From: Methylocystis sp.
GTDB lineage: Bacteria > Pseudomonadota > Alphaproteobacteria > Rhizobiales > Beijerinckiaceae
Reading direction: 5' to 3'
NCBI GenBank assembly: GCA_020252485.1
Contig: JADCCX010000009.1
Location: 1-64,000, forward strand
DNA length: 64,000 nt
The notes under the pieces were generated by a model. The model made no database searches. It was not told the origin of the DNA and saw only the letters and a program-made list of their open reading frames with translations. This document shows, one piece after another, positions 1 to 64,000 of this stretch (position 1 is the stretch's first letter; each line of letters begins with the position of its first letter). Made by a program: the position numbers and the translations under genes.

Positions 1-59
1 GGAGCCCTGCTGCGCTTCGCTCCGCAGAGCCCCCGGCACAGCAAAAACAACACCAAACG

Positions 60-80
60 GGCGCTTCAAGCGCCTTTTCT
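60..80 (+). terminator. Rho-independent terminator-like hairpin
   Basis: A perfect 7-bp stem (GGCGCTT / AAGCGCC, positions 60-66 and 68-74, one-base gap) is followed by TTTTCT. It would stop rightward transcription of a gene lying left of the window. It sits in the presumed insertion-element end that interrupts the qseC-like gene. A one-base loop is too tight, so the real loop would be formed by opening the innermost pairs. Confidence 0.45.
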
Positions 81-287
81 CTCAACCCGACTGGTACAGT
101 TTAACGCCGCTATCTGGCACAATTTTCCGCCGCTGTTGACAACGATGGTCGGATTGCGCACGCCACGCTCGATGCCGCTCAGATATTGCTGGCTGAAGCC
201 GGTCTTCTCGGCGAACGCCTCCTGCGTCAGGCCCATCTCGAGCCTGATTCGTCGCACGTTCCTTCCGACCAGTCGCCGCATATCCAT
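66..287 (-). pseudogene. qseC: Truncated XRE-type regulator (QseC-like)
   Basis: Codons 1-49 encode a normal Cro/C1-type helix-turn-helix (conserved TQEAFAEKTGFSQQYLSGIE and RGVRNPTIV). Family members continue with a TLYELAQALGV-like fifth helix, but here the frame runs into unrelated sequence (VNSGGKLCQIAALN...) and stops after 73 codons. The switch falls at the insertion-like end at 91-141. The gene is divergent from a small DUF2285 gene, the same layout as qseC/qseM of the M. loti symbiosis island, where QseC is the DNA-binding switch protein controlling qseM. DNA binding may be impaired because the last helix is missing. Confidence 0.7.
91..141. repeat. Repeated terminal motif of a presumed IS21-like insertion end
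   Basis: Two 21-bp direct copies at 91-111 and 114-134 match at 17 of 21 positions (CTGGYACARTTT..CCGCCGCT). The block ends in TTGACA at 136-141, which reads TGTCAA inward on the other strand. Tandem imperfect repeats behind a TGT end are typical of IS21-family termini. The block begins exactly where the qseC-like reading frame loses similarity to its family. The family assignment is an inference, because no transposase is in the window. Confidence 0.5.
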
Positions 288-306
288 TGCGGCACCGTCG
301 GCGCTC

Positions 307-339
307 TACACACTATGAGTTTATCTTCTATAGTATGTA
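307..339. promoter_or_regulatory. Candidate QseC operator dyad
   Basis: An inverted repeat with 10-bp arms (TACACACTAT at 307-316 and ATAGTATGTA at 330-339, 9 of 10 pairs) and a 13-bp spacer lies 20 bp upstream of the truncated qseC-like start. It is within the divergent intergenic region shared with the QseM-like gene. XRE regulators of this kind bind such dyads to control both divergent promoters. The binding role is inferred from position and symmetry. Confidence 0.5.
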
Positions 340-473
340 TCCGCGTTCTGCGTTGGCGTTTCCGCGAGCATTCCCGGCGCAACCGCAACAGGACGCAAGC
401 AACTGTGTGAACCGCGGCCTTGTGAGATCGTTTCGTAGCAAAGTTCGTTGTAGGCTTCGCAATGGAGGGCTTC

Positions 474-740
474 ATGACATCGCCTGCGCTTCAGGACGAG
501 CCGCCCAGGGCGCCAACTGTCACCGACTATGACCGTGCGCATGCGGTCATCTATCTGCGTCTGCTCGATGCGGCAGCCGAGGGCGCCGATTGGCGTGAGG
601 TCGCGCGCATCGTGCTCGGTCTCGATCCATTCACGCACAGCGAGCGCGCCAAGCGCGTGCATGACAGCCATTTGGCGAGGGCGCGCTGGATGAGCGAATC
701 GGGCTATCGTGACCTTCTCGCCAACTCGCCCCTGCATTGA
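474..740 (+). CDS. qseM: Small DUF2285 protein, QseM-like antiactivator
   Basis: An 88-aa protein starting at ATG 474 (an in-frame ATG at 462 is also possible). It consists almost only of a DUF2285 domain: an N-terminal HAVIYLRLLDAA segment, then AKRVHDSHLARARWMSESGY and RDLL near the end. QseM of ICEMlSym(R7A) is a stand-alone DUF2285 protein that binds and inactivates TraR and FseA. Size, domain, divergence from an XRE gene and position just upstream of an FseA-like ORF pair all match. No TraR gene is in the window. The antiactivator role is inferred from context. Confidence 0.75.
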   Translation: MTSPALQDEPPRAPTVTDYDRAHAVIYLRLLDAAAEGADWREVARIVLGLDPFTHSERAKRVHDSHLARARWMSESGYRDLLANSPLH

Positions 741-864
741 ATGCGTGTTGCTTGCAAAGCAACGCCTGTTGCTAAAAGGCGGACTCCCAAGCCTCTCAAG
801 CAAATCGAATCTTCTTGAATTGATCCGCGAGGCCTTGGCTTCGCGCTGAGAGCCGGAGCACGCC

Positions 865-1200
865 ATGTCGAAACGCGACTGGCGGTCCGCGGCCGCTTAT
901 GCGGACCTCGAAACCGCCCAATTAAGGGACCTTGCTTGGGAGTTCTTGCGACGAAACCCTGCCTATCAGCAGGACTGGATTGAGGCCGGTGTGACCGGCG
1001 ACGACGCGCGCAGCGAAGAAATCGCCGCGCGCTGGGGGTTGCGATTTCCTGAGCGACCCGATGAGCGACGCATCAAATTCGACCCTGTGGCTCCCGGTGC
1101 TGAGCGTCGACACGCTGATCGCATCGGATTTACCGCCATCCTTGTCGCCTCGATCGCCGGTTGCGCCACCGGCTGCGACTTCAGTTCGCTTCGCCAGTGA
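865..1200 (+). CDS. fseA: FseA-like orf1: DUF6499 transcriptional-regulator-like domain
   Basis: The first ~60 codons form the DUF6499 domain (SKRDWRSAAAYADLETAQLR, then WEFLRRNPAYQQDW and EEIAARWGLRF). After RWGLRF the zero-frame continuation has no family resemblance and ends at 1198-1200. The +1 frame takes over with a proper DUF2285 protein that overlaps this ORF by 140 nt. In the M. loti island the excision activator FseA is made from two such ORFs by programmed +1 ribosomal frameshifting, so the unshifted 111-aa product is probably the default and the fused ~252-aa protein the active one. Confidence 0.75.
   Translation: MSKRDWRSAAAYADLETAQLRDLAWEFLRRNPAYQQDWIEAGVTGDDARSEEIAARWGLRFPERPDERRIKFDPVAPGAERRHADRIGFTAILVASIAGCATGCDFSSLRQ
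1042..1051 (+). promoter_or_regulatory. Probable +1 programmed ribosomal frameshift site
   Basis: Zero-frame codons read CGA UUU CCU GAG. Slipping tRNA-Phe from UUU (1045-1047) to UUC (1046-1048) continues as CUG AGC GAC. This joins RWGLRF to LSDPMSDASN and then STLWLPVL, the arrangement expected in single-ORF DUF6499-DUF2285 proteins. The fused protein would be about 252 aa. The exact slip point is inferred from where domain similarity changes frame. Confidence 0.6.
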
Positions 1201-1624
1201 CGGCTGGCACGGTCTGACCAGGACGGCGGCGCGCCAGATCTGGCGGCCGGACAGCCGGGAGCGAGCGCCCATCGCAGCCGTGCTCGTGCCGCTCGACGCG
1301 TTGACGCCGCAGCGGCTGGCGACCGTGCTCCTGTTCTGGGCCCATGCGCTGGGCCGACCCATCAGCGCGCCGCCAGTCCTGTCGCGCGAGCGCCGCCGGC
1401 GTCTCATCCTGGGTCTGCGTGCGCTCGACGGCCGCGCGACCGGCGCAAGCCATCGCACGCTTGCCCAAGGCCTGTTCGGAGCCGACCGCGTGCCGACCGG
1501 CCCGTCCTGGAAGACCCATGACCTCCGCAGCCGCACGCTGCGTCTCCTCGTTGACGCCGGCCGGCTTCGCGACGGCGGATATAGGGACCTCCTGACCGCC
1601 GGTCCGGCCCTTCGCCTTCGATAG
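1061..1624 (+). CDS. fseA: FseA-like orf2: DUF2285 domain protein
   Basis: The ORF is 187 codons from ATG 1061. Open frame extends further upstream, and the informative sequence begins before this ATG when joined to the previous ORF. It holds the DNA-binding-like DUF2285 domain: RTAARQIWRP, VLFWAHALGR, SRERRRRLILGLRALDG, HDLRSRTLRLL and GYRDLL. It shares its C-terminal signature with the QseM-like protein upstream, which fits an activator/antiactivator pair. In the homologous system FseA activates the rdfS promoter, and here the next gene is rdfS-like. Confidence 0.8.
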   Translation: MSDASNSTLWLPVLSVDTLIASDLPPSLSPRSPVAPPAATSVRFASDGWHGLTRTAARQIWRPDSRERAPIAAVLVPLDALTPQRLATVLLFWAHALGRPISAPPVLSRERRRRLILGLRALDGRATGASHRTLAQGLFGADRVPTGPSWKTHDLRSRTLRLLVDAGRLRDGGYRDLLTAGPALRLR

Positions 1625-1684
1625 GGGGCCGCTTTCCCGCTCCCGGTCTTCGAACTCCCTCCACCCCACTGCTCTCCGCCAGCC

Positions 1685-1727
1685 TTGGACCCGACCGCCG
1701 CGCACGGTGCGCGGCGCGACAGTCCAA
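1685..1727. promoter_or_regulatory. 43-bp nested dyad upstream of the rdfS-like gene
   Basis: Two concentric inverted repeats share the centre 1706. The outer arms are TTGGAC/GTCCAA (1685-1690, 1722-1727) and the inner arms CGCCGCGCA/TGCGCGGCG (1696-1704, 1708-1716). The structure ends 14 nt before the ATG of the excisionase-like gene, with a GGAGAG ribosome site between. It could be the operator for the FseA-like activator or an RNA hairpin limiting excisionase expression. The symmetry is seen directly; the role is inferred. Confidence 0.5.
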
Positions 1728-1741
1728 GCCGGAGAGCTCCG

Positions 1742-2026
1742 ATGCCCGATCCCAACACTGGTCTTCCGCCGCGCTATCTGCGCACGCCGGAAGCCGCCCG
1801 CTTTCTTGGCCTCAGTGGCCGCACCCTTGAGAAACACCGCACCTACGGCACCGGGCCGCGCTATTCGAAGATCGGCGGGCGCGTCGTCTATGCGCTCACC
1901 GATCTGCAGGCCTGGGTCGGTCGCGGCGGCAAGACATCGACCAGCGACACGACGGGCGACGCCGTGTTGCCCGCCAAGCGGCATGCCGCGCTCTCGCCGG
2001 CCTATGCCGGCGGCGCACGCCGCTGA
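1742..2026 (+). CDS. rdfS: RdfS/AlpA-like excisionase, helix-turn-helix
   Basis: The protein is 94 aa, starting at ATG 1742 with GGAGAG upstream. The core YLRTPEAARFLGLSGRTLEK, then YGTGPRYSKIGGRVVYALTD and LQAWV, is the winged-helix MerR/AlpA (HTH_17) fold of recombination directionality factors. In ICEMlSym the equivalent, RdfS, drives excision and heads the operon rdfS...traF, transglycosylase, rlxS. The same gene order follows here. It may alternatively be only a transcription factor of the same fold. Confidence 0.75.
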   Translation: MPDPNTGLPPRYLRTPEAARFLGLSGRTLEKHRTYGTGPRYSKIGGRVVYALTDLQAWVGRGGKTSTSDTTGDAVLPAKRHAALSPAYAGGARR

Positions 2027-2036
2027 GCCCGCGCCG

Positions 2037-3092
2037 ATGGCCGCCTCCCGCCCCCGCTTTGCAGCGAGCGAACGCGCAACGCTCGACCCCTTCGAGGCGC
2101 TGTCCGGCGACATCGCGCCGCGCGACCAGCGCGACCTGATGGAGCGGCCGTTCTTCTCCCTGGCCAAAGCCCGGCGCGCCGCCCCGATCCGCTACCGCGC
2201 CGGCGACGTCGAGGTCGAGGTCCACGCCGTCCCTGAGCACGGCATGGCGACCATCTGGGACGCAGACGTGCTGATCTGGGCGGCCTCCCAGATCGTCGAG
2301 GCTCTGGACCGCGGCCTGCCGACCTCGCGCTTCTTCCGCTTCACGCCCTACCAATTGCTCGGCGCCATCGGCCGGGCACGCGGCAAACGCGACTATGTGT
2401 TGCTCAAGGGTGCGCTGGCCAGGCTGCAGTCGACCGTCATCCGCACGACGATCCGCCAGGGCGAGCACTGGCGCCGCCAGCAGTTCAGCTGGATCAACGA
2501 GTGGGAGGAGTTGACGACGCGCGCCGGCCGCGTGGAAGGCATGGAGTTCGTGCTGCCGGATTGGTTCTACCAGGGGGTCATCGATCGCCGCTTCATCCTC
2601 ACCATCGACCGGGAGTATTTCGCGCTGACGGGCGGCATCGAGCGCTGGCTCTATCGCGTCGCGCGCAAGCATGCGGGCCGCCAGCAAGGCGGCTGGCGCT
2701 TCGATCTGCGCCACCTTCACGTCAAGAGCGCGAGCCTGGCGCGTTTCTCCGACTTCGCGCTCGACATCCGCAGGATCGTCGCGCGACAGCCATTGCCAGG
2801 CTATGAGTTGACGCTCGAGATCGACGCCCGCGCCGTCGTCACGCTGCACATGCAGCCTGTGGACAGTGTGTGGATAAGTCCGCCGATCCACGGGAGTTCA
2901 GGCGCATGCCATATCGGGATGTCGGGCGCAGCCGGCACGGGACATCAGGCGCGCCAGGGCGAGCTTTTTCCAATCGGCTCAACGGCCAGTACGCCGTCTA
3001 ACGTCTCTAACCCGGATTCTAACATCTTGGTTGTTGGAGGCGGCGCGCGCTGTGGATCGCGGGCCGGAACGAAAAGCGGGGGCCGGCCATGA
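2037..3092 (+). CDS. RepA-like replication initiator protein
   Basis: Starting at ATG 2037 (ATG 2004 is an alternative overlapping the previous gene) this gives 351 aa. Characteristic stretches are RDQRDLMERPFFSLAKARR, MATIWDADVLIWAASQI, FRFTPYQLLGAIGR, LPDWFYQGVIDRRFILTID and FALTGGIERWLYRVARKHAG, as in the plasmid RPA/RepA initiator family. ICEs use such proteins for replication of the excised circle. The last ~50 residues are low-complexity and contain the TCTAAC repeats noted separately. It overlaps the next gene by ATGA. Confidence 0.85.
   Translation: MAASRPRFAASERATLDPFEALSGDIAPRDQRDLMERPFFSLAKARRAAPIRYRAGDVEVEVHAVPEHGMATIWDADVLIWAASQIVEALDRGLPTSRFFRFTPYQLLGAIGRARGKRDYVLLKGALARLQSTVIRTTIRQGEHWRRQQFSWINEWEELTTRAGRVEGMEFVLPDWFYQGVIDRRFILTIDREYFALTGGIERWLYRVARKHAGRQQGGWRFDLRHLHVKSASLARFSDFALDIRRIVARQPLPGYELTLEIDARAVVTLHMQPVDSVWISPPIHGSSGACHIGMSGAAGTGHQARQGELFPIGSTASTPSNVSNPDSNILVVGGGARCGSRAGTKSGGRP
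2997..3023 (+). repeat. Three TCTAAC repeats at the end of the repA-like gene
   Basis: TCTAAC occurs at 2997-3002, 3006-3011 and 3018-3023, inside the low-complexity tail of the initiator gene. Short iterated motifs near an initiator gene can be initiator-binding iterons, but three 6-mers with unequal spacing is weak evidence. Confidence 0.3.
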
Positions 3093-3553
3093 GCCCGCAC
3101 ACCCGCGTCGAACTCCTCTGGCTCGAGAAGCGCGTCGAGCGCTGGATCCGCTTCGGCCGCATTGCCGAGGAGACGATCCTCGACCGCCGCCGTCGCATCG
3201 TCAGCTTTGCGCCTGACTCCGTGTTTGCCTTCGTGCGCTGGGCCGCGGGCGAGCATGGCACCATCGTCAGCCGCATCGACATCCTGCGCGCGGTCGCGCC
3301 AGGCGAGGCCTGCTCGACGATCCCGTTCGTAACCCCCGGCGGCGAACTCCTACTGCGCCAGTCCGGCTGGCCGAAGGTTGAGGCTGCCCTCACCGCCATC
3401 GACGCCGTCGAGCGGGCCGGCGTCGATCCTGCCGACGCCTGTCCCGATCACTGGCGACACGTGATGAACCGGCTCAGCGCAGGCGAGACGCCGCGCGCCT
3501 ACAGCCTCGACCGCCATCGCGCCTGGCTCAAGCGTCGGAGGGTCGGGGCATGA
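3089..3553 (+). CDS. DUF2840 domain protein
   Basis: This 154-aa protein opens with the DUF2840 signature (LTHVELxWLEKRVE-type start, here TRVELLWLEKRVERWIRFG, then RIVSFAPDSVFAFVRWAAGE). It also has QAWPAVDRVL-like sequence (SGWPKVEAALTAID) and ends WLKRRRVGA. DUF2840 genes occur almost only in rhizobial-type conjugative elements between the initiator and traF, as here. It overlaps both neighbours by 4 nt (ATGA), so it is translationally coupled. No biochemical role is known. Confidence 0.85.
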   Translation: MSPHTRVELLWLEKRVERWIRFGRIAEETILDRRRRIVSFAPDSVFAFVRWAAGEHGTIVSRIDILRAVAPGEACSTIPFVTPGGELLLRQSGWPKVEAALTAIDAVERAGVDPADACPDHWRHVMNRLSAGETPRAYSLDRHRAWLKRRRVGA

Positions 3554-4068
3554 GCCGCACAATCCTTGCGGCGTTCATGGCGGGCGGCGTCGGCCTCATC
3601 GCCGCTCCGGCCGCATTCGATCCGTCCCCGCGTCTTGTCTGGAACGCCTCTGCCAGTGCGCCGCTCGGCCTCTATCGGATCGAGCCTACCGACAGTCTCA
3701 CCATCGGTGATCTTGTGCTGGTCACGCCGACCGGCCCCGTCGCGGCGCTGCTTGCTGAAAGAGGCTATCTGGCGCCCGGCGTGCCGCTCATCAAGCGCCT
3801 TGCAGCGCTTGCCGGACAGACAGTCTGCCGCGCAGGCGACCGCATCCTGATCGACGGCAGGGTTGTCGCAACGGCCCGCGAGATGGATCGCGCTGGCCGT
3901 CCCTTGCCGCGCTGGCAAGGCTGCCAGCGACTCGGTCCCGACCTCGTCTTCCTCCTGAACCAGGATGCGCCGGACAGCCTCGACGGCCGCTATTTCGGGC
4001 CGACGCCCGTCAGCGCCCTGCGGGGCCGCGCCGTCCTGATCCACACATCCATGGAGCGCCGATCATGA
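3550..4068 (+). CDS. traF: TraF, S26-family conjugal pilin peptidase
   Basis: A 172-aa membrane peptidase with an N-terminal hydrophobic segment (residues 4-22). The serine sits in the S26 motif SAPLGLY (Ser36) and the lysine general base in PLIKRLAAL (Lys82). TraF of RP4 cyclises the TrbC pilin, and a TrbC gene is present at 38,437. The start codon overlaps the DUF2840 stop, and the end overlaps the transglycosylase start, consistent with a single transfer operon. Confidence 0.92.
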   Translation: MSRTILAAFMAGGVGLIAAPAAFDPSPRLVWNASASAPLGLYRIEPTDSLTIGDLVLVTPTGPVAALLAERGYLAPGVPLIKRLAALAGQTVCRAGDRILIDGRVVATAREMDRAGRPLPRWQGCQRLGPDLVFLLNQDAPDSLDGRYFGPTPVSALRGRAVLIHTSMERRS

Positions 4069-4892
4069 CCGACACCGCATCGCCGAGCGCGCGGCGCAAG
4101 CATCTTCCATCCCGGGTCATCTTCCTCGCAGCCACGCTGGCTCTGCTCGCGCTCGCTGCGCCGGCGCACGCCGGGTCTCGTGATCCCTATGGCCGCTATA
4201 TCGCCGAAGCCGCCCAGCGCTTCGCCATGCCAGAGCGCTGGATCCGCGAGGTGATGCGCGTCGAAAGCGCCGGTCGGCCGCGCGCCGTCTCGCATGCCGG
4301 AGCCATGGGCCTGATGCAGATCATGCCTGGCACCTGGGCAGAGTTGCGCCGCGCTCACGGTCTCGGCGCCGACCCGTTCAGGCCGCGCGACAATATCCTC
4401 GCGGGCGCCGCCTATCTGCGCCAGATGTACGACCGCTTCCGCTCGGTGCACCTCATGCTCGCCGCCTACAATGCCGGCCCAGGGCGCACGGATCAGCATG
4501 TCCGTGCCGGCCGACGGCTCCCGGCGGAAACGCGCGCTTACATCGCCGTGCTCGTCCCGGCGCTCAACGACACGCCATCGAGTGAGACTGCACCGATCGT
4601 GAAGCTGGCCCAGGCCGACCCGGCAACAGGCCCGCTGTTCGCGCCGGTGACGCCGCCAAGCGGTCTCTCGGATGCGGCACCAACGCCGTCCGAACGCCTG
4701 TCGCCTGATGAGAGCCGGCTGCTGACGCTGCATCGCCGTCTCGATGCAGAGGCCCGCCGAGCGCCTGCGGCACCATTGGATCCGCGCGGTCGGTCGCCTG
4801 CCATAGCGGGGAATGCAGTCACCGAGCCTGCGACGCCGTCGCCGGGGCGCGTGCTGTTTGCTGTGTCGCGACCTGCGGGATCGACGCCATGA
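4065..4892 (+). CDS. Lytic transglycosylase of the conjugation system
   Basis: The 275-aa precursor has a signal peptide (hydrophobic residues 19-36, cleavage near AHA-GSRDPYGRYI). An SLT domain follows: the catalytic glutamate is in VMRVESAGRP (Glu67), then GAMGLMQIMPGTW and LMLAAYNAGPG. It would open peptidoglycan for the transfer apparatus and corresponds to Msi107 of ICEMlSym. The C-terminal 120 residues are a proline-rich linker without a recognised domain. Confidence 0.92.
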   Translation: MTDTASPSARRKHLPSRVIFLAATLALLALAAPAHAGSRDPYGRYIAEAAQRFAMPERWIREVMRVESAGRPRAVSHAGAMGLMQIMPGTWAELRRAHGLGADPFRPRDNILAGAAYLRQMYDRFRSVHLMLAAYNAGPGRTDQHVRAGRRLPAETRAYIAVLVPALNDTPSSETAPIVKLAQADPATGPLFAPVTPPSGLSDAAPTPSERLSPDESRLLTLHRRLDAEARRAPAAPLDPRGRSPAIAGNAVTEPATPSPGRVLFAVSRPAGSTP

Positions 4893-5174
4893 ACCTGCAG
4901 GCCTCGATACATGGCGCTGTGCCGCCACCGCTCAGGCGTGACCCGTTCTCGGAAACAATGGTCTTAGAGCTTGATGGTCACATGCGTGGGTCAGCGTTCG
5001 TGCTGAGGGGAGACGTCCACGGATTGCGAGATAAAAGCAGCGACGGCGCTTGGTCGTATGGTGTTGAGAACCATAGCGTTTTCGGTCCATTTGCCGCAGG
5101 CATGCGCGGCGCTTTCCGCCGAAAGCGCAATGACATCAATGCACAAAGCGCCATCGCGCTCGGGTTCCCGCGCC
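4893..5174. other. Intergenic region upstream of relaxase, candidate oriT
   Basis: This is the only real gap in the otherwise overlapping transfer operon, and it lies immediately before the relaxase gene, where oriT is often found. It holds a perfect hairpin (8-bp arms GCGCTTTC/GAAAGCGC, 4-base loop, 5109-5128) and a second one (AGCGC/GCGCT, 5147-5160). An open frame across it has no family resemblance and was not called. The nic site cannot be placed from sequence alone. Confidence 0.4.
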
Positions 5175-6944
5175 ATGACTGAGCGCGACGCCGACGTGAC
5201 GATCCGGCCTGGCCGCATCCGCGACAAGGGCCCTGGGGCCAAGCGCGCGCAAAGCCTCGTCGGTCAGGTCATGCGTGCTGCACGTCAGGCGGGTCACACC
5301 GGACGCGGCTTCGGCAAGGCGAGCGTCGGCCGCTCGCGATCGCGTTTCGGGCGCGGCCGTACGGCGACGGTCATCGCCTCGTTGCGCTCGCCCTCGCGAC
5401 GCGTCGTCATCAAGGCCCGCGTCGTCCGCCACCACGGTGCGAAATTCCGCGCCGCGTCTCTCGCCACGCACGTCGCTTATCTCAAGCGCGACGGGGTGAC
5501 CCGGGATGGAGGCGAGGCGCGGCTCTTCAATGAGGTCGGCGACGAGGCCGATGGCCGCGCCTTCGCCGAGCGTTGTGGCCAGGAAGGACCAAACGCCGAC
5601 AGGCATCATTTCCGCTTCATCGTCAGCCCGGAGGACGCGGACCGCATGGCCGACCTCAGGGGCTTCACCCGCGACGTGATGAGCCAGGCCGAGCGCGACC
5701 TTGGCACGAAGCTCGATTGGGTCGCCGTCGATCACTGGAACACCGACAACCCGCACGTCCATGTGCTGGTGCGTGGCGTGGCCGACGATGGCCGCGATCT
5801 CGTCATCGCCCGCGACTACATCGCCCAGGGCTTCCGCGCCCGCGCGGAGGGGCTGGTCGATCTCGAGCTTGGCCCGCGATCAGAGCAGGAGATCCGAACG
5901 GGTTTGGAGAAAGACGTCGCTGCCGAGCGCTGGACTGCCCTGGACCGCGCACTTCAGGCGGCAAGCGATGACGGTGGCGGCATCCTCGACCTGCGACCGC
6001 CGCGCGGTGGGTCGGACACCGACCTGCGTCGCCTGATGGTCGGCCGCGCCCAGACGCTCGAACGGCTCGGTCTTGCTGAAAAGCTTGGGCCGGCGTCCTG
6101 GAGCCTCAAGCCCGGGGCCGAGGCGACGCTGCGCGACCTCGGCCTGCGTGGCGACATCATCAAGACCATGCATCGCGCCATGGCCGACCTCAACGCCGAG
6201 CGTGCGCCAGCCGACTTCGCCATCCACGGCGAATGGCCAGAGTCGGTGATCGGCCGGCTGGTGGCGCGCGGCCTCGACGATGAACTCAAGGGCACGGCCT
6301 TCGCCGTGATCGACGGCGTGGACGGCCGCGTCCACCATATCCGTTTCGTGAGCTTCGAAGCGACGACCGACGTCCCGCCCGGCGGCATTGTCGAACTGCG
6401 CCGATACACGGACGCGGACGGCCGCGAGCGCACCGCGCTCGCCCCACGCTCGGACCTGTCGATCGAGGCGCAGGTGTCGGCCACCGGCGCGACCTGGCTC
6501 GACCGTCGCCTCGTCGAGCGCGACAAGATGCCGGTGGCGGGGGCCGGCTTCGGAGCAGAGGTGGCCGCCGCGCTCACGCGCCGCGGCGAGCATCTCCTCG
6601 CCGAAGGCCTCGCGCGGCGGCAGGGTCAGCGCATCGTGTTTGCCGCCGACCTGATCGGCACGCTGCGCGAGCGCGAACTCGCCAGCATAGGCGCGAGACT
6701 CTCGGCAGAGATCGGTCGCAGCTACCGCGCGGTGACTGACGGTGATCCGGTCAACGGCGTCTACGCCCGCCGCGTCGACCTCGCCTCCGGCCGCTTCGCG
6801 ATGCTCGATGACGGTCTTGGTTTTCAGCTCGTCCCGTGGAAGCCGGCGCTCGACGCGCGCCTCGGCGACAAGATCTCCGGCGTCATGCTGCCAGGCGGCG
6901 GCGTCGAGTGGAGCCTTGGCCGAAAACGAAGCCCCAGCATCTGA
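5175..6944 (+). CDS. rlxS: RlxS-type relaxase (VirD2-like, DUF3363)
   Basis: The start at ATG 5175 gives 589 aa beginning MTERDADVTIRPGRIRD, the usual RlxS N-terminus; the frame is open further upstream but without family resemblance. The metal-binding three-histidine motif is HWNTDNPHVH near residue 186, preceded by DRHHFRFIVSPEDA. The C-terminal half is DUF3363. The protein nicks oriT, stays covalently bound to the DNA end and leads it to the coupling protein encoded next. This is the MOB-P type relaxase of ICEMlSym-like elements. Confidence 0.93.
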   Translation: MTERDADVTIRPGRIRDKGPGAKRAQSLVGQVMRAARQAGHTGRGFGKASVGRSRSRFGRGRTATVIASLRSPSRRVVIKARVVRHHGAKFRAASLATHVAYLKRDGVTRDGGEARLFNEVGDEADGRAFAERCGQEGPNADRHHFRFIVSPEDADRMADLRGFTRDVMSQAERDLGTKLDWVAVDHWNTDNPHVHVLVRGVADDGRDLVIARDYIAQGFRARAEGLVDLELGPRSEQEIRTGLEKDVAAERWTALDRALQAASDDGGGILDLRPPRGGSDTDLRRLMVGRAQTLERLGLAEKLGPASWSLKPGAEATLRDLGLRGDIIKTMHRAMADLNAERAPADFAIHGEWPESVIGRLVARGLDDELKGTAFAVIDGVDGRVHHIRFVSFEATTDVPPGGIVELRRYTDADGRERTALAPRSDLSIEAQVSATGATWLDRRLVERDKMPVAGAGFGAEVAAALTRRGEHLLAEGLARRQGQRIVFAADLIGTLRERELASIGARLSAEIGRSYRAVTDGDPVNGVYARRVDLASGRFAMLDDGLGFQLVPWKPALDARLGDKISGVMLPGGGVEWSLGRKRSPSI

Positions 6945-7035
6945 ACCGCCGTTGTGCACGCCATCGCCGCCAGAGATGCGACGTCAGGCTGGCCGCTATT
7001 GCAACTTGAGCTAGCGCCTCTGAACGCTGCTGGCC

Positions 7036-9024
7036 ATGTCAACCGGTATGTCCGCTACCAAGATCCTCTGGGGTCAACTCATAATCGTCTTGCTCATTGT
7101 GCTCGCCGCGGTGTGGGGGGCAACGCAGTGGGTCGCGTGGCGTTTGGGGTTCCAGGCTCAACTCGGCCCGCCGATGGACGTGATCTGGGGCGTGCCGGTT
7201 TATCCGCCGCCGGCCTTTTTCCTGTGGTGGTACTGGTACGACGCCTACGCGCCGTACATCTTCTACGAAGGCGCGCTCATCGCAGGCTCCGGCGGGTTCG
7301 CCGCGATCGGCATCGCCATCGGCATGTCGGTCTGGCGGGCGCGGGAAGCACAAGACGTGACGACCTATGGCTCGGCGCGATGGGCCAACGAGGACGAGGT
7401 GGTCCGCGCCGGGCTGCTGGCGCCCGATGGCGTGGTGCTCGGCCGGTTCGAACGGCGCTATCTGCGTCATGACGGGCCTGAGCATGTGCTCTGCTTCGCG
7501 CCGACGCGCTCCGGCAAGGGCGTTGGCCTTGTCGTGCCGACGCTGCTCACCTGGCCGGGCAGCGCGATCATCCACGACATCAAGGGCGAGAATTGGCAGC
7601 TGACCGCTGGCTGGCGCGCGCGCTTCGGTCGCGTGCTGCTGTTTGATCCGACAAATCCGGCAAGTGCGGCCTACAACCCGCTGCTCGAGGTGCGTCGCGG
7701 CCCCAGCGAGGTGCGCGACGTCCAGAACATTGCCGACATCCTGGTCGATCCCGAAGGCGCGCTGGAGCGCCGCAACCATTGGGAGAAGACCAGCCATTCG
7801 CTGCTCGTCGGTGCGATCCTGCATGTCCTATACGCCGAAGCCGACAAGACGCTCGCTGGCGTTGCCAATTTCCTGTCGGACCCGCGCCGGCCGATCGAGG
7901 CGACGCTCGCCGCCATGATGGCGACGCCGCATCTCGGCAAAGTGCCGCACTCTGTCGTGGCGAGCGCGGCGCGCGAGCTTCTCAACAAATCCGACAATGA
8001 GCGCTCCGGCGTTCTTTCGACCGCCATGAGCTTTCTCGGCCTCTACCGCGATCCCGTCGCGGCGCAGGTGACGAGCCGCTGCGACTGGCGCATCGCCGAT
8101 CTGGTCGAGGCCCGCGCGCCGGTGTCACTCTACCTCGTCGTTCCGCCATCGGACATCGTGCGCACGAAGCCCCTGGTGCGCCTCGTTCTCAATCAGATCG
8201 GCCGGCGGCTGACCGAGACACTGGAGAACGACCGCCGCCACCATCGCCTGCTGCTGATGCTCGACGAGTTCCCCGCGCTCGGCCGGCTCGACTTCTTCGA
8301 GACTCAGCTCGCCTTCATGGCGGGCTACGGCATCCGCTCCTTCCTGATCGCCCAGTCGCTGAACCAGATCGAGCGCGCCTACGGGCCGAACAACGCCATC
8401 CTCGACAACTGCCATGTCCGCGTGGCCTTCGCCACCAATGACGAACGCACCGCCAAGCGCGTATCCGACGCGCTCGGCACCGCGACCGAGATGCGGGCGA
8501 TGAAGAATTACGCCGGCCACCGGCTCTCGCCCTGGCTCGGGCATCTGATGGTCAGCCGGCAGGAAACAGCGCGCCCGCTTTTGACGCCCGGCGAAATCAT
8601 GCAGCTGCCGGCCTCGGACGAGATCGTGCTCGTCTCTGGCAGGCCGCCGTTGCGCGCGCAGAAGGCGCGCTACTACGAGGATGCGCAGCTGAAGGCGCGG
8701 GTGCTGGCGCCGCCGATACCGGACAACTCAGCCCGCATGGCGCCGGCGACCGACGACTGGAGTGCCTTGCCGGTGATCGCCCCGCCCAAGCCCACGAAGG
8801 CCGCACGTGGATCCGAAGACGACGACGGCGGCATTCGCCGCGAGCCCGCCTTGCCAGAGCACGAGCAGGTCGCGCCCGAGCCTGGCCCGCCGCCCGACAA
8901 GGAGTTCGCCTTTCTCGATGAGATCGCCGATGATGACGCGGCGCGTGCCCGAGCGATGACCGCCCGCATGCGCGGCGTTGCCCGGCAGGCCGCGCTGGAC
9001 CCCAACGACGGCATCGCCCTATGA
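7036..9024 (+). CDS. traG: Type IV coupling protein TraG/VirD4
   Basis: A 662-aa membrane ATPase with N-terminal membrane segments (residues ~7-30 and ~68-95). The Walker A motif is in FAPTRSGKGVGLVVPTLL (about residue 153-170), Walker B in LLLMLDEFPALGRLD, and FLIAQSLNQIERAYG follows. It links the relaxosome to the Trb channel. The acidic, proline-rich C-terminus after residue ~580 is variable in the family. It lies 91 nt after the relaxase and just before a CopG-type gene. Confidence 0.95.
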   Translation: MSTGMSATKILWGQLIIVLLIVLAAVWGATQWVAWRLGFQAQLGPPMDVIWGVPVYPPPAFFLWWYWYDAYAPYIFYEGALIAGSGGFAAIGIAIGMSVWRAREAQDVTTYGSARWANEDEVVRAGLLAPDGVVLGRFERRYLRHDGPEHVLCFAPTRSGKGVGLVVPTLLTWPGSAIIHDIKGENWQLTAGWRARFGRVLLFDPTNPASAAYNPLLEVRRGPSEVRDVQNIADILVDPEGALERRNHWEKTSHSLLVGAILHVLYAEADKTLAGVANFLSDPRRPIEATLAAMMATPHLGKVPHSVVASAARELLNKSDNERSGVLSTAMSFLGLYRDPVAAQVTSRCDWRIADLVEARAPVSLYLVVPPSDIVRTKPLVRLVLNQIGRRLTETLENDRRHHRLLLMLDEFPALGRLDFFETQLAFMAGYGIRSFLIAQSLNQIERAYGPNNAILDNCHVRVAFATNDERTAKRVSDALGTATEMRAMKNYAGHRLSPWLGHLMVSRQETARPLLTPGEIMQLPASDEIVLVSGRPPLRAQKARYYEDAQLKARVLAPPIPDNSARMAPATDDWSALPVIAPPKPTKAARGSEDDDGGIRREPALPEHEQVAPEPGPPPDKEFAFLDEIADDDAARARAMTARMRGVARQAALDPNDGIAL

Positions 9025-9043
9025 CCTGACGCGGGAGAGACTG

Positions 9044-9445
9044 ATGCGCACCAAGACGACGATCCGCATCCCGCCTGCGCTAAGTACGCGGCTCGCTGAC
9101 TACGCCGTGCGCAAGCGGGTGAGCCAGTCCGCCGTGGTCGAGGCCGCGCTCGACAGTTTCCTCTCACCCGACGGCTCCGAGCGACTGGAGGCCGCGCTCG
9201 CACGTCGCCTCGACCGCCTGACCCGCAGCGCAGAGCGGCTCGAGCGACACGTGACGATCGGCAACGAAGCTGTCGCCCTCTTCGTACGTTTCTGGCTAAC
9301 CGCCACCCCGCCGCTGCCCGACACGCTGCAGGCCGCAGCCCAAGCCAAGGGCAAGGAGCGGTACGACGCCTTCGTCGAAGCGCTGGGACGGCGGCTGGCG
9401 AAGGGCCAGACGCTGGCGGAGGAGGTGGTTACTGACAGGACTTGA
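9044..9445 (+). CDS. CopG-type ribbon-helix-helix protein
   Basis: ATG 9044 has GGGAGAG upstream and gives 133 aa. The N-terminus TKTTIRIPPALSTRLADYAV with RVSQSAVVEAALDSFL is a ribbon-helix-helix DNA-binding fold, followed by a helical region (RLDRLTRSAERLERHVTIGN) and a hydrophobic segment. Genes of this type normally sit between traG and trbB in this ICE family and are thought to be auxiliary relaxosome or regulatory factors. Here it is the last backbone gene before the cargo. Confidence 0.85.
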   Translation: MRTKTTIRIPPALSTRLADYAVRKRVSQSAVVEAALDSFLSPDGSERLEAALARRLDRLTRSAERLERHVTIGNEAVALFVRFWLTATPPLPDTLQAAAQAKGKERYDAFVEALGRRLAKGQTLAEEVVTDRT

Positions 9446-9571
9446 TAGTTGCCAAGCTCCGGCAGCAACGAAGCCGGAAGCGGAATGGCCGTTGTCGGGA
9501 TTCAAACACAATAAGCGGACGGCTGGCTCAACTGGCACAACCTCAGATGCTGACCCAAGCGCGACGTTCAT

Positions 9572-9601
9572 GGCGCATCTGCTGACGTCAGCAGATGCGC
9601 C
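9572..9601. repeat. Perfect 30-bp palindrome
   Basis: GGCGCATCTGCTGAC at 9572-9586 is followed with no spacer by its exact reverse complement to 9601. The absence of a loop favours a protein-binding or recombination site over a transcription terminator, and no T-run follows. It lies 127 bp after the last backbone gene at the left edge of the cargo. Confidence 0.6.
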
Positions 9602-9718
9602 CTCAAGTCGGTCACGAAAGGTTCCGGGTTTTCTTCCCAGAAGCTATCATCCGTCAGGTTCGAAAAAGCCGGTCCAATGTTCCCGCTAGACGATAGATGT
9701 CCGAACAGAAAATGACCC

Positions 9719-10216
9719 TCATTCCGCCAGTTCGCGCATAACTTTGATGAGGTCTGACTTGCCCTGAAAGTCGATGTCCGGCAATTCCGCCATGGTGATG
9801 TAGTCATTGATGACCTGCATCCCATTGGCGAAGCCACAATAGAGATGAAAGAGGTCGGGATAGCTCTCATTGCCCCCAAGGCCCACGCCGGCCGCGACGT
9901 TCAGCAACTTCTGGTGCCCGCCATGCGGAATGCCACGTGACGGCGACCAGGCAAATTCCGCCATATCATCAAGCGTGCGGAGATACTCCACGAGACCGTA
10001 TGAGAGCACACAATCGAACTGGAGCTAATCCCGATCGAGCCGCATGTTGCCGTAGTGGATGAGATTGCGCGCATCCTGATGCGCGAACAGGTTCTCGCCC
10101 GTCGCCATCAGTCCAGGATAAAGGGCGTTAATCGCCGCATACAGATTGTAATCGAGGGGGTCGCCGGATTCCCTCGCACCAAAAGAGCGGATACGCCACC
10201 ATTTTCGCGAGCGCAT
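9719..10216 (-). pseudogene. Unrecognised gene fragment interrupted by an amber stop
   Basis: On the reverse strand one frame runs from about 10,216 to 9,719 and is broken by a single TAG at 10,025-10,027, after GNMRLDRD; it resumes LQFDCVLSYGLVEYLRTLDD. Composition on both sides of the stop looks protein-like (DYNLYAAINALYPGLMATGE before it, DLFHLYCGFANGMQVINDY after it). The upstream start is not clear and may be frameshifted. I do not recognise the family. A decayed cargo gene is the simplest reading. Confidence 0.4.
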
Positions 10217-10331
10217 GGCTTAGCATCACTGCATGCCGGCGAGAACAACTGCCCATCATGTCTCCATTGACGGTCGCGATGGACCCTGAGCGCTGCGGCT
10301 GCCGGGGAGAGGAGTTCTTCAGAGCCCATGC

Positions 10332-10348
10332 GAATTGGAAACCAATTC
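10332..10348. promoter_or_regulatory. Inverted repeat upstream of the cys operon
   Basis: GAATTGG (10332-10338) and CCAATTC (10342-10348) are perfect 7-bp arms with a 3-bp spacer, 134 bp before the DUF2849 start. It could be an operator for the sulfate-reduction operon. No regulator gene is adjacent. Confidence 0.4.
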
Positions 10349-10444
10349 TCCTTCAAGGAAGGTTTTTCGAAGTGGCTTGCCTTTTGCTCAATCGCGCTTC
10401 GAAGCCATTGAATTTTGACGTTTTTTCGTCGCTTAAAAGGTTCT

Positions 10445-10460
10445 GTCGGAGCGGTCCGAC
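10445..10460. promoter_or_regulatory. Short dyad just before the first cys operon gene
   Basis: GTCGGA and TCCGAC form perfect 6-bp arms with a GCGG spacer, 21 bp before the GTG start of the DUF2849 gene. It would overlap the leader of the cys operon transcript. Its function is unknown. Confidence 0.3.
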
Positions 10461-10481
10461 GTACTTTTGAAGCTTTTCACA

Positions 10482-10838
10482 GTGTCGTCCACGTCAGCGA
10501 AAATCATCCTACCTGCCATCCTGTTGGCCAACGACCTGCTCGACGGCGATGTTGTGTTCTGGACAGGTGCGGACTGGAGCCATGACCCGGCCAAGGCGAT
10601 CGTAGCGCAGCAGCCCGAGCAAGCCTTGGCACTCCAGGACGCGGCCAGTGCCGCCTTGGGCTCCAACAAGGTCGTGGACGCCTACCTGGTCGACGTCACA
10701 GTGACGTCTGAGGGGTTGCCCGTTCCCAACCACTTCCGCGAGCGCTTCAAGATCAGGGGGCCATCGAACCGGCCCGATCTTGGCAAGCAGGCCCGCTATG
10801 CACATCTTGCCGAGAGCGTCCGCGATGTATCGCTATGA
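10482..10838 (+). CDS. DUF2849 protein of the sulfite reductase operon
   Basis: GTG 10482 gives 118 aa; a TTG at 10467 is an alternative. The sequence shows the DUF2849 pattern: KIILPAILLANDLLDGDVVFWT, then AYLVDVTVTSEGLPVPNHFRERF and ends KQARYAHLAESVRDVSL. In alphaproteobacteria this family is almost always encoded directly before ferredoxin-type cysI, as here, with a 14-nt overlap. Its biochemical role is not established; an accessory function for sulfite reductase is inferred from linkage. Confidence 0.85.
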   Translation: MSSTSAKIILPAILLANDLLDGDVVFWTGADWSHDPAKAIVAQQPEQALALQDAASAALGSNKVVDAYLVDVTVTSEGLPVPNHFRERFKIRGPSNRPDLGKQARYAHLAESVRDVSL

Positions 10839-12510
10839 CGAGTTCGACGAACGCTTCGTCCGCGAGCGAGTAGCGCAGTTCAGGACCCAGGTAGAGCGCA
10901 GGCTCTCGGGAGCCCTGACGGAGGATGAGTTCAAGCCGGTCCGGCTCAAGAACGGCGTCTATCTCCAGTTGCACGCCTACATGCTCAGGATCGCGATCCC
11001 CTACGGCGTGTTGTCATCCACGCAGCTGCGCCAGCTCGCGCTGATCGGCGAGCGCTACGACCGGGGCTATGGCCACTTCACGACGCGGCAGAACCTGCAA
11101 TTCAACTGGCCGAAGCTACGTGATATTCCCGAAATACTCGATCTGCTCGCCGATGTCGGCATGCATTGCATCCAGACCTCCGGCAACTGCATCCGCAACG
11201 TCACGGCCGACCAGTTCGCGGGCGTCGCGATCGATGAGGTGGAGGACCCGCGCCCAACGGCGGAGCTGATCCGCCAATGGTCGACGTTGCATCCCGAATT
11301 CGACTACCTGCCGCGCAAGTTCAAGATCGCGGTGACGGGAGCGCCGGACGACCGCGCTGCGATCCGCGCGCATGACATCGGCATCGAGGTGCTGCGGCAT
11401 CCCGACAGCCACGAGATCGGCTACCGGGTTCTGGTCGGAGGCGGCCTCGGCCGCACGCCAATGATCGGCAAGGTCGTCCGCGATTTCCTGCCAAAGCGGG
11501 ATTTGCTCGCCTATCTCGAGGCGATCATGCGGGTCTACAACCTCGAGGGACGGCGCGACAACAAGTACAAGGCTCGGGTCAAGATCCTCGTTCATGAGAT
11601 CGGGCTCGAGGCGTTCCGTTCCCAGGTCGAGGCCGAGTTCGCCGCACTGGATGGGCCGAGCGTCACCGCGGACCCGGAAGAGGTCGCGCGCATTTCGGCC
11701 TATTTTGCGCCGCCTGCCTATGAGGCTCTGCCGGTTGTGAGCCGCGCTTTGGAGGCTGCGAAGGCAGCGAATCCAGGCTTCGCGCGCTGGACGGAGGCGA
11801 ACCTGTTCCCGCATAAGCAGCCGGGTTACACCGCCGTCACGATCTCCTTAAAGACGATCGGCGATGCGCCGGGCGACGCCACCTCGGCGCAGATGCGCGC
11901 GGTGGCGGACCTCGCGGACCGCTTCTCCTTCGGCGAGGTCCGCGTCACGCACCATCAGAACCTGGTGCTGCCCCATGTGAAGCAGGCCGATCTCCTCGCG
12001 CTCTGGCGGGAGCTCAGCGAGCACGGTCTAGCGGAGGGAAATGTCGGGCTCATCACCGATATCATCTCCTGCCCCGGGCTCGACTACTGCGCGCTGGCGA
12101 CTGCGCGTTCGATTCCGATCGCGCAGTCGATCGCGCGGCGTTTCGCAGATGTCGAGCGGCAGCGCGACATTGGCGCCATCGGCATCAAGATTTCGGGCTG
12201 CATCAACGCCTGCGGCCACCACCATGTCGGCAACATCGGTATCCTAGGCCTCGAGAAGAGCGGCGAGGAAAGCTACCAGATCACCTTGGGGGGCGACGCC
12301 ACGGAGAACGCGGCGATCGGCAACCTGCTCGGGCCCGGCATACCGGCAGGCGAGGTGCCGGACGCCGTGGAGCGGATCGTCGACGTCTATCTGCAGCATC
12401 GACAGGCAGGCGAGAGCTTCATCGCCGCCGTCCGTCGACTTGGCCAAACGCCGTTCAAGGCGGCTTTCCTGAACGGTCCAAAACCGGAGTCCGCTGATGC
12501 CGCTGCTTGA
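10825..12510 (+). CDS. cysI: Sulfite reductase, siroheme hemoprotein
   Basis: ATG 10825 gives 561 aa. Two nitrite/sulfite reductase half-domains are visible: the first with HFTTRQNLQFNWPKL and TSGNCIRNVT, the second with VTHHQNLVLPHV. The [4Fe-4S]-siroheme ligands are SCPGLDYC (about residues 415-421) and GCINACGHHH (about 458-462). It reduces sulfite to sulfide. There is no cysJ flavoprotein nearby, so electrons probably come from ferredoxin, reduced by the FNR encoded at 22,091. It overlaps DUF934 by 14 nt. Confidence 0.95.
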   Translation: MYRYDEFDERFVRERVAQFRTQVERRLSGALTEDEFKPVRLKNGVYLQLHAYMLRIAIPYGVLSSTQLRQLALIGERYDRGYGHFTTRQNLQFNWPKLRDIPEILDLLADVGMHCIQTSGNCIRNVTADQFAGVAIDEVEDPRPTAELIRQWSTLHPEFDYLPRKFKIAVTGAPDDRAAIRAHDIGIEVLRHPDSHEIGYRVLVGGGLGRTPMIGKVVRDFLPKRDLLAYLEAIMRVYNLEGRRDNKYKARVKILVHEIGLEAFRSQVEAEFAALDGPSVTADPEEVARISAYFAPPAYEALPVVSRALEAAKAANPGFARWTEANLFPHKQPGYTAVTISLKTIGDAPGDATSAQMRAVADLADRFSFGEVRVTHHQNLVLPHVKQADLLALWRELSEHGLAEGNVGLITDIISCPGLDYCALATARSIPIAQSIARRFADVERQRDIGAIGIKISGCINACGHHHVGNIGILGLEKSGEESYQITLGGDATENAAIGNLLGPGIPAGEVPDAVERIVDVYLQHRQAGESFIAAVRRLGQTPFKAAFLNGPKPESADAAA

Positions 12511-13018
12511 CCGCAAGGGCCTTCGCGACGATTTCTATGTGCGTGCTGCTGACGGCGAAGCGTCTTCCGACAGCCACGTCATCGTTCCATGGATTGACCT
12601 GCCCGAGGCGCTGTCCCGGCGCGGACGCGACCAGCGCATTGGCGTGGAGGTCCCGAACACCGTCAAGGCGTCCGAGCTTCGCCTCGTGCAACGGCAGCTG
12701 TCATTGATCGCCATTCGCTTTCCGGCCTTCAGCGACGGGCGCGGCTTCAGCCTCGCCAGGCAGCTCAGGAACAATGGTTTTAGTGGCGTCATCCGTGCGG
12801 TAGGGCCGCTGATCGCCGACCAGTTTGCCTATGCGCTGGCCTGCGGTTTCGATGAGATCGATTTGCCGGAGGCTGTCGCCGCCCGGCAACCTGTCGAGCA
12901 ATGGGTGGTGGCGTTGGGCGCGATCACCCGCACTTACCAGCGGGGCTATGGCGATGCCGGAAACATTCTCGACCAGCGCCGGGCTGCAAGGCTTGCAGCG
13001 TCGAAGGAGGCGGGGTGA
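12497..13018 (+). CDS. DUF934 protein, sulfite reductase partner
   Basis: A 173-aa protein with DUF934 signatures: IVPWIDLPEAL, GVEVPNTVKASEL, FPAFSDGRGFSLARQLR, GVIRAVGPLIADQFAYALACGFDEIDLPE. The family is nearly always encoded between cysI and cysH in alpha- and betaproteobacteria and is presumed to assist sulfite reduction. It overlaps cysI (14 nt) and cysH (GTGA, 4 nt). Molecular role not established. Confidence 0.9.
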   Translation: MPLLDRKGLRDDFYVRAADGEASSDSHVIVPWIDLPEALSRRGRDQRIGVEVPNTVKASELRLVQRQLSLIAIRFPAFSDGRGFSLARQLRNNGFSGVIRAVGPLIADQFAYALACGFDEIDLPEAVAARQPVEQWVVALGAITRTYQRGYGDAGNILDQRRAARLAASKEAG

Positions 13019-13776
13019 GCGCCGATCTTGACGCTCTGGGGGGTATCATCGCGCCAGACAGGCCGGGCGAAAGCCTGCGCGCGATCCGCGCAGCCGTCGC
13101 GGGCCGCATCGTCTTTACCACCAGCTTCGGCCTGGAGGACCAGGTGGTCACGTATCTGATCGCCAGTCAGGGGCTCGACATCGAGCTGGTCACGCTCGAC
13201 ACGGGGCGGCTGTTTCCCGAGACTTACGACGTTTGGGCGGCGACAGAGGCGCGCTACGGCGTGCGGATTGCCGCGATCTGCCCGGAGGCCGCTACGCTGG
13301 AGGTGCTGGTGCGCCGCCAGGGAATCAACGGTTTCCGCGAAAGCGTCGAGGCCCGCAAAGCCTGCTGTCATGTCCGCAAGGTCGCTCCGCTCGCGCGTGC
13401 TCTGACTGGAGCCAGCATCTGGGTGACAGGATTGCGCGCGGATCAGTCCGCAGCGCGCGGCGGCGTGGAGATGCTGACCGAGGATCGGACCTACGGCCTG
13501 CTCAAATTCAGCCCGCTCGCTGGCTGGAGCCGCGATAACGTGGCCGCGTTCACCACGGCGCACGACGTTCCGGTGAACGCGCTTCACGCGCGAGGCTTCC
13601 CGTCGATCGGTTGCGCGCCGTGCACGCGCGCGGTCAAGCCCGGAGAGGCCGAGCGCGCCGGGCGCTGGTGGTGGGAGCAGGAGGGCGAAGGGATTGCGTC
13701 GCAGAAGGAATGCGGCCTGCATGTCGGCGCCGACGGGCGCCTGGGCCGGCTGCATCCGGTGGAGGCGCGGCCATGA
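13015..13776 (+). CDS. cysH: Adenylylsulfate (APS/PAPS) reductase
   Basis: GTG 13015 overlaps the DUF934 stop, giving 253 aa. The PP-loop-like region is [15 protein letters not shown]. The paired cysteines [10 protein letters not shown] (about 115-116) and IGCAPCTRA (about 200-203) bind a [4Fe-4S] cluster and mark the APS-reducing type (EC 1.8.4.10) rather than the cluster-free PAPS reductase of enterobacteria. The catalytic C-terminal cysteine is in KECGLHV. No cysC kinase is present, which agrees with direct use of APS. Confidence 0.95.
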
Positions 13777-14675
13777 TCCAGCTCACACATCTCCAGAAGC
13801 TCGAAGCCGAGGCGATCTACATCTTCCGCGAGGCCGTCGCCACCAGCGAGCGCCCGGTGCTGCTTTACTCGGTGGGGAAGGACTCATCTGTTCTCCTGCA
13901 TCTCGCACGCAAAGCCTTCCATCCTGCGCCGCCACCGTTTCCGCTACTCCATGTCGATACGCTCTGGGAGCCACGCGAGATCGCGTCGTTCCGCGATGAG
14001 CTGGTCCAGCGCCTCAATCTCGACCTGATCATCCAGGTGAACCAGGATGGCGTGGCGGCCGGGGTCAACCCGATCACATCCGGCTCACGCATCCACACCG
14101 ATGTCATGAAGACAGTGGCCCTGAAGCAGGCGCTGGATGCGCATCGCTTCGATTGCGCCTTTGGTGGCGCGCGGCGGGATGAAGAGAAGAGCCGGGCCAA
14201 GGAGCGGATTTTCTCCCACCGCACGCCCGACCATCGCTGGGATCCCAAAAACCAGCGGCCAGAGCCATGGCGGCTCTTCAACACCCGCAAGCGCAAGGGC
14301 GAGAGCTTCCGGGTGTTTCCTCTGTCCAACTGGACCGAACTGGACGTCTGGACCTACATCAAACACGAGCGGATCGACGTGGTGCCGCTCTACTTCGCAG
14401 CGCCGCGTCCCGTTGTGGAGCGGGAGGGAGCGCTGATCGTGCGCGATGACGATCGGATGCCGCTGCTGCCCGGTGAGGTCGAACGCATCCGCACCGTCCG
14501 CTTCCGGACGCTTGGCTGCTATCCGCTGACGGGCGCGGTCGCAAGCGAGGCACGGACGGTCGCCGAGGTCATCGCAGAGTTGAAGAGCGCGCCTGTGTCG
14601 GAGCGCCAGGGCCGGCTCATCGACCACGACGGCGCAGGATCGATGGAGCAGAAGAAGCAGGAGGGCTATTTCTGA
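13773..14675 (+). CDS. cysD: Sulfate adenylyltransferase subunit 2
   Basis: ATG 13773 overlaps the cysH stop and gives 300 aa, the usual CysD length. The N-type ATP pyrophosphatase PP-loop is [20 protein letters not shown], and [19 protein letters not shown] and [15 protein letters not shown] are family hallmarks. With CysN it converts sulfate and ATP to APS. The stop and the cysN start overlap (TGATG). Confidence 0.96.
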
Positions 14676-16297
14676 TGTCCGCGGCCCTCGCTCAAGTCGA
14701 AACGCATCCCACCGCGGCCAACGATGTCGCCGACGCGCGGCATGCGCTTCTCCACTTCATAACCTGCGGATCGGTCGACGACGGCAAGTCGACGTTGATC
14801 GGCCGCCTGTTGTTCGAAGCCAATGCGGTCCCTGACGACGTGCTCGACACGCTACGAACCGATAGCGCAGCCATCGGCAATGCCAGCGGCGTGCTCGACT
14901 ACTCATTGCTCGTTGACGGATTGCAGGCGGAGCGCGAGCAAGGCATCACCATCGATGTGGCTTATCGCTATTTCGCGACGCCGCGCCGGTCCTTCATCGT
15001 GGCCGATACGCCGGGTCACGAGCAATATACCCGCAATATGGCGACAGGTGCTTCCGGCGCGGATCTCGCCATCATTCTCATCGACGCACGCAAGGGTGTC
15101 CTGCCGCAGACGCGCCGGCACTCGCTCATCGTCTCCCTTGTGGGGGTCCGCCATGTTGTGGTCGCCATCAACAAAATCGACCTCGTCGGCTGCAACGAGG
15201 CGGTTGTTCGGGCGATCGAAGCGGACTATCGCGGCGCCGTCGCCGCGCTCGGCTTCGAGATGATCACCGTGATCCCGGTTTCTGCACGAAACGGGGACAA
15301 CATCGCCCGACATTCCGAACTGACGCCCTGGTATGACGGGCCAACGCTCCTAGGGTGGTTAGAGCGAGTACGAACAGACCGAAACGTCGTGGCGGCAGGT
15401 TTCGCGATGCCGGTCCAGTGGGTGAACCGCCCAGACCCCGATTTCCGGGGCTTCGCCGGTGCCATCGCCTCGGGATTCATCGCGCCGGGTGACGAGGTCG
15501 TCGCTCTGCCCTCTGGCGTGAAGGCGAAGGTCGCCCGCATCGTCACCTTCGAAGGCGATCTTGCCGCCGCTGGTGCCGGGCAGGCGGTGACGCTGACGCT
15601 TGACCGTGACATCGACGTCTCGCGCGGCGATGTCCTCATTTCGGCAGCTGCGTCAGCCGCGCGGGCTGCGACCGTCCGCACCGAGATTGTGGTGCAGCTC
15701 TTCGTGACCGCGGACCGCAGCATCGGCGCCGGGGACAGCTTCATCGTCCAGGTCGGTGCGGCGACCGCATCGGCGCAGGTTGTCGAAGTGTTGCATGCGA
15801 CGGATGTCGAGAGCTTCGCGCGCCGCACGGCGGTGCGGCTGGCGCTCAACGATCTCGGGCATGTGCGGTTGCGCCTCGACAGGTCGCTCGCCATCACGCC
15901 CTACAGCGTGTTGCGGGAGCTCGGCGCGCTGATTCTGATCGACCGGCTGACGAATGGCACTGCCGCGATGGGAATAGTGGCGGCAGACCCCGCCGAGGCC
16001 GATGGTAATCGGGTTGTTGCCTTCCGTCGTGCCGCAGGCCGTACGCTCGAGTACACCATGGGACCGCAGTGGCGGCAGGAGATTGCCCCGGCGGCGACCT
16101 GGCGGCTTGGCAGCGCTGTTCTGCTTGGGACAATCGTCACGATCGTGACAGGCAATCCCGCCTGGGGCCTCGCGGCGGCCCTTCTCGACGCTGCGCTTCG
16201 CCCGCTGCTGCGCCTCACCCACCGGCGGATCTGGGCGGTTCTACGCCAGCGCGCGCATCGCCAGCGCGATATTCTGAGCGACGGGGGTGGCATATGA
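14675..16297 (+). CDS. cysN: Sulfate adenylyltransferase subunit 1 fused to a DUF2061 domain
   Basis: A 540-aa protein. The GTPase part has G1 GSVDDGKST (32-40), G3 DTPGHEQYTRNM and G4 NKIDL, then EF-Tu-like barrels. It drives APS formation with CysD. Instead of the APS kinase (CysC) domain seen in fused NodQ types, residues ~475-525 form a short membrane-type DUF2061 segment (TWRLGSAVLLGTIVTIVTGN, then AAALLDAALRPLLRLTHRRIW). The fusion would place the enzyme at the membrane. No frameshift is involved; the reading frame is continuous. Confidence 0.95.
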   Translation: MSAALAQVETHPTAANDVADARHALLHFITCGSVDDGKSTLIGRLLFEANAVPDDVLDTLRTDSAAIGNASGVLDYSLLVDGLQAEREQGITIDVAYRYFATPRRSFIVADTPGHEQYTRNMATGASGADLAIILIDARKGVLPQTRRHSLIVSLVGVRHVVVAINKIDLVGCNEAVVRAIEADYRGAVAALGFEMITVIPVSARNGDNIARHSELTPWYDGPTLLGWLERVRTDRNVVAAGFAMPVQWVNRPDPDFRGFAGAIASGFIAPGDEVVALPSGVKAKVARIVTFEGDLAAAGAGQAVTLTLDRDIDVSRGDVLISAAASAARAATVRTEIVVQLFVTADRSIGAGDSFIVQVGAATASAQVVEVLHATDVESFARRTAVRLALNDLGHVRLRLDRSLAITPYSVLRELGALILIDRLTNGTAAMGIVAADPAEADGNRVVAFRRAAGRTLEYTMGPQWRQEIAPAATWRLGSAVLLGTIVTIVTGNPAWGLAAALLDAALRPLLRLTHRRIWAVLRQRAHRQRDILSDGGGI

Positions 16298-16458
16298 CAG
16301 GCGATGGCGAAGAGCGCTGGTTCGTCCGACATGCGGACCTGATCTACAAGCTGATCCTCGTGGGCTTGATCGGCCTGTGGGTGGCGTTTCCGCCCCATAC
16401 CTCGCAGCCATCGGTTGCGAAACCCCAGTCGACCGTTGCGACCGGCATGCCGACATGA
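16294..16458 (+). CDS. 54-aa single-span membrane peptide between cysN and cysG
   Basis: The ATG at 16294 overlaps the cysN stop by 4 nt and the stop overlaps the cysG start by 4 nt, so the frame is locked into the operon. The peptide has one hydrophobic segment (LIYKLILVGLIGLWVAFPP) and a short polar tail. No family is recognised. Given the DUF2061 membrane domain just upstream, a membrane-associated role in the same complex is possible but unproven. Confidence 0.6.
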   Translation: MTGDGEERWFVRHADLIYKLILVGLIGLWVAFPPHTSQPSVAKPQSTVATGMPT

Positions 16459-17924
16459 GCGCGTCCCGATCTCCGGAAGCACGCTCGGCCGCGCGCATTG
16501 CCCCGCTCGCGACGCTGCCGCTTTTCCACAAGCTTGTCGGGCGCAAGGTCGTGCTTGCCGGAGACAGCGACGGCGCTGTCTGGAAGGCTGAACTTCTCGC
16601 GGCGGCGGGAGCCGACCTCGTAGTGTTCGCTCCCGAGAGGCCGGAAGCTTTCGCAGCTCTGGCGGATGATCCGCCTGCGGGCAGCGTTGCTGTCTTTCCG
16701 CGCACTTGGCTGCCGGTGGATCTCGGGAACGCGCGCTTCGCCGTCGCTGATGTTGAGACAGACGAGGAGGCGGAGCGTTTCGTTGCCGCCGCACGCGCTG
16801 CGGGCGCGGTCGTCAATATCGTCGACAAGCCTGCGTTCTGTGATGTGCAGTTCGGCGCGCTGGTCAACCGTTCGCCGCTGGTCGTCGCCATCTCGACAGA
16901 TGGAGCCGCCCCGGTCTTTGGACAGGCGATCCGCGCCAAGATCGAAGCCGTATTGCCCACTGGCCTGAAGGCCTGGGCCGAGGCGGCCCGCGACTGGCGG
17001 CCCTACGTCCAGGCGCGCGGGCTCGCCTTCGCGGCGCGGCGCGCCTTCTGGGAGCGCTTCACGCGGGCGGCGCTGGACAATACGGACCGGCCTCCCGGGG
17101 ATGTCGACCGGGATGCCCTGCTGGCAACCCTCGACCGGATCGAAGCCGCGCCGCCGCAAGGGCGCGTGACACTCGTTGGCGCTGGCCCCGGCGATCCCGA
17201 ACTGCTGACCCTGAAGGCGGTGCGGGCGCTCCAATCAGCAGATGTCATTCTCTATGATGATCTGGTCTCTGACGGCGTACTCGAGCTGGCGCGGCGCGAG
17301 GCTCGGCGCATGCTTGTCGGCAAGACCGGACATGGGCCCTCGTGCAAGCAATCCGAGATCAACGACCTGATGGTAAAGCTTGCGGGTCAAGGCCGTCACG
17401 TGGTGCGCCTGAAAAGCGGCGATCCGCTCGTCTTCGGCCGTGCGGCCGAGGAGATCGAAGCCTGCGAGAAAGCGGGTTTGGAGGTCGCCATCGTGCCAGG
17501 CGTGACCTCGGCGCAGGGGGCTGCGGCCGAGCTCAAGATTTCGCTGACGGAACGCAGCCATGCCCGCCGCGTCCAGTTCCTCACCGGTCATGGCACAGAT
17601 GGGAGACTGCCTGCGGACATCGATTGGGGAGCGATCGCCGACCCTACCGCGACGACCGTGCTCTACATGCCGCAGAAAACGCTCCGAGAGTTCTGCAACC
17701 AGGCGATCGCCGCCGGTCTCGATCCCGACACTCCGGCGCTCGCCATCCGCAACGCGACGAGACCTTCCAGCGATCATGTCTCGAGCTCCATCATGACATT
17801 GCCAGATTCGCTTCCCATGCTGACTGGTGGAGGACCTCTACTCGTCATGATCGGAAAGGTTTTGAGACGAACCATACAGGCGGCGAGACCCGCGACCTCG
17901 AGCGCGGGAAGCGCCGCCGCTTGA
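16455..17924 (+). CDS. cysG: Siroheme synthase (Met8-like plus uroporphyrinogen methyltransferase)
   Basis: ATG 16455 gives 489 aa. The N-terminal ~210 residues are precorrin-2 dehydrogenase/ferrochelatase-like (KVVLAGDSDGAVWKAELLAA, then VNIVDKPAFCDVQFGALVNR). The C-terminal half is SUMT: VTLVGAGPGDPELLTLKAV, VGKTGHGPSCKQSEINDLMV, VRLKSGDPLVFGRAAEE, VPGVTSAQGAAAELKI. It makes the siroheme used by CysI. In the first domain the usual NAD-binding glycine motif is degenerate (LAGDSDGA). Confidence 0.94.
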   Translation: MSASRSPEARSAARIAPLATLPLFHKLVGRKVVLAGDSDGAVWKAELLAAAGADLVVFAPERPEAFAALADDPPAGSVAVFPRTWLPVDLGNARFAVADVETDEEAERFVAAARAAGAVVNIVDKPAFCDVQFGALVNRSPLVVAISTDGAAPVFGQAIRAKIEAVLPTGLKAWAEAARDWRPYVQARGLAFAARRAFWERFTRAALDNTDRPPGDVDRDALLATLDRIEAAPPQGRVTLVGAGPGDPELLTLKAVRALQSADVILYDDLVSDGVLELARREARRMLVGKTGHGPSCKQSEINDLMVKLAGQGRHVVRLKSGDPLVFGRAAEEIEACEKAGLEVAIVPGVTSAQGAAAELKISLTERSHARRVQFLTGHGTDGRLPADIDWGAIADPTATTVLYMPQKTLREFCNQAIAAGLDPDTPALAIRNATRPSSDHVSSSIMTLPDSLPMLTGGGPLLVMIGKVLRRTIQAARPATSSAGSAAA

Positions 17925-18075
17925 TCGCCCGGAGAAAGCATTTCTCTCAGCGGGCTAAACTTCGCATGTTTGCGTTCGATATAAGTCATTGATTATGTTG
18001 CATTAGTTCTGTCATTCTCCCAGCTCTCGAATGGCCGGGAACGATCCGGCCAGAGCACCGCAGGGAGCCCACACG
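17925..18075. promoter_or_regulatory. Leader region of the sulfate transporter operon
   Basis: A 151-bp gap separates the sulfate-reduction operon from sbp. It starts with a hairpin (GAGAAA/TTTCTC, 17932-17946), which lacks a T-run and so is a weak terminator candidate. AT-rich sequence around 17,975-18,010 could hold a promoter. No clear operator was seen. Confidence 0.35.
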
Positions 18076-19116
18076 ATGCATCAACTGGCTGGAAATAAAG
18101 TCATCGCCAAGCTGTTCACTGGCGCCGCCTTCCTGCTCTGTTTCCTCGTTATTGCCGGCGGCGTGCGGGCGCAGACAGAGCTTCTGAATGTCTCGTATGA
18201 TCCGACGCGCGAGCTCTACCGCGAGTTGAACGCGGCTTTCATCGCGGAATGGAATGCGGCCAACCCGAAGAAGATTTCGGGCATCCGCCAATCCCATGGC
18301 GGCTCGGGCAGCCAGGCGCGCGCGGTAATTGACGGGCTGAACGCCGACGTCGTTACGCTGGCGCTGGCGGGCGACATTGACGCCATCGCCCAGCGGACGA
18401 CCAAACTTCCGAAGGACTGGCAGACGCGGCTGCCCCATAACGCCTCGCCCTACACCTCGACGATCGTCTTCCTCGTGCGCAAGGGCAATCCGAAGGGTGT
18501 TAAGGATTGGAGCGACTTGGTGAAGCCTGGTATCGAGGTGATCACGCCGAATCCAAAGACTTCCGGCGGCGCGCGCTGGAACTATCTCGCCGCGTGGGCA
18601 TACGCCGAGAAAGCCTTCAACAAGGACGAGGCCAAGGTCCGGGACTATATCTCGAAACTGCTATCCAACGTTCCTGTGCTGGACACGGCCGCACGCGGTG
18701 CCACGACGACCTTCACCCAGCGGGGCATTGGTGATGTGTTCCTGTCCTGGGAAAACGAGGCTTTCCTTGCCCTCGCCGAGTTCGGGGCCGACAAGTTCGA
18801 GATCATCGTGCCGAGCATCTCGATCTTGGCCGAGCCGCCGGTTGCGGTTGTCGACGGCAATGTCGATGCCAAAGGCACGCGAGCGGAAGCGGAGGCCTAT
18901 CTGCGGTTCCTCTACACGCCGAGGGCGCAGGCGATCATTGCCAAGAACCACTATCGCCCGCGCGAGCCGCAACACGCCGATCCGAAGGACGTCGCCAAGT
19001 TCCCGAAAGCGACGCTCGTGACCATCGACGAGGTGTTCGGCGGCTGGGCCAAGGCCCAACCGACACACTTCGGTGATGGCGGCACCTTCGACCAGCTCTA
19101 CAAGCCGGGCCGCTGA
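18076..19116 (+). CDS. sbp: Sulfate/thiosulfate-binding periplasmic protein
   Basis: ATG 18076 with CAGGGAG upstream gives 346 aa. It has a signal peptide (hydrophobic stretch to [10 protein letters not shown]) and the Sbp/CysP signatures [33 protein letters not shown] and [19 protein letters not shown]. It delivers sulfate or thiosulfate to CysTWA. It heads an operon with the next three genes (3-nt gap to cysT). Confidence 0.95.
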
Positions 19117-19119
19117 GAC

Positions 19120-19980
19120 ATGAGTATTGCGTCTCCCGCCAACCATGGCTCCGCGTGGCGGGAGCGCAGTATCGTTCCCGGCTTTGGAATCAGCTTCGGC
19201 ATCATCGTTACGGCGCTGTCGCTGATCGTGCTAATCCCGCTCGCGGCACTGGTGCTGAAAGCCGCGAGCGCGGGACCGGCCGACATCTGGGCGCTTGCGT
19301 CTTCGCCGCGCGTGCTCGGCGCGCTGCGGCTGTCGTTCGGGGCGGCGCTGCTGGCCGCCTTCGTGAACCTCGTTTTCGGCGTGCTGATCGCCTGGGTGCT
19401 GGTGCGCTACGAATTTCCGGGCAAGCGTTTCATTGATGCCGCCGTCGATCTTCCCTTCGCCCTTCCGACCGCCGTCGCGGGCATCGCGCTTGCGGCCATC
19501 TATGCGCCTAACGGATGGATCGGGTCGCTTCTCGCGCCGCTCGGCATCAAGATCGGCTACACACCCGCCGGCGTGCTCATGGCTCTGATCTTTATCGGGT
19601 TGCCATTCGTGGTGAGGACGGTGCAGCCCGTGTTGGCTGAGATGGAGGCGGAGCTGGAAGAAGCGGCTGCGCTGCTGGGCGCAAGCCGCTGGCGCACGGT
19701 CTGGAGCGTGATCGTGCCGCCAGTCCTGCCCGCCGCCATGACCGGGTTCGTGCTCGCCTTCGCCCGCGCGGTTGGCGAATACGGCTCTGTCATCTTCATC
19801 GCTGGCAACGTGCCGATGGTGTCGGAGATCGCGCCGCTCCTGATCGTCATCCGGCTGGAGCAGTTCGACTATGCCGGCGCCGCCGTGATCGGTGTGCTGA
19901 TGCTGGTCTTGTCATTCATCATCATTCTGGCTCTCAATCTGTTCCAGGGTGCGCTGCGCCGGAGGCTCGGTCATGTCTGA
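19120..19980 (+). CDS. cysT: Sulfate ABC transporter permease CysT
   Basis: A 286-aa inner-membrane permease with six or so hydrophobic segments. Typical motifs are VDLPFALPTAVAGIALAAIY and the EAA loop MEAELEEAAALLGASRWRTV. The C-terminal half shows FARAVGEYGSVIFIAGNVP, a CysT/CysU marker. The stop overlaps the cysW start. Confidence 0.95.
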   Translation: MSIASPANHGSAWRERSIVPGFGISFGIIVTALSLIVLIPLAALVLKAASAGPADIWALASSPRVLGALRLSFGAALLAAFVNLVFGVLIAWVLVRYEFPGKRFIDAAVDLPFALPTAVAGIALAAIYAPNGWIGSLLAPLGIKIGYTPAGVLMALIFIGLPFVVRTVQPVLAEMEAELEEAAALLGASRWRTVWSVIVPPVLPAAMTGFVLAFARAVGEYGSVIFIAGNVPMVSEIAPLLIVIRLEQFDYAGAAVIGVLMLVLSFIIILALNLFQGALRRRLGHV

Positions 19981-20869
19981 CGCCAGCCTGGCCGCAGATG
20001 CCCTGCCCGTCGGTCGGCCCACCGGCCACCGAACTGTCGCACGCGGGGAGAGCGCCGTCGTTCGTGTGGTGCTGATCGGCGTGGGGCTTGGCTTCCTCGC
20101 CTTGTTTCTGGCATTGCCGCTCGCCATCGTCTTCCTCGAAGCCTTCGCGCGGGGCTGGGGCGCCTATCGGGCGGGCATAGCCGATCCGGATTCGCTTTCG
20201 GCCATTCAGCTGACGCTGCTCGTTGCCGCGATTACCATTCCAATCAACGTTGTGGTGGGCATCGCCGGCGCCTGGGCGGTCGCAAAGCACGAATTTCGTG
20301 GCAAGAGCGTGCTGGTCAGCCTGATCGACCTGCCGTTCTCCGTCTCGCCGGTCATCGCCGGCCTCGTGTATGTACTGCTGTTCGGCGCGCAGGGTTACCT
20401 CGGCCCCTTCCTCAAGAGCCAGGGATTACAGATCATTTTTGCGCTTCCGGGCATCGTGCTGGCGACGCTCTTCGTGACGTTTCCCTTCATCGCGCGCGAA
20501 CTGATCCCGCATATGCAGGCGCTGGGTAACGCCGACGAGGAGGCTGCGCTCACCCTTGGGGCCTCGCCCTGGCGCACATTCCTGATGGTGACGCTGCCCA
20601 ACATCAAGTGGAGCCTCCTCTACGGCGTACTGCTCTGCAACGCGCGCGCCATGGGTGAGTTTGGCGCCGTCGCGGTTGTCTCCGGCAAAATCCGCGGGCT
20701 GACCACCACCATGCCGCTGCATGTCGAGATTCTCTACAACGAGTACATGAGCGTCGCCGCTTTCGCGGTCGCCTCGCTGCTGGCGCTGCTCGCGTTGGTG
20801 ACGCTCGCCGCCAAAACCTTCCTCGAATGGCGCTATGCGGACGAGATCGTCGCGACGCGTCGCCATTGA
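19973..20869 (+). CDS. cysW: Sulfate ABC transporter permease CysW
   Basis: ATG 19973 gives 298 aa. Motifs include [20 protein letters not shown], the EAA loop [20 protein letters not shown] and [19 protein letters not shown]. It pairs with CysT to form the channel and overlaps it by 8 nt. Confidence 0.95.
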
Positions 20870-20891
20870 AGCATTCAACTGGAGTTCACAC

Positions 20892-21938
20892 ATGTCCGTA
20901 TTGCTTCAGATCGACAATGCTGCAAGGCAGTTCGGCAGCTTCGCCGCGCTCAAGGGCGTTTCGCTGGCTATCGAGCCCGGGGAACTCGTGGCGCTGCTCG
21001 GTCCTTCGGGCTCCGGCAAGACGACGCTGCTCCGATTGATTGCCGGGCTGGATTTCCTCGACGGCGGGCGCATCGCCTTCGACGGCGTCGACGGGAATGC
21101 CCTGTCGCTGCGCGACCGGCGGATCGGCATGGTGTTTCAGAGCTACGCGCTGTTTCGCCACCTGACCGTGAGAGACAACGTCGCGTTCGGCCTCAGGGCG
21201 CGCCCGCGCCAGGAGCGCCCGCCGTCGGCGGAGATCGACCGCAGGGTGCGTGATCTGTTGGCGCTGGTGCAACTCGATGGGCTGGAAGGACGCTTCCCGT
21301 CGGAACTGTCAGGCGGCCAACGTCAGCGCGTGGCGCTCGCCCGTGCGCTCGCCATCGAACCGCGTGTGCTTTTGCTGGACGAGCCGTTCGGCGCGCTCGA
21401 CGCCAAGGTCCGCAAGGATCTCCGTGCCTGGCTGCGTGATCTCCACAGCAGGACAGGGCACACGACGGTGTTCGTGACGCACGATCAGGACGAGGCGCTG
21501 GAACTCGCGGACCGCGTTGCGATCTTGCATCAGGGCCGGCTCGAGCAAGTCGGTACTCCGGACGCTATCTACGATCATCCGGCAACGCCTTTCGTTTGCT
21601 CGTTCCTGGGGGAGACGAACCGGTTGCCTGTCGAGGTGCAGGGCGGGCAAGCTTGGCTAGATGATCAGCCGGTCTATGCAGCAAGCACGACGAATGTGAT
21701 CGGCCCCGCCGATCTCTATGTGCGGCCGCAGCATCTGAAGCTTGATCGGCCGGACGTCTCGCCGCTCGCAGGCGTCGTGGAGTTCGTGCGCCGGCATGGG
21801 GCAATCCGACGGGCCGAGGTCGCGATCCGAGGATTATCGAAGCGGCTGGATGTCGACATCGGCGGCGAGATCGCGCCTTCGCATGGCGAGCGTGTGGGCC
21901 TGCGCATTCAGAAAGCGCATCTGTTTGCCGCAGCATGA
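20892..21938 (+). CDS. cysA: Sulfate ABC transporter ATP-binding protein CysA
   Basis: ATG 20892 follows GGAG by about 9 nt and gives 348 aa. Walker A is [18 protein letters not shown], the signature [16 protein letters not shown], and Walker [14 protein letters not shown]. The ~110-residue C-terminal extension carries the TOBE-like domain normal for CysA. It powers sulfate import with Sbp, CysT and CysW. Confidence 0.95.
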
Positions 21939-22090
21939 AATCCTCCGGAGCAGGTCTGCCGGCGCACGATCCTTCAAGGTGGGCGTTGATGGAAGGTTCC
22001 ACTTTTTCTTCACGATGTACTGCGGCCGCCAAGCAAAGATGGCCTCTAACCGCACCTGTCGATGAATCGCAGCGACAAAGCAGATAGACC

Positions 22091-22864
22091 ATGAGTTCCT
22101 TCAGCACCGAAACCGTCACCCACGTTCATCACTGGACCGACACCCTGTTCAGCTTTCGCGCGACGCGCGACAGCGGCTTTCGCTTCCAGAACGGCCAGTT
22201 CGTGATGCTGGGGCTCCCTGGGGAAGGGCGCCCATTGCTGCGCGCCTACAGCGTCGTCAGTCCGAACTACGAGGACGAACTGGAATTCCTGTCGATCAAG
22301 GTACCCGACGGCCCCTTGACGTCCCGGCTCAAGGATATTCGGCCGGGCGAGCCCATCGTCATCGGCCGAAAGGCGACGGGAACGCTGCTTGCGGACAATT
22401 TGCTGACCGGCCGCAATCTCTACCTTATCGGAACGGGTACAGGTCTCGCACCCTTCCTCAGCCTGATCCGCGATCCGGAGGTGTACGAGCGCTTCGCCAA
22501 GGTCGTGCTTGTTCATGGCGTGCGAAAGATCGCCGAACTCGCCTACGGCGATTTGATCGAACGCCAGATTGCAACACACGAGCTCGTAGGCGAACAGGCA
22601 GCGCGACAGCTCCTTTACTATCCGACCGTTACGCGCGAGCCATTCCGCAACAGTGGGCGCATTACGAACCTCGTGAGCTCGGGCAAGCTGTTTAGCGATC
22701 TTGGCTTGTCTGTCTGGGACAGCGCACAGGATCGGGCCATGCTGTGCGGCAGCCCGCAGATGCTGGCCGAGATGGTCGATCTGCTCAGGCGCGACGGTTT
22801 CACGGAAGGCAGCAGTTCTTCTCCCGGAAGTTACGTGATTGAAAAGGCGTTCGTCGAGAAGTAG
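22091..22864 (+). CDS. fpr: Ferredoxin-NADP(+) reductase
   Basis: A 257-aa flavoprotein. FAD-binding motifs are FQNGQFVMLGL and RAYSVVSPNYEDELEF; NADP-binding ones are LYLIGTGTGLAPFLSLIRDP and AMLCGSPQMLAEM. The C-terminus SYVIEKAFVEK is the usual end. Because the cysI here lacks a cysJ partner, this reductase probably supplies reduced ferredoxin for sulfite reduction. No ferredoxin gene is in the window. It is separated from cysA by 152 bp. Confidence 0.93.
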   Translation: MSSFSTETVTHVHHWTDTLFSFRATRDSGFRFQNGQFVMLGLPGEGRPLLRAYSVVSPNYEDELEFLSIKVPDGPLTSRLKDIRPGEPIVIGRKATGTLLADNLLTGRNLYLIGTGTGLAPFLSLIRDPEVYERFAKVVLVHGVRKIAELAYGDLIERQIATHELVGEQAARQLLYYPTVTREPFRNSGRITNLVSSGKLFSDLGLSVWDSAQDRAMLCGSPQMLAEMVDLLRRDGFTEGSSSSPGSYVIEKAFVEK

Positions 22865-22879
22865 CTGCGACGGGCATCC

Positions 22880-23350
22880 TCAGAGTGAGGGCTTTTCCGG
22901 AGGGATCTGGTAAGCCGTGGTCGACTTGACCCGCTCCATGGCAAAGCGGGACGTCACGTTCTTGAGCGGAAACGCCTTGATGAGGCGATTGTAAAAGCCG
23001 TCGTAGGCCGCCATGTCCTCAACGACGACGCGCAGCATGTAGTCGACGTCGCCGGCCATCCGGTACAGCTCCATGACCTCGGGCATGGCCGAGACGCCGG
23101 CTGCGAAGGTTTCAAGCCACGGACCTGAATGGTCCGCCGTTTCAATCGAGACGAAGACGGTGAGCCCAAGTCCGATCTTCTCCGGAGCCACGAGCGCCAC
23201 CTTCTTGGTGATCACGCCGGTCTGCTGGAGCTTCTGGATCCGCTTCCAGCATGGCGTCTGCGACAGACCCACGCGATCTGAAAGCTCAGCCAGCGCGATG
23301 TCGGAATTCTCCTGGAGCAGCGTCAGGATTTTGCGGTCGATGCGATCCAT
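22880..23350 (-). CDS. Lrp/AsnC-family regulator
   Basis: A 156-aa protein with the N-terminal winged helix (MDRIDRKILTLLQENSDIAL, then LSDRVGLSQTPCWKRIQKL) and a C-terminal RAM/ligand domain (FVSIETADHSGPWLETF, then AGDVDYMLRVVVEDM). It is divergent from an SsuA-like transporter operon, with an Lrp-type dyad in between. It probably responds to an amino acid or sulfur compound and controls that operon and itself; this is inferred from position. Confidence 0.9.
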   Translation of the reverse strand: MDRIDRKILTLLQENSDIALAELSDRVGLSQTPCWKRIQKLQQTGVITKKVALVAPEKIGLGLTVFVSIETADHSGPWLETFAAGVSAMPEVMELYRMAGDVDYMLRVVVEDMAAYDGFYNRLIKAFPLKNVTSRFAMERVKSTTAYQIPPEKPSL

Positions 23351-23372
23351 TCTCTTTCCTGGCCTCGATAGA

Positions 23373-23386
23373 GAAGAATTTTCTTC
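23373..23386. promoter_or_regulatory. Lrp-like operator candidate
   Basis: GAAGAA and TTCTTC flank a TT spacer, so the site reads close to the Lrp consensus (AGAATTTTCT core). It lies 22 bp upstream of the Lrp gene start and in the region shared with the divergent transporter operon. Confidence 0.45.
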
Positions 23387-23520
23387 AAGTGTGCCGTCTG
23401 GTAGAATAAAAACATTTATGACGGCTATATTATTGATACTGATAGAACATTATCCTAAATCTGCAAGTCATAGTGTTGTTGCGGCTGTAGTCGGCCATCT
23501 GCCATCAAGGAGAGTTTCCC

Positions 23521-24552
23521 GTGCCTGATCACCTGACGACCAACCGACGGTCATTTCTCGCACTGGCCGCATCCGTCGTGATGTTGCCTCAGGCTGCCTT
23601 GGCGCAGGCCCGCATTCCAGTGCGCGTCGGCGTGATCCCCGTCATCGGCGCGGCACCGGTGTTCGTGGCGGAGGGCGAAGGGTATTTCAGGACTGCGAGC
23701 CTCGATCTCGCCTTCACCACATTCGAGTCCGGTCCCAACATGATCCAGGCGCTGGCCTCGGGCACGATCGATATCTACGTCGCAGGCGTGGCACCGCTGG
23801 GCGTGGCGCGCAGCCGGGGGATTGACGTGAAAGTGGTGGCGAGCACCGCGACCGGCGAAAACGTCTTCGTCGCAACGCCACGCCTAGCGCAGCACTTCGC
23901 AGCGGGCGTGACTCCCGCCGAAGCGTTCAAGCGCTACCGCTCTGCCTCGGGCAAGCCGGCGCGCCTTGCGACGCAGCCGCCCGGATCGGTGCCCAACACG
24001 ACATTGCAATACTGGCTCTGGGAGCAGATCAAGGCCGACAAGGCCGACGTCGAAATCGTCGCCATGGGGATCGACGCCACACAGCAGGCCGTGCTGGCCG
24101 ATGCCGTGGAGGGCGCAACGGTGCGCGAGCCGGCGCTGACCATCATCCAGCGGCGCAATCCGGGCATCCGGCTGATCGCGGAGGGCGACGCCCTGTTCCC
24201 GGGTCAGCCAGGCACCGTGGTCGCCGTCTCGGGCGCTTTCCTCGCCGGGCGTGAGGCTGCTGTTCAGGCCATCGTCAACGGACTCGTTCGCGCTACGGAT
24301 CTGATCGAAAGGGATGTGGCGCGGGCAACGCCCCATGTTGTCGAGCGGCTCGGCAAGGGAATCGTTGAGCCAGACATCATTGCCGCCGCTTTGAAATCCC
24401 CCGCGGCGAAATTCGTGATCGACCCACGCCGCATCATCGAGCCGGCCAAGGCGATGCAGACCTATCAGGTCAAGCTTGGCACGCTCAAGGAAGAGGTTCC
24501 GTTGGACGCGCTCTTCGACAAGCGTTTCATCGAGCGGGCCCCCGCCAGTTGA
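23521..24552 (+). CDS. SsuA/NMT1-like ABC transporter substrate-binding protein
   Basis: GTG 23521 lies behind AAGGAGAG and gives 343 aa. A twin-arginine-like signal (NRRSFLALAA...AALAQA) is followed by the NMT1/SsuA fold: VRVGVIPVIGAAPVFVAEGE, then GPNMIQALASGTIDIYVAG. Relatives bind aliphatic sulfonates, taurine or related nutrients. A sulfonate or other organosulfur ligand is likely from the surrounding genes, but the sequence alone does not prove it. It overlaps or abuts the permease gene. Confidence 0.85.
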   Translation: MPDHLTTNRRSFLALAASVVMLPQAALAQARIPVRVGVIPVIGAAPVFVAEGEGYFRTASLDLAFTTFESGPNMIQALASGTIDIYVAGVAPLGVARSRGIDVKVVASTATGENVFVATPRLAQHFAAGVTPAEAFKRYRSASGKPARLATQPPGSVPNTTLQYWLWEQIKADKADVEIVAMGIDATQQAVLADAVEGATVREPALTIIQRRNPGIRLIAEGDALFPGQPGTVVAVSGAFLAGREAAVQAIVNGLVRATDLIERDVARATPHVVERLGKGIVEPDIIAAALKSPAAKFVIDPRRIIEPAKAMQTYQVKLGTLKEEVPLDALFDKRFIERAPAS

Positions 24553-24578
24553 GCGGGCAAGACGGTCGAACAACGCCC

Positions 24579-25388
24579 ATGACAGATCTGATCGCCAGCG
24601 CGCCAGCACGCGCCACAGGGTCTGGCGCGGCATCCGGGGCAAAGCTCCCGGCCGCGGGCCTTGCTGCGGCGGGTCTGCTTGTGTTTCTTGTGGCCTGGGA
24701 GGTCGTGCCGCGGCTCGGCCTGTTCAATCCCCTGATGCTGCCTGGGCCAAGCGCGATCCCTGCGGCGTTCTGGAGCGAGTTGAAGTCGGGCGCCTGGGGC
24801 TCGGCGGTGGGCTCCAGTCTCGGCCACTACACCATCGGGCTCGCTCTGGGCGCGCTGCTCGGCGTTGTTTTCGGCGTCGCGACCGGGATGTCCAGGCTGG
24901 CGGAAGAGGCCACCGCATGGATCGTGCGCGTGCTGAGGCCGATCCCCGGCCTCGCCTGGGTGCCCTTCGCCATCATCTGGTTTGGGGTCAACCGAACAGC
25001 GGCGGTCTTCATCATCGCCATCGGCGTCTTCTGGATCGTCTTCTTCGCGGCGCACGGCGCAGTACGGAGCGTGGAACGCGACCTGATCGAAGTTGCCGAT
25101 GCTTTCGGCTTTCGCCGCTGGCACGAACGGCTCCTGAAGATCCTGCTGCCGGCTGCGCTGCCCGGCATCCTCGTTGGCCTGCGCACGGCGCTCGGACAGG
25201 CCTGGATGGCGGTGGTTGCCGCCGAAATCTTCGGCGTGCCCGGTCTTGGCCAGCGCATGATGCAGGCCTCCAGCCTGCTCGCGACAGAACTCGTCGTCGT
25301 CTACATGCTGACCATGGCCGCGCTCTATGGCCTTCTCGACAGTGCCTTCGTCGCCCTCCAGAACTGGCTGCTTCGATGGAAAGCGTGA
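24579..25388 (+). CDS. SsuC/TauC-like ABC transporter permease
   Basis: ATG 24579 gives 269 aa (a TTG at 24549 would overlap the preceding stop). Hydrophobic spans and the EAA loop region DLIEVADAFGFRRWHERLLKILLP match the nitrate/sulfonate/taurine permease family, as do the late motifs AWMAVVAAEIFGVPGLGQRM. It forms the channel for the SsuA-like protein upstream and overlaps the ATPase gene by 13 nt. Confidence 0.9.
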   Translation: MTDLIASAPARATGSGAASGAKLPAAGLAAAGLLVFLVAWEVVPRLGLFNPLMLPGPSAIPAAFWSELKSGAWGSAVGSSLGHYTIGLALGALLGVVFGVATGMSRLAEEATAWIVRVLRPIPGLAWVPFAIIWFGVNRTAAVFIIAIGVFWIVFFAAHGAVRSVERDLIEVADAFGFRRWHERLLKILLPAALPGILVGLRTALGQAWMAVVAAEIFGVPGLGQRMMQASSLLATELVVVYMLTMAALYGLLDSAFVALQNWLLRWKA

Positions 25389-26143
25389 TCGACATCCGCG
25401 GCCTGTCGCTCGCCTTCGAGAGGGATGGTCACCGGACCCTCGTGCTCGACAGTCTCGACCTTTCCATCGCGCGAGGGGCCTTCATCGGCATCGTCGGTGC
25501 GTCGGGCGTCGGCAAATCCACATTGCTGCGTGTGCTCATCGGTCTTGCCAAGGCCAGCGCCGGCGAGGTCACGCTATCGATGCATTCCGGTAAGCGGCAG
25601 CCACTCGCGCTCGTCTTTCAGGATGCACGCCTGTTACCCTGGCGGCGCGTCGTGGACAATGTATCCTTCGGGCTAGAAGGCGGCGGCCTCTCACGGGCTG
25701 AGCGACGGGCCAAGGCGCTCGACGCACTTGGAATCGTCGGTCTCGTGGACCTCGCCGACCGCTGGCCCCATCAGCTCTCCGGCGGCCAGCGCCAGCGCGT
25801 CGCGCTTGCGCGGGCTCTCGCCGTGGAGCCGGAAGTCCTGCTGATGGATGAACCCTTCTCCGCGCTCGATGCCATCACGCGTGAGGGCCTGCAGGATGAA
25901 CTTGTCCGCATCTGGCGCTTGACGGGCAAGACCATCCTTTTCGTCACACATGACATCGAAGAGGCAATCTACCTCGCCGACCGCGTCGTTGTGCTGGCCG
26001 GCGCGCCCGGCCGGCTCGCGGCTGACCATCGCATCGACACTCCCCGGCCGCGCACGCGAAGCACTGAGGCCAGCGCGGATGTCGTCGCAAGCGTGCGCCG
26101 CCATCTGGGTGCTGAGAAGCTCATCGATGGGGCTGCAATCTGA
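25376..26143 (+). CDS. SsuB/TauB-like ABC transporter ATP-binding protein
   Basis: ATG 25376 gives 255 aa; upstream open frame is out of register with any family. Walker A is IVGASGVGKSTLLRVLIGL, the Q-loop region LVFQDARLLPWRRVVDNV, the signature [15 protein letters not shown] and Walker B LLMDEPFSALDA. The LLPWR motif is typical of the sulfonate/taurine/nitrate ATPase group. It completes the importer of the two genes before it. Confidence 0.92.
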   Translation: MESVIDIRGLSLAFERDGHRTLVLDSLDLSIARGAFIGIVGASGVGKSTLLRVLIGLAKASAGEVTLSMHSGKRQPLALVFQDARLLPWRRVVDNVSFGLEGGGLSRAERRAKALDALGIVGLVDLADRWPHQLSGGQRQRVALARALAVEPEVLLMDEPFSALDAITREGLQDELVRIWRLTGKTILFVTHDIEEAIYLADRVVVLAGAPGRLAADHRIDTPRPRTRSTEASADVVASVRRHLGAEKLIDGAAI

Positions 26144-26274
26144 GAGGAATCAATTGCTCCACTGCACAGCGCAGTCGGCAGGCGCTTTCTGGAAGTGGCC
26201 CAAGTTCGACAAGCCATTTCATTGCGGCGGCAGCCCATGTGCCCCTATCCTCGGTTCAGCAGGAGGCGTTTTTG

Positions 26275-26511
26275 ATGAGTGATCTTGACTCAACATTCAG
26301 CTCGGCTGGCAAGCCCGTCACCCGGTTCACGTCAGGCTTCGCCGACCTCTGGCGTTTTCTGACCCGGCCCGCATCAGCAGACTTTCGACCCGATACGACA
26401 TCAATCGAGCCGGACGTCGATCCGCGCGACGATGATGACAAGGTCCACGGCGCACGTGATCGGGACAAGGTTCATCCGCTCGGCGACGGGTTCAATCTGC
26501 ACCATTTCTGA
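26275..26511 (+). CDS. Hypothetical 78-aa charged protein
   Basis: ATG 26275 is preceded by AGGAGG at a good distance, which supports translation. The protein is hydrophilic, with an aspartate-rich stretch (DVDPRDDDDKVHGARDRDKV) and a histidine end (NLHHF). No family is recognised. It follows the SsuB-like gene by 131 bp and precedes a converging metQ terminator. Confidence 0.5.
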   Translation: MSDLDSTFSSAGKPVTRFTSGFADLWRFLTRPASADFRPDTTSIEPDVDPRDDDDKVHGARDRDKVHPLGDGFNLHHF

Positions 26512-26544
26512 CGCCGCCTGCCTTGGCGAGGTTTGCTGAAACGG

Positions 26545-26575
26545 AAAAAGGCCCGGACACGCAAGTGTCCGGGCC
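26545..26575 (-). terminator. Rho-independent terminator after metQ
   Basis: A perfect 11-bp stem (GGCCCGGACAC at 26550-26560, GTGTCCGGGCC at 26565-26575) with a GCAA loop ends on the reverse strand in a TTTTT run. It would stop the metNIQ operon. The stem could also slow forward transcription from the hypothetical gene, though no T-run follows that way. Confidence 0.85.
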
Positions 26576-26618
26576 AAGTTGCGTCAGCGGGAGGAGCGTG
26601 CTGACGCCTGGAGGAAAC

Positions 26619-27422
26619 TTACCAGCTCGGCAGAACCGAGCCCTTGAAGCGCGCGAGCACGAACTCTTTCACTTCCGGTGAGCGGTAGACATCCACGAGC
26701 GTCTTGACCCAAGGCTTGTCCTTGTCCTGCTCGCGCACGGCAATGAGGTTCACATACGGCCCCTTGGGGTCCTCGCGCAGGATCGCAGAAGTCGGCTCGA
26801 TCTTGGCCTCGACTGCAAAATTCGTGTTGATGGCCGCAGCCGCCACGTCGGGCAGCGAGCGGGCGGTCTGCGCCGCATCGATCTCGACGATGCGCAGCCG
26901 CTTGGGGTTCTCGATAATGTCAGCGACCGTCGGCCGGTAGCCCACGCCGTCCTTCAGCTTGATCACGCCCTTGTCGCGCAGAAGCAGCAGAGAGCGTCCG
27001 CCATTGGTCGGGTCGTTCTGGATGGCGATGGTGGCCCCGTTCGGCACCTCATCCCAGCTCTTGTGCTTTGATGAGTAGATGCCGAGCGGGAAGTTCACGG
27101 TGAGGCCAACACTGACCAGCTTGTAGCCTCGATCCTTGATCTGGTTGTCGAGATAGGGCTGGTTCTGGAAGGAATTGGCCTCAAGCTCACCGGCATGCAG
27201 CGCCGCATTCGGCACGACGAAGTCCGAGAACTCGGTGATCTTGATGTCAAGCCCCTGCTTCGCGGCCAGCGGCTTCAAGAACTCGAGGATCTGCGCGTGG
27301 GGGCCGGGCGTGACGCCGATGCGGATCGGCTGGAGGGTCTGGGCGCTTGCAGGCGACGCGGCCAGAAGGGCGGCTGCGCCAGCGGCGAGAAGCAGCCTGC
27401 GGGTCAGTGTTGCATTGCTCAT
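26619..27422 (-). CDS. metQ: Methionine ABC transporter substrate-binding protein
   Basis: A 267-aa NlpA/MetQ-type protein. The signal is RRLLLAAGAAALLAASPASA without an obvious lipobox cysteine, so it is probably free in the periplasm. Core motifs are IRIGVTPGPHAQILEFLKPL, LHAGELEANSFQNQPYLDNQ and IAIQNDPTNGGRSLLLL. It binds methionine for MetNI. It is the last gene of the reverse operon metN-metI-metQ. Confidence 0.94.
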   Translation of the reverse strand: MSNATLTRRLLLAAGAAALLAASPASAQTLQPIRIGVTPGPHAQILEFLKPLAAKQGLDIKITEFSDFVVPNAALHAGELEANSFQNQPYLDNQIKDRGYKLVSVGLTVNFPLGIYSSKHKSWDEVPNGATIAIQNDPTNGGRSLLLLRDKGVIKLKDGVGYRPTVADIIENPKRLRIVEIDAAQTARSLPDVAAAAINTNFAVEAKIEPTSAILREDPKGPYVNLIAVREQDKDKPWVKTLVDVYRSPEVKEFVLARFKGSVLPSW

Positions 27423-27471
27423 GTCATGTTCCTTTCGAGTTCAGGTTGGGTGTGAGGAAGGAATGCCGGCG

Positions 27472-28137
27472 TCAGGCGTGACGCAGGCGCTTGTTCAGGC
27501 GGCGCGCGAGCGCATCGCCGAAGGTCTGGACGGACTGGACGAGGATCACGAGCACGGCGACGACAATGGCCATGACCTCGGGCATGAAGCGTTGGTAGCC
27601 GTAGCGGATGCCAAGATCGCCCAGACCCCCGCCGCCGACCGCCCCGACCATGGCGGAGAAGCCGAGCAGGCTGACCGCTGCGAGCGTCAGGCCGAGCACG
27701 ATGGCCGGAAGCGCCTCCGGGACCAGGACCTTGCGGACAATCTGCAGCGGCGTCGCACCCATGGCGCGGGCAGCTTCTACCAGCCCTTGATCGACCTCGC
27801 GGATCGCCCCTTCGACGATCCGCGCGATGAACGGCGTCGCGGCCACCGTCAGCGGAACGATCGCCGCTGCCGTGCCGATCGAGGTGCCGGCGATCAGCCG
27901 CGTGAATGGCACGATGGCGACCACCAGGATGATGAAGGGCGTCGAGCGCGTGATATTGACCACGACACCGAGCACCGTGTTCAGCGCCGGTGCGGGGAAA
28001 AGCTCGTCCCGCTTGCTGGTGGCCAGGAACACCCCAAGCGGCAGGCCGAACAACGTGCCAAGCCCGCCGGCAACGAGAACCATATGCAGCGTATCGATGG
28101 TGGCTTCAATGATGATGCGGATCAGTTCAGGCGACAT
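27472..28137 (-). CDS. metI: Methionine ABC transporter permease
   Basis: The start at 28137 gives 221 aa, the normal MetI length. Motifs are TLHMVLVAGGLGTLFGLPLG, NITRSTPFIILVVAIVPFTR and the EAA loop VDQGLVEAARAMGATPLQIV. The membrane pore of the methionine importer. It overlaps metN by 11 nt. Confidence 0.95.
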   Translation of the reverse strand: MSPELIRIIIEATIDTLHMVLVAGGLGTLFGLPLGVFLATSKRDELFPAPALNTVLGVVVNITRSTPFIILVVAIVPFTRLIAGTSIGTAAAIVPLTVAATPFIARIVEGAIREVDQGLVEAARAMGATPLQIVRKVLVPEALPAIVLGLTLAAVSLLGFSAMVGAVGGGGLGDLGIRYGYQRFMPEVMAIVVAVLVILVQSVQTFGDALARRLNKRLRHA

Positions 28138-29311
28138 CGGAGACCTCCTCGCAGGGCGAGCGTGCAGGCATGGCCGGGGGAGCTGCGATGAAGCCAAGCT
28201 GCTCGACGCGGAGCCCAAGCACATGAAGCGCTGCCAGCGTGGCGCCCAGGGAGGCGATGTCACCGGGAGCCGCGACGATCAGGCTGCCGAACGGCTGCTC
28301 GCCGATGGCATCGATCCGCCCGGCGAGAATGTTGATATCGAGGCCAAGCGTGGTGCTCAGGCGGCTGATGACGGGTGTAGCCGCGTGCGGACCTGCAAAG
28401 CCGATGCGCAGCACGGCGAGGCTTGCCGGGAAGGGCTCGGATCGCAGCGCGGCGCGCAGATGTGCGGGAAGCTCGACACTGGTGACGCCTTCGACGAAGC
28501 GCGCGGTCGTGGCGTGCGCGGGCCGGGTGAGAACGTCGAAGACAGGCCCCGCCTCGATGATCCGGCCGTCCTCGATCACCGCGACCTCGTCGCAGATCTC
28601 CTTGATGACCGGAATTTCATGCGTGATCAGCAGGATGGTGACGCCAAGCTCGCGATTGATGCGCTTGAGGAGCTGGAGGATGGACCGGGTCGTATCGGGG
28701 TCGAGAGCCGATGTCGCTTCGTCGCACAGCAAAATCGCCGGCTCGGTGGCAAGCGCCCGCGCAATGCCGACTCTCTGCTTTTGGCCGCCTGAGAGCTCCG
28801 CCGGATAGCGCAACCGCTTGTCGGTCAGGCCCACCAACTCCAGCAGCTTCGTGACGCGTGTCTCGATCTCACCGCGCGAAACGCCGGCAATCTCCAGCGG
28901 CAGCGCAATGTTGTCGAAGGCCGTGCGCGAGGAAAGCAGGTTGAAGTGCTGGAAGATCATACCGATCCGGCGCCGCTCGCGCCGCCAACCGGATTCGTCG
29001 AGCGCGGTGACGTCCCGCCCGAACAGGGCGATGCGCCCGCGTGTCGGCCGCTCCAGCCCGTTGACCAGGCGGATCAGGGTTGACTTACCGGCGCCCGAGG
29101 GGCCGATCACGCCAAGGATGCGCCCTCGGGGCACCGCCAGATGAATGTCGTGCAGCGCAGAAACCTCTGCTGCGCCGTCTCGCGCTGCGTAGGTCTTGCC
29201 AACGCCCGCGAGCGTGATTGCGGCTTCCTCACGCCGGGCGTCTTGGGGGACGGAAGCGAGCTTGGTGGCGCCATCCAGCGACGCCGATGACAGGGCGACG
29301 GCGGCGGTCAT
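28127..29311 (-). CDS. metN: Methionine ABC transporter ATP-binding protein
   Basis: The protein is 394 aa, longer than the usual ~345 because of an N-terminal extension of ~30 residues before ITLAGVGKTY. Walker A is VIGPSGAGKSTLIRLVNGL, the signature LSGGQKQRVGIARAL and Walker B LLCDEATSALDP. A C-terminal NIL ligand-sensing domain (from about residue 285) allows trans-inhibition by methionine. The start overlaps a small upstream gene. Confidence 0.95.
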   Translation of the reverse strand: MTAAVALSSASLDGATKLASVPQDARREEAAITLAGVGKTYAARDGAAEVSALHDIHLAVPRGRILGVIGPSGAGKSTLIRLVNGLERPTRGRIALFGRDVTALDESGWRRERRRIGMIFQHFNLLSSRTAFDNIALPLEIAGVSRGEIETRVTKLLELVGLTDKRLRYPAELSGGQKQRVGIARALATEPAILLCDEATSALDPDTTRSILQLLKRINRELGVTILLITHEIPVIKEICDEVAVIEDGRIIEAGPVFDVLTRPAHATTARFVEGVTSVELPAHLRAALRSEPFPASLAVLRIGFAGPHAATPVISRLSTTLGLDINILAGRIDAIGEQPFGSLIVAAPGDIASLGATLAALHVLGLRVEQLGFIAAPPAMPARSPCEEVSDVA

Positions 29312-29571
29312 GACGCGCGCCCTGCAAGGCGCTCGGCCTTACTGACAATTGCCCCAGCCCCGGTGGGGTGCGCTTTGCCAGGAAGGATCGTTTTTCCACG
29401 CAAGATATCGGAGGCGTGGCGCTCTGCCTGGTGCGGGCGGCTGAAGGCGCGACCCTCGAGCGCCCTGACGCGGGGATCGCTGGCCACGAAGCGGAAATCG
29501 CCGGCAGAGGCGAGACGAACAAGAACACCGACGGCGAGATCGCCGACTTCGATGATATAGGACTGGGACAT
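29308..29571 (-). CDS. Hypothetical 87-aa protein ahead of metN
   Basis: ATG at 29571 (the frame stays open to 29,814). The stop overlaps the metN start by 4 nt, pointing to translational coupling. The protein reads SYIIEVGDLAVGVLVRLASA, then DFRFVASDPRVRALEGRAFS, and resembles small uncharacterised alphaproteobacterial proteins, but I cannot name a family. It is probably the first gene of the methionine transport operon. Confidence 0.6.
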   Translation of the reverse strand: MSQSYIIEVGDLAVGVLVRLASAGDFRFVASDPRVRALEGRAFSRPHQAERHASDILRGKTILPGKAHPTGAGAIVSKAERLAGRAS

Positions 29572-30129
29572 GATGCTGTACGCCGCGCTCGCACGGCTCT
29601 CCGGATTGCTGGACACTGCTGAAAGGGACGAACTGCTGGCGCCGCTCAGGAGCAGCGACAGCCCTGTCCGCAGGCCGGAGGCATGCTGCTGAAGGGGGTG
29701 GGCAGAAAGATGATCGTCATGGCTCGCTCGCTCGTCGTTGGGAGCCCACGTCGCGAAATCCTCGCTGCCGTGGCGCTTTAGCATTTGGTGACGCGGTGCA
29801 AGCTGCTCGCTCAAATCCCCGCGACGGTTTGTGGCCGTGGTGTCAACATGCCATCGGCGCTGGCGCTGCGCAAGAAAATACGTTCGCTAAAAAGAACAGG
29901 TGATCGAGAAAAAACTTCCCCAGATCCGCTGTTTGGTAGCTCGATTTTCGATGATGGCGCGAAGCATAAGGGCATATTCTTGAGGAAATAGAACATTTTT
30001 TCTCTTTTCTGCACATTCCTGACATTTCGCGTGACTCAGCGGTTAAACCAGAGATAATTGTTCGTAATACAGGACGATGCGGCATGGCGGGCGTGACCCG
30101 ACATCGCCGGGCACAACGGGGCAGACACT
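29572..30129. other. Divergent intergenic region between the metN and metZ operons
   Basis: This 558-bp stretch contains the two diverging promoters. It is AT-richer around 29,870-30,070. I looked for a SAM-II-type aptamer ahead of metZ and did not find the conserved core. No confident operator was identified. Confidence 0.5.
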
Positions 30130-31329
30130 TTGGCTGACGACATTCGACCGCGCGTACTTGTGCGACATCCGGAGACCGAGCTCGTGCACGCCGGTCAGAT
30201 CAGGTCCCAGTTCGGCGAAACCTCAGAGGCGCTGTTCCTGACACAGGGGCATGTCTACGACAGTGCCGAGCAATGCGAGGCGCGTTTCCTCGGCAAGGAT
30301 CCTGGCTTCATCTACGCCCGCTTCTCCAATCCCACCGTGCAAATGTTCGAGCAGCGCATGGCAGCGCTTGAGGGAGCCGAGAGCGCCCGCGCGACAGCCA
30401 CAGGAATGGCTGCGGTGACTGCGGCGTTGATGGGCGTCGTCAGCGCGGGCGATCATGTCGTCGCGGCGCGCGCGCTGTTCGGCTCATGCCGCTATGTCGT
30501 CGAGGAGCACCTGCCGCGCTTCGGCGTGGCCTCCACGCTGGTCGACGGGACGAACCTTCACGAATGGCGCGCCGCTATCCGGCCGAACACGAAGGCGCTG
30601 TTCCTTGAAAGCCCGGCCAATCCGACGCTGGAGGTGATCGACATCGCAGCAGTGGCCCAGATCGCGAAGATGGCTGACGCAAAGCTGATCGTCGACAACG
30701 TCTTCGCCACGCCGCTTTGGCAGAAGCCGCTGACGCTCGGCACCGATTGCGTGGTCTATTCCGCAACCAAGCACATCGATGGACAGGGCCGCTGCCTTGG
30801 CGGCGTGATCCTCGCTTCAGAAGACTTCATTCAGAAGCACGTGCACACCTTGCTCCGGCAGACGGGGCCGGCCATGTCGCCTTTCAACGCCTGGGTGCTG
30901 CTGAAGGGGCTTGAGACGCTGCCCCTGCGAGTCCGCCGGCAGACAGAGAGCGCGGCCCGCATTGCGGACTGGCTGGCGCAGCATCCAAAAGTGCGAAAGC
31001 TCATCTATCCCGGCCGCAAGGACCACCCACAGGCCGACGTGATCGCGCGGCAGATGTCCGGCGCGTCCACGCTGATCGCGCTGGAGGTCGACGGCGGCAA
31101 GGCCGGCGCCTTCCGCTTCCTGAATGCGCTCGCGCTGTTCCGGATCTCGAACAACCTCGGCGACGCCAAGAGCCTCGCCGTTCATCCCGCCACGACGACG
31201 CATCAGCGCTTCACGCCGGAGGTGAGGGCGGCGATGGGCGTTGGCGACGGGCTCGCACGCCTTTCCATCGGACTGGAGCATCCCGACGACCTGATCGCGG
31301 ATCTGGAGCAGGCGCTGGCTCTGGTTTGA
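30130..31329 (+). CDS. metZ: O-succinylhomoserine sulfhydrylase
   Basis: The TTG start at 30130 gives 399 aa, the usual MetZ length. It is a PLP enzyme of the Cys/Met metabolism family: the lysine is in YSATKHIDGQGRCLGG (Lys214), and other hallmarks are FIYARFSNPTVQMFEQRMAA and ESPANPTLEVIDIAA. The HIDGQGR variant is typical of MetZ rather than MetB or MetC. It joins sulfide directly to O-succinylhomoserine to give homocysteine, thus using the product of cysI. Confidence 0.92.
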   Translation: MADDIRPRVLVRHPETELVHAGQIRSQFGETSEALFLTQGHVYDSAEQCEARFLGKDPGFIYARFSNPTVQMFEQRMAALEGAESARATATGMAAVTAALMGVVSAGDHVVAARALFGSCRYVVEEHLPRFGVASTLVDGTNLHEWRAAIRPNTKALFLESPANPTLEVIDIAAVAQIAKMADAKLIVDNVFATPLWQKPLTLGTDCVVYSATKHIDGQGRCLGGVILASEDFIQKHVHTLLRQTGPAMSPFNAWVLLKGLETLPLRVRRQTESAARIADWLAQHPKVRKLIYPGRKDHPQADVIARQMSGASTLIALEVDGGKAGAFRFLNALALFRISNNLGDAKSLAVHPATTTHQRFTPEVRAAMGVGDGLARLSIGLEHPDDLIADLEQALALV

Positions 31330-31373
31330 TCCACGACAAGGCGTACGTGGCCCGTTCGGTGTCATTGGGCTTC

Positions 31374-31964
31374 ATGTCGCTGACGCTGGTTGCTGGTCTG
31401 ATCATCCTGTTTGCGGCCCCCGGGCCGACCAACGCGCTTCTGTTCGCCGCGGGTGCGGATGGCGGCGTGCGGCACGGCTTCGCGTTTGCCGGCGCTGTCG
31501 CAACGGGTTACGTCGCGGCCGTGTTGATGCTCGGCATACTCGCCGCGCCGCTTTTGATTGCTGCGCCGCCATTGGTTGAAGCGCTGCGGCTGGCCGCCTC
31601 GGTCTATCTGGCCGCAATAGCCTGGCGCATGTGGGGAAGCACAGTTGGAGAGACCTCCAGCGGCAAGACCACCGTCATTTCGCCGACCGGGATCGCGGTC
31701 GCAACGCTGCTCAATCCCAAGGGGCTGATCATCACGCTGACGCTTCTGCCGCCGGAGACGTTCGGTTCCATGCCAAAGGCATTCGTGGCGCTTGCCTTGA
31801 TTGCTGTGTTCTCCGCTGCCGCCGGAGCGTTATGGCTGTTGCTGGGGGCCCATGCCAGCCGAACTCTGCGGAGAGCGGGCGGCAGGCGCCTCGCCAACCG
31901 TGGTTCAGCTGCCATCCTCGGTGCCTTCGCGGCAGCGCTCGCTGCGTCGGCGCTGGCGGGCTGA
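31374..31964 (+). CDS. LysE/RhtB-family amino acid exporter
   Basis: ATG 31374 gives 196 aa starting MSLTLVAGLIILFAAPGPTN, the usual LysE start with the conserved PGP. Alternative starts at 31326 (TTG, overlapping the metZ stop) and 31360 (GTG) are possible. Six hydrophobic segments fit the family, and NPKGLIITLTLLP is the conserved second-half motif. Placed after metZ, it may export homocysteine, cysteine or methionine-related compounds; substrate is a guess. Confidence 0.85.
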   Translation: MSLTLVAGLIILFAAPGPTNALLFAAGADGGVRHGFAFAGAVATGYVAAVLMLGILAAPLLIAAPPLVEALRLAASVYLAAIAWRMWGSTVGETSSGKTTVISPTGIAVATLLNPKGLIITLTLLPPETFGSMPKAFVALALIAVFSAAAGALWLLLGAHASRTLRRAGGRRLANRGSAAILGAFAAALAASALAG

Positions 31965-31966
31965 GC

Positions 31967-32827
31967 TCAGCCCTTCTCGACAGGCCGCGTCGCGTCCTGG
32001 GTCCAGTCGGTCATCGAGCCATCGTAGAGACGCACTTCCCCGTGGCCAAGCAGTTCGGAGAGGGCAAACCAGTTCAGCGCGGCTGTGTGGCCCGTGTTGC
32101 AATAGGAGATGACCGGCCTTTCCAGAAAATCGGCGAAAGACCGCTCAAGGTCTGCTTTTGGCTTCAGCCCATGCCTCGCCACATCGAAGAGATCAGCGTA
32201 ATCGCGCGAGACCGCCCCCGGCAACCGGCCGGCGCGCAGCGCTTCCGGCGCCTTCTCCCGGCCCTCGAAATAGCTTGCCGACCGGGCGTCGACAAAAGCG
32301 GTGTTCCCACTGGTCAGCGCGGCTTCAGCGTGAACAGTTGTGGCCCGAAAAATCTCCTGCAGCGATATCGGGTAGGGTCCAGCCGGTTCGGGTTCACGCC
32401 ATCCCGTCTCGACAGGCCTCGCCGGATCGGCGCTCCAGCCGATGAAGCCGCCGTCGAGGATCGAGACCGCTTCATGCCCGACAGTCCGCATCGTCCAATA
32501 GACACGGGCGGAAGCCGCAAGGTCATTTGCACTCGTGCCGGCAGGGACAATCACCACGCTGTGATCGGGCCGAACGCCCAGCCGGGCCAGAAGCAGGGAC
32601 AGATGTTCGACCGGAGGCAGCAGGCCGGGCGCACCGCCGATACGCGCGCGCCAGCCGTCGGCGGCGTAGTCGCTGTAGACCGCGCCAGGGACATGGCCGG
32701 CCTCGTAAGTCGCCCGGCCACCATCAACTGCCAGCCGAACGTCGAGGACCAGCAACCCAGGCTCACCAAGCCGCGCCGCCAGCGCGCTGGGTCCCACGAG
32801 AGGCCCCATGCCGCCAGTCGCATTCAT
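31967..32827 (-). CDS. sseA: Rhodanese-type sulfurtransferase (SseA-like)
   Basis: The start at 32827 gives 286 aa with two rhodanese domains. The first, inactive domain runs LLVLDVRLAVDGGRATYEAG to ILDGGFIGW. The second carries the catalytic cysteine in SYCNTGHTA (Cys243). The loop CNTGHT is neither the CGSGVT of 3-mercaptopyruvate nor the CRKGVT of thiosulfate transferases. No strong signal peptide is seen, so it probably acts in the cytoplasm. It is the last gene of the reduced-sulfur operon. Confidence 0.9.
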   Translation of the reverse strand: MNATGGMGPLVGPSALAARLGEPGLLVLDVRLAVDGGRATYEAGHVPGAVYSDYAADGWRARIGGAPGLLPPVEHLSLLLARLGVRPDHSVVIVPAGTSANDLAASARVYWTMRTVGHEAVSILDGGFIGWSADPARPVETGWREPEPAGPYPISLQEIFRATTVHAEAALTSGNTAFVDARSASYFEGREKAPEALRAGRLPGAVSRDYADLFDVARHGLKPKADLERSFADFLERPVISYCNTGHTAALNWFALSELLGHGEVRLYDGSMTDWTQDATRPVEKG

Positions 32828-33039
32828 GCCAGGCTCCCGTTGCTGACGGGGTACGGCATGTCCGCTGTCGTGCCCACCTGGATCGAGACCAGAAGGCCGT
32901 CGAGAGCCATGACATGGCCACTGCCGGTCTCGCCCGGAAACGCCATACCCTCTATGTGCCTGGTGCGTGCGTCCATGCCGACTTGTCCGTTGCTCGCCCT
33001 TGCGCATCCGTAAACCGGACGTGTGCGATGCGCCAGCAT
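32824..33039 (-). CDS. Hypothetical 71-aa protein between soxZ and the sulfurtransferase
   Basis: ATG at 33039 is 16 nt after the soxZ stop, and the stop overlaps the sulfurtransferase start by 4 nt. The spacing suggests a translated gene. The sequence has MDARTRHIEGMAFPGETGSG followed by HVMALDGLLVSIQVG, faintly like the N-terminal strand pair of OsmC proteins, but far too short for a full one. It may be a truncated gene or a genuine small protein. Confidence 0.4.
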   Translation of the reverse strand: MLAHRTRPVYGCARASNGQVGMDARTRHIEGMAFPGETGSGHVMALDGLLVSIQVGTTADMPYPVSNGSLA

Positions 33040-33055
33040 GGCATTGCCGCCAGAT

Positions 33056-33382
33056 TCAGGAGCTCAAACGGATCGGGGTTCTGGTCCTTGCGAGAGCCTG
33101 CCCATTGTCTCCGGTCCAGGTGCAGACCAGTTCGGCGGACTTCTCGATCCGTACATGGAAGGTGAGCGCTGGATTGGCAGCGGTACCATTGGCGAAACGC
33201 GCTGCGAACACCTGTTCGCCATCAAGACTGGCCGTGAAGCGGGAGAGCATGTTGCGCGGGATTGGCTGGCCACGCGCGTCGCGCCGCAGTCCGGTCTCCA
33301 TGGGATGGTCGATCAACGTGCGGACCTCGATGATCTCGCCTGCCTTTGCGGCAGCCGGAACCCGAATGCGTGGGGTGCTCAT
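33056..33382 (-). CDS. soxZ: Thiosulfate-oxidation carrier subunit SoxZ
   Basis: The start at 33382 gives 108 aa. The immunoglobulin-like fold motifs are VPAAAKAGEIIEVRTLIDHP, METGLRRDARGQPIPRNML and LVCTWTGDNGQ, all standard for SoxZ. SoxZ forms a heterodimer with SoxY, and the two genes overlap by 4 nt. The sox enzymes SoxXA, SoxB and SoxCD are not in the window. Confidence 0.93.
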   Translation of the reverse strand: MSTPRIRVPAAAKAGEIIEVRTLIDHPMETGLRRDARGQPIPRNMLSRFTASLDGEQVFAARFANGTAANPALTFHVRIEKSAELVCTWTGDNGQALARTRTPIRLSS

Positions 33383-33834
33383 GTCAGGCAGCCCCCGACC
33401 GAAACCTTGACATCGACCGACGTGCTCCAGACCGTCCCGTCGCTCCACTCGGCGAAGGCCAAGAGCTGCTGGCCTTCGGCCAGCCGGATGCGCGTGGTGA
33501 CAACGGCGGTTCCGCTGGCGGGGCTGAGCTCGAAGCTGGCGACGCCGGGGGTCGGGTTGCGTGTTGCCACCAGATGCAGGGCCGTGACGTGGCGCTCGCG
33601 CGTCAGGGCGCCTTCAACGCCCAGCGTTACAGGCACCTGAGCCCCGTTCTCCGCTGTTTCCGGAGCCGTCAGCCGGATGCCGCTGCCGGCCGCCTTGCGT
33701 CCGGCCAGGATGCGGTCGACTGCCGCCGCGACATCACTCGTGAGATCCACCGCGCGCGCAGGGCAGGCGACGAGCGCCAGCGCCCCGGCCGTGAAGCTGC
33801 GCCGCGACAGAAGGCCTTGCGCATGCATCGTCAT
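33379..33834 (-). CDS. soxY: Thiosulfate-oxidation carrier subunit SoxY
   Basis: The start at 33834 gives 151 aa. A twin-arginine signal (LSRRSFTAGALALVACPARA) directs it to the periplasm. The swinging-arm cysteine is near the C-terminus, in VGGCLT, whereas the well-studied SoxY ends GGCGG. The cysteine is kept but its C-terminal neighbours differ. It carries sulfur as an adduct on that cysteine. Overlaps fccB and soxZ by 4 nt each. Confidence 0.92.
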   Translation of the reverse strand: MTMHAQGLLSRRSFTAGALALVACPARAVDLTSDVAAAVDRILAGRKAAGSGIRLTAPETAENGAQVPVTLGVEGALTRERHVTALHLVATRNPTPGVASFELSPASGTAVVTTRIRLAEGQQLLAFAEWSDGTVWSTSVDVKVSVGGCLT

Positions 33835-35126
33835 CCGAAGGCGTCCTTGACGATCGAGGCATACCACGCGTCAGCATGAAGCGCCTCGAGCCGGCGCTGC
33901 TCGCGCCGCTCGGCCAACGGGCCACGGGGCGATACCCCGCCCGAGTTCGGTGTCTCGACAAAGCCGTTGCTACCGGGGCGAAAGACGCCGACGACGGAAA
34001 TTCCGTACTCGTCTCCGACATGGCTGTAGCAGGTGTTGAAGTAGACCGGCGATGCTGGCGGCTCGCGCCCCTGCAGCAGCGCCACCGCGGCAGCCACCGC
34101 CTGCTTCGAGGTCGAGTTGGCGATGTAGCCCGATTTCGGCATCGGCTGGCCAATGTTGGCGTCGCCAATGACATGGATGTGCTGGGCGCGCGCCGCCTCG
34201 AAGGTGAGTGGGTTGACCGGCACCCAGCCCGTATCGTTGGCAAGCCCCGCGTCGATCGCGATCCGCGCCGCTGACTGGGGCGGGATCACGTTGGCCACGT
34301 CCACCTTGTGCTTCGTGCCAAACTCGGTCTCCAGCACCTTCTCGCGCGGATCGACGTGCACAACGCGGCCGTCCTTGTTCGACGGCACCCATTCGATCAG
34401 GCCGGGATAGAGTTCGTTCCAGCCGTCGATGAACAGCGCCTGCTTCGAAAAGGCCTCCTTGGCGTCGAGGGCAAGGATCTTGGCCCTCGGTTTGTGCTTC
34501 TTCAGGTAGCTCGCGATCATCGATATCCGCTCATAGGGGCCGGGCGGGCAGCGGAACGGATTGCCCGGGATCGAGATGCCGACGACGCCACCATCCGGCA
34601 TGGCCTCAAGCTGGCGGCGCAGCAGCGTTGTCTGCTCGCCATTGCCCGGGATCCAGGCGTGCGGAAACACCTCGGAAGCGGCCTCATCGTAGCCATTCAG
34701 CGCGCCCCAGCGGATTGCGATGCCAGGAGAAAGAATCAACTTGTCGTATCCGACTGTCGCCCCGCCCCTCAGGCGCAGCGTCTTGGCGACCGCGTCGATC
34801 GCATCAACCCAGTCATGCACGACATTGACGCCGAGACCTTTCAGCCCGTCGTAGCTGTGGGTGATGTTGCCAATGGTCCGGGCGCCAGCGAGCACAAGAT
34901 TGCCGTAGGGGCAGGTGATGAAGCTCGTGCGCGGCTCGATCAGAGTGACGTCAACCCCGGGAAATGCGAGGCGGGCGTAGCGCGAGGCTGATGCGCCGCC
35001 GAAGCCGCCTCCGACGATCACCAAACGCGGTCGGGTCTGGCCGCTTGCGACATGCGGGGCAACGATGGTCGAGATCGCCGCTGTCGCGAAGAGCCCGGAG
35101 AATGAACGTCTGGATAAATGCGTCAT
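33831..35126 (-). CDS. fccB: Flavocytochrome c sulfide dehydrogenase, flavoprotein subunit
   Basis: The start at 35126 gives 431 aa. A twin-arginine signal (LSRRSFSGLFATAA) is followed by the FAD motif RLVIVGGGFGGASASRYAR. Redox cysteines appear in FITCPYGN and FNTCYSHVGD, as in FccB/SoxF. The C-terminal FCSD flavin-binding region includes YIANSTSKQAVAAAVALL. It oxidises sulfide in the periplasm and passes electrons to the cytochrome encoded just upstream. Confidence 0.93.
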   Translation of the reverse strand: MTHLSRRSFSGLFATAAISTIVAPHVASGQTRPRLVIVGGGFGGASASRYARLAFPGVDVTLIEPRTSFITCPYGNLVLAGARTIGNITHSYDGLKGLGVNVVHDWVDAIDAVAKTLRLRGGATVGYDKLILSPGIAIRWGALNGYDEAASEVFPHAWIPGNGEQTTLLRRQLEAMPDGGVVGISIPGNPFRCPPGPYERISMIASYLKKHKPRAKILALDAKEAFSKQALFIDGWNELYPGLIEWVPSNKDGRVVHVDPREKVLETEFGTKHKVDVANVIPPQSAARIAIDAGLANDTGWVPVNPLTFEAARAQHIHVIGDANIGQPMPKSGYIANSTSKQAVAAAVALLQGREPPASPVYFNTCYSHVGDEYGISVVGVFRPGSNGFVETPNSGGVSPRGPLAERREQRRLEALHADAWYASIVKDAFG

Positions 35127-35142
35127 GGTTGATTCTCCTTGT

Positions 35143-35442
35143 TCAGCGCAGGCTGGCGAAATAGTCAGCCAAAGCGCTGACCTCTTCATCCGTGTAGCCG
35201 CGGGCGATGCGGTTCATGATGGTGGCGGGCCGCTCGTTGGCGCGGAAGGCAGACCAGATCTGGACGAAGTCCTGCTTCGCCGTGCCCGCGATCGGCGGCG
35301 AGGAGCCTTGGCCTGCCCCGTTCTGGCCGTGACAGCCTGCGCAAGACTGCGCGATCAGTGGAGCTGGCCGCGATGGATCGGCATGCGCCGGCGCAAGCGT
35401 CGCCATCGTCACAGCAGCCAGGAACGACAATCTTCCGAGCAT
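35143..35442 (-). CDS. fccA: Cytochrome c subunit of sulfide dehydrogenase
   Basis: The start at 35442 gives 99 aa. A signal peptide (LGRLSFLAAVTMATLAPAHA) precedes a single class I haem site CAGCH, and YTDEEVSALADYFASL is the C-terminal helix; a methionine near the end of the fold (ATIMNRIARG) is the likely sixth ligand. It is a monohaem FccA, smaller than the dihaem type. It lies 16 nt upstream of fccB. Confidence 0.92.
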   Translation of the reverse strand: MLGRLSFLAAVTMATLAPAHADPSRPAPLIAQSCAGCHGQNGAGQGSSPPIAGTAKQDFVQIWSAFRANERPATIMNRIARGYTDEEVSALADYFASLR

Positions 35443-35455
35443 CCTTGCTCTCCCT

Positions 35456-36715
35456 TCACATCTGATCTTGCTGTTTGGCATTCGTATCGAGCCCGAAAAG
35501 CGGGCGCAGGCGCAGGCCGATGGCAGTGCCGATGAGCGCGGCTGCGATCCATACCCACCCATGCAGGCTGCCAGAGGCCACGCCGGAAAAGAAGGCGCTG
35601 ATGTTGCAGCCCGTCGCCATGATCGCGCCCACTCCCAGCAACAGACCGCCGAGCACGGCAGATGACAGCGCGCCCGGCCCGATCCGCCAGACCGGCCGGA
35701 ACGCGCCAGCGAGCGCCGCCGCAAGGAGCGCACCCAGCATCAGGCCAAGGTTCATCACCGAGGTCGTGTCGGCGAGGAGGGGCCGCGCCAGCGCCTCGAC
35801 CCTGGTTGGCTCCTCCCAGAAGGGCCAGAAGTGCGGATCATCCAGGCTGCTGAGTTCAACAGCCCGGGAGCCCCAGAGCGCAAAGGCCTGCGTGATCCCC
35901 CATGGCCTTCCCGCGACCCAAAGCGTCGCAAAGGCAAGGATGGCGAGGCCTGCCGCGCTCCAGCCGTAGGGCCAGGGACCATGGATGATCCGTGCATCTT
36001 TCCGCCGCCAGATCGAAGCGACATGGCCGGTCAACCGGCGTTCGCGACGCGATGCGAGGATCCAGAGCAGCGCGAGAAAACCAAGCTGCACCGCAACACC
36101 TCCGGAATGGCCCAACGACGCGGGAAGAGAGATCGGAGAGAGCGTCGGCAATGCTGACCAGACAGGCCAGGCATAGGCCGCGACTGTTGCGCCGACGATG
36201 AAGCCTGCCAGCGTGACCAGCATGCGCACGGAGCCGCCGCCAACGGTATAGAGCGTGCCGGACCCGCAGCCTCCGGCGAGTTGCATGCCGATGCCGAACA
36301 CCAAGGCTCCGGCCACCAGCGCGACACCAACTGGAAAGACGAAGCCGCGCACGGGTGATCCGAACAGCGAGCCTGCGGCCAGCGCGGGCGTGAACAGGAC
36401 GATTGCGAGGCCCAGCATGACGAGCTGGGCTCTTACGTGAGTGCTGTCGCCCGTTCGCAGAAGCGCGCGATAGCCGGATGCGAACCCGAAGCCTGATCGG
36501 TAAAGACAGAAGCCCAACCCGGCCCCAACAAGGGTCAGCCAGACCCCGGCCGGCAACCCCGAAGAAACAGCCGCCAGACCAAGTGCCCCAACGGCCGCGA
36601 TAGCAGCCAGTGCAATGGTGAGCTGGATCGAGGGAAACAAACCCCGAGTGCGCCCGCTCAACACCGAGCCGCTGAACGCCTCGTAGCGTTCCTCCTTGAT
36701 TTGCTCGGCAGCCAC
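35456..36715 (-). CDS. tsuA: YeeE/YedE-family (TsuA-like) thiosulfate transporter
   Basis: A 419-aa integral membrane protein with about ten hydrophobic segments. Two conserved cysteine motifs mark the family: QLAGGCGSGTLYTVGGG and IMATGCNISAFFSGVASG, plus a third cysteine early in LGFCLYRSGFGFASG. These cysteines relay thiosulfate through the membrane in TsuA. It heads the reduced-sulfur operon, 13 nt before fccA. It lacks an adjacent tusA-like gene. Confidence 0.88.
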   Translation of the reverse strand: MAAEQIKEERYEAFSGSVLSGRTRGLFPSIQLTIALAAIAAVGALGLAAVSSGLPAGVWLTLVGAGLGFCLYRSGFGFASGYRALLRTGDSTHVRAQLVMLGLAIVLFTPALAAGSLFGSPVRGFVFPVGVALVAGALVFGIGMQLAGGCGSGTLYTVGGGSVRMLVTLAGFIVGATVAAYAWPVWSALPTLSPISLPASLGHSGGVAVQLGFLALLWILASRRERRLTGHVASIWRRKDARIIHGPWPYGWSAAGLAILAFATLWVAGRPWGITQAFALWGSRAVELSSLDDPHFWPFWEEPTRVEALARPLLADTTSVMNLGLMLGALLAAALAGAFRPVWRIGPGALSSAVLGGLLLGVGAIMATGCNISAFFSGVASGSLHGWVWIAAALIGTAIGLRLRPLFGLDTNAKQQDQM

Positions 36716-37456
36716 CGTTCGACCTTTTTGCGCGACATTTTCAGCAGCAGGAAGCGCGGTTCACCCGGCTTGGCAATCGACGGCGAAAAAAAACAATACG
36801 CTTGCGGTCCTTAGATCGCAGGGAGAATTTCATTCTTGGAACAGATACGAACTTAGAAATCTTTTCTGTCTCTTGGAAGCTGACCAAAAAAACCGAGTGA
36901 CATCAGCCGTTCGTTGCTTCGTCTGTGGTTGAGAGACCTTTGATAGACATCGGCATGTGAACCGATATCGCTCGTGCGCACCATGCGCGTGACGGTTGAC
37001 CTGGGTCCCTGTTCGCCTCTGGCTCGCCATCACGATAGCGCTCGTGCCAGCGATAGAACGGTAGCGTGAAGAATGCCGAGCATGTCCAACGTCTTCATGG
37101 CCGGCTGATGCGATTGCTCCACCAGCTGGATGATCTCGGCCTTCTCGGATTCGGCTTCGCTCTCCAGGACCTGAAATTCTCCTCTCGGCCCCCGATCACG
37201 ACGTTCGCTTAAGTTGATCGAATGTCCGGTATCCTCGCGGCGACAACAAAAACGGGCGGTCCACTTTCGGAGGAACACGAAGACCGCTTGAAAGACCGCA
37301 ATGGCGGCGCGAAGCGGACCCGCCCCTCCGCCTGCCTTTCTACGCCAGATCCCTACGCCTCTTGATCCATTGTTGATCCGCTGCGGTCCAGCCGCTCATT
37401 GATCGTCCCCACCCGCGTTCGCGCTTCTCGCAATGCGGGCCTCGCGAGGGACGGTC
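36716..37456. other. Right cargo junction region
   Basis: This 741-bp gap lies between the start of the tsuA-like gene and trbB. Its left part presumably contains the tsuA promoter. The middle holds a decayed transposase fragment. The part nearest trbB (37,280-37,456) shows nothing beyond a probable trb promoter. Confidence 0.6.
36960..37160 (-). pseudogene. Frameshifted remnant of an IS3-like transposase
   Basis: On the reverse strand SEKAEIIQLVEQSHQPAMKT LDMLGI (split here only for length) matches the helix-turn-helix start of rve-type transposases, whose next element is FYRWYDRY. Here the frame goes on as LHATVLS, but one base further along reads FYRWHERYRDGEPEAN, so a single-base insertion at about 37,060 breaks the gene. 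The rest of the transposase is missing. It lies at the right edge of the cargo. Confidence 0.65.
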
Positions 37457-38440
37457 ATGTCGCTTCATCCGCTGAAAGAGCTCACTAGCGCGCGCGGCGC
37501 GCGGATGCTCCGCACCGCCTTCGGGCCGGCGATTGCCGCCTGGCTCGAGGACCCGGCAGTCGTAGAAGTGATGCTGAACCCGGACGGGCGGCTCTGGGTT
37601 GACCGGCTGACCACGGGCCTCGCCGAGACCGGGCATCGCCTGTCCCATGCCGACGGCGAACGGATCATCCGGCTGATCGCGCACCATGTCGGCGTCGAGG
37701 TCCATGCCGAGCGGCCCTGCGTCTCGGCCGAGTTGCCCGAGACGGGGGAGCGGTTCGAAGGCCTCCTGCCGCCGGTCGTGGCAGGTCCGGCCTTCGCAAT
37801 CCGCAAACCTGCCGTTGCGGTGTTCACGCTCGACGACTACGTCGCGGGCGGCATCATGCGCGCCGATCAGGCCGCCGTGCTGCGCGCGGCCGTCGCGGCG
37901 CGCAGGAACATCCTTGTCGCCGGCGGCACCTCGACCGGAAAGACAACGCTGACCAACGCGCTGCTCGCCGAGATCGCCCATGAGGGCGGCCGCGTCGTGC
38001 TGATCGAGGACACCCGCGAGCTTCAGTGCCGCGCGCCCAACCTCGTCGCGTTGCGCACCAAGGATGGCGTCGCTTCGCTCTCCGAACTCGTGCGCCGCGC
38101 GTTGCGGCTGCGCCCCGACCGCATTCCCATCGGCGAGGTGCGCGGGGCCGAGGCGCTCGATCTTCTGAAGGCCTGGGGCACCGGCCATCCCGGCGGCGTC
38201 GGCACCATCCACGCGGGCTCGGCGCTTGGCGCGCTCCGCCGGATGGAGCAGCTGATCCAGGAGGCTGTGGTCACCGTGCCGCGCGCGCTGATTGCTGAGA
38301 CGATTCAACTCATTGCCGTGCTGGCGGGCCGCGGCGCCGACCGCCGCCTCGCTGAACTCGCCGTGGTGAGCGGCCTAAATGCTGACGGCGACTACGCCCT
38401 CGAAGAGCCCGTTCTCGTTTCAACCGGAGACCGTCCATGA
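37457..38440 (+). CDS. trbB: TrbB conjugal transfer ATPase (VirB11-like)
   Basis: ATG 37457 gives 327 aa, the usual TrbB length. Walker A is [20 protein letters not shown] (about residue 155-165), the Asp box [12 protein letters not shown], and the His box [20 protein letters not shown]. It is the hexameric ATPase at the base of the channel. It heads the trb operon and overlaps trbC by 4 nt. Confidence 0.96.
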
Positions 38441-38757
38441 CCTCGTCCCTTCGTGCGCGGCTGTCGGCCGTGACCGCCTGCATCACCTGCCTCGTGCTCG
38501 CCGCGCCCGCCCATGCCGCAGGCTCCAACATGCCGTGGGAGCAGCCGCTTCAGCAGGTGCTGGAATCTGTCGAGGGACCGGTCGCCAAGATCATCGCGGT
38601 GATCATCATCATCATCACCGGCCTGACGCTCGCCTTCGGCGACACCTCGGGCGGGGCGCGCCGGCTCGTCCAGATCGTGTTCGGTCTGTCGATCGCCTTC
38701 GCGGCGTCGAGCTTCTTTCTGTCCTTCTTCTCCTTTGGCGGCGGGGCGCTGATCTGA
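38437..38757 (+). CDS. trbC: TrbC pilin precursor (VirB2-like)
   Basis: A 106-aa protein with a long signal peptide (to APAHA) and two hydrophobic helices (VAKIIAVIIIIITGLTLAFG and LVQIVFGLSIAFAASSFFLS), the form of conjugal pilins. TraF encoded at 3,550 would process and cyclise it. It overlaps trbD by one base (TGATG). Confidence 0.94.
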   Translation: MTSSLRARLSAVTACITCLVLAAPAHAAGSNMPWEQPLQQVLESVEGPVAKIIAVIIIIITGLTLAFGDTSGGARRLVQIVFGLSIAFAASSFFLSFFSFGGGALI

Positions 38758-39029
38758 TGCTGCGGCCTGACGATCCCGTGCCAGGCTTCTCTGCGCCCGT
38801 CCATCGCGCGCTGATCGAGCCGATCCTGCTGGCTGGCGCGCCGCGCGCGGTCGCCATCGCCAACGGCACGCTTGCCGCGGCAATCGGGCTTGGCCTGCGT
38901 CTCTGGATCGCCGGGCTGGTCATCGGTCTCCTTGGCCACCTTGCCGCCGTCTGGGCCGCAAAGCGCGACGCGCAGTTCGTCGAGGTCGTACGTCGTCATC
39001 TGCGCTACCCGGCGCATTTCCGGACGTGA
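38757..39029 (+). CDS. trbD: TrbD (VirB3-like) transfer protein
   Basis: ATG 38757 gives 90 aa. The N-terminal GFSAPVHRALIEPILLAGAP and a following double hydrophobic segment are typical of VirB3/TrbD. It connects the pilin to the TrbE ATPase, which is encoded next. Confidence 0.94.
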   Translation: MLRPDDPVPGFSAPVHRALIEPILLAGAPRAVAIANGTLAAAIGLGLRLWIAGLVIGLLGHLAAVWAAKRDAQFVEVVRRHLRYPAHFRT

Positions 39030-39042
39030 GGGAGGCGCCTCG

Positions 39043-41496
39043 ATGCTGAACCTCGCCGAGTATCGGAAGACGCCGCAGACGCTGGCCGACTTTCTGCCTT
39101 GGGCGGCGCTCGTCGCGCCCGGCGTTGTGCTCAACAAGGATGGCTCGTTCCAGCGCAGCGCCCGGTTCCGCGGTCCTGATCTCGATTCGGCGACGCCGGC
39201 CGAACTCGCCGCCACCGCCGCGCGGCTGAACAACGCGCTGCGCCGTCTCGGCTCCGGCTGGACCATCTTCGCCGAAGCGCAGCGCGTGCCGGCCCGAGCC
39301 TATCCGTCGAGCCGGTTTCCCGATCCGGTCTCCGAGCTCGTCGATGCCGAGCGCCGCGCGCAGTTCGAAGAGGCTGGCTCGCATTTCGAGAGCCGGTATG
39401 TGTTGACCTTCGTCTGGTTGCCACCCGCCGACGACGTGCAGCGCGCCGAAAGCTGGCTCTACGAGGGTCAGGCCGCCGACGGCAGCGCGGATGGACGCGA
39501 GGCGCTGCGCGGCTTCATCGACCGCACGACCCGCGTGCTTGACCTGATCGAGGCCTTCGTGCCGGAGGCCGAGTGGCTCACCGACACCGAGACGCTGACC
39601 TATCTGCACTCGACCGTCTCGACGCGCCGCCACACGGTGCGGGTGCCCGAAACGCCAATGCATCTCGACGCACTGCTCGCCGACGAGCCGCTGATCGGCG
39701 GGCTGGGGCCACGGCTCGGCGACCAGCACCTGCGGGTGCTGACCGTGCTCGGCTTTCCGAGCGCGACCTATCCGGGCGTGCTCGATGATCTGAACGCGCT
39801 TGCCTTCGAGTATCGCTGGTCGACGCGCGCCATCTGTCTCGACAAGACCGACGCCGGCCGCCTGATCGGGCGGGTGCGTCGGCAGTGGTTCGCCAAGCGC
39901 AAGTCGATCGCGTCGATCCTCAAAGAGATCATGACCAACGAGTCGAGCGTGCTGCTGGACAGCGACGCCGCCAACAAGGCAGCTGACGCTGACGAGGCGT
40001 TGCAGGAACTGGGCGCCGATATCGCTGGCTGGGCTTATGTCACTGCGACCGTCTGCGTGTTGGACGAGGATGCGCGCGCGGCCGACGAGAAGCTGCGGCT
40101 GGTCGAAAAGGTTATCCAGGCGCGCGACTTCACGGTGATCCGGGAAGGAGTGAATGCGATCGAGGCCTGGCTCGGCGGCCTGCCCGGTCATCTCTACGCC
40201 AACGTCCGCCAGCCGCCGATCTCGACGCTGAACCTTGCACACATCGCGCCGATCTCCGCGCTGTGGGCAGGACCTGAGCGGAACGACCATCTGAGCGGCC
40301 CGCCGCTCTTCTTCGCCAAGACCGAAGGCGCGACGCCGTTCCGGTTCTCGCTGCATGTCGGCGACGTCGGCCACACGCTCATCGTCGGTCCGACTGGCGC
40401 AGGCAAGTCCGTGCTGCTTGCGCTTTTGGCGCTGCAGTTCCGCCGCTACGATGCGGCTCAGGTCTTCGCATTCGACTTCGGCGGCTCGATCCGCGCGGCT
40501 GCCTTGGCCATGGGCGGCGACTGGCACGATCTCGGCGGCGCGCTGGCCGATGCAGCGGCCGAACCCGTGGCGCTGCAGCCGCTCGCCCGCATCGATGAGC
40601 CCGACGAGCGCGCCTGGGCCGCCGAGTGGATCGCGGGTGTCCTGACCCGCGAAGGCGTCACCGTCGATCCGGTCGCGAAGGATCTCGTCTGGTCGGCACT
40701 GTCGAGCCTCGCCTCGGCGCCCGTGCATGAGCGCACGCTGACCGGCCTTGCCGTGCTCTTGCAGAGCCAGGCGCTCAAGCGTGCGCTCGAGCCCTACACC
40801 CTCGCCGGGCCATGGGGCCGGCTGATGGACGCCGAGGCCGAGCGGCTGGGCGAAGCAGACGCGCAAGCGTTCGAGACGGAAGGCCTGATCGGAACGGCCG
40901 CCGCGCCCGCCGTGCTTGCCTATCTCTTCCACGCCATCGGCCGGCGGCTCGACGGGCGGCCGACCTTGCTCATTGTCGATGAAGGCTGGCTTGCGCTCGA
41001 CGACGCAACCTTCGGCGCCCAGCTGAAGGAATGGCTGAAGACGCTGCGCAAGAAGAATGCTTCGGTCATTTTCGCTACGCAGTCGCTGTCCGACATCGAT
41101 GGCTCGGCCATTGCGCCCGCGATCGTCGAGAGCTGCCCGACCCGGGTGTTCCTGCCGAACGAGCGCGCGCTCGAACCGCAGATCGCCGCCATCTACCAGC
41201 GCTTCGGCCTCAACGACCGGCAGATCGAGATCATCAGCCGGGCCACGCCCAAGCGCGATTACTACGCCCAGTCCCGCCGCGGAAACCGTCTGTTCGAACT
41301 CGGCCTGTCGGAGGTCGCGCTCGCCTTCTGCGCAGCGTCCTCGAAGACCGATCAGACGGCCATCGCCGAAACCCTCATGCGCCATGGCCGCTCCGGCTTC
41401 GCGCGCGCCTGGCTCGAGCGGCGCGGCCTGACCTGGGCCGCCGAGATGCTGCCCATCCCCGCCCCAATCCAGACCTTGGAGGAGACACCCCCATGA
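39043..41496 (+). CDS. trbE: TrbE transfer ATPase (VirB4-like)
   Basis: ATG 39043 follows GGAGGC and gives 817 aa; the frame is open further upstream but overlaps trbD. It begins MLNLAEYRKTPQTLADFLPW as in the family. Walker A is IVGPTGAGKSVLLALLALQF (about residue 447), Walker B LLIVDEGWLALDD. It energises pilus assembly and substrate transfer. Confidence 0.96.
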   Translation: MLNLAEYRKTPQTLADFLPWAALVAPGVVLNKDGSFQRSARFRGPDLDSATPAELAATAARLNNALRRLGSGWTIFAEAQRVPARAYPSSRFPDPVSELVDAERRAQFEEAGSHFESRYVLTFVWLPPADDVQRAESWLYEGQAADGSADGREALRGFIDRTTRVLDLIEAFVPEAEWLTDTETLTYLHSTVSTRRHTVRVPETPMHLDALLADEPLIGGLGPRLGDQHLRVLTVLGFPSATYPGVLDDLNALAFEYRWSTRAICLDKTDAGRLIGRVRRQWFAKRKSIASILKEIMTNESSVLLDSDAANKAADADEALQELGADIAGWAYVTATVCVLDEDARAADEKLRLVEKVIQARDFTVIREGVNAIEAWLGGLPGHLYANVRQPPISTLNLAHIAPISALWAGPERNDHLSGPPLFFAKTEGATPFRFSLHVGDVGHTLIVGPTGAGKSVLLALLALQFRRYDAAQVFAFDFGGSIRAAALAMGGDWHDLGGALADAAAEPVALQPLARIDEPDERAWAAEWIAGVLTREGVTVDPVAKDLVWSALSSLASAPVHERTLTGLAVLLQSQALKRALEPYTLAGPWGRLMDAEAERLGEADAQAFETEGLIGTAAAPAVLAYLFHAIGRRLDGRPTLLIVDEGWLALDDATFGAQLKEWLKTLRKKNASVIFATQSLSDIDGSAIAPAIVESCPTRVFLPNERALEPQIAAIYQRFGLNDRQIEIISRATPKRDYYAQSRRGNRLFELGLSEVALAFCAASSKTDQTAIAETLMRHGRSGFARAWLERRGLTWAAEMLPIPAPIQTLEETPP

Positions 41497-42260
41497 TCCC
41501 GCGATCTTTCGCCCGCCCGCTGAGCGCCGCGCTTCTCGGCTGCGCAACCCTCGCCGGCATGGCCACGCTGACGCTGATCGTTACGCCGCCCGCTCACGCG
41601 CGCGTCGTCTACGACCCGTGGAACCATGCCGAGAATCTTCTCTCGGCCGCCCGGGCACTCGACCAGATCAACAACCAGATCCAGTCGTTGCAGAACCAGG
41701 CACAAATGCTGATCAATCAGGCCCGCAATCTTACGAGTCTGCCATACTCGTCGATCCAGCGGCTCCAGCAATCGCTCCAGCGCACCCAGCAGTTGCTCGG
41801 CCAGGCCCAGCGCCTTGCCTATCAGGTGACCGATATCGAGCGCGCCTTCCAGTCCGGCTATGGCGCAAGCGCGGGTGCGGGATCGGCCGCGCAGATGATC
41901 GATGGAGCGCGCGAACGCTGGCGCACGTCGATGGCAGGCTTCGAGGATGCTCTCAAGACGCAAGCGACCGTGGTCGGCAATCTCTCGACCATGCGGGGTG
42001 AGATGGATGCGCTCGTCGCCCGCAGCCAGGGCGCAACCGGTGCGCTTCAGGCCACCCAAGCCGGCAACCAGTTGGTCGCACTCCAGACCCAGCAACTCGC
42101 CGACCTCACGGCGCTGATGGCGGCCCAAGGCCGGGCGCAGGCGCTCGAAGCCGCGCGGGTCGCCAGCGGCGAGGAACAGGCGCGCGAGCAACTCCGTCGC
42201 TTCCTCGCACCCGGCGGCGGCCATCAGGCCGGTTCCGCCCGCATGTTCTACGGCAACTGA
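41493..42260 (+). CDS. trbJ: TrbJ (VirB5-like) transfer protein
   Basis: ATG 41493 overlaps the trbE stop and gives 255 aa. A signal peptide (to PAHA-RVVYDPWNHAEN) precedes a long coiled-coil rich in glutamine (ALDQINNQIQSLQNQAQML), as usual for TrbJ. It is the minor pilus-tip component and is exported to the periplasm. Confidence 0.94.
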   Translation: MIPRSFARPLSAALLGCATLAGMATLTLIVTPPAHARVVYDPWNHAENLLSAARALDQINNQIQSLQNQAQMLINQARNLTSLPYSSIQRLQQSLQRTQQLLGQAQRLAYQVTDIERAFQSGYGASAGAGSAAQMIDGARERWRTSMAGFEDALKTQATVVGNLSTMRGEMDALVARSQGATGALQATQAGNQLVALQTQQLADLTALMAAQGRAQALEAARVASGEEQAREQLRRFLAPGGGHQAGSARMFYGN

Positions 42261-42270
42261 GGCGGCAGCG

Positions 42271-42552
42271 ATGCGGATCGGCGGCCAGACTCTTCTGCGT
42301 ATCGTCGCCGGCGCATTCGCCGCGGCGGTGATCGTGCTGGCCGCGATCCAAGCGACCCGCGCGCCGGACGAGGCCGAGCAACCCGTCAGGTCCTCCAACT
42401 TGCCATCCACCGATCCGCTGACCGCCGAGGTCGCGCGCTGCGCCGCCATGGGCGAGGCCGCGCTGCAGGACGACGCCTGCCGCCGCGCCTGGACCGAACA
42501 TCGCCGCCGCTTCCTCGGCCTCGATCCGGGACAATCGGAGGCGCGGCCATGA
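42271..42552 (+). CDS. trbK: TrbK-alt putative entry exclusion protein
   Basis: A 93-aa protein with one N-terminal membrane helix (LRIVAGAFAAAVIVLAAIQA) and a periplasmic part with the pattern CAAMGEAALQDDACRRAWTE, RRRFL, characteristic of TrbK-alt. Its place between trbJ and trbL is standard. It would block redundant transfer between cells that already hold the element. Confidence 0.88.
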   Translation: MRIGGQTLLRIVAGAFAAAVIVLAAIQATRAPDEAEQPVRSSNLPSTDPLTAEVARCAAMGEAALQDDACRRAWTEHRRRFLGLDPGQSEARP

Positions 42553-43790
42553 ACGGCACCGGCGTCATCGATCGCTTTCTCGAGGTCTTCACCCGCTACA
42601 TCGACTCAGGGTTCGGTCTGCTTGGCGGTGAGGTAGCTTTTCTGGCCGCAACCCTCATCGTCATCGACGTGACGCTCGCAGCGCTGTTCTGGGCCTGGGG
42701 CGCGGATGACGACATCATCGCGCGGCTCATCAAGAAGACGCTCTTTGTCGGCGTCTTCGCCTACATCATCGGCAACTGGAACTTCCTCGCGCAGGTCATC
42801 TTCGACTCGTTTGCAGGCCTTGGGCTTCAGGCCTCGGGGTCCTCGATCACCGCGCAGCAATTGCTGCAGCCCGGCCGCGTCGCGCAGGTCGGCATCGAGG
42901 CCGGACGGCCGCTGCTCGAATCCATCTCCGGTCTGATGGGCTACATCTCCTTTTTCCAGAACTTCATCCAGATCGCGATCCTGATGTTCGCCTGGGCGAT
43001 CGTCCTGCTCTCCTTCTTCGTGCTCGCGATCCAGCTCTTCGTCACGCTGATCGAGTTCAAGCTGACGACCCTTGCGGGCTTCGTGCTCGTGCCCTTTGGG
43101 CTCTTCGGCAAGACCGCCTTCCTCGCCGAGCGCGTGCTTGGCAATGTCGTGGCCTCGGGCGTCAAGGTGCTGGTGCTCGCCGTTATCGTTGGCATCGGCT
43201 CGACGCTGTTTTCCGAGTTCACGCGCGGCTTCAACGGGGCGCAGCCGACGATCGAAGACGCCATGGCCATCGTGTTGGCCGCGCTTGCGCTGCTGGGTTT
43301 GGGCATCTTCGGGCCCGGCATCGCCAACGGCCTGATCTCCGGCGGCCCGCAGCTTGGCGCTGGCGCCGCTGTCGGAACCGGCCTCGCTGCAGGCGGCGCC
43401 GTGGTCGCAGGTGGAGCCGCTGCAGCCGGCGCAGCCCGACTTGGCGCCGGCGCCATCAGTGGCGCTGCGCGTGGCGGGGCATATCTGGCGGGTGGTGCAG
43501 CCAGTGGTGGCAGCGTCGGAGTTGCGCAGGCCGCCGGTTCTGCGGTCGCCAGCCCCTTGCGCGCTGCCGGACGCAGCCTGGGCGACAGCTATGCCGCCGG
43601 CCGTGCAGCCGCGATGGGCGGTACGTCATCGGCATCCGCGTCTTCTGCTTCAGACGGTCCGCCCGCCTGGGCCAAGCGGATGAAGCGAGCGCAGAGCATG
43701 AGCCACGGCGTCTCGACGGTCGCCCACGCGGTGCGCTCCGGCGACGGCGGCGGATCCGGCACATCCATTCGCGTATCGGAGGAGCGGTGA
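42549..43790 (+). CDS. trbL: TrbL (VirB6-like) channel protein
   Basis: A 413-aa polytopic membrane protein. It begins TGVIDRFLEVFTRYIDSGFG and has five or more hydrophobic spans, including LSFFVLAIQLFVTLIEFKLT and GFVLVPFGLFGKTAFLAERV. The C-terminal ~130 residues are a glycine/alanine-rich repetitive tail (AAVGTGLAAGGAVVAGGAAA) typical for TrbL. Confidence 0.95.
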   Translation: MNGTGVIDRFLEVFTRYIDSGFGLLGGEVAFLAATLIVIDVTLAALFWAWGADDDIIARLIKKTLFVGVFAYIIGNWNFLAQVIFDSFAGLGLQASGSSITAQQLLQPGRVAQVGIEAGRPLLESISGLMGYISFFQNFIQIAILMFAWAIVLLSFFVLAIQLFVTLIEFKLTTLAGFVLVPFGLFGKTAFLAERVLGNVVASGVKVLVLAVIVGIGSTLFSEFTRGFNGAQPTIEDAMAIVLAALALLGLGIFGPGIANGLISGGPQLGAGAAVGTGLAAGGAVVAGGAAAAGAARLGAGAISGAARGGAYLAGGAASGGSVGVAQAAGSAVASPLRAAGRSLGDSYAAGRAAAMGGTSSASASSASDGPPAWAKRMKRAQSMSHGVSTVAHAVRSGDGGGSGTSIRVSEER

Positions 43791-44473
43791 TGTTCAAGAG
43801 ACCCAGCGTCCGCTACGGCCGCACACCCGAACCGGAGACGCCCTACCAGAAAGCCGCTCAGGCCTGGGATGAGCGCATTGGCTCCGCCCGCGTGCAGGCC
43901 AGGAACTGGCGGCTCATGGCGCTCGGCGAACTGGGGCTGATCGCCGGCCTGGCCGGCGCGCTGGTCTGGCAGTCAGCGCGCGGCACGGTCGTGCCCTGGG
44001 TCGTACAGGTCGACCGGCTTGGTCAGGCGCAGGCCGTCGCGCCGGCCGTCGCGGACTTCCGACCCACCGATCCCCAGATCGCCTGGCATCTCGCCCGCTT
44101 CATCGAGCAGGTCCGCTCCATCCCGGCCGACCCCGTCATCGTGCGGCAGCACTGGCTGCGCGCCTACGACTTCACGACCGACCGCGGCGCTCTCGCGCTC
44201 AACGACTATGCCCGCGCCAATGATCCGTTCGCCAAGGTCGGGCAGCGCCAAGTCTCGGTCGAGGTCTCCAGCGTCATCCGCGCCTCCGACGACAGTTTCC
44301 GCGTCGCCTGGGTCGAGCGAACCTTCGAGAACGGCCAACTCGCCAAGACCGAACGCTGGACCGCGATCCTGACGCTTGTCGTCCAGCCGCCGCGCGACGC
44401 CGAGCGCCTCCGCAAGAACCCGCTCGGCATCTTTGTCCACGCCATCAACTGGTCACGGGAGCTCGGCCAATGA
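43790..44473 (+). CDS. trbF: TrbF (VirB8-like) transfer protein
   Basis: ATG 43790 (or the GTG one codon earlier) gives 227 aa. A membrane helix near residue 45 (LMALGELGLIAGLAGALVWQ) is followed by the VirB8 domain: VQVDRLGQAQAVAPA, RSIPADPVIVRQHWLRAYDF and AVERTFENGQLAKTERW-like sequence. It is a periplasmic core component. Confidence 0.95.
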   Translation: MFKRPSVRYGRTPEPETPYQKAAQAWDERIGSARVQARNWRLMALGELGLIAGLAGALVWQSARGTVVPWVVQVDRLGQAQAVAPAVADFRPTDPQIAWHLARFIEQVRSIPADPVIVRQHWLRAYDFTTDRGALALNDYARANDPFAKVGQRQVSVEVSSVIRASDDSFRVAWVERTFENGQLAKTERWTAILTLVVQPPRDAERLRKNPLGIFVHAINWSRELGQ

Positions 44474-45528
44474 CCCCAGCACGTCCCGCTTCGCTTGCAC
44501 TCTCACTCCTCGCCGCGACTGCGCTCGCCGGTTGCGCCACCTGGACGCCGCCCGAGATCGCATACGACAACGATCCTGTTCCGGCGACGCTGGTCCCGGA
44601 GCCGCCGCGCCCGGTGCAGGTGGTCGAGGTCCCACGGCCCTTGCCGTTGCCGGGGCAACTTCAGAGGGTCGAGGCACGGCGCGCAACGCCGGAAGCGCCC
44701 GAACCGACCACCCGCGTCAAGGAGGCCAACGCCTCGGCCCGCGTGCAGCCCGTCCGTGCGGGCTTCCTCAACGCCGTGCAGGTCTACCCCTTCTCGGCCG
44801 GCGCGCTCTATCAGGTCTACACCGCGCCGGGCCAAGTCACCTCGATCATGCTGCAGGAGGGCGAGAGCCTTGTCGGCACAGGGCCCGTCGCGGCAGGCGA
44901 CACGGTGCGCTGGATCATCGGCGACACCGAGAGCGGAACCGGCGCGAGCCGCCGCGTGCACATCATCGTCAAGCCGACCCGGCCGGACCTGATGACCAAC
45001 ATGATCATCAACACCGACAGGCGCACCTATCATCTCGAACTGCGCTCGACCGACCGGACCTACATGGCGTCGGTTTCCTGGCAATATCCGCAGGACGCGC
45101 TGATCGCGCTGCGCCGCCAGAACACCGCCGCGGAAGCTGCCGCGCCGGTCGCGCAAACCTATGACGTCTCGCGGCTGCGCTTCCGCTATGTGATCGAGGG
45201 CGACACCCCACCCTGGCGGCCACTGCGCGCCTTCGACGATGGGCGGCAGGTGTTCATCGAGTTCCCGCGCGGCATCGGACAGGGCGAGCTGCCGCCACTC
45301 TTCGTCATTGGGCCGGAGGGCCAGGGCCAGCTCGTCAACTACCGCGTCCGGCAGAACCACATAATCGTCGACCGGCTCTTCGCCGCCGCCGAACTCCGTC
45401 TTGGCCAGCGCCAGCAGACGGTGCGGATCGTGCGCACCGATGGCGTCCGGCGCGGCCTGTTCGGCAGCCATCAGGATGCAGCCACCCCGGCCGATCCAGT
45501 TGGACGTGGTGAAGGTGGGGGCTCGTGA
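44470..45528 (+). CDS. trbG: TrbG (VirB9-like) transfer protein
   Basis: A 352-aa lipoprotein-like precursor (signal with TALAGCATW). The C-terminal VirB9 domain shows YHLELRSTDRTYMASVSWQY, VFIEFPRGIGQGELPPLFVI and NYRVRQNHIIVDRLFAAAEL. It forms the outer ring of the core complex with TrbI and overlaps both neighbours. Confidence 0.95.
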   Translation: MTPARPASLALSLLAATALAGCATWTPPEIAYDNDPVPATLVPEPPRPVQVVEVPRPLPLPGQLQRVEARRATPEAPEPTTRVKEANASARVQPVRAGFLNAVQVYPFSAGALYQVYTAPGQVTSIMLQEGESLVGTGPVAAGDTVRWIIGDTESGTGASRRVHIIVKPTRPDLMTNMIINTDRRTYHLELRSTDRTYMASVSWQYPQDALIALRRQNTAAEAAAPVAQTYDVSRLRFRYVIEGDTPPWRPLRAFDDGRQVFIEFPRGIGQGELPPLFVIGPEGQGQLVNYRVRQNHIIVDRLFAAAELRLGQRQQTVRIVRTDGVRRGLFGSHQDAATPADPVGRGEGGGS

Positions 45529-46757
45529 TGAGCGGGGCCGACACTGGCTCCAACCCCGCGGGCGGTGCGGGCTCGGAGCGTGAGATTGCTCAGGCGCTGC
45601 GCCTGCGGCCCGATCCGCCGCGCGTGATGCGTCTGTCGCGCAAGGTGCTGATCGGGCTTGGCGTCGTGGCTGGCCTCGGCGTCGGCGGCGCGCTGATCCT
45701 CGCCCTCCAGGGACGCTCCGGGCGCGATGCGCCTTCTGAGCTCTACTCGACTGACCGCAACCCGCAGGCCGATGGGCTCGCCAACCTGCCGCGCGACTAT
45801 GCGGGCATCCCCCAACTCGGCCCGCCGCTGCCCGGCGATCTTGGCCGGCCGATCCTGCGCGCGCAGGAGCGTGGCCAGCCCGTGGCACCGCCGCCTATCG
45901 CGGCAGCGCCGGGCCCCGACCCGGCCGAACAGCGCCGGTTGCAGGAGATCGAGGCAGCGCGCCTTGCCCGGGTATTCTTCGAGACCGAAGGGCGCACCCG
46001 CACACCTGGCGATGGCATGGCGCCGCCGCCGACCGCGATGCCCGGCAGCATCCCGGCGCCTGCACCGAATCCGTTCGGTTTCGATGCCGGAATCGGACCG
46101 CCGCGCACGCCGGACGCGGCCGAACGGCAACTCGCCTTCGTCAATGCGCCTGTCGACCGGCGCACGGCGTCGCCCGACCGCCTGCAGGCGCCGCCAAGCC
46201 CCTTCGTCATCCAGGCAGGCGCAGTCATCCCGGCCGCACTCGTTACTGGCCTTCGTTCCGATCTGCCCGGACAGATCACCGCGCAGGTCACCGAGAACGT
46301 CTTCGACAGCCCCACAGGCCGTCATCTTCTGATCCCGCAGGGTGCGCGCCTGATCGGCACTTACGACAACCGGGTCAGCTTCGGCCAAAGCCGGGTGCTG
46401 CTGGTCTGGACCCGCATGATCCTGCCGAACGGCCGCTCGATTGTGCTCGAACGCATGCCGGGCGCAGACGAACAAGGCTTCTCCGGCCTCGAGGACGGCG
46501 TCGACTACCATTGGGGCCGGCTCTTCCTCGCCGCCGGCCTCTCAACCCTGCTCGGCGTCGGGCTCGAACTCGGGAGCAGCAACGAGAGCGACGTCGCCCG
46601 CGCGATCCGCGAGAGCGGTCAGGATACGGTCGGGCGCACCGGCGAGGAAATCGTGCGCCGTCAACTCAGCGTCCAGCCGACGCTCACCGTCCGGCCCGGC
46701 TTCCCGGTTCGGGTCATCGTCAACCGCGACCTGATCCTCGAACCTTACAGGAGCTGA
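45528..46757 (+). CDS. trbI: TrbI (VirB10-like) transfer protein
   Basis: ATG 45528 (or the GTG one codon earlier) gives 409 aa. An N-terminal membrane helix (VLIGLGVVAGLGVGGALILA) and a proline-rich spacer precede the VirB10 domain: VIQAGAVIPAALVTGLRSDL, LLIPQGARLIGTYDNRVSFG and VTVRPGFPVRVIVNRDLIL-like end. It spans both membranes. Confidence 0.96.
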   Translation: MSGADTGSNPAGGAGSEREIAQALRLRPDPPRVMRLSRKVLIGLGVVAGLGVGGALILALQGRSGRDAPSELYSTDRNPQADGLANLPRDYAGIPQLGPPLPGDLGRPILRAQERGQPVAPPPIAAAPGPDPAEQRRLQEIEAARLARVFFETEGRTRTPGDGMAPPPTAMPGSIPAPAPNPFGFDAGIGPPRTPDAAERQLAFVNAPVDRRTASPDRLQAPPSPFVIQAGAVIPAALVTGLRSDLPGQITAQVTENVFDSPTGRHLLIPQGARLIGTYDNRVSFGQSRVLLVWTRMILPNGRSIVLERMPGADEQGFSGLEDGVDYHWGRLFLAAGLSTLLGVGLELGSSNESDVARAIRESGQDTVGRTGEEIVRRQLSVQPTLTVRPGFPVRVIVNRDLILEPYRS

Positions 46758-46760
46758 CCG

Positions 46761-46988
46761 ATGAGCAAGCTCAAGCTCGGGCCGATCCCTGACGACAAGC
46801 CGGTGAAGATCGCGCTGGAACTCCCGGCCGCACTTCACCGTGACCTCGTCGCCTATGCCGAAGCGCTCTCGCGCCAGTCCGGCCAACCGGTCGATCCGGC
46901 CCGCCTGATCGCGCCGATGCTGGAGCACTTCATGCGCAACGATCGCGGGTTTCGCCGGGGCGCGGCCAAGCCCGAGACGGGCCCATAA
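46761..46988 (+). CDS. DUF2274 domain protein
   Basis: A 75-aa protein, KLKLGPIPDDKPVKIALELP with HRDLVAYAEALSRQSGQPVD and LIAPMLEHFMRNDRGF, the DUF2274 signature. In rhizobial ICEs and related plasmids this gene always follows trbI, 3 nt away here. It looks like a ribbon-helix-helix protein and may regulate the trb operon, but this is not established. Confidence 0.9.
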   Translation: MSKLKLGPIPDDKPVKIALELPAALHRDLVAYAEALSRQSGQPVDPARLIAPMLEHFMRNDRGFRRGAAKPETGP

Positions 46989-47080
46989 AGGCAGTATCGA
47001 CGCATTTGCATTTACGAAAGGGTGGAAGACGTGTATACGGAGCGCGATCACCGACAAGCAAAAAATACGAGCAATTGCCC

Positions 47081-47320
47081 ATGCCGCTCAACATCCGCGA
47101 TCCCCGCGCCGCAGAACTCGCCCGCGATCTTGCCCGGCGGCGCGGCACGACCATGACGCAGGCGATCATCGGCGCGCTCGAGGCCGAGATCGAACGTGAA
47201 CGCGCAGCAAAGCCGCTCGCCGAGCGTCTGCTCGCCATCGCCAACCATCTGCATGCCAAAGCGCGGCCCGGCGGGCGGCGCATGAGCCGCGATGAGATCG
47301 ATGATCTCTGGGGGCAATGA
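47081..47320 (+). CDS. vapB: VapB-type antitoxin
   Basis: ATG 47081 gives 79 aa. The start MPLNIRDPRAAELARDLARR with TTMTQAIIGALEAEIERER is the PSK/Rv0623-type VapB, with an N-terminal ribbon-helix-helix. It is followed 6 nt later by its VapC toxin. Such a pair at the end of the trb operon would stabilise the element in the host. Confidence 0.9.
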   Translation: MPLNIRDPRAAELARDLARRRGTTMTQAIIGALEAEIERERAAKPLAERLLAIANHLHAKARPGGRRMSRDEIDDLWGQ

Positions 47321-47326
47321 ACAGGA

Positions 47327-47752
47327 ATGTTCATCGATAGCTCCGCCTTGATCGCGCTTCTGGCGAAAGAACCGGACGGCCGCCGGGTCACTGAAGCGAT
47401 CAGGCGCGCTGAACAACGTCTGACGCTGCCCATCGTCAGGCTGGAAACCGCGATGGTCCTTTCGACCCTGCTCAGGGTCGAACCAGACGATGCGAATGCG
47501 GCGATCACAGATGTGTTCGAGGAATGCGGCGTGTCGGTCGTTCCCGTCACTGATGAAATGGCAAACGAAGCCGTTTCTGCCTTCGCCCGATTTGGGAAGG
47601 GCCGCGGACACCCGGCCCGGCTGAACTTCGCGGACTGCCTGGTCTATGCGGCAGCCAAAACCCTTGATTTACCGCTGCTGTTCATCGGCGACGACTTCAC
47701 CCGCACGGACATCGTGAGCGTGCTCGACGATCCGCGCCCGATGACGCTCTGA
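47327..47752 (+). CDS. vapC: VapC PIN-domain toxin ribonuclease
   Basis: A 141-aa PIN domain. Acidic residues expected in the active site are at MFIDSSALIALL (Asp4), RLETAMVL, NFADCLVYAAAK and GDDFTRTDI, so the nuclease looks intact. It would cleave specific RNAs unless bound by VapB. The pair lies 93 bp after DUF2274. Confidence 0.92.
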   Translation: MFIDSSALIALLAKEPDGRRVTEAIRRAEQRLTLPIVRLETAMVLSTLLRVEPDDANAAITDVFEECGVSVVPVTDEMANEAVSAFARFGKGRGHPARLNFADCLVYAAAKTLDLPLLFIGDDFTRTDIVSVLDDPRPMTL

Positions 47753-47758
47753 ATTCAC

Positions 47759-48700
47759 CTACTGAACCGGCTTCGGAAACCGCTTCTTCAAGAGAGCCAC
47801 GAAGCGGCGCAGTGCAGGATTGTCGTTCGACGGTAGCCATACGGCATAAAGCGGGATCGCGGCTCCCGGCTCCCCGATCGGCACGAAAGCGAACCCCGGG
47901 GTGTTCGCGAACCCGGACGAGGCCGGGGCGACCGTGACGCCCGCACCGGAGGCGATCAGGCTCAGAATGCCTTCGCGCGAGCACTTGTGGATCGCAAACT
48001 GCGGCACATGGCCGGTCTGGGCGGTCAGATGATCCTTGAGCGAGACCCAGTCATCCTGATCGCCAACCAGAATCGGGTGAGCCAGCAGGTCCGGCCATGA
48101 GGCCTCGGTCATGCCCTCGGCCTTCTCGGCAGGGAGAACCAGCATCATCTGCTCAGTCCAGACGCGCCATTGATCGAGACCTTCCAAAGGCTGACGCCCG
48201 GCGAGAAACCCTATGTCGATCTCCCGGTCGAACACCGCCGCCGCGATCCGCGCCGACCCGCCTTCGCGAACGCCCAGGCTGACCTCCGGAGCAGCCGCCT
48301 TGAAGGCTTTCATGGTCGCTTGCGCCTGGCCGTTCGCGATCGTCCAGATTAGCCCGATCTGCACCATGCCTTCCTTGCCGGCGCCGGCTGCCCCAGCCCT
48401 CATGACCGCCGCGTCAAGTTCGCCCAGCACGCGATCCACAGTGTCGAGGAAAGCCGTCGCCGCGTTGGTCGGCCTTGCCCCGTTCGCCATGCGATGGAAG
48501 AGCGAAACGCCGAGATGATCTTCGAGGGCCCGTACTCGGCGGCTCAGGATCGAAGGCTGCAGATCGAGGATCGCCGCCGCGCTGCGGAAACTCCCCGCTT
48601 CCCGGACGACGAGGCAAGCACGCAGACCCCCGATATCGAGAGGGTCACCTCTCGATCGGCGTCGCTGCCTGACCTTCGTGCCTTCACGGCCTTGCGCCAT
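47759..48700 (-). CDS. LysR-family regulator at the ICE end
   Basis: A 313-aa protein. The N-terminal winged HTH has VREAGSFRSAAAILDLQPSI and LSRRVRALEDHLGVSLFHR; the C-terminal domain binds an unknown inducer. LysR genes often follow trb clusters of this ICE family. It converges on vapC with only 6 bp between stops. Its target is unknown. Confidence 0.92.
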   Translation of the reverse strand: MAQGREGTKVRQRRRSRGDPLDIGGLRACLVVREAGSFRSAAAILDLQPSILSRRVRALEDHLGVSLFHRMANGARPTNAATAFLDTVDRVLGELDAAVMRAGAAGAGKEGMVQIGLIWTIANGQAQATMKAFKAAAPEVSLGVREGGSARIAAAVFDREIDIGFLAGRQPLEGLDQWRVWTEQMMLVLPAEKAEGMTEASWPDLLAHPILVGDQDDWVSLKDHLTAQTGHVPQFAIHKCSREGILSLIASGAGVTVAPASSGFANTPGFAFVPIGEPGAAIPLYAVWLPSNDNPALRRFVALLKKRFPKPVQ

Positions 48701-48938
48701 GGGTGTCGATCTCCAACACCCCCCGAACGGTCATCATACGATCGGACAAGCGAGAAGACCAAATCAGGGCGAATGCGGGCGATGAAGCACCATTTAGCGC
48801 GCCCGAATCGACCCTCCCCAGGACTCCGGAACGCTCCGGAATTTCCTTCCAACTGCTTCCGTGGTGCTTCCGTGCGCACAAAATGAGGCCGAGGCCTCAA
48901 GGGGCCTCTTGCCAAGTCATTCAAAACATGAGAGAAAA
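48701..48938. other. ICE end region without genes, with repeated TGCTTCCGTG motif
   Basis: A 238-bp region between the LysR gene and the tRNA. TGCTTCCGTG occurs twice as direct repeats at 48854-48863 and 48865-48874, and a 9-bp inverted copy (GAAGCACCA) lies at 48784-48792. A GAGGCC/GGCCTC hairpin (48891-48908) on the reverse strand could end tRNA transcription. Short repeats next to a tRNA attachment site resemble integrase or excisionase arm sites. Confidence 0.45.
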
Positions 48939-49018
<80 letters not shown>

Positions 49019-49090
49019 ATTCGGGCATAACCGATCCGCCCTTGAAGGGCAATGGCGACGGCGGGCGCTTTCCGCCAAAGCGGAATGCGC

Positions 49091-50068
49091 TCAAAGGCCG
49101 TCGAACAGGGCGCTGGAAATGTAGCGCTCGGCGAAGCTCGGGATGATGACGACGACATTCTTGCCGGCCATGCCGTCGCGGGCCGCCACTTCGAGCGCGG
49201 CGGCCATCGCGGCGCCGGACGAGATGCCGCCGGGTATGCCCTCCGTTCGGGCGAGCAGGCGCGAGGTGTCGAAGGCGGTCTGGTTTCCGACCGTGATCAC
49301 CTCGTCGATCAGGCCGCGCTGCAGGATCGCTGGCACGAAGCCCGCGCCGATGCCCTGGATCTTGTGGGGGCCGGGCTGGCCGCCGGAGAGCACCGGCGAA
49401 TCCTCCGGCTCCACGGCGATGAGGCGGATAGCGGGATTGCGGGCCTTCAGCACCGACCCCACGCCGGTGATCGTGCCGCCGGTGCCGACGCCGGCGATGA
49501 AGACATCGACCTTGCCTTCGGTATCGTTCCAGATTTCCTCGGCGGTGGTGGCGCGGTGGATGGCCGGGTTGGCCGCATTCTCGAATTGCTGCGGAATGAT
49601 CGAACCCTTGATCTCGCGCTGCAGCTCCTCGGCCCGGGCGATGGCGCCGCGCATGCCCTGGGCGGCCGGCGTCAGCACCAGTTCGGCGCCAAGGAAGGCC
49701 AGCATCTTGCGCCGCTCGATCGACATCGTTTCAGGCATCGTGAGGATCAGCCGATAGCCGCGCGCTGCCGCCACATAGGCCAGCGCGATGCCGGTGTTGC
49801 CCGAGGTTGGCTCGATCAGCGCGCCGCCCGGCTTCAAGGCTCCTGAGGCTTCGAGCGCATCGATCATTGAGACGCCGATGCGGTCCTTGACGCTGGAAAG
49901 CGGGTTGAAGAACTCGAGCTTGGCCAGAATCGCCGCATTGGCGTTCCGCATCGCTGCGAGGCGCCCGATGCGCACCAGCGGCGTATCGCCGATTGTCTCG
50001 GTGATCGACTGGAAGATGCGGCCGCGGCCGGGCTTGCGGAGGGATGTCGAGGTGGAAGAGGCGTTCAT
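49091..50068 (-). CDS. cysK: Cysteine synthase A (O-acetylserine sulfhydrylase)
   Basis: A 325-aa PLP enzyme with the lysine in [11 protein letters not shown], the substrate loop [13 protein letters not shown] and [15 protein letters not shown]. The C-terminus has [15 protein letters not shown]. It makes cysteine from O-acetylserine and sulfide. It is the last gene of a chromosomal operon and follows an Rrf2 regulator. Confidence 0.95.
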
Positions 50069-50148
50069 GGCTGAGCTCCAGGGACCGTACTTTCCCGGAA
50101 CTCTAGATATTTTACAAGCGTCTGTCGATAGTTTTTGTTATCTACGTC

Positions 50149-50604
50149 TCAGATCGTAAAATCTACGCTGGACGCCGGGTCGCCGGCAAACACACGCTTT
50201 TCCTCCGCCCTCTGGCACAATTCCTCGATCGTGTAGCCGTCAAGGCTGGCCAGAAACGATTCGCCGGCCTTCTTCACCGCCGGTCCGACGACGACATCGA
50301 CGAGCTGCGATTCCGGTTCAACATAATCATCCTCGTCCGTCTGCGAGGACATCGCCGCGCGGACGACATCGCCGGCGGTGATCTTGCGGCGCTCCTTGGC
50401 GAGTTCGTAGCCGCCGCGGGGGCCCCGCACGCCCTTGAGGATGCCGGAGCGCACAAGCGCCTGCAGCAATGTCTCAAGATGGCGCGGCGGCAGATGGTGC
50501 CGCGCGGCAAGCATCTTGGCGGCCACCGGCCCCGGGCGGGCGTGCATGGCGATATCCACAACGGCAGCAATGCCCAGCATGCTGCGCCGCGACAACAGGA
50601 TCAT
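50149..50604 (-). CDS. Rrf2-family regulator (CymR-like)
   Basis: The start at 50604 gives 151 aa (MILLSRRSMLGIAAVVDIAM). The winged helix contains LPPRHLETLLQALVRSGILK and GVRGPRGGYELAKERRKITA. The three clustered cysteines of IscR are absent, so it should not bind an Fe-S cluster. It sits directly upstream of cysK, like CymR-type regulators that work together with CysK to sense cysteine supply. Confidence 0.9.
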   Translation of the reverse strand: MILLSRRSMLGIAAVVDIAMHARPGPVAAKMLAARHHLPPRHLETLLQALVRSGILKGVRGPRGGYELAKERRKITAGDVVRAAMSSQTDEDDYVEPESQLVDVVVGPAVKKAGESFLASLDGYTIEELCQRAEEKRVFAGDPASSVDFTI

Positions 50605-50620
50605 TCGATCATCCCTTTCG

Positions 50621-51097
50621 TTATGCTCCCGTCGATCCAAACCCGCCATCGCCGCGCCCGCTTGGCGCAAGTTCGGCAACGATGGTCAGCTCCGCCAGAG
50701 TCACGGGCGCCACGATCAGCTGGGCGATGCGCATCCCCCGCGTGATCACGAACGGCCCGCTCCCGTGGTTGATCAGGAGAACCTTGATTTCACCCCGGTA
50801 ATCCGCATCCACCGTGCCTGGCGCATTCAGGACCGTGACCCCGAACTTGACCGCCAGCCCGGAGCGCGGACGCACCTGAGCTTCGTATCCTTCAGGCAAT
50901 TGGAGCGCGAGGCCGGTCGGGACAAGGGCTCTTTCACTCTTTCCCAGCGTAATATGCTCGTCGGAAGCAATGGCGGCCTGTAAATCCAGTCCCGCAGCGC
51001 CAGCAGTCTGGAATGCAGGCAAGGGCAGCCCCAACCCGTGGGGCAACTGGACGACAGGAACGCGCAGGGATGCTGTCGCTTGCGGAGACGCGTTCAT
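50621..51097 (-). CDS. dut: Deoxyuridine 5'-triphosphate nucleotidohydrolase
   Basis: A 158-aa dUTPase with all five motifs: [54 protein letters not shown] and the C-terminal [10 protein letters not shown]. It converts dUTP to dUMP. It overlaps the coaBC stop by 4 nt. Confidence 0.96.
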
Positions 51098-52386
51098 TTC
51101 GCAAGCATTGCCGCCAGACGCGCGACCAGCCGTTCGGCAATCGCCTCCTTGCCCATCGTCGGCCAGCTTTCGATGCCATCGCGGTCGATGAGATGTACGG
51201 TGTTCGTCGCCTGTCCCATGACCCCGCCTGGTGTTTCACCTGAGGTGCTGACATCATTGGCGACGATGAGATCACATCCCTTGCGGGCGAGCTTCGCCTT
51301 TGCGTGAGCGAGGACATCGGTCGTTTCGGCAGCGAATCCGACGACCAGCCGGGGCCGTGCAACCGTGCGGCGGGCCACGCCCGCCAGGATATCCGGGTTC
51401 TCGACCAGCGTCAGTTCCGATGGGTTTCCATGGCCCTTCTTCAGCTTCTGGCCGGCAACGTCCCCTGTCCGCCAGTCGGCGACGGCGGCCGCGCCGATGA
51501 AGATGTCGCAGGGCATGGCCCGATCGACGGCGTCCTGCATCTCGCGCGCCGTCTCGACATGGACCGTCGTCACGCCGAAAGGGTCAGGCAAGGCCACAGG
51601 GCCCGATACGAGTGTCACGCGTGCGCCCGCGGCCGCAGCCGCGGCGGCGATGGCGTGGCCCTGCTTGCCCGACGAGCGGTTGGCGATGTACCGGACGGGA
51701 TCGATCGGCTCATGGGTCGGGCCGGAGGTGACGATCACATGCCGCCCGCTGAGCGGCCTGCGCCCGCTGTCGCCCGCGTCGGCCCAGGCGCCGTCCGGCA
51801 GCGGGATCAGCGTGTCGCCGGAAAGCATCGTCTCGATCGCCGCGAGAATGGCGGGGGGTTCCGCCAGCCGTCCGACGCCGAACTCGCCGCAGGCCATGGA
51901 GCCGGAGGCCGGTCCGATGAAGGTCACGCCGTCGGCCGTCAACCGCTCGACGTTGCGCCGCGTCGCCGGATGGGCCCACATCCTGAGGTTCATGGCGGGC
52001 GCCGCGAGCACTTTCTTGTCCGTGGCGAGCAGCAGCGTCGTGGCGAGATCATCCGCCAGGCCATGGGCCATTTTCGCCAGCAGATTGGCCGTCGCGGGCG
52101 CCACCACCACGAGGTCGGCGTCCCGCGACAGCTCGATATGGCCCATTTCGGCCTCGTCGGTCAGCGAGAACAATTCGCCATAGACCTTATCGCCCGTCAC
52201 CGAGCCCAGCGACAGCGGCGTCACGAATTCGCCGGCGGTTTTGGTCATGACCGCCCGCACCAGCAGGCCCTTTCTGCGGATGAGGCGGCAGAGATCAAGA
52301 ACCTTGTAGGCGGCGATGCCGCCGCCGACGATCAGCAGGATGCGCTTTGGCTGCAAGGAATTGGGCTGCAAGGAATTGGGCTGCAA
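51094..52386 (-). CDS. coaBC: Bifunctional CoaBC (phosphopantothenoylcysteine synthase/decarboxylase)
   Basis: About 430 aa. The flavin-dependent decarboxylase half has [20 protein letters not shown] and the PMN motif APAMNLRMW with active-site [12 protein letters not shown]. The CTP-dependent synthase half has [20 protein letters not shown]. It makes 4'-phosphopantetheine in CoA synthesis from cysteine. The start is ambiguous: a 15-bp tandem repeat creates TTG codons at 52386, 52371 and 52356. Confidence 0.95.
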
Positions 52387-52390
52387 GGAA
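52351..52390. repeat. 15-bp tandem repeat at the coaBC start
   Basis: CTGCAAGGAATTGGG is present at 52351-52365 and 52366-52380, with a partial copy at 52381-52390. On the coding strand each unit offers an in-frame TTG and encodes LQPNS, so the N-terminus can vary by five residues per unit. Confidence 0.85.
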
Positions 52391-52420
52391 AGGGTCCCGG
52401 CTGGAGAGCAATGAACCTCT

Positions 52421-53986
52421 CTATAGCAGCTTCCAGAGCAGGATCGCCAGCAGGGCGGCGATGACCCAGAGCGCGGCGTTTCCCCAGCGCGCCCGGCGCG
52501 CCTCGGCCCGGCCGATCGCCTCGATGCTGCCGGGCGAGAGCTGGAAGCCCGTCGATGCCGCCGTTTCCAGTTGGCTCACAAGCTGTTCGCTGCGCGTCAC
52601 CAGTTCGGGCACCTTGAAGGCCGCCCGCGCGATCTGGCTGACGCCTTCGCCCGCGTCCTGCAGCTTGCCGATGGGGCCGAGGTTGCGCTCGATCCAGCTG
52701 CGCACGATGGGCTCGGCCGTCTTCCAGATGTCGAGCTTGGGGTCGAGCGTGCGGCCGACGCCTTCGATCACGACCATCGTCTTCTGCAGCATGACCAGCT
52801 CCGGCCGCGTTTTCATTTCGAAAAGCTCGGTGATTTCGAAGAGCAAAGTCAGCAGCTTCGCCATGGAGATCTCGTCGGCCTTGCGCTGGTGAATGGGTTC
52901 GCCGACCGCGCGGATAGCCTGGGCGAAATCATCGACCGCATAGCGGGCCGGCACATAGCCGGCTTCGATATGGACTTCCGCGACGCGGCGATAGTCGCGG
53001 GTGATGAAGCCATAGAGGATTTCCGCCAGAAAGCGGCGCTCCTTCTCACCAATCCGGCCCATGATGCCGAAATCGATGGCGACCAGATTGCCGGCCCTGT
53101 CGGCGAAGAGATTGCCCTGGTGCATATCCGCGTGGAAGAAACCGTCGCGGATCGCATGGCGCAGGAACGACTGGATCACGATCTGCCCCAGCGCCGGCAG
53201 ATCAAGCCCGGCATCAGCGAGCGCCGCGTGATCGGTGAGCGGGATGCCGTCGATCCATTCCATCGTCAGCACATCGCGGCCGGAATGCTCCCAGTCGGGC
53301 CTTGGAAGGCGGAAGCCCGGGTCGTCCTTCGTGTTTTCCGCCATTTCAGAAAGCGCGGCCGCTTCCAGCCGCAGGTCGAGCTCCATCGTCACCGAGCGCT
53401 CGAGCACCTCCACCACGGATGCCGGCTTCAGCCGCTCCATCATGGGCAGATATCTCTCCGCAAAGCGGGCGCCGCCGTAGAAGGCGTCGAGATCGCGCCG
53501 GAATTGGCGGCGGACGCCCGGCCTCAGAACCTTGACGGCAACCGTCTCGCCCGTCGCGCGCAGCACCGCCTTGTGGACCTGCGCCACCGAGGCGGCGGCT
53601 ACGGGTTCGCTGAATTCGGAAAAGATGCTGTCGCAGGAGGCGTCCAGCGTCGCCGTAACGATCGCCTTCGCCTCTTCGGTCGGGAAGGGCGGCATGCGGT
53701 CCTGCAGCCGCTCCAGATCGCGGGCGAGTTTGGTGCCTACCACATCCGGCCTTGTGGCCAGAAACTGGCCGAATTTCACATGGCTTGGCCCGAGCTTGCC
53801 GAGCGCGATGGCCAGCCGCTCAGCCGCATCCGCGCTCGTCGGGCGCGCGATGAGGCCTGCCGCCCAGAGCAGGGGCCGCAGTGCCGGCGGCGCAAGCCCC
53901 GGATCGATGCGGGAGAGCACGCCCTCGCGCGCCAGCACATAGCCGACATGGGCGAAACGCAGGGAATGACGCAGGAATGCAAACAC
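52421..53986 (-). CDS. ubiB: UbiB, ubiquinone biosynthesis kinase-like protein
   Basis: A 521-aa ADCK/ABC1-type protein. The KxGQ motif is in KLGPSHVKFGQFLATRPDVV. The atypical kinase core has SVAQVHKAVL, EWIDGIPLTDH, FHADMHQGNLFADRAGNLVA and IDFGIMGRI. Two C-terminal hydrophobic segments (ALWVIAALLAILLWKLL) anchor it. It is needed for ubiquinone synthesis. Confidence 0.95.
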   Translation of the reverse strand: MFAFLRHSLRFAHVGYVLAREGVLSRIDPGLAPPALRPLLWAAGLIARPTSADAAERLAIALGKLGPSHVKFGQFLATRPDVVGTKLARDLERLQDRMPPFPTEEAKAIVTATLDASCDSIFSEFSEPVAAASVAQVHKAVLRATGETVAVKVLRPGVRRQFRRDLDAFYGGARFAERYLPMMERLKPASVVEVLERSVTMELDLRLEAAALSEMAENTKDDPGFRLPRPDWEHSGRDVLTMEWIDGIPLTDHAALADAGLDLPALGQIVIQSFLRHAIRDGFFHADMHQGNLFADRAGNLVAIDFGIMGRIGEKERRFLAEILYGFITRDYRRVAEVHIEAGYVPARYAVDDFAQAIRAVGEPIHQRKADEISMAKLLTLLFEITELFEMKTRPELVMLQKTMVVIEGVGRTLDPKLDIWKTAEPIVRSWIERNLGPIGKLQDAGEGVSQIARAAFKVPELVTRSEQLVSQLETAASTGFQLSPGSIEAIGRAEARRARWGNAALWVIAALLAILLWKLL

Positions 53987-53991
53987 GGGCG

Positions 53992-54792
53992 CTACAGTTT
54001 CCAGCCCGAATGGATGTTGACGATGCCGCCCGACAGCGCGCGATGCGTGACGCGGCGGAAGCCTGCCTCGCCGATCATCCGCGCGAAAGCGTCAGGGCGC
54101 GGGAATTTGCGGATCGATTCCACCAGATAGCGATAGCTTTCGCCATCGCCGGTGATCGCCTTGCCGAAGGCCGGGATCAGATTGAACGAATAGGTGTCGT
54201 AGAGCTTGTCGAAGACCGGCGTATCGACCGGTGCGAACTCGAGGCAAAGGAATCGCCCGCCCGTCTTCAGCACCCGGAAGGCTTCGGACAAAGCCAGCGG
54301 AATGCGCGGCACGTTGCGAATGCCGAAGGCGATCGTATAGCCGTCGAAGGTCTTGTCAGGATAGGGCAGAGCCTCGGCGCTCGCCTCCACGAAATCGATT
54401 TGGCCGGGCAAATGGCGCTTCTGCGCCCGCTCCGCGCCGACGCCCAGCATCGAAGCATTGATGTCGAGCACAGTCACATGGGTCTTGTCGCCGGCCGCCT
54501 CCAGAATGCGGAAGGCCACGTCGCCCGTGCCGCCTGCAACATCCAGGTGCCGGAAGGGCCGGTTTTGCGCCGGACGCAATTGCGCCACCAGCGCATCTTT
54601 CCAGAGGCGATGCAGGCCGGCGGACATCACATCGTTCATCACGTCGTATTTCGCGGCGACGGAATGGAAGACCTCGTCCACCTTGCCCTGCTTCTCGGAG
54701 AGACGCACCGTCTCGAAGCCGAAATGGGTGGCGTCTTCGTCCACGGATGAGGGTGCCCGGCTGGCCAAGGGAAAACTCGCGCTTTGCTTCAT
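53992..54792 (-). CDS. ubiE: UbiE, demethylmenaquinol/ubiquinone C-methyltransferase
   Basis: The start at 54792 gives 266 aa. The SAM-binding core is [20 protein letters not shown], with [20 protein letters not shown]-like motif ([20 protein letters not shown]) and [20 protein letters not shown]. It methylates a ubiquinone precursor. It heads the run ubiE-ubiB-coaBC-dut-rrf2-cysK with 5 nt to ubiB. Confidence 0.95.
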
Positions 54793-54893
54793 TGCGGCGC
54801 AATCATATAGGGAGACGGCGCTTTCCGCCACGCTGGCATTGTCGCGCTGGCGGCCTTTCGTCAAGGCGGGGGTTTTTTGTAGGGAACGTCAAT

Positions 54894-55775
54894 TTGCCGG
54901 AATTGCCAGAGGTCGAGACGGTGCGGCGCGGCTTGCAGCCTGTCATGGAGGGGCGGCGAATCCTGTCCGCCACCGCCAATAGGGCCGATCTGCGCTTTCC
55001 GTTTCCCGAGCGCTTCGCAGTAAGGCTCGCCGGCCGGACGATCATATCCATGGGGCGGCGCGCCAAGTATCTGATGGCCGATCTCGACGATGGCGAGGTG
55101 CTGGTCATGCATCTGGGCATGACGGGGCGTTTCCTGATCGAGCAGAGCGGCGCGATTCAGGCGCCGGGCGAATTCGCGCAAACGATCCATCGCCTGCCTT
55201 TGCATGACCATGTGGTGTTCGAGATGGAGGGCGGGGCGCGCATCACCTACAACGATGTCCGCCGCTTCGGCTTCATGGATCTGATTCCCCGAACGGCCAT
55301 CGCCACGCATCCGCTGACGAAGGATATCGGCATCGAGCCGCTCGGCAACGAACTGACGCCGGAAAGACTGGCCGCCTTCTTCTCAGGCAAGGCTGCGCCG
55401 CTGAAGGCGGCGCTGCTCGACCAGCGGCAGATCGCGGGGCTCGGCAATATCTATGTCTGCGAAGCGCTGTTTCGCGCGGGCCTCTCGCCGCGGCGCGCGG
55501 CGGGCAGCATCATCCGCAAGGATGGCGCGCCGACGGCCAGGGCCAGAAAGCTCACGGATGAGATCCGCCTTGTGCTGCAGGAAGCGATCGAGGCCGGCGG
55601 CTCCACCTTGCGCGACTTCGCCCATGCGGATGGCTCGCTCGGCTATTTCCAGCACCGCTTCAAGGTCTATGACCGGGAGGGCGATCCCTGCCCCAACCCC
55701 TCCTGCGCGGGCGTCGTGGAGCGGATCGTGCAATCGGGACGCTCGACGTTTTTCTGCGCCACCTGCCAGCGTTAG
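54894..55775 (+). CDS. mutM: Formamidopyrimidine-DNA glycosylase
   Basis: The start is TTG 54894, because the catalytic proline must follow the initiator ([13 protein letters not shown]). This gives 293 aa. The H2TH domain contains [20 protein letters not shown], and a C-terminal zinc finger (CPNPSC...FFCATCQR) ends the protein. It removes 8-oxoguanine. It is divergent from ubiE. Confidence 0.95.
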
Positions 55776-55924
55776 AGGCGTTTTTCTTCACCGGAAAACC
55801 GCCTGCTTGCCCTTCCCCCCTGGGGAAACCCCGTCTATAGCGACCGCTTAGCCATTCACTGACGCGAGCTTTCCGCCGGTCGCATTTTGCGCGCCGGGTT
55901 CTGCCGCGCAACCCATGTGACCCT

Positions 55925-58900
55925 ATGCCCAAACGCACCGATATTTCGACCATCCTGATCATCGGCGCGGGTCCGATCATCATCGGGCAGGCCTGCGAAT
56001 TCGATTATTCGGGCACCCAGGCGGTCAAAGCGCTCAAGGCCGAGGGCTACCGCATTGTGCTGGTGAATTCGAACCCGGCGACGATCATGACCGATCCGGA
56101 GCTGGCCGACGCCACCTATGTCGAGCCGATCACGCCGGAAGTGGTGGCGAAGATCATCGAGAAGGAAAAGGCGAAGGTGCCTGCGGGCACCATCTTCGCC
56201 CTGCTGCCCACCATGGGCGGCCAGACGGCGCTCAATTGCGCGCTGGCGCTGGAAAAGATGGGTGTGCTGGAGAAGCATGGCGTCGAGATGATCGGCGCGA
56301 CGGCGGATGCCATCGACAAGGCGGAGGATCGCCTGCGGTTCAAGGATGCGATGACGAAGATCGGCCTCGACACGCCGAAATCCGAACAGGTGAACAACCT
56401 CGCCGATGCGCTGAAGGCGCTGGATTACGTCGGCCTGCCGACCATCATCCGCCCGTCCTTCACGATGGGCGGCACGGGCGGCGGCATCGCCTACAACAAG
56501 GCGGAATTCATCGATATCGTCGAGCGGGGAATCGATGCCTCTCCGACCAGCACCGTCCTGATCGAGGAAAGCGTGCTCGGCTGGAAGGAATATGAGATGG
56601 AGGTTGTCCGCGACAGAGCGGACAATGCGATCATCGTCTGCTCGATCGAGAATATCGATCCGATGGGCGTGCATACGGGCGATTCGATCACCGTCGCCCC
56701 GGCGCTGACGCTGACCGACAAGGAATATCAGCGCATGCGGGATGCCTCGCTCGCCGTGCTGCGCGAGATCGGCGTCGAGACGGGCGGCTCCAACGTGCAA
56801 TTCGCCGTGAATCCCGCCAATGGACGGATGATCGTCATCGAGATGAATCCGCGGGTGTCGCGCTCCTCGGCGTTGGCCTCCAAGGCAACGGGCTTCCCGA
56901 TCGCCAAGGTCGCCGCCCGGCTCGCCGTCGGCTACACGATGGACGAGATCGCCAACGACATCACCGGCGGCGCCACGCCGGCCTCTTTCGAGCCCACGAT
57001 CGATTACGTCGTCACCAAAATCCCGCGCTTCGCCTTCGAGAAATTTCCCGGCGCCGATCCGGTCCTGACGACCTCGATGAAATCGGTGGGCGAATCCATG
57101 GCCATCGGCCGCACCTTCCAGGAGAGCCTGCAGAAGGCGCTCCGCTCGCTCGAAACCGGCCTGACGGGGCTTGACGAGATCGAGATCGAGGGCACCGGCA
57201 AGGGCGATGACCGCAACGCCATCCGCGCCGCCATCGGCACGCCGACGCAGGACCGGCTGCTCAAGGTGGGACAGGCGCTCCGCATGGGCGTCAGCCACGA
57301 GGAGGTGCACCAGTTCTGCAAGATCGATCCCTGGTTCATCGAACAATTGCAGGGCATCGTCGATCTTGAGAGCAAGGTGCGGGCGCATGGTCTGCCGGCG
57401 ACGCCCGGAGCCTTCCGTCAGCTGAAGGCCGCTGGCTTTTCGGACGCGCGGCTCGCCGCCTTGATCGGCAAGCCCGAGGCGGAGGTGCGTTCGCTTCGCC
57501 GCAGCCTTGGCGTTCGCCCCGTTTACAAGCGCATCGATACCTGCGCGGCGGAATTCGCGACGCCCACGGCCTATATGTACTCCTCTTATCAGCCGGATTT
57601 CGCCGGCCAGCAGGCTGACGAGGCGCGGCCGACTGACAAGACGAAGATCATGATTCTGGGCGGCGGGCCGAACAGGATCGGGCAGGGCATCGAGTTCGAT
57701 TACTGCTGCTGCCATGCCTGTTTCGCGCTCACCGAGGCGGGCTACGAAACGATCATGGTCAATTGTAACCCCGAGACGGTCTCGACCGATTACGATACGT
57801 CCGACCGGCTCTATTTCGAGCCGCTGACGGCGGAGGATGTGCTCGAGATCATCGAGACCGAGCGCTCCAAAGGCGCCTTCCGCGGCGTGATCGTACAGTT
57901 CGGCGGCCAGACGCCGCTGAAGCTCGCCCGCGCGCTCGAGGAGGCGAATGTGCCGATCCTCGGCACCTCGCCCGATGCCATCGATCTGGCCGAAGACCGC
58001 GACCGTTTCAAGCGGCTGCTCGACAAACTGAAGCTCCGGCAGCCCGAAAACGGCATCGCCTATTCGGTCGAACAGGCGCGCCGTGTGGGCGAGGATCTCG
58101 GCTTCCCCTTCGTTGTCCGCCCCTCCTATGTGCTGGGCGGCCGCGCCATGGCCATCGTCCGCGATCAGCCGGAATTCGACGAATACCTGCTTGGCACGCT
58201 GCCCGGCCTCGTGACCTCGGAGATCAAGCAGCGCTATCCCAACGACAAGACGGGGCAGATCAACAGCCTGCTCGACAAGAACCCGATCCTCTTCGATCGC
58301 TATCTCTCGGACGCGATCGAGGTCGATGTCGATTGTCTGGCCGACGGCAAGGAAGCCTTCATCGCCGGCATCATGGAGCATATCGAGGAGGCGGGCATCC
58401 ACTCGGGCGACAGCGCCTGCTCTTTGCCGCCGCGCTCGCTTTCTCCCGAAACGATCGCGGAGCTGGAGCGGCAGACCAAGGCGATGGCCCTGGCGCTCGA
58501 TGTCGGCGGCCTGATGAATGTGCAATTCGCCATCCAGGATGGAATCATCTATGTGCTGGAGGTGAATCCGCGCGCCTCGCGCACGGTGCCCTTCGTCGCC
58601 AAGGTGATGGGCGAACCCTTCGCCAAGATCGCGGCGCGTGTGATGGCCGGGGAAAAGCTCGCCGCCTTCCATCTCACGCCGAAGGTGCTGAAGCATGTCG
58701 CGGTCAAGGAATCGGTCTTCCCTTTCGCCCGGTTCCAGGGCGTCGATACGGTGCTTGGACCGGAGATGCGGTCGACGGGCGAGGTCATGGGGCTCGACCA
58801 TTCCTTCGGCGTCGCCTTCGCCAAGAGCCAGCTTGGAGCCGGCGCCAAGGTTCCCTCCTCCGGCAAGGTCTTCGTCTCGGTCAAGGACGAGGACAAGGAC

Positions 58901-59251
58901 CGTCTCCTTCCCTCCATTAAGCTTCTCGTGGAGCATGGTTTCAAGGTCACGGCCACGGGCGGCACGCAGCGCTATCTTGAGGAGAGGGGTGTGCCGACCG
59001 AGCGCATCAACAAGGTTTCCGAGGGGCGGCCGCATATCGTGGACGCGATCAAGAACGGCGAGATTCAGCTCGTCTTCAACACCACGCATGGGGCGCAGGC
59101 GCTGGCCGACAGCCGCTCGCTCCGCCGCGCCGCCCTGTTGCAGAAGACGCCATACTATACGACGCTAGCCGGCTCGATCGCCGCCACGGAGGGGATCACC
59201 GCCTATCTTGCGGGCGATCTGAAGGTGAAGCCGCTGCAGGATTATTTTTGA
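55925..59251 (+). CDS. carB: Carbamoyl-phosphate synthase large chain
   Basis: A 1,108-aa protein with two ATP-grasp halves: the first begins [20 protein letters not shown], the second [20 protein letters not shown], and the C-terminal allosteric domain ([20 protein letters not shown]) ends it. It forms carbamoyl phosphate for arginine and pyrimidines. No carA is in the window. Confidence 0.97.
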
Positions 59252-59510
59252 GGCCCCGAAACCTGCGAGCCCCAGGTTGCGTTGTTGCCCTTGCGATTTT
59301 TGCGGGTATGCACCACTCTCTTGCACGAACGAGACCGGCCGTTTCCATTGCATGGGCGCGGCCGAGACCCGCTCGTGGAGACAATGGAAGCATCATCCTG
59401 CGTTTCGCCCTCGGCGTGGAGGGAATGCGACCGCGCCTCGAATGTCTTTCTGGTTTGCGGGCCGGAGGTTTCCTCCAGCACGTGGACGGTTTTTGCTGGG
59501 GAGTCCCCCG
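59252..59510. other. Gap between carB and greA
   Basis: A 259-bp gap containing the probable greA promoter. A GGAGG/CCTCC inverted repeat lies near 59,463-59,475. No gene is supported here. Confidence 0.4.
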
Positions 59511-59984
59511 ATGGATAAAGTACCGATGACCGTCGCCGGCTATGCGGCGCTGGAAAAAGAGCTGAAGTTCCGCCAGACGGAGGAGCGGCCGCGCATCATC
59601 CTGGCCATCCAGGAGGCTCGCGCCCATGGCGATCTTTCCGAGAACGCCGAGTATTCCGCCGCCAAGGAAGCCCAATCCATGAATGAGGGGCGGATCGCCG
59701 AGCTGGAGGACAAGCTTGGCCGCGCCGATGTCATCGATACGGCCAAATTGTCTGGCGACACCATCAAGTTTGGCGCGACTGTGTCGCTGATCGACGAGGA
59801 TACCGAAGAAAAGAAGACCTATCAGATTGTCGGTGACATGGAAGCCGATGTGAAATCGGGTAAAGTGTCGATATCGTCACCCATCGCACGAGCCCTGATC
59901 GGCAAGCGCAAGGGTGATTCTGTTCAGGTCGTGACACCCGGAGGAGGTAAAAGTTATGAAATCGAAGCTCTCGCATTCCGCTAG
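59511..59984 (+). CDS. greA: Transcription elongation factor GreA
   Basis: ATG 59511 gives 157 aa, the normal length. The N-terminal coiled coil is [20 protein letters not shown] with [22 protein letters not shown]-type tip containing the acidic residues, and the C-terminal FKBP-like fold ends [10 protein letters not shown]. It rescues backtracked RNA polymerase. It overlaps the next gene by 29 nt. Confidence 0.96.
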
Positions 59985-60453
59985 TTTCAAGAGAGTTGCC
60001 GCTGCGGCTGCGCTGTCGTTGCTCGGTCTGAGCGGCGCGGCCCAGGCCCAGGCCAATTCCGTATTTCAGGCTGTCCGGGTGGACATGAGCGAGATGCGCG
60101 GCGGTCCGGCGCAGACGATCCAGCAATTGCAGACCTGCCTTTCGCGGGAGTTGCCTCGCGCCTTTGCCGGGCGCATCGTGCCTGGCGACCGGTCGGCTCC
60201 CGTGCTGGTGGTCAGACCCCAGAGCGTGTTTCTTGCAAGCGCTGCCGGCGGTTCGGTTGGAACCTTCGACCGCGAAATAGGCATGAGCATCGATACCATG
60301 GAAGGGGTGGGGATCGTCTCCGGGCGCCGGATTCCGCTCACGGTTTCAGCGAGCCCCGGCGGCGGCGCATTCAGCCAACTCGGCTATACGACCAACCCCC
60401 GTGTCGAAACGCTTTGCCAGAGTTTCGCCCTCTGGATGGCCCGCAGGACCTGA
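59956..60453 (+). CDS. Hypothetical secreted protein
   Basis: ATG 59956 has a strong GGAGGAGG site inside greA and gives 165 aa. A signal peptide ([19 protein letters not shown]) is clear. The mature part contains two cysteines (LQTCLSREL and [10 protein letters not shown]) that could form a disulfide. No family is recognised. Overlap with greA suggests co-transcription. Confidence 0.75.
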
Positions 60454-60499
60454 TTCCACATCAATCGCAAGGCTGTCCCGTGATTCGGCTTCATCCGGA

Positions 60500-62812
60500 T
60501 TACGGGGCAGGCGGCTCTTTCCAGCGCGCTCGCGTGTAACGCGCGATCGAACCCAGGATGTTGGCGTAGTCGTCGGACCAGAGCGCCGAAGCGGCATCGA
60601 CGGCCGGCTTCCTCCAGTTCTTGTCCAAGAGCAACGCATCGATGGCCGCCGGGTTGCGCGAGAAGGCGACCGCAGTCGTGGGCGTCGCAAGCTGAATCTG
60701 TGCCTTGGTCTGCTGGAGATCGACCTTGATGTAGGAGGATGCCGTTGCAAGATCATGGGCTACGCCCGCCGCTTCCGCCACGCTCCGCAGGTCCATATAG
60801 CGGTTCGAGACATGGGCGATGATCATGCCGTCCGGAGCCAGATGCTGCAAGTAGATGCCGAACGCCTCGCGCGTCAGCAGATGCGTCGGCACGGCATCCG
60901 AGCTGAAGGCGTCGAGGATGATCACGTCGTGCTTGACCGTCTCTTTCTGCAGCGTCAGCCGGGCGTCGCCGACCACAATGCGCGCATCCGGCGTGCAGGT
61001 GCTGACGAAGGGGAAAAGCTCTTTCCGCTTTGCAAGCGTCACGACCTCCCGGTCGATCTCGAAGAATGACCAATTTTCGCCAGGCTCCGACTGGCAGGCC
61101 ATGGCGCCCACGCCAAGACCCAGCACAGCAACGTTGCCAAGCCGACCTCCAGCCTGGGTGCGGGCAGCTTTCAGGGCGATGTTGATGGCGCCGTCGTCGT
61201 GATAATAGGTCGTCGGCTGCGGCTTGCCGGTCATCGGCTTGCCGTTCAGATCCAGAATGCGGTGAGCGCCATGGATTGTCGAACCATGGAGCAGAAGCCG
61301 CACCTGGTTGTCGGTGGTGAGGCGCACGTAATTGACGCCGAAGAACGAGCGGACGGTGGCTTCCCTTTCGCCGGCGATCGGCATCATGGCGATGAAGGTG
61401 GCCGCCAAAGCGCCGGCGCTTGTGATACGGCCGCTGCGATTGAAGACGATGATCGAGAGAAAGGCGACTCCAACCGCCAGCGCAATCATGTGATAGGCGG
61501 CAGGATCGTAGGCTCTGATCTGGGGCGAGATGAGATTGAACGCGATGGCGACCGCGAGCGCGAAAACGACGAAGGCCAGTTGCGCACGCAACGCCGGGGC
61601 GGCTTGCGCCATGGGCAGGCACAGGATCGCCGCGATCAGCAGCAGGCGGTACTCGATGATCGTGTTGAAGACGAGCGGGGCGATAAGGCCAGCGAAAAGC
61701 CCGCCAAGCATGCCGCCAAAGGACATCCAGAGATAGAATTCCGTCAGATGCCGGTTATCGGGACGCGTGCGGTAGAGTTGTCCATGACAGATCATGGCGG
61801 CAAGAAACATGATGCCGAGATGGATCACGAACTGCGCCGCCAGCGGCAGCATGAAGCCAACGAGCGACATCACGACAAACGGGAGGAGGCGGACGTAGCT
61901 CTTCTCCTGCATCACCTCGCCGATGAACGGACGGTCACGGAAGGCGAGAATGAAGGTCAGCATGAAGATTGCGAGCGGAAGCACCCACAGCAGGGGCGCC
62001 GAGGCGACATCGGTTGAGAGATGCGCTGTCACCGAGACGAGCAGACCTGAAGGGACGGCCGCCAGAGCGATCCAGCGCAGGCGTTGCGGCCATGCAGGGC
62101 TCTTGGCCGCAGCGTCAGCATTGCTGGCGCCAGTGGCTTCCATTGCCCGGGGCAGCATGGACCGCCAGATCGTCGTTGCCGCACAGGTGGCAAGGCCGGC
62201 GGCGAGCAGGGCGAAGGCCAGCATCCAGCTGCGGGTCTGCGCCTGCAGGGGCAGCAACGGCTCGATCAGCAGCGGATAGGCCAGCAGGGCAATGAAGCTG
62301 CCGACGTTCGACGCCACATAAAGCGCATAAGGATTGCCCGCCTCCGGGTGTCCGGAGCGCGCGATCCAGGATTGCAGCAGGGGCGCCGTCGCCGCAAGAA
62401 CGAAGAACGGCAGTCCGACCGACGCGCAGAAGACGCCGATCAGCCAGAAGCCCTGGGCCTCTTCGGGCGGGGCGCCAAGCGCCTGCGATACCGTGAGCGG
62501 CAGCATCAGGAAGGCTGCAACCACCAGCGCCGCATGAAGGATGACGGCCTGCCGCGGGCCGAGATAACGCGCCGAGAGATGGGCATAGAGATAGCCCAGC
62601 AGCAGCAGCGTCTGGAAGAAGACCATCGCCACCGACCAGACGGCGGGCGAGCCGCCCAGCGACGGCAGCACCATTTTCGTGAACATCGGCTGCACGCCGA
62701 AGAGCAGGAAGGCCGAAAGGCAGATGGTGAGGGCAAAAATATGCGGCAGATAATGGAACGCTGTGCTGCGCTCTGCATTCGCCGCTGCGGCCTGATCGAG
62801 AACACTCATCAT
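60500..62812 (-). CDS. Membrane protein fused to a spermidine-synthase-like domain
   Basis: The start at 62812 (or the next codon) gives 770 aa. The first ~480 residues hold a dozen hydrophobic segments (FALTICLSAFLLFGVQPMFT, then LLLLGYLYAHLSARYLGPRQ). The C-terminal part is a Rossmann-type aminopropyltransferase-like domain: NVAVLGLGVGAMACQ, FFEIDREVVTLAKR and DVIILDAFSSDAVPTHLL. Such fused proteins are common in proteobacteria but of unknown substrate; polyamine synthesis is not assured. Confidence 0.85.
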   Translation of the reverse strand: MMSVLDQAAAANAERSTAFHYLPHIFALTICLSAFLLFGVQPMFTKMVLPSLGGSPAVWSVAMVFFQTLLLLGYLYAHLSARYLGPRQAVILHAALVVAAFLMLPLTVSQALGAPPEEAQGFWLIGVFCASVGLPFFVLAATAPLLQSWIARSGHPEAGNPYALYVASNVGSFIALLAYPLLIEPLLPLQAQTRSWMLAFALLAAGLATCAATTIWRSMLPRAMEATGASNADAAAKSPAWPQRLRWIALAAVPSGLLVSVTAHLSTDVASAPLLWVLPLAIFMLTFILAFRDRPFIGEVMQEKSYVRLLPFVVMSLVGFMLPLAAQFVIHLGIMFLAAMICHGQLYRTRPDNRHLTEFYLWMSFGGMLGGLFAGLIAPLVFNTIIEYRLLLIAAILCLPMAQAAPALRAQLAFVVFALAVAIAFNLISPQIRAYDPAAYHMIALAVGVAFLSIIVFNRSGRITSAGALAATFIAMMPIAGEREATVRSFFGVNYVRLTTDNQVRLLLHGSTIHGAHRILDLNGKPMTGKPQPTTYYHDDGAINIALKAARTQAGGRLGNVAVLGLGVGAMACQSEPGENWSFFEIDREVVTLAKRKELFPFVSTCTPDARIVVGDARLTLQKETVKHDVIILDAFSSDAVPTHLLTREAFGIYLQHLAPDGMIIAHVSNRYMDLRSVAEAAGVAHDLATASSYIKVDLQQTKAQIQLATPTTAVAFSRNPAAIDALLLDKNWRKPAVDAASALWSDDYANILGSIARYTRARWKEPPAP

Positions 62813-62886
62813 CAACTCCCGGAAGGGACGGGAATATGCCTGTGAGTTCTTGCCAAATTGCTCCCGGCAGCGCCGAAGGCGGAAAA

Positions 62887-63366
62887 TCAGGTCAAGGTCC
62901 CGTTCCCGAACGGCACGGTCGGCTCGTCCTTGACCTTGGAGAGCGCCAGCGCCGTGCGCACCGAAGCGAGGTTCGGCATGGCCGTCAGCTGCGAAACGAA
63001 GGCCTGAAATGCTTCGAGGTTGGGAAAAACGCATTTCAGCATCAGGTCGATGTCGCCGGACAGCGTCCAGCTTTCGCGCACGGCGTCCCAGGCGCGGATC
63101 CGCGCTTCGAAGGCGTCGATCTCGGCCTTGGTCGTGCTCTTCAGCTGAACCATCGCGAAGCAGGAGACGCCGAAACCGAGGAGCCGGCTGTCCAGCAGCG
63201 CGCGATAGCCGCGAATCAGCCCGGCAACCTCCAGGGCCTTGACGCGGCGCAGGCATGGCGGAGCCGATATGCCGACCCGCCGGGCCAGTTCCACATTGGT
63301 GATGCTGCCATCCGCCTGCAGCTCCGCGAGGATCCTGAGGTCGATGGCATCGAGATGGTGGCGCAA
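62887..63366 (-). CDS. Lrp/AsnC-family regulator
   Basis: A 159-aa protein starting MRHHLDAIDLRILAELQADG with the HTH GSITNVELARRVGISAPPCL and a C-terminal RAM domain (GDIDLMLKCVFPNLEAFQAF). It lies 74 bp upstream of the membrane/spermidine-synthase-like gene and in the same direction. It may control that gene or amino acid genes elsewhere. Confidence 0.92.
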   Translation of the reverse strand: MRHHLDAIDLRILAELQADGSITNVELARRVGISAPPCLRRVKALEVAGLIRGYRALLDSRLLGFGVSCFAMVQLKSTTKAEIDAFEARIRAWDAVRESWTLSGDIDLMLKCVFPNLEAFQAFVSQLTAMPNLASVRTALALSKVKDEPTVPFGNGTLT

Positions 63367-63447
63367 GGCGATGCTCCGGTGTTAGACAGGCCATCCATCT
63401 CTAGCGCAAGCCGAACGAGACACAATCCTGCGCATGCTGTTCTCCCC

Positions 63448-64000
63448 GTGACATTTTCTGTTTCTTTTCCGCAATTAGATGAGGCGCGCCGACAAGTTTC
63501 GGGCGCGACCTGCTGGGTGCTGAGCGACGGCAAGGCGGGCGATGAGGCCCAGTGCCTGGGCGTGGCCGAGCGGCTGGGCCTTTCCCCCGTCGTCCGGCGC
63601 GTCAAGCCGCGCGCTCCATACGTGTGGCTTATGCCCTGGGGGCCGGTCGATCCAGCGGAAGCGCCCGGCAAACCGCACAGCCCCATCGCGCCGCCCTGGC
63701 CCGATATCGTGATTGCATCGGGCCGGCGGACGGTGGCCTATCTGCGCCGGATCAGGAAGGAATCCGGCGGAAGGACCCTCACAATCTTTCTCAAGGACCC
63801 ATCGACGGGCGCCGATACGGCGGAGACCATCTGGGTGCCGCTGCATGACAAGCTTCGCGGAGAGAACGTGCTGGCGACGCTCACTTCACCGCACCGCATC
63901 TCGCCCGAAAGGCTGGCCGAAGCGCGGGCCCGAACGCCCGCCTGGCTTCAGCCCGGCCGGATCACCGCTGGCGTTCTCCTGGGCGGCAACAGCCGCAACC
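63448..64000 (+). CDS. ELM1-family protein, partial (cut by window end)
   Basis: The frame is open from GTG 63448 to the window end, 184 codons. CWVLSDGKAGDEAQCLGVAE, then PWPDIVIASGRRTVAYLRRI and FLKDPSTGADTAE match the bacterial ELM1 (mitochondrial fission ELM1-like, DUF1022-type) proteins, whose enzymatic role is unknown. The start is uncertain because the frame extends further upstream. It is divergent from the Lrp gene. Confidence 0.8.
   Translation, partial: MTFSVSFPQLDEARRQVSGATCWVLSDGKAGDEAQCLGVAERLGLSPVVRRVKPRAPYVWLMPWGPVDPAEAPGKPHSPIAPPWPDIVIASGRRTVAYLRRIRKESGGRTLTIFLKDPSTGADTAETIWVPLHDKLRGENVLATLTSPHRISPERLAEARARTPAWLQPGRITAGVLLGGNSRN

What the first reader, a model, noticed from the sequence alone, without database searches (positions are those of the whole stretch)
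865..1624. FseA-like excision activator that probably needs programmed +1 frameshifting
Two ORFs overlap by 140 nt in a 0/+1 arrangement. The first carries only the DUF6499 domain, the second only DUF2285. Family resemblance switches frame at CGA UUU CCU GAG (1042-1053), where a Phe-tRNA can slip from UUU to UUC. ICEMlSym(R7A) makes FseA in this way. The small QseM-like gene upstream and the rdfS-like gene downstream complete the circuit. The candidate slip codon is seen here; the claim that it is used is inference.
Basis: partly seen in the sequence, partly recalled or inferred. Interest (0 to 1): 0.75.

Follow-up and report, generated by a model that had tools for sequence, protein, structure and literature searches.

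The report
Frameshifted FseA-type conjugation activator gene
This is a typical two-frame gene for FseA, a switch protein that starts excision and transfer of mobile DNA and that the ribosome can only make in full by slipping forward one base; the mechanism is already published, so this is an ordinary new example with unusually clear comparative support.

Summary
ORF1 (865-1200) carries DUF6499 (PF20109) and ORF2 (1061-1624) carries DUF2285 (PF10074), in frames 0 and +1, overlapping by 140 nt. The slip site is UGG GGG UUG CGA UUU CCU (1033-1050). Among 82 homologous loci that could be classified, 71 need the same +1 step, and all 71 have UUU at the slip codon; the next base is C in 69 and U in 2. 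In 11 single-frame homologues UUU is kept in only 3, and those with the same core keep the WGLxxxxDP spacing of the predicted junction WGLRFLSDP. This places a one-base skip right after UUU. The start codon of ORF2 is not conserved. Assembly error, pseudogene and separate initiation are therefore unlikely. The neighbours (qseC-like, qseM-like, rdfS-like, repA-like, traF-like, rlxS, traG, trb) form the known ICEMlSym(R7A)-type transfer module. The frameshift is already published for thousands of proteobacterial FseA genes (PMC10359603, PMC5009743). Verdict: a new, sequence-divergent member of a known kind. Two details differ from R7A: no LuxI hit was found, and no FseA box was recognised here, although many relatives show one. 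Frameshifting itself remains inferred for this locus.

The parts
66..287 (-). QseC-like short HTH_3 regulator, divergent from the qseM-like gene
   Evidence: PF01381 E 6.2e-13. The QseC label is inferred from position next to qseM, as described for R7A (PMC8627217).
462..740 (+). QseM-like antiactivator: lone DUF2285 domain, net charge -3
   Evidence: PF10074 E 3.5e-9; charge -3 against +10 for the FseA DUF2285. 39 of 60 loci, this window included, have such an ORF just upstream of fseA.
865..1200 (+). fseA ORF1 (0 frame): DUF6499 domain with AWEFLRRN helix, then an unconserved 0-frame tail after the slip
   Evidence: PF20109 E 1.8e-19; motif visible in the translation
1033..1050 (+). +1 frameshift cassette UGG GGG UUG CGA UUU CCU: SD-like UGGGGG at 1033-1038, minor codons GGG, UUG and CGA, slip codon UUU at 1045-1047
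   Evidence: Sequence. UGG 60/60, UUU 60/60, GGG 48/60, UUG 36/56 Leu, CGA 38/49 Arg, against backgrounds of 23% (UUU of Phe), 12% (GGG of Gly), 9% (UUG of Leu) and 9% (CGA of Arg).
1061..1624 (+). fseA ORF2 (+1 frame): middle region plus DUF2285 DNA-binding domain; the ATG at 1061 is probably not used
   Evidence: PF10074 E 5.1e-25. An ATG within 12 codons after the slip occurs in only 1 of 60 loci, this one.
1742..2026 (+). rdfS-like HTH recombination directionality factor gene
   Evidence: PF12728 E 1.2e-7. Same gene found downstream of fseA in 49 of 60 loci by its TLEKxR motif.
2037..3092 (+). replication-initiator-A-like gene
   Evidence: PF10134 E 2.7e-82
3089..6944 (+). DUF2840 gene, TraF-like S26 peptidase, SLT transglycosylase, RlxS-type relaxase (DUF3363)
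   Evidence: Pfam; NCBIfam RlxS 574.6 bits, below its 850 cut-off
7036..9024 (+). traG coupling protein of the same element
   Evidence: NCBIfam NF010450 1198 bits; PF02534

Best explanation
The two ORFs are one gene, fseA, of an ICEMlSym(R7A)-type integrative and conjugative element. Most ribosomes read ORF1 and make an inactive DUF6499 fragment. At CGA UUU CCU a minority slip: the tRNA-Phe in the P site moves one base forward from UUU to UUC while the A site is slow to fill. The SD-like UGGGGG and the minor codons UUG and CGA just upstream probably help. The shifted ribosomes add Leu-Ser-Asp-Pro and so on, and finish a 252-aa DUF6499-DUF2285 activator. That protein should turn on rdfS and the transfer operon directly downstream, while the QseM-like protein encoded just upstream binds the DUF6499 helix and blocks it. 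Shown here: domains, frames, conserved slip site, junction spacing and gene order. Inferred: that slipping happens here, its efficiency, the DNA target, and the blocking by QseM (known in R7A from the papers).
For: Domains in two frames. Slip codon UUU in 71/71 two-frame homologues against 3/11 single-frame ones (Fisher p 4.6e-9, not corrected for relatedness). Next base is C in 69 and U in 2, so the slipped tRNA-Phe can always re-pair. Single-frame homologues read WGLRFPLDP, WGLRFIVDP, WGLIFMCDP and WGLRLLEDP, the same spacing as the predicted WGLRFLSDP. The start of ORF2 is not conserved. Minor codons GGG, UUG and CGA are kept before the slip. A profile of the fused proteins matches RovC, PDB 6xz5 (E 1.1e-17). 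W6, the WE-LRRN helix, D188 and Y239 of the window protein lie in conserved columns. A Sphingopyxis plasmid has the same DUF2285 / DUF6499 / DUF2285 / HTH / repA order, and a Methylocystis plasmid the same order on to traG, with the DUF6499 part left unannotated. Published mechanism in R7A and 4709 homologues, about 61% in two frames (PMC10359603; PMC5009743).
Against: No expression, proteomic or reporter data for this locus. The window protein is divergent (26-37% identity to the aligned relatives, end branch 1.22). Its A-site codon CCU was the only one among 60 loci, where CCC, CGC and CGU are usual. The inverted repeat found before rdfS in many relatives could not be recognised here. A decayed but still open gene is therefore not fully excluded.
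Confidence: 0.93

Rival explanations
1. Sequencing or assembly error: one base was added or lost and the real gene is a single ORF.
For: The genome is a draft in 176 contigs, and one relative (L024) is indeed a single frame.
Against: 59 of 60 loci, from many independent genomes, show the same +1 step at the same UUU, and so do two finished plasmids read as L142 and L143.
Confidence: 0.01
2. Two separate proteins: DUF6499 and DUF2285 are translated independently, ORF2 starting at ATG 1061 by coupling or reinitiation.
For: An ATG lies 4 codons after the slip in the +1 frame, and the list of ORFs starts ORF2 there.
Against: No other of 60 loci has an ATG within 12 codons of the slip; the first ATG is often deep inside ORF2. 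Single-ORF fusions exist with the same junction spacing. In R7A contacts between the two domains of one chain are needed for activation (PMC10359603).
Confidence: 0.03
3. Transcriptional slippage at the GGGGG run, or a shift upstream of UUU, rather than ribosomal slippage at UUU.
For: A G5 run lies at 1034-1038, and a one-base loss there would also reach the +1 frame.
Against: It would give WGCDF instead of WGLRF, while single-frame homologues keep WGLxF or WGLRL. UUU is invariant; the Gly third base varies (12 of 60 are not GGG).
Confidence: 0.02
4. A relic: a formerly frameshifted fseA on a decaying element that no longer works.
For: Long branch (1.22) in the tree and no recognisable FseA box.
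Against: Both frames are open to the usual lengths, the conserved residues are kept, the slip cassette is intact, and the downstream transfer genes and the trb genes tested are intact and large.
Confidence: 0.06

Closest known systems
FseA (msi172-msi171) of ICEMlSym(R7A), Mesorhizobium japonicum
   Same: DUF6499 in one ORF, DUF2285 in the +1 ORF; Trp as 4th codon before slip codon UUU; WGL encoded with UGGGGG; same downstream order rdfS ... traF ... rlxS (PMC10359603, PMC5009743, PMC11963761).
   Different: Here the qseM-like gene sits directly upstream and rdfS directly downstream. No LuxI hit in the genome and one LuxR-type hit on another contig. CCU in the A site.
QseM/QseC antiactivation pair of ICEMlSym(R7A)
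   Same: Lone DUF2285 protein with negative net charge and a small HTH gene next to it.
   Different: Function not tested; in the relatives sampled here the qseM-like gene is commonly joined to fseA.
RovC (PDB 6xz5)
   Same: Sequence profile of the fused proteins matches it (E 1.1e-17).
   Different: RovC is a distantly related regulator linked to type VI secretion (PMC10359603, Pfam name), not to conjugation.
prfB (RF2) +1 frameshift
   Same: +1 slippage helped by an SD-like sequence upstream (from general knowledge, not tested here).
   Different: No stop codon at the slip site here; the 0-frame stop lies 50 codons later, and one more codon separates the SD-like run from the slip codon.

Membership tests
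FseA-type frameshifted excision activator | N-terminal DUF6499 with AWEFLRRN-like helix | tested here: met
   PF20109 E 1.8e-19; AWEFLRRN present
FseA-type frameshifted excision activator | C-terminal DUF2285 with positive charge | tested here: met
   PF10074 E 5.1e-25; net charge +10
FseA-type frameshifted excision activator | Conserved +1 slip site: Trp-Gly, with Trp as 4th codon before UUU | tested here: met
   UGG GGG UUG CGA UUU C at 1033-1048; UUU in 71/71 two-frame homologues
FseA-type frameshifted excision activator | Frameshifting occurs and makes one polypeptide | not testable with these tools
   Needs a reporter or mass spectrometry.
FseA-type frameshifted excision activator | FseA box (inverted hexamers 15-16 bp apart) upstream of rdfS | tested here: inconclusive
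   Many relatives show it (for example TGCGAA-N15-TTCGCA). In the window the aligned arms do not match, and the only 6/6 pair (1605-1631) lies elsewhere and may be chance.
FseA-type frameshifted excision activator | rdfS-traF-rlxS transfer operon nearby | tested here: met
   Gene order present; control of it by FseA not tested
QseM antiactivator | Lone DUF2285 with negative charge, no DUF6499 | tested here: met
   462-740, net charge -3; median for such upstream ORFs -2 against +10 for FseA
TraR/TraI quorum control of fseA | luxI/luxR-type genes on the element | tested here: inconclusive
   No PF00765 hit, but the control genomes did not ring either; one PF03472 hit, on contig C24

The most novel reading that the evidence does not exclude
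A compact version of the circuit without quorum sensing: a qseC/qseM switch joined directly to a frameshifted fseA and its rdfS target, so that slippage rate and QseM level alone set how often the element excises. Joint, element-specific changes in both arms of the FseA box would keep co-resident elements apart.
Probability: 0.3. Interest if true: 0.4.

Novelty: new member of a known kind. Interest (0 to 1): 0.25.

Why it matters
It shows that an FseA only 26-37% identical to its relatives still keeps the exact slip cassette, so frameshifting is under strong selection and is not a quirk of one element. The loss of the UUU constraint in single-frame homologues is a natural control. It also warns that annotation pipelines split or drop this activator.

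Tried and rejected
Assembly error, separate initiation and transcriptional slippage were each tested against homologues and rejected. The genome-contig scan with the fused protein found only one distant locus, so HMM searches of whole genomes were used instead. A search for an FseA box in the window gave nothing convincing. PADLOC hits on cargo ATPases and an ABC1-type kinase look like superfamily cross-hits. One alignment row (L062) was misread by an earlier in-frame UUUC and should be ignored in alignment A1. The original 2015 PNAS paper on R7A was not held; its content is taken from later papers.

Full report
Observation. The window holds ORF1 at 865-1200 and ORF2 at 1061-1624, one base apart in frame and overlapping by 140 nt. 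ORF1 contains only the DUF6499 domain (PF20109, E 1.8e-19) and ORF2 only the DUF2285 domain (PF10074, E 5.1e-25). The slip sequence CGA UUU CCU GAG is at 1042-1053. Reading UUUC as one Phe gives a continuous 252-aa protein with the junction WGLRFLSDP.

Is it real? PF20109 was searched in whole genomes of the same taxonomic family and order. In 60 loci, this window included, that carry the WG motif, codon 1 of the cassette is UGG in 60/60 and codon 5 is UUU in 60/60. The next base is C in 58 and U in 2, and 59 need a +1 step to reach the DUF2285 frame. With a sample of more distant genomes and two plasmid records, 71 two-frame genes could be classified and all have UUU; 11 single-frame genes have UUU in only 3 (Fisher p 4.6e-9, not corrected for shared ancestry). 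Background use of UUU for Phe in the same genes is 23%. GGG, UUG and CGA, all minor codons in these genes (12%, 9%, 9%), are also favoured just before the slip: 48/60, 36/56 and 38/49. Selection therefore appears to act on the bases and not only on the amino acids.

Where is the shift? Single-frame homologues read WGLRFPLDP (L024, same locus as L122), WGLRFIVDP (L123), WGLIFMCDP (L132) and WGLRLLEDP (L115, L117, L119, L124). The spacing from WGL to DP equals that of the predicted fusion. A one-base skip directly after the fifth codon is thus the simplest way to reach the same protein. A shift in the G run would change the residues between. A tree of 81 fused proteins needs 3 gains or losses of the two-frame state, far fewer than in shuffles, and L024 is a single-frame gene nested inside a two-frame clade, which suggests a recent loss of frameshifting.

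Rivals. The ATG at 1061 is not a conserved start: none of the other 59 loci has an ATG within 12 codons of the slip. The 0-frame tail after the slip varies from 2 to 72 codons in most loci and is longer in a few, so the overlap has no conserved length or product. An assembly error cannot explain the same arrangement in 71 genes.

Surroundings. Upstream lies a lone DUF2285 gene (462-740) with negative net charge and, divergent from it, a small HTH gene (66-287). Downstream lie an rdfS-like HTH gene, a repA-like gene, DUF2840, an S26 peptidase, a transglycosylase, an RlxS-type relaxase, traG and, further on, trb genes. In 39 of 60 loci a lone DUF2285 ORF lies just upstream of fseA, and in 49 an rdfS-like gene was found downstream. 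The element seems to end at a tRNA-Arg gene (48939-49015), after which housekeeping genes follow. This is the R7A-type transfer module described in PMC10359603, PMC8627217 and PMC11963761.

Mechanism. By analogy with R7A, low-frequency +1 slippage of tRNA-Phe from UUU to UUC makes full FseA, which activates rdfS and the transfer genes, and QseM blocks FseA by binding its DUF6499 helix. Those functions were measured in R7A (PMC10359603) and are inferred here. The FseA box seen upstream of rdfS in many relatives, as inverted hexamers 15-16 bp apart whose two arms change together, was not recognised in the window. No LuxI hit was found, but that search had no positive control.

Verdict. The thing is a divergent but typical member of a published family in which about 61% of 4709 homologues have this frameshift. 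Interest is therefore modest.

Noticed in passing
window 10467-36715: Cargo of the conjugative element is largely sulfur metabolism: sulfite/nitrite reductase, two PAPS reductase domain proteins, an EF-Tu-like GTPase of CysN type, solute-binding protein and permease, NlpA/NIL-type ABC transporter, Cys/Met enzyme, sulphur transport protein, flavocytochrome c sulfide dehydrogenase.
   Followed up: partly
window 48939-49015 and own genome contig C83:3189-4594 (L154, L151): The element seems to end at the 3' end of tRNA-Arg(CCG). A 49-bp, 92% copy of that tRNA end lies on contig C83 about 0.9 kb before a tyrosine integrase, a candidate for the other end of the element.
   Followed up: partly
loci L007-L065 upstream of rdfS: The two arms of the FseA-box-like inverted repeat change together between elements (TGCGAA/TTCGCA, TGGGAA/TTCCCA, TGTCGA/TCGACA, GCCGGA/TCCGGC, GTGCGA/TCGCAC), suggesting element-specific DNA recognition.
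   Followed up: partly
L024 / L122 (G063:C1, about 1471600): A single-frame fseA nested inside a frameshifting clade, still with UUU at the old slip codon: an apparent recent loss of frameshifting.
   Followed up: partly
window 1684-1728: A GC-rich 22-nt imperfect inverted repeat lies between fseA and rdfS; relatives have a similar CCGCCGC...GCGGC stem just before the rdfS start.
   Followed up: no
own genome C111:3279-3443 (L002): A DUF2285 fragment (profile positions 53-107) near the end of a 3.6-kb contig, probably another FseA/QseM-type gene remnant.
   Followed up: no
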